Positions 1 through 34,293 of a DNA stretch of 34,293 nucleotides are shown in pieces. The notes below the pieces were generated by a model. It ran no database searches. It was given only the letters and a program-made list of their open reading frames with translations, and had not been told where the DNA came from. Made by a program: the position numbers and the translations under genes. The stretch is from the NCBI GenBank assembly GCA_024280095.1, contig JAJRQU010000116.1:1-34293 (forward strand), in the 5' to 3' direction. Every line of letters begins with the position of its first letter. The first letter of the stretch is position 1. Source of the DNA: Alphaproteobacteria bacterium. GTDB lineage: Bacteria > Pseudomonadota > Alphaproteobacteria > Sphingomonadales > Emcibacteraceae.

Positions 1-2
1 AA

Positions 3-314
3 ATTACATTGGAGGGTGGACGGTATGTGAGAGTCTTTGCAATAAGCAATCAGATATTTCTTGCGCCAATATTAATGTATTTAATTTCTTATCCTTTGGA
101 TGCTGATGGAAATCAAATAACAGCTTTTCAAAATGTACGGCCTGTATTTGGGGGGCATATTCTTCCGATCGTTGGAAATACATATGATTTTGTTGAATCA
201 GGTGATAGAAATTATCAGCATGTATTGATTGTAAGGCCACAGACTAATGCGTCTGGCGCAGACATTAATGCTAATATAACGTTAGAGGTAAGAAATTGTC
301 CTTTCATCGGCTAA
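3..314 (+). CDS. hypothetical protein, 5' end outside the window
   Basis: The frame is open from the first in-frame codon of the window to a TAA at 312-314, so the true start may lie upstream; the first possible in-window start is a TTG at 9. About 100 residues are visible. I do not recognise the family. The protein has a hydrophobic stretch near the visible N-terminus (IFLAPILMYLI), then a polar part with no obvious catalytic motif and one Cys near the C-terminus. Base composition is clearly more AT-rich than the tail genes beginning at 2419. It overlaps the next gene, which suggests co-translation. Together with that gene it forms a pair ending in the terminator near 1062. It is probably accessory cargo in the tail gene cluster rather than a core tail gene; that is inference from composition and position. 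Confidence 0.5.
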   Translation: MTLEGGRYVRVFAISNQIFLAPILMYLISYPLDADGNQITAFQNVRPVFGGHILPIVGNTYDFVESGDRNYQHVLIVRPQTNASGADINANITLEVRNCPFIG

Positions 315-931
315 TGATCATATTATCATTTATGATATTATCCATTTCGGCAAGTCATGCTGCTACCATTGGAAGTCTTTACCATATAATATTTAACTGG
401 AAAGCTGAACAAAGAGCTTCCGCATACTATGAAATGACCACCTATATTTTTGACTCCATGAGCAAGGAACCGGCCTATCTATATTCTAAACATGGTAATT
501 TAAGTGGTGTCTATATATGGGTTCCTGGAAATAGCTCCTACGCTAAATTGGAAAGAATTATTTCCAATGCAAATAGCCAATATATTATTCCGGTAATTGA
601 TGATAATTCGACTCTGAAAACACGATTGGATAAAATATTTCTTGATATTGATAGCGGGCAAACAACTTTTACCTGTCATGTCGTAATGCCAGTGGAGTTT
701 AATTCTGTTGATGAAGTAATGAAGTATCTCACAAAAATACAATATTATATCCTTAGAAGGGGTTATTTAATTTCCATGACATTCATTGGAAAAACAGAGA
801 AAAAGTTTGATATAAGTTTTAATTTCCTTGCTGATTGTATATCAAGGAAAGCAATTGTGAGCGATTTGTTACATATTGTCTCTCTTGATCACAAGGATCA
901 GCGGAAATTATATTCACCTCATCAGAAATGA
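296..931 (+). CDS. hypothetical exported protein
   Basis: A 211-residue protein beginning with a likely Sec signal peptide: a short n-region with Arg (MSFHR), a hydrophobic core and SASHA-A as a plausible signal peptidase I site near residue 22. I chose the TTG at 296 because AGAGG lies seven bases upstream and this start supplies the charged n-region. The alternative ATG at 314 overlaps the previous stop as TAATG but leaves a signal without positive charge. The mature part is rich in Ile, Tyr, Asn and Ser with two Cys; I do not recognise a family. The 19-base overlap with the preceding gene implies translational coupling. Strongly AT-rich, unlike the tail genes downstream, which points to recent acquisition. 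An exported protein next to phage-type tail genes fits a moron-type cargo gene, but no function can be assigned. Confidence 0.55.
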   Translation: MSFHRLMIILSFMILSISASHAATIGSLYHIIFNWKAEQRASAYYEMTTYIFDSMSKEPAYLYSKHGNLSGVYIWVPGNSSYAKLERIISNANSQYIIPVIDDNSTLKTRLDKIFLDIDSGQTTFTCHVVMPVEFNSVDEVMKYLTKIQYYILRRGYLISMTFIGKTEKKFDISFNFLADCISRKAIVSDLLHIVSLDHKDQRKLYSPHQK

Positions 932-1061
932 ACAAGACATCCGTTACCAAATTTGTTCCTATGGTATTATGCCTCTTGGTTAAAGTGGCTGGTGGCATTT
1001 GAATGAATCACAAGAATTAAAAATATTATCAGAGATTAAATACGCCAACATAACTTGAACG

Positions 1062-1089
1062 AACCCGCCCTCTCCCGGCGGGTTTTTTA
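1062..1089 (+). terminator. intrinsic terminator of the first cargo pair
   Basis: An inverted repeat AACCCGCC / GGCGGGTT (1062-1069 and 1077-1084) with a seven-base loop is followed by six T. This is a textbook rho-independent terminator for transcription reading rightward from the gene pair ending at 931. It sits only about 13 bases before the ATG of the truncated tape-measure stub. Confidence 0.85.
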
Positions 1090-1101
1090 TGGGAAAAGAT
1101 T

Positions 1102-1152
1102 ATGACAGAAACAGTTATAGATAGTCTGGTCGTGAAGATCAGGACTGAATAG
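1102..1152 (+). pseudogene. truncated tape-measure gene stub (16 codons)
   Basis: The frame from ATG 1102 reads MTETVIDSLVVKIRTE and then stops at TAG 1150-1152. Fifteen of the 16 residues match the N-terminus of the intact tape-measure protein starting at 2419; the difference is Thr for Ala at position 15. Homology continues faintly past the stop to about 1168 and then ends. It is the remnant left when new DNA was placed between the start and the body of a tape-measure gene, or when a second gene start was brought in with the cassette. The rest of the interval 932-1221 holds the terminator and nothing else I can identify. Confidence 0.8.
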
Positions 1153-1221
1153 TGCCGGATTTTGCGGTCTTCCAATTGCCACAATATCAATTATACTACT
1201 TAACTAAAGGGGAAATTACCA

Positions 1222-1866
1222 ATGTATGATCAGAATCATAGACCCGCCCGAACCCAGTTGAGCCATTACCTGAGGACGGGCAGAGTATTACCCGCTGAGC
1301 TTTTTACGAGTCAGAAATCAAGCCCGCTGGATAATGGCGAGGATGATTTCTTGTCTTATAAAAGCTGGACAACACGTGATTTTCTGGATCATTATGCGAC
1401 AGGAAATGGGCGAACTGTTAATTTGGCAAATATCGGGCTGTTGGATAGATTTCGAAATACCAGTTCTGTAAGAAGAGCAGTTGAAAGTTTTAAAGCTGAA
1501 CAAATAAGTTTAGCAAAACAAAAAGCTGTTGCTGTTTGCCGCAAATTAGAGCGAACGGAGGCCACAAAAACGCAGGTTATATTTTCTGATCGAGATAGGA
1601 CAACAACTAATGTTACACAGGATGGACCTCTCCTTTCGGTAGGGGGTTCTACCTTTATTCGTTCTGCACAATGTGCCCTAGATGTAGATTGTGTTAATAA
1701 AACTTTTCGTCTTGAAGGGTTTTTGAAATTTAGCATTGACGATAAGTTTGTGGATGCCATTGATTTTTTCAATCAAATTCCAGGAAATCAAGACTTGCCT
1801 TTCTCGAAACCGTATAAAATAATAGCAAATTGGAGTGAAACATTTAACTGGAGGGGGCAATTCTGA
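1222..1866 (+). CDS. hypothetical protein, cargo pair 2, first gene
   Basis: A 214-residue protein of unrecognised family. The ATG at 1222 is preceded by AAGGGGA at good spacing. The N-terminal half is hydrophilic, with a stretch rich in basic and Ala residues (about 83-118). The C-terminal third is more structured: a three-Cys pattern (C106, C151, C157), then alternating hydrophobic residues GFLKFSIDDKF, DFFNQIPGNQ and a C-terminal PYKIIANWSETF. No signal peptide is visible. It is followed after two bases by a multi-pass membrane protein, and the pair ends in its own terminator at 2382. A soluble protein coupled to a small membrane protein is the arrangement seen in some toxin-immunity pairs; this is only a hypothesis, as I see no known toxin motif. 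AT-rich compared with the tail genes. Confidence 0.6.
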   Translation: MYDQNHRPARTQLSHYLRTGRVLPAELFTSQKSSPLDNGEDDFLSYKSWTTRDFLDHYATGNGRTVNLANIGLLDRFRNTSSVRRAVESFKAEQISLAKQKAVAVCRKLERTEATKTQVIFSDRDRTTTNVTQDGPLLSVGGSTFIRSAQCALDVDCVNKTFRLEGFLKFSIDDKFVDAIDFFNQIPGNQDLPFSKPYKIIANWSETFNWRGQF

Positions 1867-1868
1867 AA

Positions 1869-2345
1869 GTGCAGCAGAATATTGATAACGGATACAGATG
1901 GCGAATTTATGAGAAATTTTTTTTGGGATTGGCATCAGCCCTAGGGTGGATTCCAGTAGCCGGAGTAATTTTTATGGTTATAATAATGTATTTGTCCACT
2001 GTGTTTCCCTCGACATTTCCTCTTATTGAGGTATTATTGTGTATTTATGTTATTCTTTTCGGGGGTTTAGCTTATTATTTCCCTAAAGTTTATATTTTAC
2101 CTGCATGGACATTAAATCTTCTCTCTTTTTTTCTCGGTATGCTAAAAATTGCTACCTTTGTTTTATTTTATAATAATACAGATAAATTTTATTATTTTGC
2201 ATCGGGAGAATCCCGTTATCACAGTTTTTTGCCTCTAGATGTTTATCTGACTGTTCTTGAACTTGTTTTCCTGATCATACTGTATCGTCCGGCCCTGTTT
2301 CATGTCCGGTTTCTCTGGGGAAAACTAAAAAAATTCTATAGCTGA
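1869..2345 (+). CDS. small multi-pass membrane protein, cargo pair 2, second gene
   Basis: A 158-residue protein with about four hydrophobic segments (near residues 16-43, 50-67, 75-97 and 119-138) and a basic C-terminal end (GKLKKFYS), so it is very probably an inner-membrane protein. The start is a GTG at 1869, two bases after the preceding stop. A strong GGAGGGGG lies at 1850-1857 inside the end of that gene, so the two are likely translationally coupled. I do not recognise a family. Base composition is among the most AT-rich of the coding regions in the window. It could be an immunity protein for the upstream product, a superinfection-exclusion protein, or unrelated cargo; the sequence does not decide. 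Confidence 0.6.
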   Translation: MQQNIDNGYRWRIYEKFFLGLASALGWIPVAGVIFMVIIMYLSTVFPSTFPLIEVLLCIYVILFGGLAYYFPKVYILPAWTLNLLSFFLGMLKIATFVLFYNNTDKFYYFASGESRYHSFLPLDVYLTVLELVFLIILYRPALFHVRFLWGKLKKFYS

Positions 2346-2353
2346 AAGATAAA

Positions 2354-2478
2354 TCATTAATCTTCGACATTACTTGAACTGACCCGCCGCGCCGGCGGGT
2401 TTTTTATTGGAAAAAATTATGACAGAAACAGTGATTGACAGTCTGGTTGTGAAAATCAGGGCTGAGAGTGCGGATTTG
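2354..2478 (+). repeat. diverged direct repeat, copy B (terminator plus intact tape-measure start)
   Basis: Partner of 1034-1168. It carries the same order of elements, but here the tape-measure reading frame continues for its full length. The two copies bracket cargo pair 2 (1222-2345), so that cassette plus one repeat unit is about 1.32 kb. Edges are approximate. Confidence 0.8.
2382..2405 (+). terminator. intrinsic terminator of cargo pair 2
   Basis: Inverted repeat ACCCGCC / GGCGGGT (2382-2388 and 2394-2400) with a five-base loop, followed by a run of six T (2400-2405). It ends 13 bases before the tape-measure ATG at 2419. A strong terminator at this place would block transcription of the tail genes from upstream, unless read through or bypassed by a promoter I cannot identify. 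Confidence 0.85.
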
Positions 2479-2994
2479 CGCGGACAATTGGCTGAGATAG
2501 AAAAAGATTTTGGCGGGCTTGAGGATGTGGCGGCGCGAACGGCCGACGGCATGACGCGGGTCTTTGAAAATTTCGCCCGCAGCGGAGAGCTTAATTTCTC
2601 AAGTCTGAAGCAAGTGGCTTTATCGGTACTGAATGACATCGCCAATAGTGCCGTCCAGTCTGGCCTGAACAGTATTTTCGGACAGGGCGGCGGCATTGGC
2701 GGTGCAATTGGCAATATAGCTGGAGCATTGTTTGGCCGGGCCGGCGGCGGCACGGTTGGCGCGCGCCAGCCCTATCTGGTGGGCGAAAGGGGCCCGGAGT
2801 TATTCGTGCCGGAAAACCCGGGCCGAATTATCCCAAATCAGGGTGTGAAGAGCGAGAGGACTTCAGACAAAATGACCAATATTACCATCAATATTACCAA
2901 TCAGGGCGGGGCCAATGACATGTCACGGCGCAGTGCGGGCCAAGTCGCCGTGGCCGTTCGCCGCGCTATGGGCCGCGCCGAAAGGGATTTATAA
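2419..2994 (+). CDS. GTA-type phage tail tape-measure protein (RcGTA g11-like)
   Basis: A short 191-residue tape-measure protein of the gene-transfer-agent type, close to the roughly 220 residues usual for that family and far shorter than those of true long-tailed phages. The N-terminal half is helical and charged. Then follow a Gly-rich segment (FGQGGGIGGAIGNIAGALFGRAGGG) and the family hallmark YLVGERGPELFVPENPGRIIPNQ near residues 120-142. I prefer ATG 2419 over the in-frame TTG at 2407, because the stub copy upstream keeps the same ATG and no matching TTG codon. The stop overlaps the next start as TAATG. Position directly before the DUF2460 and DUF2163 genes matches RcGTA gene order. It would line the inside of the tail tube and help set its length. 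Confidence 0.88.
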   Translation: MTETVIDSLVVKIRAESADLRGQLAEIEKDFGGLEDVAARTADGMTRVFENFARSGELNFSSLKQVALSVLNDIANSAVQSGLNSIFGQGGGIGGAIGNIAGALFGRAGGGTVGARQPYLVGERGPELFVPENPGRIIPNQGVKSERTSDKMTNITINITNQGGANDMSRRSAGQVAVAVRRAMGRAERDL

Positions 2995-5342
2995 TGTATT
3001 GGCTGGCAACACAGGAAGATCAGGCGCAAATCAGTTATATCCGCAGATTTTCGCCCCGCTACTGGACCGTTAATTTCCCTCGTCCCATGATGGCCTCTAT
3101 GGTGACGACCGGCTATGACAGTCTGGTCATTGACCTTGTATTTTACCGTTATGAGGATTTATGCGGCCTCATATGGGATACGGTGGACACTATTGACCAT
3201 CCCTTTCATCAATATGCAACCAACAGGGATTATGCCCATAGCGTGCTGAGTTTTCGTTGGCAGTCCGTCAATGTCAAGGCGCTGGATATTTTACATAGCC
3301 CCACATTGACCATAGAGGGCCGGGATCAGAATGGCCTTGCGCGCACATGGTATGTCCGCCTGTGGAATTATGCCGTGGGCAGCAATCAGAATGCCATTAT
3401 TACGCTGAATTTTGATGATCTTGCCGGCGGGTATCTGCACCCGCTAGAGGCAGACCCCGTATATCCAAAAGATATTGACCGGATGTTTATCAGTATGGTG
3501 CCAACTGCTTTTGACGGTACAACCACAGGCCCCTTGCCCAGCGCCGTCGACGCGCAGGTCACCATTTCCGAGATAAAAGTTACCGGCCCCACATCGACTT
3601 TGAAAGTTGGGGACAGTTATGTTCAGAGCCATGACCTGCGCATTGCCAATGGGTATGATGATGTCACATCGATGGCCCCGGAACGGGTGGTCTGGAATAT
3701 GATACGTCTGGGCTATAGCGGCTGGATCAACCATTATGTGGGGATGAGCCATTATTATAGTTTGAGCTGGGACGGGGCAGAAGGTCGGTTCATCATTGAT
3801 ACCACCAAAGAAAAATTAAACAAAGCGGCCATCAGCTGGCATAAAAACTTTCTGGAACTGGCGAATTATTTTGGCTTTAAAGTTATATTTTCGTTGTCCT
3901 ATGAGGTTTTCGCAGAAAACATCCCCGAAATCTGGCAGCAGAAAGCCCATGATGGCGCGCCCGCCCGAACCGGATGGGTGCCGCCGTCCGGCTTGATTGC
4001 TCCGACCAATCAGGCGGCCCTTGATTATTTGCGGGATGTTTTTCTGGCATTCGGGCAGATCATAGACCTTGTTGGCGCGGATCATTATTATCAGGTCGGC
4101 GAGCCTTGGTGGTGGATTGATGAGGGCGGGGAAGGCGTGCCGCATATTTATGATGATGTGACCACGGCGCTTTATACGACAGAAACCACCAAGGCTGTGC
4201 CGCCCAGACATCTTTTGGCCACTGAAATTGCCACGCCGGATCAACAGGATTATTTAAACTGGCTTAGGGATAAACTGGGTCAATCAACCATTTGGTTAAA
4301 AGATCAGGTGAAAGCGCAACACCCCTCGGCTAACGTGGGGCTTTTGTTCTTCACGCCGCAAGTGTTGCATGATAATGCCCCCATTGCGGGTGTTGTTAAT
4401 TTTCCGTCATCTTATTGGCGATGGCCTGCTTTTGATTTCCTGCAGGTGGAAGATTATGATTTTGTCCTGAATGGGGAATGGGGAAAACGCAAAGCCGCGA
4501 TTGATATTATTGATCAAACATTATCCTATCCCCGGGCAGAAACCCATTATTTTGGTGGTTTTAACCTATTGCCGGAAACGTTGGAGAATTGGCGCAATAT
4601 CATCAGGGCCGTGGGCCTCGGGTTTCAGGATAATTACGCGGAGACTTTTGTCTGGGCCTATCCGCAAATTGTACGGGATGGGGTGATTTATACCAATAAT
4701 CAGGAAAAAATTATGACAGGTTTTCACGAAGTAAGGCTGCCGGAAGACATCAGTTACGGTGCAAGCGGCGGGCCGCAGTTTATGACAAATGTGATTGAGA
4801 TGGCCTCAGGCCACGAGCAGCGCAATCAGGAATGGGCACAGGCCCGAAATGTTTATGATGTGGGTCTGGGCCTCAGGTCGGAAAATGACTTAGGCGAATT
4901 AATCGGTTTCTTTCGGGCACGGGCCGGCCGGGCCTTTGGTTTCCGTTATAAGGACTGGCTAGATTTTAAAAGCTGCGCCCCGATGGAGATCATTACAGCA
5001 ACGGATCAATCCATCGGGGCCGCAGATGGGGTCACGACCACATTCCAATTGAAAAAAACATATGACAGCGGGGGAAATCTGCACAGGCGAAATATTTCCA
5101 AACCAGTAGTGGGAACGGTGCTTATTGCCGTTGATGGCGCGCCCCAGACCACAGGTTGGCAGGTGGATGTAACAAATGGCGTTGTGATTTTTGAGGTCGC
5201 CCCCTTGAACGGGGCGGTGATTACGGCGGGATATGAATTTGATGTGCCCGTGCGTTTTTCTGATGATTTCCTGCCGATAATATTAGAAAGCTATCAGGCC
5301 GGACAAATTCCGTCAATTTCTTTAATTGAGGTAAGGGTCTAA
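2994..5342 (+). CDS. TIM-barrel-like protein fused to DUF2460 distal-tail domain (RcGTA g12-like C-terminus)
   Basis: A 782-residue protein, where the distal-tail family (DUF2460, TIGR02217) is normally about 210. The family part is residues 574-782: FHEVRLPEDISYG, SGHEQRNQEWAQARNVYDVG, FFRARAGRAFGFRYKDWLDF and the C-terminal SISLIEVRV. Residues 1 to about 190 are beta-rich. Residues about 200-570 look like a glycoside-hydrolase-like TIM barrel, with SWHKNFLELANYFGFKVIFSLSYE, a GEP motif (Glu370) within HYYQVGEPWWW, and a second acidic strand end near Glu486 (LQVEDYDF). The spacing of these two Glu would suit a clan-A hydrolase, but activity is unproven. Phage tail proteins called non-contractile tail sheaths have a similar TIM-barrel build; that comparison is from memory. 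An internal ATG with its own ribosome binding site lies exactly at the domain junction. Confidence 0.8.
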   Translation: MYWLATQEDQAQISYIRRFSPRYWTVNFPRPMMASMVTTGYDSLVIDLVFYRYEDLCGLIWDTVDTIDHPFHQYATNRDYAHSVLSFRWQSVNVKALDILHSPTLTIEGRDQNGLARTWYVRLWNYAVGSNQNAIITLNFDDLAGGYLHPLEADPVYPKDIDRMFISMVPTAFDGTTTGPLPSAVDAQVTISEIKVTGPTSTLKVGDSYVQSHDLRIANGYDDVTSMAPERVVWNMIRLGYSGWINHYVGMSHYYSLSWDGAEGRFIIDTTKEKLNKAAISWHKNFLELANYFGFKVIFSLSYEVFAENIPEIWQQKAHDGAPARTGWVPPSGLIAPTNQAALDYLRDVFLAFGQIIDLVGADHYYQVGEPWWWIDEGGEGVPHIYDDVTTALYTTETTKAVPPRHLLATEIATPDQQDYLNWLRDKLGQSTIWLKDQVKAQHPSANVGLLFFTPQVLHDNAPIAGVVNFPSSYWRWPAFDFLQVEDYDFVLNGEWGKRKAAIDIIDQTLSYPRAETHYFGGFNLLPETLENWRNIIRAVGLGFQDNYAETFVWAYPQIVRDGVIYTNNQEKIMTGFHEVRLPEDISYGASGGPQFMTNVIEMASGHEQRNQEWAQARNVYDVGLGLRSENDLGELIGFFRARAGRAFGFRYKDWLDFKSCAPMEIITATDQSIGAADGVTTTFQLKKTYDSGGNLHRRNISKPVVGTVLIAVDGAPQTTGWQVDVTNGVVIFEVAPLNGAVITAGYEFDVPVRFSDDFLPIILESYQAGQIPSISLIEVRV
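4703..4715 (+). promoter_or_regulatory. internal ribosome binding site and start codon at the fusion junction
   Basis: AGGA (4702-4705) lies seven bases before ATG 4713, in frame with the 782-residue protein. Starting there gives 209 residues, the usual length of a stand-alone DUF2460 protein. The 17-mer ggaaaaaattatgacag at 4703-4719 is identical to 2409-2425 around the tape-measure start. It may be a relic of the original gene start or allow a second, short product. Confidence 0.5.
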
Positions 5343-6185
5343 ATGAAACAAATTTCTCCGCAATTGAAAAACCATATTTCAGGCGAACTTACGACAATGG
5401 TGACCTGCTGGATATTAACGCGGCGGGACGGCGTGCGGCTGGCGTTTACCACCCATGACAGAGAAATCTATTTTGATAATCTTGCCTTCTCGCCGGTTAA
5501 TAGCTTTTTGCCCTCTATGGTGAGCAGTACCAACAGTTTAAATGTGGATAATCTGGAAGTGCAAGCGATATTATCTTCGGATGGCCTGACAGAAAAAGAT
5601 ATTCGCGCCGGATTGTTGGATCATGCCCGCATTTCAATTTTTCAGGTTAACTGGCAGGATTTGAGCATGGGGAAAATCTCTATCCGTCATGGCTGGCTCG
5701 GGGAATTCACATTGAAGGATCAAAATTTTACCGTTGAAATCAGAGGGTTGGCGCAAAAATTACAACAGGTAATCGGCCATCTATATTCGCCCGAATGCCG
5801 CGCGGATTTGGGGGCGGATAATTGTCATGTGAATATGGAAAAATATACGGCCCTCGGCAGCGTAACAGAGGTTCTGGGCCGAGATAGTTTTACGGATGTG
5901 AATAGGCTGGAGGCGAGTGGATGGTATGATTATGGCTATGTCCGCTGGCTTCGGGGCGGCAATGCCGGCATCATGTCAGAAGTAAAAACTTTTACCGGAG
6001 GGCAGTTTATATTATATGACCGCCCGCTGGAATCTATCATGGTTGGGGATCAATTCCTTGCCGTTGCCGGCTGCGATAAACGGTCGGGAACCTGTAAAAG
6101 TAAATTCCAGAATTTTGAAAACTTTAAAGGCGAGATAGCCATACCCGGGACAGACGCCCTCTATAACTATCCCGGCCTTAAATGA
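5343..6185 (+). CDS. DUF2163 tail hub protein (RcGTA g13-like)
   Basis: A 280-residue protein of the DUF2163/TIGR02218 family, full length. The start follows the previous stop directly, with GAGG and AAGGG just upstream. The C-terminal signature is complete: CDKRSGTCKSKFQNFENFKG followed by IPGTDALYNYPG. Four cysteines (C152, C161, C244, C251) are placed as expected for the iron-sulfur-binding site known for the lambda gpL-type and GTA hub proteins. The product would sit at the tail tip, joining the distal tail ring to the peptidase and the large tip protein. Nothing is missing; the odd point is that the next tail gene (6912) is separated from it by a reverse-strand gene. Confidence 0.9.
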   Translation: MKQISPQLKNHISGELTTMVTCWILTRRDGVRLAFTTHDREIYFDNLAFSPVNSFLPSMVSSTNSLNVDNLEVQAILSSDGLTEKDIRAGLLDHARISIFQVNWQDLSMGKISIRHGWLGEFTLKDQNFTVEIRGLAQKLQQVIGHLYSPECRADLGADNCHVNMEKYTALGSVTEVLGRDSFTDVNRLEASGWYDYGYVRWLRGGNAGIMSEVKTFTGGQFILYDRPLESIMVGDQFLAVAGCDKRSGTCKSKFQNFENFKGEIAIPGTDALYNYPGLK

Positions 6186-6190
6186 GGGAA

Positions 6191-6853
6191 TTATTTTTTA
6201 GCGGCTGGTTTTTTTGTCGTCTTTTTTACAGCCGATTTCTTAGCCCCAGTTTTCTTTGGGCTTGTTTTCTTTGCATCTGGCTTTTCTTTGGCTTTTTCTT
6301 TTGGGGCGGGTTCTTCTTTCCATTGGTCAGGATATAGGCGCATATGAACCTGATTCACCCGGTTGTTCACATCAGCCAACGCTTTTAGCAGGGCATCAAG
6401 ATTAAAACTTGTGCCAAGATAGGTATATATTTTCGTGGCTGTATCAAAGGCCCGGAAAATATTTTTTGATTCAACGTCTTTATGCTGACTCTTGGATATA
6501 TCGCCAATGAAGTCATAGAGGATATATTGATCTTTGGACTGGTTGATCCATTGATCATTGGCTTCATCAGCATGGTCAACGAGTGACAGGATACTGTCAT
6601 TATTCAATGGATATTTCTCTGGCAGGTCAAGGGTTTTCCGTAAGGATGCCGCGCGTTCTTTGCCTTTTTTACGCGGCGTCCAGAGTGTGCGGGAAATATT
6701 ATTTGTCCCAAGCATGATATTTTGCAAGCCAAAGAAAACCCCGACAGAGGCCTGCTTTTCCATTGATTGGTTTAAAATATCCACACTTGCCTCAATAAAG
6801 CGGCATTGATTTCTTAATTCGTGAATATGCAATCCGATAACATTCATGTCCAT
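6191..6853 (-). CDS. hypothetical protein with histone-H1-like Lys/Ala-rich tail
   Basis: A 220-residue protein on the strand opposite to the surrounding tail genes, inserted between the hub and peptidase genes. I chose the start at 6853 (MDMNVIGLHIHELRN) because AGAGGAA lies about 10 bases upstream; the longer frame to 6919 has no ribosome binding site and would overlap the peptidase start. Residues 1 to about 175 look helical and are unrecognised. The last 40 or so are a low-complexity tail of Lys, Ala, Pro and Thr (KKTSPKKTGAKKSAVKKTTK) like the C-terminus of histone H1 and bacterial H1-like nucleoid proteins. This suggests binding to DNA or another polyanion. Its stop lies five bases from the hub gene stop, a tail-to-tail arrangement. 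It is AT-rich relative to its neighbours, which suggests insertion. Function unknown. Confidence 0.7.
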   Translation of the reverse strand: MDMNVIGLHIHELRNQCRFIEASVDILNQSMEKQASVGVFFGLQNIMLGTNNISRTLWTPRKKGKERAASLRKTLDLPEKYPLNNDSILSLVDHADEANDQWINQSKDQYILYDFIGDISKSQHKDVESKNIFRAFDTATKIYTYLGTSFNLDALLKALADVNNRVNQVHMRLYPDQWKEEPAPKEKAKEKPDAKKTSPKKTGAKKSAVKKTTKKPAAKK

Positions 6854-6911
6854 AGCAGGCAATTCCTCTATTTTATTTTCTGTTGAATACTGATAGCAAA
6901 GTTTTTTTGAA

Positions 6912-7343
6912 ATGACCATATGCGATCTGCATCAAAAAAAGATAATTTCAATAGCACGAAGCTGCGTTGGCAAATCTTTCCGTCACCAAGGGCGTAACCC
7001 AGAGGATGGTTTAGATTGCATAGGCTTGATTGTCTATGTGGCAAAAGCCATTGGGCTTACGGGGTTTGATCATAAAGACTATAAAAAAATACCTGAAAAA
7101 TTCGCAATTTCCCGCCAGGCAACAGCCGCCGGCTTTAGGCGTTGCCCAAGAAATGACCTGACGCCGGGTAATGTGTTAATCCTGAAGTTTGGTAAATATC
7201 TGGAACATGCTGCCATCATATCGGACCGGGGCATTATTCATGCTTGTGAGAAATACGGCAAGGTGGTTGAGCATGGATTAGACGATGTTTGGCGGTCTAG
7301 AATAATCTCGGTTCATGCCTTCCCCCAAACATTTATCCCCTAA
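6912..7343 (+). CDS. NlpC/P60-type tail peptidase (RcGTA g14-like)
   Basis: A 143-residue protein of usual length for the GTA cell-wall peptidase. The catalytic pattern is visible: DGLDCIGLI with Cys36 as nucleophile, and His99 in LEHAAIISDRGIIHA, with His110 close by. Such proteins at the tail tip cut peptidoglycan so that DNA can enter the target cell. The neighbourhood (DUF2163 hub upstream, large tip protein downstream) is the RcGTA order. I see no good ribosome binding site before ATG 6912, so translation may be weak or the start could be different. The reverse-strand gene ends its 5' region just upstream, so this gene and that one are divergent across about 58 bases, which may hold promoters for both. 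Confidence 0.85.
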   Translation: MTICDLHQKKIISIARSCVGKSFRHQGRNPEDGLDCIGLIVYVAKAIGLTGFDHKDYKKIPEKFAISRQATAAGFRRCPRNDLTPGNVLILKFGKYLEHAAIISDRGIIHACEKYGKVVEHGLDDVWRSRIISVHAFPQTFIP

Positions 7344-7388
7344 CCTTAATTTCACAAGACCTTTCACTAAAAATATAGGAATGAAATA

Positions 7389-9659
7389 ATGGCAACTGTT
7401 GTACTTACTGTCGTTGGGACAGCCATTGGCGGGCCCATTGGCGGCTTTGTCGGTGGCCTGATCGGTCAACGTGTGGATCAAGCCATTTTCGGGGGCACAA
7501 GTTCCCGAACAATTGAGGGCGGGCGGATGAAAGACCTTACCGTTCAAACGTCTTCTTATGGGGAGCCTATTGTCCGCGTTTATGGCACCCTGCGACTTCC
7601 GGGCAACGTGATCTGGTCTTCGGGTTTGAAAGAGGTTCGAAATGAGAAAACAGAAAGTAGCGGCGGCAAAGGCCGTAGGCAAAATGTTACGACGGTTGAA
7701 TATAGTTATCGTGCGTCATTCGCCGTGGCTCTTTCCGGGCGCGCGATTTCGGATGTGGGCCGCGTCTGGGCAGATGGCAAGCTGTTGCGGGATGCCGCAG
7801 GTAAAATAGCCGTCGGCGGGGAAATGAGAGTTTATCGGGGGGAAGGCTTTCAGAAATCAGACCCAATGATTGAAGCTCTTGAAGGTCAAAATAATGTTAA
7901 TGGGTTTACGAACCTGTCTTATGTGGTGTTTGAGGATTTAGCGTTAGGTGAATATGCCAACCGTATTCCTAATCTGACCTTTGAAGTCATTGGGGATACT
8001 GGTGGGGACACTGGTGGGGAAATTCTACTTTCCACTATTGTTTCTGATATCTGCCAACTTTCAGATGTAGCTGTCTTTGATGTCGGTGACCTGAACCAGA
8101 TGGTTGGCGGCTATTTGGTTGCGGGACCTATGAAATCCAGAGCTGCCATAGAAGAGCTGGCGCGGGTTTATCAATTTGATGTGGTAGAACAGGAAAATGG
8201 CCTGCTGTTCCGAAAATTGGGGCGACTGTCAGAGGCGGCGATACTTGCGGATGATTTAGTCCAATCTGCACAAGGGGCGCGGCCCTCGGATAAGGTAATA
8301 ATAACGCGCCAGCAGGATATGGAGCTTCCCCGGGAAATCGGCTTGTCGTATATTGATCCCAGCCGGGATTATCAAACCGGATATCAAAGAGCCCGGCGAT
8401 TAAATGTGGCGAGTGATATTGTCCGTCAAAGCGGTTTGCCATTGGTATTATCATCAAGTCAGGCAAAAACCGCCTCCGAAATACAACTTGATCTTGCCTG
8501 GTATGGACGGGAAACAATAAATTTTGCCTTGCCCCATAAATATGATGATCTTTTGCCCGGGGATATTGTGACGATGGCCTCTGGGTCAGAAACGCAGGAT
8601 TATTTGCTACAGGAAACAGAAATCGGCCCGGAGGGGGTGCAATGTCAGGCGGTGAAGTTTTCTAACCTTCGTCTGGACAGGTCTGCGTTAGCGGATAGTG
8701 GCCCTGTGCCAGCGCAACAAGTGGAGGAACTGGCAGAAAGTCTGTTTTTCCACCTTGATATGCCGGCCATAACGGGCGAGAATGTAACGTCGCCTGTTTT
8801 TTTCTGGGCTGCCGCCGCAGGAGCAGGCAAATGGCCTGGTGCTGGCCTGTTTATATCAAGGGATAATGATCAAACATATTCGCAACTGGATTATACAAAT
8901 GCAGATGCCATTAGCGGTATAGTTGAAAATATACTGCCTGATGGGCCGGTCGCCTATTGGGACTATGGCAATGAACTATTGGTTCGGTTGGATAATCCGG
9001 ATCATGGGCTGCCTAGCGCGGCATTGGAGGCTGTTTTGGACGGGGCCAATATCGCTTGGGTTGGCGGAGAGATTATCCAGTTTCAACAGGCGACTTTTGA
9101 GTTGGGTGGTTTCTATCGATTGACTGGACTGCTTAGGGGACGGCGAGGAACTGAAAGATATATAAGTCAGCATAGCATTTCAGAAACTTTTATTTTGCTG
9201 AACCGCGCAACGGTAAATACCGCTGTAATGTATCATTCTGATATTGGGCTTATTCACCATTTCAAGGTTGTGACAGCAGGGGCAGATGTTGAAGATGCGC
9301 CTTCGGTAAGCCGCGCTTATGGTGCTGCCGTTTTGAAGCCTTTTTCGCCTGTGCATGGAAAGGGGCAGCGGGACGGCGCAGGGACACTTGCGTTGACCTG
9401 GATCAGGCGTAGCCGAGTGGGCGGGGATTGGATGGATAATGCCGATGTCCCGCTCGGTGAAAATTTTGAAAGATATGATATTGAAATTTTAAATGGCGGC
9501 GCGGTGGTTCGAACTTTGACCAGCGATGTTTCCGAAGTCATTTATCCAGCATCATCTCAGATTGAGGATTTTGGTGCCACGCAGGCAATTCTGGATATTC
9601 GTATCTTCCAAATCAGTGACAACATTGGCCGTGGCTGGCCGCTGATATTGTCCGTTTAA
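7389..9659 (+). CDS. phage tail tip protein (short RcGTA g15-like, no TIM barrel seen)
   Basis: A 756-residue protein corresponding to the last large tail gene of GTA clusters. It begins with a Gly-rich hydrophobic stretch (GGPIGGFVGGLIG), then YGEPIVRVYGTLRLPGNVIW, a region like the phage tail 3 family (about 210-430), and LTGLLRGRRGTE near residue 580, a motif shared by this group. The RcGTA counterpart is about 1,300 residues and contains a GTA TIM-barrel domain; I see none here, which accounts for the shorter length. A TIM-barrel-like region is instead found in the 2994-5342 product. AGGA lies eight bases before ATG 7389. A 12-base in-frame tandem repeat at 7995-8018 encodes DTGG twice. 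Role: tail tip and host contact. Confidence 0.82.
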   Translation: MATVVLTVVGTAIGGPIGGFVGGLIGQRVDQAIFGGTSSRTIEGGRMKDLTVQTSSYGEPIVRVYGTLRLPGNVIWSSGLKEVRNEKTESSGGKGRRQNVTTVEYSYRASFAVALSGRAISDVGRVWADGKLLRDAAGKIAVGGEMRVYRGEGFQKSDPMIEALEGQNNVNGFTNLSYVVFEDLALGEYANRIPNLTFEVIGDTGGDTGGEILLSTIVSDICQLSDVAVFDVGDLNQMVGGYLVAGPMKSRAAIEELARVYQFDVVEQENGLLFRKLGRLSEAAILADDLVQSAQGARPSDKVIITRQQDMELPREIGLSYIDPSRDYQTGYQRARRLNVASDIVRQSGLPLVLSSSQAKTASEIQLDLAWYGRETINFALPHKYDDLLPGDIVTMASGSETQDYLLQETEIGPEGVQCQAVKFSNLRLDRSALADSGPVPAQQVEELAESLFFHLDMPAITGENVTSPVFFWAAAAGAGKWPGAGLFISRDNDQTYSQLDYTNADAISGIVENILPDGPVAYWDYGNELLVRLDNPDHGLPSAALEAVLDGANIAWVGGEIIQFQQATFELGGFYRLTGLLRGRRGTERYISQHSISETFILLNRATVNTAVMYHSDIGLIHHFKVVTAGADVEDAPSVSRAYGAAVLKPFSPVHGKGQRDGAGTLALTWIRRSRVGGDWMDNADVPLGENFERYDIEILNGGAVVRTLTSDVSEVIYPASSQIEDFGATQAILDIRIFQISDNIGRGWPLILSV

Positions 9660-9687
9660 ATATATAGTCTTAAAAAGGAATTCTGAA

Positions 9688-10188
9688 ATGGTTAATCAAA
9701 CGCCGCGACTTATGACGCCCTATATTATTTCTACGCAGTCCCAGAAAGAGGTCACCCATAATATGGCCTTGAATATACTTGATGCTTTGGTGCAAACGGC
9801 GGTGGAGACGGCCACCTTAGTCAGTCCGCCGATGTCCCCTCTCGTGGGTGGTTTATGGCTTGTGGCGAGTGTAGCCACTGGTGATTGGCTGGGCCATGAT
9901 GGGAAGATTGCCCAATATATCGGCGGCGCTTGGCAATTTCACGCCCCTTTTGAAGGCCTGCAGGTTTGGCTGAAAGATGATGAAGTTACGGCCCAATTTC
10001 GGTCTGGTTTGTGGCAAACAGGGATCGTTACAGTGCAAAAGCTTGAGGTTTCAGGTCAACAGGTTGTCGGCCCGCAGCAGCCTGCCGTTGGCGATGCGGC
10101 GGCGGGTGCTGTCATAGATGTGGAGGCGCGAACAGCCCTGAATAATCTGCTTGCAGCTTGCCGAAACCATGGGCTGATCGCGTCTTGA
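9688..10188 (+). CDS. DUF2793 family tail-associated protein
   Basis: A 166-residue protein. The N-terminal part is the DUF2793 pattern (LMTPYIISTQSQKEVTHNMALNILDALVQ), followed by repeated short beta motifs ending in Trp (GGLWLVAS, GDWLGHDGKIAQYIGGAWQFHAP, GLQVWLKDDE, SGLWQ). It ends in a helical tail (ALNNLLAACRNHGLIAS). AAGGA precedes ATG 9688 at good spacing. The family is commonly found directly after GTA or phage tail-tip genes and has been linked with fibre or receptor-binding functions; that role is inferred from position. It is the last gene of the tail block; the next gene is on the other strand, eleven bases away. Confidence 0.8.
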   Translation: MVNQTPRLMTPYIISTQSQKEVTHNMALNILDALVQTAVETATLVSPPMSPLVGGLWLVASVATGDWLGHDGKIAQYIGGAWQFHAPFEGLQVWLKDDEVTAQFRSGLWQTGIVTVQKLEVSGQQVVGPQQPAVGDAAAGAVIDVEARTALNNLLAACRNHGLIAS

Positions 10189-10198
10189 TCTTTTTGGG

Positions 10199-10498
10199 TT
10201 AACTGAAAAGGTCGCCCATTTTCAAGGCGAGGCCCATATCACCGTCAATTTTAAGTTTACCCATCATAAAGGCCATCTGAGGGTTCAGGGAGCCATCCAT
10301 GAGCCCTTCAAAATTTTCTTCACTGATGATCAGGGTGACATCGGCCTCATCATCGTCGTTGGTGACGGTTGGCGGCGATGTTGTTGCATCGATAAAGACA
10401 GTTCCGTCACCCTTCAAGTCAATTTTGATTTTCTTTCCATTAGTCTCCATTGATTGTGCTTTGTCGCGAATGGTTGCTGTGATGTCTTCCAGACTCAT
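10199..10498 (-). CDS. SCP2 sterol-binding domain protein
   Basis: A 99-residue protein that is a single SCP2 (sterol carrier protein 2) domain: KKIKIDLKGDGTVFIDA, then a DADVTLIISEENFEGLMDGSLNPQMAFMMGKLKIDGDMGLALKM pattern, typical of small bacterial members. These bind lipophilic ligands in a hydrophobic tunnel; the bacterial ligand is not known. The start is supported by AAGGAAA (about 10504-10510) nine bases upstream. It follows the glyoxalase II-like gene by 52 bases, a gap filled mostly by a perfect 19-base tandem repeat, and is probably in the same transcript. The three genes 10199-11685 look like ordinary chromosomal genes, marking the end of the tail gene block. Confidence 0.88.
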   Translation of the reverse strand: MSLEDITATIRDKAQSMETNGKKIKIDLKGDGTVFIDATTSPPTVTNDDDEADVTLIISEENFEGLMDGSLNPQMAFMMGKLKIDGDMGLALKMGDLFS

Positions 10499-10511
10499 GC
10501 GTATTTCCTTT

Positions 10512-10549
10512 TAGGTAGGTTTAAATTTGGTAGGTAGGTTTAAATTTGG
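10512..10549. repeat. perfect 19-bp tandem duplication
   Basis: The unit taggtaggtttaaatttgg occurs twice without mismatch (10512-10530, 10531-10549). It fills the gap between the stop of the glyoxalase II-like gene and the ribosome binding site of the SCP2 gene, so on the transcribed (minus) strand it forms most of the intercistronic spacer. Confidence 0.95.
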
Positions 10550-10550
10550 G

Positions 10551-11342
10551 TTACCAGTTATTTCTGAGTTGCCGGAGGGCCTTGAAGATTTCTCGCGGTT
10601 CCGGCTTATCAGAAATTTCCGCGTTTTCATTTTGCAATTTTTGAATGATATCAGGGTTGTTCAACCTGAAAAAACTATTGATACGGCGTTCATCTGCCAT
10701 GGTCGTAATATAGGCATCATGGGGGTCTTGGCCGCGTAGTTTTTCCAGCATTTTTCGGGCTTCGACATTGGAGGGTTCCCGATCCAGCGTGAATTCCAGA
10801 TTATTTACAATATAATCATGTCCGGGATAGACCCGCACATTGTCAGGCAATAAGTCCAATTGCTCAGAAAAAGTATCATATAAATCATCGGGATTGCCGC
10901 CATTATGGCAATTTCCGGCCCCGGCATTGAATAGGGTGTCACCGCAAAAAAGTGCGGGCTGATCAGATTCAGAAAGCAGGCACAGGTGGCTGTTGGTATG
11001 TCCGGGCGTATCCAGGGCTTTCAGTATAACCGAGGTGCCAATGGCCACCATATCTGCGGCGCGCAATCCCACATCAACATTGCCGATTTTTTCCATCGCG
11101 CCATGATGGGCATATATTTTCGCGCCTGTTTTTTCCTTCATTTGCGCATTTCCGTCGATATGATCCCAATGTTCATGGGTGTTGAGGATTTTGGTAATAT
11201 TCAAATCTTGCTCCGCAGCAGCGTCAAGACATTTGCCGACGTCAAGCGGGTCAATCACCATGGTATCGCGGGTTTGTGGGCAAGCGATCAGATAGTGAAA
11301 GTTTCTAAGGGGATTGTCGGCATAAATCTGTAATATGATCAT
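10551..11342 (-). CDS. metallo-beta-lactamase fold hydrolase, hydroxyacylglutathione hydrolase (glyoxalase II) type
   Basis: A 263-residue protein with the metal ligands of glyoxalase II: THEHWDHIDG (His56, His58, Asp60, His61), GHTNSH (His115), GDTLF (Asp135) and YPGHDY (His175). The C-terminal part FFRLNNPDIIQKL...REIFKALRQLRNNW matches the glutathione-binding end of glyoxalase II enzymes, which hydrolyse S-lactoylglutathione to lactate and glutathione in methylglyoxal detoxification. The loop after Asp135 (NAGAGNCHNGGNPDDLYDTF) differs from the usual GGCGR-type sequence, so substrate preference may differ; I therefore give no symbol. Cytoplasmic, no signal peptide. It lies between DUF2849 and SCP2 genes on the same strand. 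Confidence 0.85.
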   Translation of the reverse strand: MIILQIYADNPLRNFHYLIACPQTRDTMVIDPLDVGKCLDAAAEQDLNITKILNTHEHWDHIDGNAQMKEKTGAKIYAHHGAMEKIGNVDVGLRAADMVAIGTSVILKALDTPGHTNSHLCLLSESDQPALFCGDTLFNAGAGNCHNGGNPDDLYDTFSEQLDLLPDNVRVYPGHDYIVNNLEFTLDREPSNVEARKMLEKLRGQDPHDAYITTMADERRINSFFRLNNPDIIQKLQNENAEISDKPEPREIFKALRQLRNNW

Positions 11343-11391
11343 AACCTGTGTCCTTTATATTGATAGGCTGACTTGCAACCTTATCGGTGAT

Positions 11392-11685
11392 TTATTTCCC
11401 ATATTTAACAGATGGGCCTGCCGCGCGGATTTTTTCACGGACGGTAATCGGATTGTGGTCGTCATCAACGGGGACGGTGACACAATCAACAACTATATTA
11501 TTCTCCATATCCTGCTTTGCACGTTCGAATGCAGCGGCCAATTGATCCTCTGAATAGGCCGTGGCCAAAGAGCTGTCACTTTCCCAACGGGCCTCCCCCT
11601 CATTCTGGCCCTCATTTTGTGTGAAATAAACATTCAAACCGCTGCGCAGGTTATTCGCGGAAATGATATTCAGAGAATTGCTCAT
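11392..11685 (-). CDS. DUF2849 family protein
   Basis: A 97-residue protein resembling the DUF2849 family: an N-terminal strand segment ending in GLNVYFT, then WESDSSLATAYSEDQLAAAFERAKQDMENNIVVDCVTVPVDDDHNPITVREKIRAAGPSVKYGK, where the central helix and the PITVREKIRAAGP ending are the clearest parts. In many alphaproteobacteria this family is encoded beside sulfite reductase and cysteine or sirohaem genes; none are present here, so the gene stands alone from that context. No transmembrane segment or signal peptide. The gap to the next reverse-strand gene is 49 bases. An acidic Gln/Glu/Asn repeat-like stretch (QNEGQNEGE, residues 23-31) is unusual. Function unknown. Confidence 0.7.
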   Translation of the reverse strand: MSNSLNIISANNLRSGLNVYFTQNEGQNEGEARWESDSSLATAYSEDQLAAAFERAKQDMENNIVVDCVTVPVDDDHNPITVREKIRAAGPSVKYGK

Positions 11686-11801
11686 GTCTTGTCCCGAAAG
11701 TTATGGTTACTTTGTAATATATGGATAATTATATGGGGTGAAGGGGGTATAAAGCAAGTATCAGATTTTATTTTGAGGGTTTGTCGTTGTCTGATGATAC
11801 T

Positions 11802-13061
11802 CTAGCAAAGCCGTTCAGCGGGCAGGTACAGGGTTACTGTTGTCCCTTCGCCGACCGAACTGATAATGGATACTGTACCACCGTGTTTTTCGATGATTTG
11901 TTTGACATAAGAAAGGCCAAATCCAATACCAACTGTTGGGCTGGCGTATATATCGGACAGATGTGTGTCATGACAAAAAGCTTTGGCCAATTGTTGTGAA
12001 GGCATGCCCTGCCCATTATCCTGACAATGAATAAGGCCTGCGCCATTTTTATCTTTTGTCGCCGTGAGGATAATTTCGCCGCAGGGCGGAGTAAACTTCA
12101 CCGCATTGGTCAGAAGACTATGAAGGGCTTGTTGGAGACGGGATTTGTCGCCGAAAATATCTGGAAAATCCGGCTCAATGTTCGTCGATAGATGTATTTT
12201 ACCCTTATCAGCAGGCGAGGATATTTTTTTTAGGCATTCCGCAATCATGCCGCCCAGTGAGAATCTTTCTTCCTGTAATCTGAATTCAGTCGTCTCCAAC
12301 TCTTTTAACTCAAGAAGATTGTCAATAAGTTGTAGCAGGTCTTTTCCGGCCCCATGAATATCTTGAGCGTAGGTCTTGTAGGATTCTTGACCAATCGGGC
12401 CCATCATTTCCATCATAATGACCTCGGAATATCCCAAAATACCATTGAGTGGGGTTTTGAAATTATGGTGCATGGCGGCGAGTAGTTTTCGCTTGGTTTC
12501 TTTCGCAGCATTATTTCGAACGTTATTTTCGCTCTTGTTTTCTCGGAGGACACATATGAATTTGGATCCGTCATCATGACTGTTAAAGGGCCGGATGGTC
12601 ATATCAATATCGAGAGTTTGGCCATTTTTATTCTTCCACGGGCAAGAAAATATGGCGGCCTGGCGGTTTTCTATTGTTCTTTCAATGATATGTCGATTGG
12701 CCTCAAATTTTGTGCCGATCAGGAATTTATATAAACTTTGGCCCTGTATTTCATCAAAACTATAACCCGTTATCAGTTCAAAATGATGATTTATGTCCAC
12801 AATTTCCGGAGGAAGGCCTTTGGTTGTATTAGAAATAATTATTATAGCCGTACTGACCTCGTGGAAGACCGAGTCAAATAACCCAAAATCTTTTTCAAAT
12901 CCCGCAGTTGTCCCCATAGTAGTCCCCTTAATTGACCCCGTAGTCGTCCTTGGCTCTATAATCGTTCGTGCCTCTGGATCAGAGATTTCCTGACTAGAAA
13001 CCGCTGTATCCGATATTTTTAACCGTTTTGAGATACGGTGGCTTAATAACGAAACATTCAT
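11802..13061 (-). CDS. PAS-domain sensor histidine kinase with altered H-box
   Basis: A 419-residue soluble kinase without transmembrane segments. Domains: a low-complexity Thr-rich N-terminus, PAS (about 62-175), HisKA (about 190-258) and HATPase_c (about 300-417). The ATPase boxes look intact: N-box LLTNAVKFT (Asn319), G1 DNGQGM (Asp348) and G2 GIGFGLSYVKQI. In the H-box, HHNFKTPLN, His199 is followed by Asn200 where most kinases have Glu or Asp, a residue needed for efficient autophosphorylation in many kinases. The HisKA sequence (YSEVIMMEMMGPIG) resembles the PleC/DivJ group. No response regulator is encoded nearby. A perfect CtrA-type site lies 132 bases upstream of the start. It lies next to the end of the Tad locus, in the same direction. 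Confidence 0.88.
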   Translation of the reverse strand: MNVSLLSHRISKRLKISDTAVSSQEISDPEARTIIEPRTTTGSIKGTTMGTTAGFEKDFGLFDSVFHEVSTAIIIISNTTKGLPPEIVDINHHFELITGYSFDEIQGQSLYKFLIGTKFEANRHIIERTIENRQAAIFSCPWKNKNGQTLDIDMTIRPFNSHDDGSKFICVLRENKSENNVRNNAAKETKRKLLAAMHHNFKTPLNGILGYSEVIMMEMMGPIGQESYKTYAQDIHGAGKDLLQLIDNLLELKELETTEFRLQEERFSLGGMIAECLKKISSPADKGKIHLSTNIEPDFPDIFGDKSRLQQALHSLLTNAVKFTPPCGEIILTATKDKNGAGLIHCQDNGQGMPSQQLAKAFCHDTHLSDIYASPTVGIGFGLSYVKQIIEKHGGTVSIISSVGEGTTVTLYLPAERLC

Positions 13062-13152
13062 ATGACGAACACGCTATACTCTTACCCTTACCAATCCCGC
13101 CAATAATGAAATATACTTGGGCGGATTTTTCCCATGAATTCAAATCCCTAGG

Positions 13153-13175
13153 CGAATCATCCCCTAAATGATTCG
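13153..13175. promoter_or_regulatory. 8-bp inverted repeat upstream of the PAS kinase
   Basis: CGAATCAT and ATGATTCG flank a seven-base spacer (cccctaa). There is no T-run on either side, so it is more likely an operator or leader hairpin than a terminator. It lies 92-114 bases upstream of the kinase start and about 18 bases from the CtrA-type site. Confidence 0.5.
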
Positions 13176-13192
13176 TCAAATCAACTAAAAAA

Positions 13193-13208
13193 TTAACCTT
13201 TTGTTAAC
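13193..13208. promoter_or_regulatory. perfect CtrA-type site (TTAA-N7-TTAAC)
   Basis: The sequence TTAACCTTTTGTTAAC is a full match to the CtrA consensus TTAA-N7-TTAA(C) known from Caulobacter and relatives. It stands in the gap between the end of the Tad locus and the PAS kinase, and could act on the kinase (minus strand) or on the small frame at 13258 (plus strand). The first 13 bases recur in front of the first flp gene. Confidence 0.6.
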
Positions 13209-13257
13209 TATTTTGAATTGAAGGGAGCTCCGCCCATCAATAGGGCAGGAGGAAACA

Positions 13258-13368
13258 ATGCTATTCCTGCGATTGAGATTACGCGGGATACCAGTATGGA
13301 TTATAGGTAATAACTCTATTATTCCAACGCTTTATGGGCAACCATTTTCGAAGTCTATCGTCGCGTAA
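13258..13368 (+). CDS. possible small protein (36 residues)
   Basis: An ATG with a perfect AGGAGG five bases upstream opens a 36-codon frame, MLFLRLRLRGIPVWIIGNNS onward, ending at TAA 13366-13368. The peptide is basic and hydrophobic at its start. It is on the strand opposite to the Tad genes, and its last 37 bases overlap the end of the second TadE-like gene. The CtrA-type site lies about 35 bases before the ribosome binding site. No homology is recognised, and a short frame with a good ribosome binding site can arise by chance, so this is tentative. Confidence 0.3.
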   Translation: MLFLRLRLRGIPVWIIGNNSIIPTLYGQPFSKSIVA

Positions 13369-13946
13369 CGTGGTTTTTGCACGGCCACATGATAGATATC
13401 ATGGGCCGCAAAAATGGTGTTATGCAACAGCCCACTAAGATTCATAACCATAGGCTCATATCGATAAACGACTTCTGAAATGACGACGGTTTCAGTATCT
13501 GCTATGGTAAAGTTTCCGGGAATTCGGCTTAGGTCGGCTTCTTCACCCTCTGCCCCTATCTTACTAGCGTGGGAGATATTTGTGGTGCCTTTGCACTGCA
13601 GGTCTATGGTATTTCCGCCAGCGGTACCAGTGATGTAGGACATAAATATTTGCCCATCTGCGCTTAATTGTAGCGGTTTCATAATATTTTCGACAGCGTC
13701 AAATATATTTTGAACGGCGGCACTGTCAAGCTGTTTATTTTGAGAAACCAGATTGCCGACCGCCATAACTGTCGTATTGGTTTTCCTATGGGCCATTAAA
13801 AGCCTGAAAGTTTCGAAACCGCCCAATAGTAAAATCAGAACGACCGGGAATATATAGGCAAATTCGATCAGAATAGTCCCTTTGGTTGATTTCTTTAGAT
13901 TCCTGATGAAGGACGGTATAATTATTTTTCTAAGATTAATCAGCAT
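13332..13946 (-). CDS. TadE/TadG-family pseudopilin (second copy)
   Basis: A 204-residue protein from the preferred start at 13946, which has AAGGGGG about six bases upstream; the longer frame to 13982 overlaps the preceding gene and lacks such a site. After a basic leader comes KSTKGTILIEFAYIFPVVLILLLGGFETFRLLMA, the TadE-like signature with Glu five residues after the Gly and a long hydrophobic helix. The rest is a periplasmic domain with two Cys. TadE-like proteins are minor pseudopilins processed by the Tad prepilin peptidase and needed for pilus assembly. This is the last gene of the locus, 11 bases after the other TadE-like gene, so they are co-transcribed. No von Willebrand domain is present, so it is not a full TadG. 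Confidence 0.82.
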   Translation of the reverse strand: MLINLRKIIIPSFIRNLKKSTKGTILIEFAYIFPVVLILLLGGFETFRLLMAHRKTNTTVMAVGNLVSQNKQLDSAAVQNIFDAVENIMKPLQLSADGQIFMSYITGTAGGNTIDLQCKGTTNISHASKIGAEGEEADLSRIPGNFTIADTETVVISEVVYRYEPMVMNLSGLLHNTIFAAHDIYHVAVQKPRYATIDFENGCP

Positions 13947-13957
13947 GACATACCCCC

Positions 13958-14593
13958 TTAAAGTTTCACGGTTGCTATGCAACTGGGATCAGGGGTGCCG
14001 TATGGCTCGTTCTGAATGACGGTGCTTGCGGTAAGCTTGATTTTACCGTCGTCATCTCCAACCATTTTTGAGAAAAACCCTGTCATAAAATTTGCGTCAT
14101 AAATGGCTTCATATAAGACGATCTGTCCCGGGCCACCAACGCCGTCTGTGCCAACTTCCGAATCCCACTGATCATTACAGTTCATATCTGTGTAGCTATC
14201 AACGCCCGCGCTATAGACATTATCGCCGTTGACATCCGTATAAGGCTCGGGCAGTCCCACATCCGCAAAATCTTCATAAACCCTTTGACGGATTACGAGA
14301 TTGCTAAGGTCGATCATGCCAAAGGTTCTGTCTGCAAGAAGATCATTGATATAGTCTTCGCGTGTTTGGCCATTTGCGGTATAGCCTGTCATGCCAGCGC
14401 GGGAGGCTTCCGAAATTGCGCCCTCCAGCATGGTGACGCTAAGCATGGTCACGCCGACCTCTAACGTGCCAATGGTTGCCAATGAAATCACCGGCAGAAC
14501 AAAGGCCATCTCGACAAGGGCAGAGCCAGTCTGGCTGCGTCTTAGCCGCTTAAGAAATTTCCTTAAGGGCATTTTCCTGTTATTGTTTTTCAT
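13958..14593 (-). CDS. TadE-family pseudopilin with Ca-binding-like loop region
   Basis: A 211-residue protein. Basic leader, then RSQTGSALVEMAFVLPVISLATIGTLEVG, the TadE-like processing site and membrane helix (residues about 19-50). The periplasmic part contains two DxNxD-type loops (Asp120-Asn122-Asp124 and Asp136-Asn138-Asn140/Asp141, ending near Glu146), a feature I associate with one alphaproteobacterial TadE subgroup and compatible with calcium binding. AGGAGCT lies just upstream of the start. It is placed between TadC and the other TadE-like gene. Expected role: minor pseudopilin at the tip or base of the Flp pilus. Assignment to the family is firm from the N-terminus; metal binding is inference. 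Confidence 0.85.
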   Translation of the reverse strand: MKNNNRKMPLRKFLKRLRRSQTGSALVEMAFVLPVISLATIGTLEVGVTMLSVTMLEGAISEASRAGMTGYTANGQTREDYINDLLADRTFGMIDLSNLVIRQRVYEDFADVGLPEPYTDVNGDNVYSAGVDSYTDMNCNDQWDSEVGTDGVGGPGQIVLYEAIYDANFMTGFFSKMVGDDDGKIKLTASTVIQNEPYGTPDPSCIATVKL

Positions 14594-14666
14594 TTTAAGA
14601 GCTCCTGAATAATAAGGTTATTAAGTAACTCTCCTTGCGGCCAATGTTTTTCATTCTGCACCATTT

Positions 14667-15638
14667 TTAAACAAGGGTGCTGGAAATTTGACAGGCTGCG
14701 GGACCTATCAATACAACAAATAATGTGGGTAGAATAAACAAGATAAGCGGAATGGTCATTGTCGCCGGAAGTTTAGCCGCCTTTTCTTCTGCCTTCATCA
14801 TGCGGTCATTCCTGAATTCAGCGGATAAAACCCTTAATGACTGGGCGAGGGGCGTACCGTATTTCTCTGATTGTATCAGAGTCGCGGTTACGGACCTTAC
14901 TGCGGGCAAGGTTACGCGTTCTGCCAGGTTCGCCAAAGCTTGTCTGCGTTCTGGCAAGAAACCCAGTTCAATGGCGGTCAAGCTAAGCTCATCTGCCAAG
15001 TCTGGCCCTGTTTGGGCCATTTCTTTTACGACCCTATGTAAGGCTGAATCAAGTGTCAGGCCAGCTTCTGCACAAATAACCAGCAAGTCCAATACATCGG
15101 GCAAGGACTTTTGCATTTCCAGATTGCGTTTGATCGTAATGTTTTTCAAGATTGTTTCCGGCAAAATAGACGCCACAAGAACCGAGCCGCCAGCGGCAAT
15201 CGTTTTCATCATTGGTTCGAGGTCAAACACGCCGATACCATAAATAAGGACAACAGCAAGGATGCCAATGAGAATGGGCAAGACTAATTTAAAGAACATA
15301 AAAAAGACCAGCGCGTCTTTTGAACGATAACCGGCCTGTAAGAGCTTCAGGCGGAATTTTTCGGCCTGTTCATTCTTCAAGAGGTTAAATCCATTCACGA
15401 TGACTTGCATTGGACCAAGATGCGATGCTCTTTTTACAGGTGATTTGCGTTTGACGGGCGCGGTATATCCCCGTTTCAGGTCTTGCCGGCGATCTTGTAG
15501 ATGTTTAATCCGGCCATGCATCGGGTCTTTGATAAGGCCGCTGCTCCAAATGGCTAAAACCACCAAAAACGCAGACATTGCGGCCAGTACGGTTATGACA
15601 TCTTCTACTGAAATTCCGTCAGGTAAGTAAGCTTCCAT
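14667..15638 (-). CDS. tadC: TadC, Tad pilus inner-membrane platform protein
   Basis: A 323-residue type II secretion F-family protein. It has an N-terminal membrane segment (about 10-33), a pair of central segments (about 108-160: FFMFFKLVLPILIGILAVVLIYGIG and GSVLVASILPETIL), the F-domain core (KSLPDVLDLLVICAEAGLTLDSALHRVVKEM, then SEKYGTPLAQSLRVLSAEFR) and a C-terminal segment (about 292-315). In Tad systems TadB and TadC form the platform that the TadA/CpaF motor turns or pushes to assemble the pilin. It follows TadB after three bases, so translation is probably coupled. The length is usual for the family. Confidence 0.92.
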   Translation of the reverse strand: MEAYLPDGISVEDVITVLAAMSAFLVVLAIWSSGLIKDPMHGRIKHLQDRRQDLKRGYTAPVKRKSPVKRASHLGPMQVIVNGFNLLKNEQAEKFRLKLLQAGYRSKDALVFFMFFKLVLPILIGILAVVLIYGIGVFDLEPMMKTIAAGGSVLVASILPETILKNITIKRNLEMQKSLPDVLDLLVICAEAGLTLDSALHRVVKEMAQTGPDLADELSLTAIELGFLPERRQALANLAERVTLPAVRSVTATLIQSEKYGTPLAQSLRVLSAEFRNDRMMKAEEKAAKLPATMTIPLILFILPTLFVVLIGPAACQISSTLV

Positions 15639-15641
15639 GTT

Positions 15642-16625
15642 CTATGCCTCGAAATTTATCATTTGAGCCAGAATAAAGACACCGATACCCATCCATACAG
15701 CGGCACCCGCGAGGGCCATCTGTCCCATAGGGTCGGTAAACATGACTGACATATATTCATAATTCATCACAGAAAGCAGGCCGCACATAAGAAACGGCAG
15801 GGAACCAATGATATAGGCACTGGCCTTACCCTCCGAGATCATGGCTTTGATTTTAAGCTTTAATCTGGTTCTGCCGCGAAGAATTTCTGTCAGATTGCTT
15901 AAGGTTTCCGCCAAATTCCCCCCGGTTTCCTGCTGGACAGACAAGCTGATAACAAAAAATTTAAAATCAGGTGTATCCAGACGTTTTGCCGTTGCCCATA
16001 AGGCTTCGTCCATGGTTTTCCCCAACTTTATTTCATCTGTTATTTTTAAAAATTCTGTTGATATGGGGTCTTGCATTTCCCGAGCCACGGCATGAATTGA
16101 TTCCGTCACGGGAAGGCCTGCGCGCAAACCGCGTACAATCAAGTCAATTGCTTCTGGGAATTGTTTGGTAAATTTAGCAAGTCTGCCTTTGATCACCCTG
16201 TTGATATAGGTATGAGGGATGAAGAGGCCGAGAAAAATACCAATCATTAATGAAGGTAGAAAGGCCAAACCACCGATGATTTCGATCAAAAGCGTGCAAA
16301 GAACAGCCGTAATAATTGTGGCTATGATGTATTTTTTGAAGCTGATATCCTTGCCGGTTTTATCCAGACGTTTCCTGAGCTCTGCGGGCTTGGGAATTAA
16401 TCGGTCGAAGAGAGACACTTCTTTTTTTGTGAAAAGATTCTTCTTGGCTTGTTCGTTTGCCAGCGCTTTATCTTTGCCATGCCGGATTCTGATTGTGTTA
16501 AGCCGTTTTCCGATAATCTTGTTATTTTGGCCTATTATTCCAGATGCAGCGGCAAGGGTCGCGAGTATGATAAAAACACAAGCGAAGATTCCAATGGTTA
16601 CTATGGTTGGGTTTGTAACGTCCAT
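15642..16625 (-). CDS. tadB: TadB, Tad pilus inner-membrane platform protein
   Basis: A 327-residue type II secretion F-family protein, the partner of TadC. An N-terminal membrane segment (about 9-30) is followed by a basic cytoplasmic stretch, two central membrane segments (about 105-135), the F-domain core FTKQFPEAIDLIVRGLRAGLPVTESIHAVAREM and VQQETGGNLAETLSNLTEILRGR, and C-terminal membrane segments (about 272-325). The QQETGGNLAETL motif distinguishes TadB. It starts seven bases after the CpaF stop and ends three bases before TadC. Complete. Confidence 0.92.
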   Translation of the reverse strand: MDVTNPTIVTIGIFACVFIILATLAAASGIIGQNNKIIGKRLNTIRIRHGKDKALANEQAKKNLFTKKEVSLFDRLIPKPAELRKRLDKTGKDISFKKYIIATIITAVLCTLLIEIIGGLAFLPSLMIGIFLGLFIPHTYINRVIKGRLAKFTKQFPEAIDLIVRGLRAGLPVTESIHAVAREMQDPISTEFLKITDEIKLGKTMDEALWATAKRLDTPDFKFFVISLSVQQETGGNLAETLSNLTEILRGRTRLKLKIKAMISEGKASAYIIGSLPFLMCGLLSVMNYEYMSVMFTDPMGQMALAGAAVWMGIGVFILAQMINFEA

Positions 16626-16632
16626 TTTATTC

Positions 16633-18375
<1,743 letters not shown>

Positions 18376-18415
18376 ATTTTCTCACGATTTCACTATATTA
18401 ACTGAATTCAGGTAT

Positions 18416-19654
18416 TTATTTTTTGGATCCTGAAGTTATTTTCTTCCAAAATGAGTTCTTTTCCTCAGCAGCATTGTCCCCTGTAATATCTGCACTAATC
18501 GCGGTAAGGACTTTAACAATTTTACTCATTTTGGCTGCTTGTGGTAATGGTTTTCCTGCTCTTGACGCTTGAACCATTAATTTTGGATCAAAAGGAATTT
18601 CCCAGTCTACGCTACGCTCTATTGAGGCTTCGAAATCTTTCTTGTCCACTTCAACCATGCCAACGCCGGCGATTTTATTCAGGACAATTTTAACGGTTGT
18701 CTCAGGCGCGATGGTTTTGCATAATGCTAAAAAGCGGATGACATCACGGGCTGCGGGCAGCGTAAGATCAGATACGAGGATGATTTCATCTGCTTCTGAT
18801 AGCATCAGCGGATATTCAGCGGCCATATTTCGCGGAAGATCCATAATCACATAATTAAAATTATGTTTTAATTCTGAAATCAAGTGGCTCATAGCGGCAG
18901 GATCAGTATAGGTTGGATCGTTCAATGACGCTTCTGATCCCAGAATTGACAGATTGTCGCCTTGACGAATCATGGCCCGCTCGATGAACAGCCCGTCAAT
19001 CCGGCTCGGGTTCTCAAGGGCATCACACAGGCCGCGCCCCGGCTCCAGATCAAATGTCAAAGCATCTGTACCAAAATAGATATCCATATCAAGAATGGCG
19101 GTATTTTTTTTCATTTCGTTGGCGATGAGCCATGCGCAGCTACTGACAATTGTGCTGGCCCCCACGCCGCCTCTTATGCCGACAACAGCCACAAGCTTGT
19201 CTGTTTGTTTCTCATCTGTTGGTGCGACATTCTCGCTTGCCATGCGCAACGCATTTTCTGCGACCAGAATGCATTCTCTTAACTGATCTGTCGTTACGGG
19301 CTTGACCAGATATTCCTGTACGCCCGAGCTGATTAAGCCTCGATAAAGATCAATGTCATTTTCCGTGCCGATAGCAATCACCATCGTGCCAAGCTGACAA
19401 ACTTCGGCAAGGGCATTCATATCATCCATGGGGGAGGCTGATTTGGACAGATCGACAAATAGAAATTTTGGGGAGGCCGCCGTTGCCAGCGTTCTAATGG
19501 CATTTTCAATGCCCCCCTTTTTCACCAAAGAAGGATCCCAGTCCCGCTCATTCAAAACGGGGACCAAGGCCTGTGTTGTGTCATCATCACAGACATAGGC
19601 TTCGAATTCATCTGTGACGGATTCATCTTTTTTTAGCAGTGATGCGATGCTCAT
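18416..19654 (-). CDS. cpaE: CpaE/TadZ, pilus localisation ATPase-like protein
   Basis: A 412-residue protein. The N-terminal part (about 20-135) is a receiver-like domain lacking a clear phosphorylation set. The C-terminal part is a MinD/ParA-like ATPase domain beginning VVGIRGGVGASTIVSS near residue 158. In that motif the usual signature Lys before Thr/Ser is Ala, as is normal for the CpaE/TadZ family, so strong ATP hydrolysis is not expected. CpaE recruits the Tad machinery to its site at a cell pole. Other ATPase parts (NYVIMDLPRN, VLNKIAGVGMVEV) are recognisable. Located between CpaD and CpaF in standard order. Confidence 0.92.
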   Translation of the reverse strand: MSIASLLKKDESVTDEFEAYVCDDDTTQALVPVLNERDWDPSLVKKGGIENAIRTLATAASPKFLFVDLSKSASPMDDMNALAEVCQLGTMVIAIGTENDIDLYRGLISSGVQEYLVKPVTTDQLRECILVAENALRMASENVAPTDEKQTDKLVAVVGIRGGVGASTIVSSCAWLIANEMKKNTAILDMDIYFGTDALTFDLEPGRGLCDALENPSRIDGLFIERAMIRQGDNLSILGSEASLNDPTYTDPAAMSHLISELKHNFNYVIMDLPRNMAAEYPLMLSEADEIILVSDLTLPAARDVIRFLALCKTIAPETTVKIVLNKIAGVGMVEVDKKDFEASIERSVDWEIPFDPKLMVQASRAGKPLPQAAKMSKIVKVLTAISADITGDNAAEEKNSFWKKITSGSKK

Positions 19655-19697
19655 ATTCTATTCCCGTTACTAATTTAGTTTTGTATGTATTAGAAGA

Positions 19698-20369
19698 TTA
19701 CTTGGGAGCTTTCTTCGTTCTGTAGGTATTGACGGCTTTCGCAGATTTTTCTGCATCAGGGGATCCGTTGCTTGCGCCAATGATCAAATCACGTGGATTG
19801 GCCACCATAAGTCCCAGGTTTGCCTGATTGGCGCAGCCCAGATTGACCAAGCTGGAATTTCCGTAGTTTTTGTTGGAGGGCTGTGACCAATCTCCGCAGC
19901 GCGGCGGTGTCACCACATAGCGTGAAATCAGAAGCCGGGCCTGATTCTCTCTGGGGCTTAAGCCATAAGGCGTCACATCAGGAGACAACCGCAGGCCGCG
20001 TTTCTTGAACAATGCCGATAATGACGTAAGCCTATCTTTATTTTGTTCTGACAACGTGCCATCCCGCTGTAAAGGAAAATCCATGCTCAATTCATCGCCG
20101 TAAGATACATTGCTTTTCATCATAAATATGTCCAGCTCTTCTATCATCCCGCCGGACAGATTAGGGCTGGCGGCTTCAAAAGTGACGGTAAAGGGGATCT
20201 TGACCATTTCAACTTCATTGCGTTTATGGGAGTCACTATCCACATAATTTGAGGCGCCGCTACAGCTGGCAAGTATCAGACTCGCCATAACAGGAACCAA
20301 AATAGAGACCAAAATAGAGCGATGGCCGGAAATGAAATTCTTAATTCTTTTTATCATCGTTGCTTCCAT
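19698..20369 (-). CDS. cpaD: CpaD, Tad pilus outer-membrane lipoprotein
   Basis: A 223-residue lipoprotein: basic n-region, hydrophobic core and lipobox LASC with Cys36. The mature part carries the CpaD-family signature toward the C-terminus: YVVTPPRCGDWSQPSNKNYGNSSLVNLGCANQANLGLMVANPRDLI. CpaD is the pilotin-like partner of the CpaC secretin. I use the start at 20369 because AAGGGA lies about seven bases upstream; a second ATG at 20357 with GGAAG upstream is nearly as good and would shorten the n-region by four residues. It starts 10 bases after the CpaC stop. Confidence 0.92.
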   Translation of the reverse strand: MEATMIKRIKNFISGHRSILVSILVPVMASLILASCSGASNYVDSDSHKRNEVEMVKIPFTVTFEAASPNLSGGMIEELDIFMMKSNVSYGDELSMDFPLQRDGTLSEQNKDRLTSLSALFKKRGLRLSPDVTPYGLSPRENQARLLISRYVVTPPRCGDWSQPSNKNYGNSSLVNLGCANQANLGLMVANPRDLIIGASNGSPDAEKSAKAVNTYRTKKAPK

Positions 20370-20379
20370 TGTTTTTCCC

Positions 20380-21837
20380 TTAATCCAGAATGAATCCGGC
20401 TGCGTTATTTAGTTTTTGCCCTTTTTTCCCCTGAACTGGCGCAGGCATGCTGGCCTTCTTTGTGGCATAAGATTGACCTTTAATATATCGGTCATAATCA
20501 CTTGGCATTTCCAGGCCATCTGTGGGTAATCTCATGTTGCCGCCATTATGAGGCTCTACGATATAGGGTGTTACGATGATGACCAACTCAGTTTCCTGAC
20601 GCCTGAATCTGCTGGATCTGAAAAGGGCGCCAAGAACGGGAATGTCACCTAACCACGGGAATTTCTCCAGATCATGAGTGACGCTGTTTTGAAGCAGCCC
20701 AGCGATGGCAAAACTTTGGCCGGAGCCAAGCTCAATGGTGGTTTCAACGCGCCGCGTGCTGAGGGCGGGTATGCTGAAACCCTGCAGAGTAATCGCGCCG
20801 TTGGAAGATAATTGGCTGACCTCAGGCTTGATGTTCATGTTAATGCGGCCATTGCTCAAAACCACAGGCGTGAAGTCGAGAGAAATACCGAATTCTTTAA
20901 ATTCAATGATCACTTGCCCGTTTCTGTCAAGGGTTGGTACCGGATATTCACCGCCCGCAAGAAAGTTTGCCGGCTCACCGGATTGCGTGGTCAGATTTGG
21001 TTCCGCAAGAACAGACAATACGCCTTCTGTTTCAAGAGCATCAATGATAAAATTGATATCCAGATTTCCAGCCCTAAAACCGCCAAACAGGCTATTTAGG
21101 CCCCGGCCTTCAACAGCGAAAGCCTGCACCAGACTATTGGTTAGGCCCGTAGGGTCAGGAATAAGGTTAAAGACATTAGCGCCCTGTACCATGCCAACAG
21201 CCGAGCTGCCGTTAGAAAAAAGATTTTCCCAGTTAAAGCCAAGCTGCTTTCTGGTGTCGCGGCCAATCTCGGCGATTCTGACGCGCAGGTTAACCTGAAC
21301 AGGTGTCGCTATCTGCAATTTGTTGATGATCGTTTTACCTTTGCCAATGAAATCTTCTGCCATGCGGCGTGCGTCTTCGGCCTCTTCCGGATTATCTACA
21401 TTTCCCGTTAACAGCAATAAACCCTCATAAGATTTTACCTGAATATTTGCCCCTGGAATGACGTGTTTTAGGGCTGATTCCAAACTGCCAAGGTTATGAT
21501 TGACAGCGATCGTGCCATCATAAACAACCCGGTCATCATGGGTTACGGCATAGAGGTTGGTCTCGCCTTGTTCTTTGCCATAAATATAGACAAGGGTTGG
21601 GGACTTGATTTGAATATCGGCTATTTTCGAATTGGCAATAAAAACATTATTGACAGGTTCCTTAAAACGTATGAGCGTTCCCTTGCCGACTTCTATATTT
21701 TGTCGGGCGGCTTCTTTACTGACAGAAATACTCACCATAGAGAAGGATAAGACAGGTAGGGCCAGAGCCATGACAATCGCGCTTTTTACCCATTTAATCA
21801 GGGGGCTTGATGTTATGTTAAAAGGGGAGGTTATCAT
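20380..21837 (-). CDS. cpaC: CpaC/RcpA, Tad pilus secretin
   Basis: A 485-residue outer-membrane secretin. Signal peptide at the N-terminus (VMALALPVLSFSMVSISVS), an N-domain with GKGTLIRFKEPVNNVFIANSKIADIQIKSP, a BON-like segment (SALKHVIPGANIQVKSYEGLLLLTGNV, about 113-150), and the secretin core: VNLRVRIAEIGRDTRKQLGFNW, LAEPNLTTQSGEPANFLAGGEYPVP, and VETTIELGSGQSFAIAGLLQNSV...FPWLGDIPVLGALFRSSRFRRQETELVIIVTPYIVEP. It forms the channel through which the Flp pilus leaves the cell. Its ATG overlaps the CpaB stop by four bases (ATGA), so the two are translationally coupled. Confidence 0.95.
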   Translation of the reverse strand: MITSPFNITSSPLIKWVKSAIVMALALPVLSFSMVSISVSKEAARQNIEVGKGTLIRFKEPVNNVFIANSKIADIQIKSPTLVYIYGKEQGETNLYAVTHDDRVVYDGTIAVNHNLGSLESALKHVIPGANIQVKSYEGLLLLTGNVDNPEEAEDARRMAEDFIGKGKTIINKLQIATPVQVNLRVRIAEIGRDTRKQLGFNWENLFSNGSSAVGMVQGANVFNLIPDPTGLTNSLVQAFAVEGRGLNSLFGGFRAGNLDINFIIDALETEGVLSVLAEPNLTTQSGEPANFLAGGEYPVPTLDRNGQVIIEFKEFGISLDFTPVVLSNGRINMNIKPEVSQLSSNGAITLQGFSIPALSTRRVETTIELGSGQSFAIAGLLQNSVTHDLEKFPWLGDIPVLGALFRSSRFRRQETELVIIVTPYIVEPHNGGNMRLPTDGLEMPSDYDRYIKGQSYATKKASMPAPVQGKKGQKLNNAAGFILD

Positions 21838-22814
21838 TGGTCTGTTTCCTCTGATGATTCGTCATTATTATCGCCTTGTCCAAAATTTTGTTCAGCGCCT
21901 TGCCCGGAACCTTGATTGGCGTTTAAAGCCTGCTTCATAAGTTGGTTGAAGTTGAATTTCTGGGTTTCTTTCACGCCGCCACGGAAAACTTCCACGGAGG
22001 CATTGTTGCCTGATCCACCGCCGGATGCACCAGCGGAAATTTGACTGCTGACATCACTGTCCCATGTGGCGCTTTGCACATTATTTGTGTCTTCATTTAT
22101 GTTTTCTGCGCTTAAGCTTCTCAGGATCAATGATAACTCGCCAATATTTTTAGCGAGTGAAATGACCTCTGCTTCTTTTGGCGTGACCTCCAATGTGGCG
22201 GTTTGCCCGATAGATGGGGTATGTGTCGGATTATCAGTACGTTGATTAATGGCTAAAATCCGAACATTGCGGAGTATTGTTTCACTAATGCGGGCTTTTT
22301 TGCGGATCTTGTCCTTTATGGCCACTTGATGGGTCAGCAGGATATCAACCCGATCGCCGGGAAATACAAAACCCGCATTACCCGTTGTTGCGGTAATTCT
22401 TATGGAAATAGCCCGCTTTCCCGCGGGCAGAACCGCCGCCATAAAGCCCCTGTTACCGGGCTTTACCATACGATTCTCTAAAATAGGCTCACCTGAGGAT
22501 GTTGCGGATCTTACGACGGCGCCGTTGAAGGAGTCTAATGTTATGGCAGAATCCTGCTGAACGTAGCTATCGTGCACTGTTTCATCTGGCCAGGACTGCC
22601 AAACGAGATCTTCAGACTTAATGAAGTATCCTACCGGCATATTGACGGCAGCCACCAGAATTTTCATCTTGGAAGCCACAATTTTTTCAACGATCTGTGA
22701 GCCGGATGTCGTAGGCTCCGGCGCGGTGATGAGGCTTCGCGCAAGCATGGCCGTGATGCCGGCAACAACCAGTGCGACCCCTATAAGAACGATGCTTTTT
22801 ATATTAAAATTCAT
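21834..22814 (-). CDS. cpaB: CpaB/RcpC, Tad pilus assembly protein
   Basis: A 326-residue periplasmic protein anchored by an N-terminal helix (about 8-28). A SAF-like domain follows (VAAVNMPVGYFIKSEDLVWQSWP, residues about 54-120), with GAVVRSATSSGEPILENRMVKPG and the CpaB core GKRAISIRITATTGNAGFVFPGDRVDILLTHQ (about 132-165). The C-terminal end is low complexity, rich in Gln, Asn, Gly and acidic residues (NQGSGQGAEQNFGQGDNNDESSEETDQ region). CpaB probably links the secretin with the cell wall or inner-membrane platform. AAGGAT lies eight bases upstream of the start. It follows CpaA by 69 bases. Confidence 0.93.
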   Translation of the reverse strand: MNFNIKSIVLIGVALVVAGITAMLARSLITAPEPTTSGSQIVEKIVASKMKILVAAVNMPVGYFIKSEDLVWQSWPDETVHDSYVQQDSAITLDSFNGAVVRSATSSGEPILENRMVKPGNRGFMAAVLPAGKRAISIRITATTGNAGFVFPGDRVDILLTHQVAIKDKIRKKARISETILRNVRILAINQRTDNPTHTPSIGQTATLEVTPKEAEVISLAKNIGELSLILRSLSAENINEDTNNVQSATWDSDVSSQISAGASGGGSGNNASVEVFRGGVKETQKFNFNQLMKQALNANQGSGQGAEQNFGQGDNNDESSEETDQ

Positions 22815-22824
22815 TTATACTATC

Positions 22825-22863
22825 CTTGTTCTGCAACCCTATGCCCTGTTCTGCAACTCTATG
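22825..22863. repeat. imperfect 20-bp tandem duplication in the cpaA-cpaB gap
   Basis: Two adjacent copies of a unit containing tgttctgcaacyctatg (22825-22844 and 22845-22863) differ at two positions inside 19 bases. They occupy over half of the 69-base gap between the two genes and lie upstream of the cpaB ribosome binding site. Confidence 0.85.
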
Positions 22864-22883
22864 ATTGTCGCCTCAGGCTATTG

Positions 22884-23414
22884 TTAAATGCCTATTGTCT
22901 GATTAAATCCGGCAAATAATTGATAGGCGACATAAAAGCCGCCAATAGAGATGCCAATTCCATAAGGGACTGCACTTATCTTCTTTTCTGCCACGTAGAG
23001 GTTTATATTTTCTGAAGATTTGTAATATTTTGACCTATTTACGCGATTTATAATGATTATTGTTATGGCAATGAGGCCGCCAACCACGGAAGTAATGAAT
23101 AAATATGGTAAAACATGGGTGCTTCCAGCCCATAACGCCACGATAGGGATTAACTTCACATCTCCTCCGCCCATGATATTAAGGGCAAAAAAACCGGCGC
23201 AAACCGCAAAGATGACAAGGGCAATGACAACAGACATTAAAATATCATAGAAGGGCATGCCGTCACCATCCACGTAAGTCGTCAGCAGAAATATGGGATA
23301 AAGCGCGGCGGCTGCCAAACATAACTTATTTGGCAAAAGATAACGCGTTAGGTCAGAATAGGCTGCCCATAACATAAGTGAAGAGAATGCAATCAATATT
23401 ATTATCGTTAACAA
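22884..23414 (-). CDS. cpaA: CpaA/TadV, prepilin peptidase
   Basis: A 176-residue multi-pass membrane aspartic peptidase (A24 family). Both catalytic aspartates are visible: Asp21 in AAYSDLTRYLLPN and Asp85 in MGGGDVKLIP. About six hydrophobic segments fill the chain. The enzyme removes the leader peptides of Flp pilins and TadE-type pseudopilins. The length is that of the short CpaA/TadV type without a methylase domain. A CtrA half-site TTAACCAT lies about 70 bases upstream of the start. Located between the second flp gene and cpaB, as usual. Confidence 0.92.
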   Translation of the reverse strand: MLTIIILIAFSSLMLWAAYSDLTRYLLPNKLCLAAAALYPIFLLTTYVDGDGMPFYDILMSVVIALVIFAVCAGFFALNIMGGGDVKLIPIVALWAGSTHVLPYLFITSVVGGLIAITIIIINRVNRSKYYKSSENINLYVAEKKISAVPYGIGISIGGFYVAYQLFAGFNQTIGI

Positions 23415-23482
23415 AATGGTGATCCCGGTTATTCGTTTTCTTGTATCTCATGAGAAAATATATAAAAAAGATGTTTTTTTCG

Positions 23483-23490
23483 TTAACCAT
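23483..23490 (+). promoter_or_regulatory. CtrA half-site TTAACCAT upstream of cpaA
   Basis: TTAACCAT is a reported CtrA half-site in alphaproteobacteria. It stands 69-76 bases upstream of the cpaA start, in the gap after the second flp gene. The same decamer gttaaccata occurs upstream of the DUF2336 kinase (26751-26760). An eight-base match alone is weak evidence. Confidence 0.35.
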
Positions 23491-23539
23491 AAGGCTTTTT
23501 GTGATTCAAATTAGGGTCTGTGGACAATTCAGATATGGC

Positions 23540-23725
23540 CTAATTTTCTTCCATGGCATTTGATACCTTTGAGGAAGTATCTTGCAGGCTTAAAACGACA
23601 GTATCGCTCATGCTTGTTAAAGCCCCCACAGATGCAACGACAATCAGGGCAACAATCATGCCATATTCAATAGCTGTTGCGCCGGACTCATTGAAGAAAA
23701 GTTTATTAAAAAAATTATTTTTCAT
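23540..23725 (-). CDS. Flp/Fap pilin, second copy
   Basis: A 61-residue Flp-type prepilin: short basic leader, then FFNESGATAIEYGMIVALIVVASVGALTSM, with cleavage expected after the Gly of SGATAIEYG and the conserved Glu-Tyr pair of the Flp family. It differs from the first copy in the leader and has an acidic end (NAMEEN). It lies downstream of the terminator that follows the first pilin, so its expression depends on read-through or a separate start; the ribosome binding site is weak. It may be a minor pilin or a spare copy. Confidence 0.9.
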   Translation of the reverse strand: MKNNFFNKLFFNESGATAIEYGMIVALIVVASVGALTSMSDTVVLSLQDTSSKVSNAMEEN

Positions 23726-23749
23726 TTATAGACACCGCTGTTTATGAAC

Positions 23750-23790
23750 AAAAAAATAGAAGCCCAGAAAGGATTCTTTCAGGGCTTCTA
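23750..23790 (-). terminator. intrinsic terminator after the first flp gene
   Basis: On the transcribed strand a 9-bp stem (TAGAAGCCC with GGGCTTCTA), a single A-A/T-T mismatch and a further 5-bp stem (GAAAG/CTTTC) with a four-base loop are followed by seven T. It is strong and lies 35 bases after the first pilin stop. It would separate a very abundant pilin transcript from the rest of the Tad operon. Confidence 0.9.
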
Positions 23791-23825
23791 TGGATAATTC
23801 GTATTAATAAAAACAGGGAAACCGT

Positions 23826-23990
23826 CTACTGGAGGCTGCTGTTAATGGTCGTGAACTTTGCTGTCAGTGAAGTACCAACACTTGTCATCGCGCCGATAGC
23901 GACCACGGCGATCAATGCGGCAATCAGACCATACTCAATAGCCGTTGCGCCTTTTTCTGACTTACGCAGTTGTGTAAAAAATTTTCTCAT
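23826..23990 (-). CDS. Flp/Fap major pilin (54 residues)
   Basis: A short gene found by reading the reverse strand. The frame from ATG 23990 gives MRKFFTQLRKSEKGATAIEY and then a hydrophobic helix GLIAALIAVVAIGAMTSVG, ending TTINSSLQ at TAG 23826. The leader, the SEKGATAIEYGLIAAL processing site and the Glu-Tyr pair are typical of Flp pilins. AGGAG stands eight bases upstream. Own leader region, a CtrA-like site about 80 bases upstream and its own strong terminator directly after it suggest this is the main pilin subunit. The product is exported and cleaved by CpaA, then assembled by CpaF, TadB and TadC. Confidence 0.95.
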   Translation of the reverse strand: MRKFFTQLRKSEKGATAIEYGLIAALIAVVAIGAMTSVGTSLTAKFTTINSSLQ

Positions 23991-24066
23991 TTCTAAATCT
24001 CCTAAATGTGCCTAGTTAAATTACTATTCAATGCCAAAGTTGTGAGGCTAATATGCAGGAAAGTTA

Positions 24067-24082
24067 TGAACAAAAGGTTAAC
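24067..24082 (-). promoter_or_regulatory. CtrA-like site upstream of the major flp gene
   Basis: Read on the minus strand: GTTAACCTTTTGTTCA, that is TTAA-N7-TTCA with one change from the consensus. Thirteen bases (TTAACCTTTTGTT) are identical to the perfect site at 13193, including the N7 spacer. It lies 77-92 bases before the pilin start. In Caulobacter the pilA gene is activated by CtrA. The rest of the gap 23991-24276 is AT-rich, with no further element I can identify. Confidence 0.55.
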
Positions 24083-24276
24083 ATTTTTCGGAAATTCTTA
24101 TTTGATTACAATTAGTTATCGGAAAAATATTAATATATATTTAAGTATAATTTTTTGAGATTTATCATAAAATTTAGCTAAAATTTTAATCAATCGCCCA
24201 TAGAAGCCTCTATAAAAAACGCTTATATAGAAGATTAAAGAGTGAAAGCTATGGATATGCTATGTAATGTCGGGGC

Positions 24277-26598
24277 TTACGAGGCTGGTTCGTGGTTGCT
24301 TAAGATAAGGGCTAAATGGGTGACATAGCCCTCTGACGTATGGACAGAAATGTCGCCGCCGATCATATTTGCCAGATTTTTGGCCACATGTAATCCAAAG
24401 CTGGACGATATTTTAGGGGTATATTTTATGTCATTTTCTGGAGAATCTATTGGTTCATCCGGTTCGGTTTTAATCTTTTCGAACATTTTGGGGGCATTTT
24501 TTTCATGGATTCTTGGCCCAAGAATCGGTATTTCGACTCTGACCTGTGCATTACTATTGATCAGAACGGACGGCCTGATGGTCTCCCCGCCTGACGCTCT
24601 TTTGATAATGCTGGAGAGTATTTTGGTCAGGCATAGCTCAACACTTTGTTTGTCATTATAAAGAATGACATCAATATTATTACTATTACTCAAGAACTCT
24701 ACCTGATGTTCATCTGCAAGTCTTTTAACGTTTTCCTGGCTATTCTTTAAAACCGATTTTAGAGAAAATGACTCAGGGTCGAACAGCATTAGCCCCGCTT
24801 CAAGTCTCGCAGAATCCAATACATCATTGACCGCCTCTTTTAAATGTCCGGCTGCGGTAAGGATATTTTTTGTGTTCTTATGATATTGCGCGTTTACTGG
24901 CCCCCATGTTTCCATATCGATCATTTCTGAAAAGCCTATAATGGCGTTTAAAGGTGTCCTGAACTCGTGAGATATATTTTGGAGTAGTTCGGTGGCAACG
25001 TCATCATCATAGGCCTTGAGCGCCGCCGCTTGTTCTCCAAGGGCGCCTTGAGCCTTATATGTCTGGGTTGCAACATATTTCTCCAAGGTTTTTTCTTGTA
25101 TATTTTGGGCATTTGGCATGACGGTCGGGAAAGGCTGCTTGTCATTGATGGCCGAACGTGCGCTGCCTCGGAAACCTGTGAAACGTCCTGTATGAATATC
25201 AAATATGGCAATGGCGCTGATAAGCCACAGGGTTGTCTTGTCATCCTGGGCACCGTTCTGGGCGGAAATATAAAAAGGTCTGTCCCGAAATGATGATCTT
25301 CGTTCAAATAAGAAATCAAAGGTTTCTTGTTTGATGTTTTTATCATTGGCTGTGATATTTACCTCACGTCCATTTGTACCGCTCTGTGGGTCGGGTAATT
25401 TGCACAGGGAAATAAAATTTACGCCGATAAGGGTTGGGCCGGCACAGCCAAATGCACTCAAGGCTTCTTCTGATACAAAGCTGATCAGCCCTGTGCGATC
25501 GATTTCCCAGAACCAGTCAGCGACAGATCGCACGAGGTCTCGTTGTTTGTCGGTTTCATTGCGGGTATCCTGAACCTGTTGACAGATATCATCGGCAAGG
25601 TCTGACGTGGCATCATTCATATGAATGACGCTGCGCGGCTGTATAGGGAGCTGTGCCTTTTCCCCGAGATGTTCGCTGATATGTTCCCCTGAATTTTCTC
25701 TGAAATTTTCCTTGAAATTTTCTCTGAAATCTTCGCTGGTATATTCTTTGTCATGCTCTTCAGGAGGCTGCACAGCGTCATTGGCCACAATATTTTTCTG
25801 GAAAAGATTGTGTTGATCTTTATATGGTGCATGCCCGGAAGTTTTTATGGAAACGGAATCGGCCAGCGTGCCTTTCCGCGCGCCCTTCAGGTCTTCCTCT
25901 AAAGCCTTCGCAATGTTTTTTGGCGGAATGTCTTTTTGAACTTCGGAGTCTGGTATGTTCTTCTCAGGAACGGGCATTTCATCTTTTGATATTTCATCTT
26001 TTGATATTTCGGGGGCTGTTTCAGGATAACTATTGTGGATATTCTGCGCCCGCAATACTTCAAGGATGCTCACCGTGGTTTCTTCGTCTATGTGCGGAAC
26101 ATGATCTTCCGCGTGCTTATCAAGTTCATTTAAGCTATATTTTAATTTTGAGCTTTGGGATTCCTGAAAGGCCTTTTCAAGTTCATGGCGGACTAATGGC
26201 GAAAGCCCAAAACGCCGTGAAATATGAATTCTGTGTGATTCTGTTCCGTAACGAATTAAGTGAATAAGTTTGTCATCGGGCAGGATTGCTTTTTCCAGTA
26301 TGGGCCCGGATACTTCTACGACATCTTCGCACAGAATATTAATGAGCTGTTCCGGCGGATTGGTCAAAGCACAAAGGGCGGCGGCTATTTCCTGGCGCGC
26401 GGATAAAGTGACTTGGTCGAGAAGCTCTTTTAATATCTCAACCAACATCCTTTCCTGAGCGGCGGATGTCAGGGGCCTTTGCTGGAGAAAAAGATCGCTG
26501 ATATGAGAGAATAACAGGGTTCGACTATGCTGAGAGCCCTCCTGCGCGAGCGCAATTAAATTGCGAATTCTATCATCAAACTGAGTGCTTTTCTGCAC
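24277..26598 (-). CDS. DUF2336-PAS histidine kinase with degenerate ATPase domain
   Basis: A 773-residue soluble protein. N-terminal DUF2336-like helical region (about 8-145: LIALAQEGSQHSRTLLFSHISDLFL, VVEVSGPILEKAILPDDKLIHLI), a low-complexity charged linker (about 160-330), PAS (about 355-480), HisKA with a normal H-box SHEFRTPLN (His544) and a C-terminal region at the place of HATPase_c. That last domain lacks the N-box Asn (ILSSIIKRAS), the G1 motif (PILGPRIHEKN) and the Gly-rich G2 (SSSFGLHVAKNLA), so it probably cannot bind ATP. It may be a scaffold or receive phosphate from another kinase, as proposed for DivL-type proteins. The start is GTG 26598 with AAGGAAA upstream. Divergent from lrp and just upstream of the Tad locus. 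Confidence 0.88.
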   Translation of the reverse strand: MQKSTQFDDRIRNLIALAQEGSQHSRTLLFSHISDLFLQQRPLTSAAQERMLVEILKELLDQVTLSARQEIAAALCALTNPPEQLINILCEDVVEVSGPILEKAILPDDKLIHLIRYGTESHRIHISRRFGLSPLVRHELEKAFQESQSSKLKYSLNELDKHAEDHVPHIDEETTVSILEVLRAQNIHNSYPETAPEISKDEISKDEMPVPEKNIPDSEVQKDIPPKNIAKALEEDLKGARKGTLADSVSIKTSGHAPYKDQHNLFQKNIVANDAVQPPEEHDKEYTSEDFRENFKENFRENSGEHISEHLGEKAQLPIQPRSVIHMNDATSDLADDICQQVQDTRNETDKQRDLVRSVADWFWEIDRTGLISFVSEEALSAFGCAGPTLIGVNFISLCKLPDPQSGTNGREVNITANDKNIKQETFDFLFERRSSFRDRPFYISAQNGAQDDKTTLWLISAIAIFDIHTGRFTGFRGSARSAINDKQPFPTVMPNAQNIQEKTLEKYVATQTYKAQGALGEQAAALKAYDDDVATELLQNISHEFRTPLNAIIGFSEMIDMETWGPVNAQYHKNTKNILTAAGHLKEAVNDVLDSARLEAGLMLFDPESFSLKSVLKNSQENVKRLADEHQVEFLSNSNNIDVILYNDKQSVELCLTKILSSIIKRASGGETIRPSVLINSNAQVRVEIPILGPRIHEKNAPKMFEKIKTEPDEPIDSPENDIKYTPKISSSFGLHVAKNLANMIGGDISVHTSEGYVTHLALILSNHEPAS
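25690..25738 (-). repeat. 12-bp in-frame repeat encoding ENFR/ENFK units
   Basis: Four imperfect 12-base units of the type tgaaattttctc in the linker of the DUF2336 kinase give tetrapeptides EDFR-ENFK-ENFR-ENSG, continued weakly as EHIS-EHLG. The expansion keeps the reading frame and lies outside any folded domain. Confidence 0.85.
25981..26010 (-). repeat. perfect 15-bp tandem duplication in the kinase linker
   Basis: The unit atcttttgatatttc occurs twice in a row (25981-25995, 25996-26010) and encodes the doubled EISKD in SKDEISKDE. In frame, in the low-complexity linker. Confidence 0.95.
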
Positions 26599-26940
26599 AA
26601 TTTTCCTTTCCCCAACAAATGAATTCTGCTTTTGAAATAGGGCTTTTTTTGATCATTAAACGTCATTATGTCGTGTATATCTATCGTGGTGAAGATAGCC
26701 GTTTTTTCAGCGAAAAGCCAGTTAAAAGATCAGTTTTTATCGCTTTTTCCGTTAACCATAATTCTGTAAAATAATCATAAAATGAAATTCGCAGTCTTAT
26801 AAAATTATATTTTATTATGCAAGAATATGAATTTGTAATATAATATAATCAATCTTGGAAATATTGTTTCAACTTTGACAGGATGGCAGATATTTGCATA
26901 TTGCCACGAAAAATAGATTTAATCACGAGGAAGTAACAGA
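26599..26940. other. 342-base intergenic region between the DUF2336 kinase and lrp
   Basis: AT-rich divergent promoter region without any gene I can support. It contains the kinase ribosome binding site, a CtrA half-site TTAACCAT at 26752-26759 (155-162 bases before the kinase start), an AT-only tract near 26805-26850 and the likely lrp promoter at 26875-26902. Confidence 0.6.
26875..26902 (+). promoter_or_regulatory. sigma-70-type promoter for the Lrp-family gene
   Basis: A perfect -35 box TTGACA (26875-26880) is followed after 16 bases by CATATT (26897-26902), a four-of-six match to the -10 consensus. The gene starts 39 bases further on, with GAGGAAG at good spacing. Lrp-type regulators often control themselves, but I see no clear operator. 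Confidence 0.5.
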
Positions 26941-27423
26941 ATGCATCGCGTTAAGTTGGATGATATTGACTGTAAAATTCTGGAGAATCTCCAGAATAAT
27001 GGCCGAATTACCAATGTTGAATTAGCAGAAAAAGTGGGTATCACGGCGCCGCCCTGCCTAAGGCGGGTTCGGGCATTGGAGGAGGCAGGATATATTAAAG
27101 GCTATCATGCGGAACTTAACGCAGAATCAATGGGTTTTGGGTTAACGGTTTTTGCTATGGTCGGGCTTCATAGCCAGTCGGAAAGTGATTTAAAGGCCTT
27201 TGAGGAACGGGTGGCAGAATGGCCGCTGGTTCGGGAAACCTTCATGTTGAATGGCGAAATTGATTTTATTCTGAAGATCGTCGCCCGCGATTTGGCGCAA
27301 TTTCAAAATTTCCTGACCACAAAGCTAACGCCGGCCCCAAATGTGGACAGCGTAAAAACATCCCTGAGCATTCGCTGCGCCAAAAAACTTCATGGTGTTC
27401 CTGTAGGTGCTGTTGAGGAATAG
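26941..27423 (+). CDS. Lrp/AsnC-family transcriptional regulator
   Basis: A 160-residue protein of standard length. N-terminal winged helix-turn-helix (LDDIDCKILENLQNNGRITNVELAEKVGITAPPCLRRVRALEEAGYIKGYHAEL, residues 5-60), then the RAM ligand-binding/oligomerisation domain (GLTVFAMVGLHSQSESDLKAFEERVAEWPLVRETFMLNGEIDFILKIVARDLAQFQNFLTTKL). The family responds to amino acids and controls amino-acid metabolism or transport. It converges with greA, with 31 bases between stops. The target cannot be told from this window; the divergent DUF2336 kinase is a possible one. Confidence 0.93.
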   Translation: MHRVKLDDIDCKILENLQNNGRITNVELAEKVGITAPPCLRRVRALEEAGYIKGYHAELNAESMGFGLTVFAMVGLHSQSESDLKAFEERVAEWPLVRETFMLNGEIDFILKIVARDLAQFQNFLTTKLTPAPNVDSVKTSLSIRCAKKLHGVPVGAVEE

Positions 27424-27454
27424 CTTTAAAGGCTGTATCCAAGCGCAAAATACT

Positions 27455-27928
27455 CTATATGAATTCTATATTTGTGATTTCATAATAGGTTTCGCCCATG
27501 GGGGTTTTGACCTCAATTTCATCCCCAATCCGGCGCCCGATCAAGGCCCGTCCAATGGGGGAAATGAAGGATATCTTGCCATTGGGAACATCAACTTCAT
27601 CGACACCGACAATTTGATATTTTACGGTTTTATCATCCTCATCCGTAAGGCTGACTGTCGCCGAAAATAACACGCTGTCCCCGGAAAGCTCCTTGGGGTT
27701 AAAGACCTCCGAGCGGCTTACCTTGCCTTCGAAATCCTGAATTCGAGATTCGATAAAACCCTGTTGTTCCTTGGCCGCGTGATATTCCGCATTCTCGGAC
27801 AGGTCGCCGTGGGCGCGCGCTTCTTCAATTGCTTTGATAACAGCGGGGCGCTGCACATGCTTTAAATTTTTTAATTCTGCTTCCAGTCTTTGGTGACCTT
27901 CTGCTGTCATGGGTACTTTTTCGACCAT
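27455..27928 (-). CDS. greA: transcription elongation factor GreA
   Basis: A 157-residue protein. The N-terminal coiled coil is clear (MTAEGHQRLEAELKNLKHVQRPAVIKAIEEARAHGDLSENAEYHAAKEQQGFIESRIQDFE, with the acidic tip DLSENAEY that acts at the RNA polymerase active site), followed by the FKBP-like C-terminal domain (FSATVSLTDEDDKTVKYQIVGVDEVD...ISFISPIGRALIGRRIGDEIEVKTPMG). GreA rescues backtracked RNA polymerase by stimulating transcript cleavage. It lies 94 bases downstream of carB on the same strand, a common arrangement in alphaproteobacteria. I see no strong ribosome binding site. Confidence 0.96.
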   Translation of the reverse strand: MVEKVPMTAEGHQRLEAELKNLKHVQRPAVIKAIEEARAHGDLSENAEYHAAKEQQGFIESRIQDFEGKVSRSEVFNPKELSGDSVLFSATVSLTDEDDKTVKYQIVGVDEVDVPNGKISFISPIGRALIGRRIGDEIEVKTPMGETYYEITNIEFI

Positions 27929-28022
27929 TATGTAATATTTTCTATTTTTAACACCGCAATGAAGAATATATTTTATCCTATTATAAAATATAAACGCATC
28001 ATTGTCATTTTATGAAGAATCT

Positions 28023-31000
28023 TTACTCAAACACATAAGACTGAAGGGGTTTAACTTCAAGTGAGCTGGATTTCAAGACTTTTATGGCCTCCATAGCTGA
28101 AATTGCGCCCCTTGTGGTGGTATAATAGGGAATATTATGGGTTAATGCCGTGCGCCGAAGCTGATAGCTGTCGGTAATGGACTGGCTGCCTTCGGTTGTG
28201 TTGAAGATCAATTGAATGCCCTTGTTTTTAATGGCATCGACAATATGAGGCCGCCCTTCCAGGACTTTGTTGATGCGCTGCACGTCCAGTCCTTCATTTT
28301 GCAGATATTCAGCCGTACCGCCCGTTGCGACGACGGTATATCCCATCTCCAGAAGTATCCGGGCAGGTTCAGCCATTTTTTGTTTATCGCTGTTTTTAAC
28401 GGAAATAAAGACTGTTCCGGTGAGGGGCAGGTGAGTGCCCGCCGCAATCTGAGATTTCAGAAAAGCCTTGGCAAAAGTATCATCCAGTCCCATGACCTCT
28501 CCCGTAGAACGCATTTCAGGGCCGAGAAGAACATCAACACCCGGAAAACGGTTAAAGGGCAAGACAACTTCTTTTATCGCCACATGATTCGGTGTGGCTG
28601 ACGGGAAGGTGAAAGCGGACATTTTTTCCCCCGCCATGATACGGGCCGCATATTTGGCGATTGGCGCGCCGATGGCTTTGGCGACAAAGGGCACCGTTCG
28701 GCTGGCCCGGGGGTTGACCTCAATCAGATAGACCACATCATCTTTAACCGCGAATTGCACATTCATCAATCCCTTGATATTCAAGGCGAGGGCCAATTTC
28801 TTGGTCTGCTCTCTAATGTCATCCATGACACTGTCTTTTAAGGAGAAAGGCGGCAGGCAGCAGGCGCTGTCGCCTGAATGGATGCCGGCTTCTTCGATAT
28901 GTTGCATGATGGCGGCCACATGAACCGTCCTGCCGTCGCTCAAGGCATCAACGTCAACCTCTGTCGCGCCGCCAAGATAACGGTCGATAAGGACGGGGCT
29001 GTCCCATGATACGGCCACGGCCTTGGCCATATAGCCTTCAAGTGATACGGTATCATAGACAATTTCCATGGCCCGTCCGCCCAGCACGTAACTTGGCCTG
29101 ATCAGGATCGGGTAGCCAATTTCCTCAGCGACCGCGACGGCCTCTTCAAGATTGGTGGCGAGGCCATTGTCCGGTTGGCGCAGGCCAAGCTTCTGAACCA
29201 GCTGCTGAAATCTTTTCCGGTCTTCGGCCAGATCAATAGCATCAGGAGATGTGCCAAGAATGGGAATATTGGCTTCCTGCAAGGCATGAGACAATTTCAA
29301 GGGTGTTTGGCCGCCGAACTGAACGATAACCCCGACGACAGTACCATTTTCCTGTTCCTTGCGGATGAGCTCAATCGTATCTTCGGCGGTTAAGGGCTCG
29401 AAATACAGCCGGTCCGAGGTATCGTAATCGGTGGAAACTGTTTCAGGGTTACAATTGACCATAATCGTCTCAAACCCTTGCTCGCTGAGGGCATAAGCCG
29501 CATGGCAGCAGCAATAGTCAAATTCAATACCCTGACCGATTCGGTTGGGGCCGCCGCCCAGAATGATGATTTTTTTCTTATCCGTTGGATTTGCCTCGCA
29601 CTCTGCATCGCCGGAGGCATCCCGTTCGTAAGTGGAATACATATAGGGGGTTTTTGCTTCAAATTCTGCGGCGCAGGTATCAACCCGTTTATAGACCGGA
29701 TGAAGATTTAATTTATGCCTGAGTGAGGTAACATAAGTTTCTTTTTCACCGATCAATTCTGCAAGGCGGGCGTCTGAAAAACCGATTTCTTTCAAACGGC
29801 TTAATTCATGACGGCTCTGGGGCAAACCATTTGCTTTAATGGCCATCTCCGAATCGGTGATGGCCTTGATCTGATCAATGAACCAGGGGTCATATTGGGC
29901 AATGGCGTGAATTTCATCAGGGGAAATGCCGAGGCGCAGAGCCTGCGCCATAACCAGCAAGCGATCATCGGTGGGGCTGGCCAAGGCGGCCCGAATGGCA
30001 TTGATGTCGCCGTTTTCCGGGTCGTAGCCGGGGATATCAACTTCATTTAATCCGGTCAGGCCGGTTTCCATGGAGCGCAGGGCTTTTTGAAGGGATTCCG
30101 CGAAATTTCGGCCAATGGCCATGGCTTCGCCCACGGATTTCATGGCGGTTGTCAATGTGGGTTTTGTACCGGGGAATTTTTCAAAAGTGAAACGGGGTAT
30201 CTTGGTGACCACATAATCTATGGTTGGCTCAAACGACACAGGGGTCGCGCCAGTGATATCATTCTGTAATTCATCCAGCGTATAACCAACGGCAAGTTTC
30301 GCAGCGACCTTCGCAATGGGAAAGCCGGTTGCTTTTGAGGCGAGGGCGGAGGATCTGCTGACCCGTGGGTTCATTTCAATGACAATCAATTCGCCGTCTG
30401 CGGGATTAACCGCGAACTGAACGTTGGAGCCGCCCGTTTCCACACCAATCTCCCGGAGTATGGCGATAGAGGCATTGCGCATGATCTGATATTCTTTATC
30501 GGTCAGGGTTAATGCAGGCGCGACGGTAATACTGTCACCGGTATGGATGCCCATAGGGTCAAAATTTTCAATGGAGCAGATGATGATGCAATTGTCGGCC
30601 GTATCGCGGACAACTTCCATTTCATATTCTTTCCAGCCCAATACCGACTGATCGATAAGAACTTCGCCAACAGGCGACGCATCTATACCGTTCATGATGA
30701 TATCCTCATATTCTTCCAGATTGTAAGCAATGCCGCCGCCCGTGCCGCCCATGGTAAAGCTGGGACGAATGACCGCAGGTAATCCCACATAATCAAGGGC
30801 CTCCATGGCTTCTGCCAGACTTTTGGCGATCCGGCTGCGTGGGGTACCAAGGCCAAGCCTGTCCATCGCATCCCGAAACAGCAGCCTGTCTTCGGCCATA
30901 TTTATGGCGTCAACTTTCGCCCCAATCAGCTCAACATTATATTTTTCCAGAACACCATTTTTATCGAGCTGCAAGGCTGTGTTCAGCCCTGTTTGCCCAC

Positions 31001-31271
31001 CCATAGTCGGCAGGATCGCATCGGGGCGTTCTTTTATAATGATTTTCTCAACAAATTCTGGTGTGATGGGTTCCACATAGGTGGCATCAGCCAAATCGGG
31101 ATCGGTCATGATGGTCGCTGGATTGCTATTGACCAAAATCACACGGTAACCTTCTTCCTTCAGGGCTTTACAGGCCTGCGTTCCGGAATAGTCAAATTCA
31201 CAGGCCTGGCCGATAATAATCGGGCCGGCGCCGATAATAAGGATGGAATTTATATCTGTACGTTTAGGCAT
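28023..31271 (-). CDS. carB: carbamoyl-phosphate synthase large subunit
   Basis: A 1,082-residue enzyme of full length. Two homologous ATP-grasp halves are evident: [29 protein letters not shown] at the N-terminus and [29 protein letters not shown] near the middle, each with its own Gly-rich and Glu/Asn metal-binding motifs ([44 protein letters not shown]). The C-terminal MGS-like allosteric domain (about 940-1082) ends [12 protein letters not shown]. It makes carbamoyl phosphate from bicarbonate, ammonia and two ATP for pyrimidine and arginine synthesis. The ATG overlaps the end of carA by eight bases, so the subunits are translationally coupled. Confidence 0.97.
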
Positions 31272-32445
31272 TTTTCTTGATCATTTCCATAAAGCGGTCA
31301 AAAAGATAGTGGCTATCCTGTGGGCCGGGGCTGGCTTCGGGGTGATGTTGGACGCAAAAGGCGGGCTTGTCTTTTATTTCAAACCCGCAAAGCGTCTGAT
31401 CAAATAGCGAAATATGACTGACCTTTGCCATATCCGGCAGACTGTCCTTATCTACCATAAAGCCGTGGTTCATCGAGGTGATTTCCACTTTGCCGGTGTT
31501 ATAGTCCATGACAGGGTGATTGGCACCCCGGTGCCCCTGATGCATTTTACGGGTCTTGGCCCCAATGGCCAGCGCCATCATTTGATAACCCAGACAAATA
31601 CCAAATAAGGGAATGTCACTGTTTAACAGACTTTGAATGACCGGAATGGCATATTCCCCTGTTGCCGCCGGATCGCCCGGCCCATTTGACAAGAAAATCC
31701 CATCCGGTTTATAGGCCAAAATTTCTTCCGCTGTTGCGGAGGCGGGCACGACGGTAATTTTGGCCCCGGTCGTCGCCAGACATCTTAATATATTCCGCTT
31801 GATGCCGTAATCGACGGCAACAACATGGGGGTATGGAACATGGGCTTTTGGTGACGGCAGTTTTTGGTATCCGTCCTCCAAAGTCCAGCGGATTTCGTCC
31901 CAGATATAGGGCTCTGTGCAGGATACCTGAGCGGCTAAGTCCATGCCTTCCAGACCCGCCCAGTTTTGGGCTTTTTTAACAAGGGCCGGAATATTAAAAA
32001 TCCCGTCCGGTTGGTGGCTTATCACGCCGTTTGGCGCACCATTCTTGCGGATATAATGCGTAAGCCGCCTTGTATCTATACCCGATATGCCCACAAGCCC
32101 CTGCGCCTTGCACCAGTCATTTAAATGCTGCTGGCTGCGAAAGTTTGACGGCGCGGTAATATCTTCGCGAATGATCAATCCTCGTGCGGCGGGGGCATGG
32201 CTTTCCATATCCTCTGCATTGGTGCCGACATTTCCGATATGGGGAAAGGTAAAGGTGATAATCTGACCGGCATAAGAAGGGTCTGTCAGTATTTCCTGAT
32301 AACCGGTGAGGGAGGTGTTAAAACAGACCTCGCCCACAATATCTTTTGCGGCACCAATGCCATAACCCCAAAAAACGGTTCCATCAGCAAGGACCAATGC
32401 GGCCGTTATATTCTTATGGGGTGGGGCGCTTTTTTCTTCAGTCAT
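31264..32445 (-). CDS. carA: carbamoyl-phosphate synthase small (glutamine-hydrolysing) subunit
   Basis: A 393-residue protein with an N-terminal CarA domain ([17 protein letters not shown]...[35 protein letters not shown]) and a C-terminal class I glutamine amidotransferase domain: the catalytic Cys in [16 protein letters not shown] and His/Glu in [11 protein letters not shown]. It supplies ammonia to CarB. I use the ATG at 32445 ([11 protein letters not shown]). A tandem duplication places an identical start, MTEEK, 17 bases upstream, but that one is out of frame and ends after six codons. A promoter with a perfect -10 box and a palindrome is visible upstream. Confidence 0.97.
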
Positions 32446-32462
32446 GTTTTTTCTTCAGTCAT
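32430..32462 (-). repeat. 17-bp tandem duplication of the carA start
   Basis: The stretch ttttttcttcagtcat occurs twice (ending at 32445 or 32446, and 32447-32462), so the start ATGACTGAAGAAAAAA is present in two copies, 17 bases apart and thus in different frames. Confidence 0.95.
32442..32462 (-). CDS. six-codon leader ORF overlapping the carA start
   Basis: From ATG 32462 the upstream copy of the duplicated start reads MTEEKT and stops at TGA, which overlaps the carA ATG as ATGA. A ribosome starting here would end exactly at the carA start and could re-initiate. Its own ribosome binding site is weak. Whether it is translated is unknown. Confidence 0.35.
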   Translation of the reverse strand: MTEEKT

Positions 32463-32516
32463 ATTTTGTCATTATTCAGGTATTCTGGCCTAAGATTAAT
32501 TCCGAGGTTTGGCCAG

Positions 32517-32549
32517 ATTATACATGGATTAGGGCAATTTCAAATTGCC
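32517..32549 (-). promoter_or_regulatory. carA promoter with 17-bp palindromic operator candidate
   Basis: On the minus strand a perfect TATAAT (32517-32522) is preceded at 15 bases by TTGAAA (32538-32543). The -35 box lies in the middle of a perfect palindrome, GGCAATTT-G-AAATTGCC (32533-32549). A second, 6-bp inverted repeat CTGGCC/GGCCAG (32485-32490, 32511-32516) starts just after the -10 box, about where the transcript would begin. A repressor bound to the 17-bp palindrome would block the promoter. Confidence 0.6.
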
Positions 32550-32671
32550 ATCAAACTTACGCTGGCCCTGACGTAAATTGACGGGAACATAGGTGAAGAT
32601 TTGCCCGAGGTCAAGAAAAACCGGAAGAAAAAAAATCGTTTAGAAACAAGGGGTTGCCTGATAAAAATCTA

Positions 32672-32700
32672 TTGCTTTCTACGCCCGTTTGGGGTAATAT
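32672..32700 (+). promoter_or_regulatory. possible promoter of the yqeY-type gene
   Basis: TTGCTT and TAATAT are separated by exactly 17 bases, 81 bases before the chosen start. Each hexamer matches its consensus only partly (three and four of six), so this is a fair but not firm call. Confidence 0.4.
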
Positions 32701-32780
32701 CTCTGCTTTCTTAAGGTTCGGAATATGTGGGTGTCGAGTCATGCAATCGGAATTTTTATAAAAAAGGACTAAGAAACAAT

Positions 32781-33236
32781 ATGTTGCGAGATCAGCTTAC
32801 CGTCGCCATGAAGCAGGCGATGAAGGATAAGAAAAAGCGTCGCCTGACGACAATTCGACTCATTCTTGCGGCGATCAAGGATCGGGATATCGCCGCCCGT
32901 ACCGATAAGAATCTTATTGAAGATGAAGATGCGGTCGTGCTTGAGATTCTATCAAAAATGATCAAGCAGCGTAAAGAGAGCCTTGTTGTATACGAAGAAG
33001 CCGGCCGTATGGAGCTTGCCCAGCAGGAACAGGCAGAGATGGATATTATCTCTGAATTTCAGCCCCGGCAAATGCCCGAAGAAGAAATTACGCAAGCGGT
33101 TAAAAAGGCAATCGAAGAAACCGAAGCTTCTGGCCTGAAAGATATCGGTAAAATAATGGCACTCCTTAAAGGGAAATATGCCGGAAAAATGGATTTCTCC
33201 AGAGCCAGCGCCGTAGCGCGGTCTGAACTTTCTTGA
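32781..33236 (+). CDS. GatB/YqeY domain protein
   Basis: A 152-residue protein of the YqeY family, related to the tail domain of the GatB amidotransferase subunit. The start at ATG 32781 (MLRDQLTVAMKQAMKDKKKRRLTTIRLILAAIKDRDI) gives the normal family length and has AAGGA upstream; the longer frame from GTG 32727 is unlikely. The conserved pattern VLEILSKMIKQRKESLVVYEEAGR and GLKDIGKIMALLKGKYAGKMDFSRAS is complete. The exact function is not known; a role connected with tRNA or translation is assumed from the GatB link. Directly upstream of dnaG, a common alphaproteobacterial order. Confidence 0.92.
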   Translation: MLRDQLTVAMKQAMKDKKKRRLTTIRLILAAIKDRDIAARTDKNLIEDEDAVVLEILSKMIKQRKESLVVYEEAGRMELAQQEQAEMDIISEFQPRQMPEEEITQAVKKAIEETEASGLKDIGKIMALLKGKYAGKMDFSRASAVARSELS

Positions 33237-33330
33237 TTTTCCACAGGCCTGACTTTAATCCACGGGAGTTTTTATGTCTCCTGTTGTTTTGAAACCCTTT
33301 ATTGAAACTTTGGCGGAGTGATATAGTCTT

Positions 33331-34293
33331 ATGGGGTTTACGCCTGACTTTCTGGATGAAATACGAAACCGTATCCCGGCAAGTGATATTGTTGGCCGCC
33401 GCGTTAAGCTTGTGCGAAAGGGCCGGGAAAGCACCGGTTTATGCCCTTTTCACAATGAAAAAACCCCCTCCTTCACGGTTAATGATGATAAGGGGTTTTA
33501 CCATTGTTTTGGCTGCGCGGCGCACGGCGATATCATAAAATTTGTCATGGAAACCGAAGGGTTGAGTTTTCCGGAAACCGTTGAGAGACTGGCCGGACAG
33601 GCTGGACTTGCCATGCCGGAATACAGCCCCGAAGACAAGCAACGAACAGACCAGCGTAAATCCCTGTATGATGTTATGGAAATGGCGGCTAAATATTTTG
33701 AAACCCAGCTTGTCGCGCAGGCGGGGGCAGAGGGGTTGGGCTATTTTACCCGCCGGGGGCTTATCCGTGACACCCTGAAGAAATTCCGGCTGGGTTATTC
33801 GCCCGAGGGCCGCACAGCCCTTAAAGATAGTTTGATGAGCCGGGAGGGGATCACCGAAGATATGATGGTGGAGGCCGGGCTGTTGATCAGGCCTGAAGAT
33901 GAGGCCGGAACAGCTTTGCCCAGTTATGATCGCTTTAGAGGACGGGTTATGTTCCCGATCACCGACAGGCAGGGCCGTGTGGTGGCCTTTGGCGGGCGGG
34001 CCTTAAGTGAAAATGCCAAGGCAAAATACCTGAATTCACCGGAAACGCCGTTGTTCCATAAAGGCCGTCTGTTGTATAATTTGTCGGGCGCGAGAAAGTC
34101 ATCTTATGACAAAGGCCGGGTTCTGGTGGCGGAAGGCTATATGGATGTTATTGTCATGGCGCAGGCTGGCTTTACCAATGCTGTGGCCCCCCTCGGGACA
34201 GCCGTGACGGAGGAACAGATCGCCGAGCTATGGCGGCTTGCGCCGGAACCTCTCATGTGTTTTGACGGCGATAAGGCCGGTATTCGGGCCTCT
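33331..34293 (+). CDS. dnaG: DNA primase, 3' end outside the window
   Basis: 321 codons are present, from ATG 33331 to the window end. The N-terminal zinc-binding domain is complete (Cys38-Pro-Phe-His41, then Cys59 and Cys62 in HCFGCAAHGD). The RNA polymerase (TOPRIM) core follows, with RFRGRVMFPITDRQGRVVAFGGRAL, YLNSPETPLFHKGRLLYNL, VAEGYMDVIVMAQAGFTNAVAPLGTA (catalytic Glu) and FDGDKAG (metal-binding Asp pair). It makes RNA primers at the replication fork. An in-frame stop at 33319-33321 rules out a longer N-terminus. The usual next gene in this order would be rpoD, which would be outside the window. Confidence 0.95.
   Translation, partial: MGFTPDFLDEIRNRIPASDIVGRRVKLVRKGRESTGLCPFHNEKTPSFTVNDDKGFYHCFGCAAHGDIIKFVMETEGLSFPETVERLAGQAGLAMPEYSPEDKQRTDQRKSLYDVMEMAAKYFETQLVAQAGAEGLGYFTRRGLIRDTLKKFRLGYSPEGRTALKDSLMSREGITEDMMVEAGLLIRPEDEAGTALPSYDRFRGRVMFPITDRQGRVVAFGGRALSENAKAKYLNSPETPLFHKGRLLYNLSGARKSSYDKGRVLVAEGYMDVIVMAQAGFTNAVAPLGTAVTEEQIAELWRLAPEPLMCFDGDKAGIRAS

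What the first reader, a model, noticed from the sequence alone, without database searches (positions are those of the whole stretch)
1034..2478. Cargo cassette inserted at the tape-measure start, leaving a 16-codon stub and a duplicated terminator
Seen: a terminator followed by the first 16 codons of the tape-measure gene occurs at 1062-1152 and again, intact and continuing, at 2382 onward. Between them are two AT-rich genes. Coding differences between the copies are almost all synonymous, so both evolved as working genes and did not arise by a recent local copy. Inference: the cassette arrived by homologous recombination with a related tail cluster, using the shared tape-measure start, and the stub is the scar. 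Because pair 1 also ends in a terminator, cassettes may stack at this site, which would make it a hot spot for cargo in a GTA-type cluster.
Basis: partly seen in the sequence, partly recalled or inferred. Interest (0 to 1): 0.8.

Follow-up and report, generated by a model that had tools for sequence, protein, structure and literature searches.

The report
Probable toxin-immunity cassettes in GTA cluster
Inside the gene cluster that builds a virus-like DNA-transfer particle in a marine bacterium sits a slot where different probable toxin-and-antidote gene pairs are swapped and stacked, leaving scraps of the next gene behind, which suggests that these particles, or the cell lysis that frees them, may also serve to fight or sort neighbours.

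Summary
The repeat is real: terminator plus tape-measure (TMP) start at 1048-1162 and 2367-2477 (115 nt, 83%, E 8e-28), unique in the assembled genome. Two corrections: the 16-codon end is a frameshift, not the junction, and the terminator belongs to the TMP gene, since sites without a cassette have it too. The host is an Emcibacter-like MAG; the RcGTA-like cluster keeps its chromosomal place. In 13 genus genomes the interval before TMP is empty in 3, holds a short remnant in 1 and carries cassette genes in 9, with a second stub in G011 and stacked pairs in G011 and G012. The pair between the copies is a probable polymorphic toxin (wC) and membrane immunity protein (wD): relatives of the wC domain sit on MuF and peptidoglycan-binding carriers, one before six paralogous immunity-like genes. 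Divergence rises from TMP through toxin to immunity. Best reading: a hot spot for exchangeable toxin-immunity cassettes inside a GTA cluster, the stub being a scar; the newcomer is more likely the upstream pair. Import versus old local duplication is not settled. Toxicity and delivery are untested.

The parts
3..314 (+). wA: 3' part of an AT-rich gene, 5' end beyond the contig start; possible toxin of the upstream pair (guess from position)
   Evidence: ORF open at the left; contig starts at window 1; no Pfam match; no relative in 15 other genus genomes
314..931 (+). wB: ATG overlaps the wA stop (TAATG); N-terminal hydrophobic stretch, possible exported immunity protein (guess from position)
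   Evidence: sequence; hydropathy; Pfam only a hit below cut-off, E 0.056; no relative in 15 other genus genomes
1048..1162 (+). duplicated segment: pre-terminator, terminator, TMP start; the scar
   Evidence: 115 nt, 83.5% to 2367-2477, E 7.6e-28
1062..1090 (+). intrinsic terminator, first copy
   Evidence: fold -13.5 kcal/mol, z -3.3
1102..1152 (+). TMP stub, MTETVIDSLVVKIRTE*, cut by a one-base insertion
1169..1197 (+). leader (putative promoter) of wC, CTTCCAATTGCC...TTATACT, related to leaders in G004, G007, G011, G012
   Evidence: alignment of 7 leaders; promoter activity is inference, and the consensus scan did not list it
1222..1866 (+). wC: probable polymorphic toxin, about 50 aa genus-specific N-terminus plus shared domain
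1869..2345 (+). wD: membrane protein with about 4 predicted TM segments, probable immunity protein of wC
   Evidence: GTG 2 nt after the wC stop; hydropathy, 28-30% identity to the G011 and G012 counterparts, 53% to those of G004 and G006
2367..2477 (+). intact counterpart of the duplicated segment
2381..2407 (+). intrinsic terminator, second (native TMP) copy
2419..2994 (+). tape-measure gene of the RcGTA-like cluster
   Evidence: PF09718; RcGTA_tape far below its cut-off, E 4.6e-8
2994..10188 (+). rest of the tail part: NCTSP/DUF2460, hub, NlpC/P60, Rcc01698-like, DUF2793 (a minus-strand ORF lies at 6191-6919)
   Evidence: Pfam

Best explanation
The interval just before the tape-measure gene of this RcGTA-like cluster is a hot spot for exchangeable toxin-immunity cassettes. 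A typical cassette is a conserved leader (putative promoter), a toxin gene and an immunity gene, ended by the terminator that already belongs to the TMP gene. A new cassette comes in on DNA from a related cluster: its left end recombines in shared upstream sequence (inferred), its right end, carrying the donor terminator and TMP start, joins just before the resident leader (junction seen, process inferred). The resident is kept or decays to an orphan immunity gene, and the donor TMP start stays as a decaying stub. In the window the upstream pair wA/wB is the likely newcomer and wC/wD the likely resident. wC most likely acts on competitors from the periplasm or membrane side, and wD protects producers and kin; GTA-linked lysis, or the particle itself, would release it (inferred).
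For: Repeat and stub. Second stub plus toxin fragment plus second immunity gene in G011. Two toxin-immunity pairs, a toxin remnant and a copied 3' end of the upstream gene in G012. Cassette at another gap with a copied 50 nt gene end in G004. Interval empty in G004, G005, G013, remnant in G010. Toxin N 65-71%, toxin C 40-52%, immunity 28-30%, TMP 78-82% identity over 3 genome pairs; in 2 further pairs (G000 with G004, G006) immunity 53% against TMP 77 and 74%. Related domain after Phage_Mu_F (G375, G112) and PG_binding_1 (G375), followed in G112 by six paralogous immunity-like genes; in G543 and G461 it stands before small genes that look like lipoproteins by eye. Same chromosomal neighbourhood in G009, G013, G010.
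Against: No toxicity, expression or delivery shown. The wC N-terminus matches no known delivery domain. Toxin C-termini in the genus are still homologous, so full replacement of the toxin domain is not seen in wC itself, and the divergence gradient could in part reflect fast-evolving AT-rich genes. wA/wB have no relatives found and their role is a guess. Over the whole repeat the stub is not closer to a relative than to its own TMP. The structure model is poor (pLDDT 54) and gave no fold match.
Confidence: 0.74

Rival explanations
1. Old local tandem duplication: unequal crossing-over inside one lineage copied the toxin-immunity-terminator-TMP start unit, and the upstream unit then diverged or was replaced. 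No DNA from another strain is needed.
For: Over the whole repeat the nearest sequence is the own copy (36/139 differences against 38/136 and 38/137 for G007 and G009). A gene end is also copied beside the G004 cassette.
Against: No similarity between wA/wB and wC/wD appeared in the tblastn. The 48 nt coding part is closer to G007 (3) than to the own TMP (7) (discordant sites 5 to 0). Cassettes in relatives differ in kind.
Confidence: 0.3
2. wC/wD is an addiction (toxin-antitoxin) module that keeps the GTA cluster in the chromosome, not an intercellular weapon.
For: A vertically kept cluster that cannot move itself would gain from addiction (inference); no known delivery domain in wC.
Against: Partner is a multi-TM membrane protein, and partners of the G543 and G461 relatives look like lipoproteins by eye, as expected for immunity against toxin from outside; related domains sit on MuF and PG-binding carriers; 3 of 13 genomes do without at this interval, though G004 of these has a pair elsewhere in the cluster.
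Confidence: 0.15
3. wC and wD are accessory tail or assembly proteins of the particle (a moron with a structural or exclusion role), not toxin and immunity.
For: Located between tail genes; a PHROG of unknown function matches wC (phrog_31798, E 1e-9).
Against: No wC match in 7 of the 12 genus relatives with the TMP gene, and in 2 more it is broken or a fragment (G004 with a stop, G015); related domain outside the GTA cluster in G112, G375 and G033.
Confidence: 0.1
4. Assembly artefact: two strain versions of the interval were joined in the MAG.
For: MAG in 221 contigs; the contig starts inside wA.
Against: The same architecture, stub then leader, is in the separate assembly of G011; the stub carries its own frameshift and differs from all 18 TMP starts compared.
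Confidence: 0.06

Closest known systems
Polymorphic toxin-immunity systems (Zhang 2012, PMC3482391, abstract start and passages seen; CDI and Rhs orphan modules recalled)
   Same: Toxin gene followed by immunity gene; fast divergence towards immunity; toxin fragments with further immunity genes; domain shared with other carriers
   Different: Placed inside a GTA-like structural cluster; short N-terminus without a known delivery domain; borders marked by TMP stubs
MuF toxins of temperate phages (Jamet 2017, PMC5576092, passages seen)
   Same: Toxin linked to a phage-type particle; relatives of the wC domain sit on a Phage_Mu_F domain
   Different: wC has no MuF match; the cluster is GTA-like and kept in place, not a temperate phage; the term 'gene transfer agent' does not occur in that paper
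Phage morons (recalled)
   Same: AT-rich, variable genes between structural genes
   Different: Here the terminator is the native TMP terminator and units stack with TMP stubs
RcGTA and CcGTA (CcGTA anti-termination: PMC11150451, passages seen)
   Same: Capsid, tail, hub and peptidase genes (RcGTA order recalled); internal terminator in the cluster
   Different: I recall no toxin-immunity pairs in RcGTA or CcGTA; the terminator here precedes TMP, in CcGTA it follows the first gene

Membership tests
Polymorphic toxin-immunity system | Toxin domain also found at the C-terminus of other, unrelated carriers | tested here: met
   Domain follows Phage_Mu_F in G375 and G112 and PG_binding_1 in G375
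Polymorphic toxin-immunity system | Immunity gene directly downstream | tested here: met
   wD starts 2 nt after wC, by position only; similar layout in G004, G006, G011, G012
Polymorphic toxin-immunity system | Conserved N-terminus, variable C-terminus | tested here: inconclusive
   65-71% against 40-52% over 3 pairs, but C-termini remain homologous
Polymorphic toxin-immunity system | Toxin fragments and orphan or multiple immunity genes | tested here: met
   G011, G015, G012; six paralogs in G112
Polymorphic toxin-immunity system | Known N-terminal delivery domain | tested here: not met
   No Pfam or NCBIfam match; the only PHROG match is of unknown function and covers residues 50-207
Polymorphic toxin-immunity system | Toxicity and specific neutralisation | not testable with these tools
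   needs an experiment
MuF toxin | MuF domain in the same protein | tested here: not met
   no Phage_Mu_F match in wC
Rhs toxin | Rhs core in the same protein or directly upstream | tested here: not met
   No Rhs_assc_core match in G000; the Rhs look of the G543 and G461 loci rests on a recalled NNP..TDP.G motif, and the core model did not match at those places
Colicin M-like bacteriocin | Sequence similarity to solved colicin M-like chains | tested here: not met
   Profile A1 against PDB sequences at E up to 10: one match, a U14 protein at E 0.092; that colicin M chains are in the PDB is recalled
RcGTA-type GTA | Capsid and tail gene set and order | tested here: met
   Portal, protease, capsid, connector, tail tube in G013; 4 of the 10 proteins tested had no NCBIfam match, among them the ORF at the terminase position; RcGTA_tape model below its cut-off; tail genes in the window
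RcGTA-type GTA | Vertical inheritance at a fixed chromosomal place | tested here: met
   Same downstream flank in G009, G013, G010, the 3 relatives compared; no tree was built
RcGTA-type GTA | Packages host DNA in particles | not testable with these tools
   needs an experiment
Phage moron | Own promoter and terminator, non-structural, variable presence | tested here: inconclusive
   Conserved leader but no consensus promoter listed there; terminator is native to TMP; presence variable

The most novel reading that the evidence does not exclude
GTA particles of this genus carry, or are released together with, exchangeable antibacterial toxins, so that only cells with the matching immunity gene survive as DNA recipients: a kin-discrimination layer built into gene transfer, with immunity alleles themselves exchanged as GTA-sized DNA at a recombination hot spot in the GTA cluster.
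Probability: 0.25. Interest if true: 0.9.

Novelty: new variant of a known kind. Interest (0 to 1): 0.66.

Why it matters
Why bacteria keep GTAs is an old question, since producers die and particles seldom move their own genes. A slot for toxin-immunity pairs inside the cluster would link GTA release to competition and to kin choice of recipients, and it gives a direct test: delete the pair in a cultured relative and measure killing and transfer. It also gives a clear record of cassette turnover, because an arrival can leave a stub of the next gene. Six searches joined 'gene transfer agent' or RcGTA with polymorphic toxin, toxin/immunity protein/cargo, moron, bacteriocin/immunity/tailocin, Emcibacter, and Rhs/orphan/toxin. 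Of the papers listed (7 of 7, 15 of 305, 1 of 1, 10 of 135, 1 of 1, 1 of 1) none reports this in the title or in the part of the abstract shown; beyond passages of a few, I did not read them.

Tried and rejected
Structure of wC: AlphaFold2 with three sequences gave pLDDT 54; Foldseek against PDB and BFVD gave no match at E 0.001 or better, so no fold or activity is claimed. PDB profile search: one match at E 0.092. Viral contigs: three scans with wC, A2 and a relative found none; one with TMP found one distant locus, not followed. Phage records: no match to wC or to the Xenorhabdus relative; the G112 protein matches 145 records, and the 20 listed align to its N-terminal and MuF part. Plasmid records: one distant Xenorhabdus match to wC, none to the G375 domain. 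A shared YLR.G motif in the N-termini of wC and the 181 aa protein was aligned but is too short to claim. The idea that the cassette brought its own terminator was dropped because sites without a cassette have it. A search of the genus with the 181 aa protein failed on coordinates and was dropped. A match in G017 (E 2.7e-10, 32% over residues 120-212) was not examined further.

Full report
Setting. The window is contig C156 of a MAG of 2.63 Mb in 221 contigs, 85% complete; the contig starts at window 1, so the gene before wA is not seen. Two loci fetched from named records, 'Emcibacter sp. isolate OFTM146' and 'Alphaproteobacteria bacterium isolate NORP51', have the contig lengths of G012 and G011 of the window's genus, so I call the host Emcibacter-like. 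From 2419 to 10188 lies the tail half of an RcGTA-like cluster: tape measure (PF09718), NCTSP/DUF2460, hub, NlpC/P60, Rcc01698-like protein and DUF2793. In G013 the head half holds portal, HK97 protease, HK97 capsid and connector; 4 of 10 proteins tested there, among them the ORF at the terminase position, had no NCBIfam match. The genes after the cluster (SCP2, metallo-hydrolase, histidine kinase, Tad pilus genes) follow it also in G009, G013 and G010, the three relatives compared; cluster identity falls in step with flank identity, and two TadE-region ORFs were not matched in G013. This fits a vertically kept GTA-type cluster; no tree was built, and packaging of host DNA is not tested.

The observation. 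The repeat is 115 nt at 83.5%, 1048-1162 and 2367-2477, E 7.6e-28, first seen as 74 nt at 89%; no other place in the assembled genome resembles it. Both terminators fold well. The stub reads 16 TMP codons and stops because of one inserted base; similarity goes on for some bases and then gives way to the wC leader around 1169-1197. The terminator is not part of the cassette: a perfect hairpin with T-run lies within 80 nt before TMP in 9 of 13 genus genomes, including the three without cassette genes at that interval, and in 3 of 5 genomes outside. The strict search missed G006, G007 and G009, which show imperfect hairpins in the alignment, and G010, whose sequence shows none.

The interval in relatives. 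TMP was sought in 60 genomes; of the 15 other genus members, 12 have this TMP gene (broken by a stop in G014). G001, G002 and G003 are 62-74% complete and gave no such gene (G002 has a distant match only). With the window that makes 13 genomes. The interval between the small upstream gene (97 aa in most) and TMP is empty in G004, G005 and G013; G010 has only a short immunity remnant (E 0.013); nine carry cassette genes, whole or decayed: G000, G006, G007, G008, G009, G011, G012, G014, G015. G007, G008, G009 and G014 carry another cassette, a reverse gene with Sel1 repeats (Pfam run on the G008 copy) and a forward gene of about 181 aa (126 aa in G007); G012 has the reverse gene and a remnant of the forward one. 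G007 keeps the leader of a lost wC gene, and G009 has a possible wC remnant of 29 aa (E 0.011). G004 carries wC/wD in another gap, before the major tail gene, followed by a 50 nt copy of the end of the gene before it (76%, E 0.001). In 4 genomes outside the genus where the small gene was found (G016, G017, G018, G051), it lies 62-146 nt before TMP, so there is no room for a cassette.

Stacking and scars. G011 reads: small gene, toxin, immunity, terminator, a short TMP start, leader, a C-terminal toxin fragment, a second immunity gene, terminator, TMP. The fragment and second immunity gene resemble the first pair of G012 (47.6% over 63 aa; 60% over 124 aa). G012 has a first pair with a broken toxin gene right after the small gene on one contig, and a second pair, a toxin remnant and a copy of the small gene's 3' end on another contig; the first immunity gene runs off one contig and a later part of it is on the other, so the order is inferred. 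In the window and in G011 the likely newcomer lies before the stub and the likely older unit after it. The window and G011 junctions meet the leader at nearly the same point, so they may be one old event or two; I cannot tell.

Where the stub came from. Its 48 nt differ from G007 TMP by 3, from G009 by 5 and from its own TMP by 7. In the coding part 5 discordant sites favour G007 and none the own copy; but before the ATG the own copy, G011 and G004 are nearer, and over the whole repeat the own copy is nearest (36 of 139 against 38 of 136 for G007). The synonymous pattern (6 to 1) is what two TMP alleles would show, but with 16 codons it does not exclude an old local duplication. I leave this open.

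What the cassette encodes. wC has no Pfam or NCBIfam match and one PHROG match of unknown function, to the C-terminal part of a 406-position profile. Its domain (about residues 49-214) was found in 3 of 385 class genomes (the own genome, G375 and G112), 4 of 398 phylum genomes (own, G705, G543, G461), a Xenorhabdus plasmid, and, with the whole wC as query, in 8 of 60 genomes (own, five genus members, G033, and G017, which I did not examine). In G375 and G112 it follows a Phage_Mu_F domain, in G375 also a peptidoglycan-binding domain. In G112 six paralogous genes follow, five of them 39-87% identical to the first. In G543 and G461 it stands before small genes that look like lipoproteins by eye, in arrays that look like Rhs orphan modules; the Rhs reading rests on a motif that I recall, and the core model did not match at those places. 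wD and five counterparts have 2-4 predicted membrane segments by simple hydropathy. Identity over three genome pairs: TMP 78-82%, toxin N-terminus 65-71%, toxin C-terminus 40-52%, immunity 28-30%; for G000 with G004 and G006, immunity 53% and TMP 77 and 74%. This is the pattern of a polymorphic toxin and its immunity gene. Activity, target and delivery are unknown.

Mechanism. Shown: repeats, stubs, stacking, decay, empty sites, related domains on other carriers. Inferred: left end by recombination in the upstream gene, right end by joining at short shared sequence (AATTG in the TMP start and in the leader), toxin action from outside, release with GTA lysis or on the particle. The CcGTA work shows that a GTA cluster can be read through an internal terminator by an anti-terminator (PMC11150451, abstract and passages seen); the conserved terminator before TMP here may be read in the same way, and it would also keep cassette transcripts apart from the tail genes (inference).

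Noticed in passing
window 2381-2407; G004, G005, G008, G011-G016, G018, G051 upstream of TMP: An intrinsic terminator directly before the tape-measure gene is kept across most of the genus, in two other genera of the family (G016, G018) and in one of another family (G051), also without cassettes; it may point to anti-termination control of the cluster.
   Followed up: partly
window 6191-6919 (minus strand): An ORF of 242 aa on the opposite strand between hub and NlpC/P60 genes is conserved in G009, G013 and G010 (96, 77, 81% over 74-83% of its length), in G010 more than the structural genes; no Pfam match.
   Followed up: partly
L042, L045, L041, L052, L043 (G007, G008, G009, G014, G012), before TMP: Second cassette type: a reverse gene with Sel1 repeats and a forward gene of about 181 aa whose N-terminus resembles wC in a short YLR.G motif.
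   Followed up: partly
L049 (G011), 9.0-10.4 kb before TMP: Three AT-rich genes (GC 0.32-0.37) lie before the prohead protease gene, possibly another cargo site.
   Followed up: no
L044:5202-6785 and L074:4606-6036: The gene at the place between capsid and connector differs in its N-terminus and length between G013 and G012 (528 and 476 aa), possibly a variable surface protein; no Pfam match for the G013 copy.
   Followed up: no
L072:7027-10657: Six paralogous genes in a row after a MuF-type toxin in G112, five of them with one predicted N-terminal membrane segment.
   Followed up: partly
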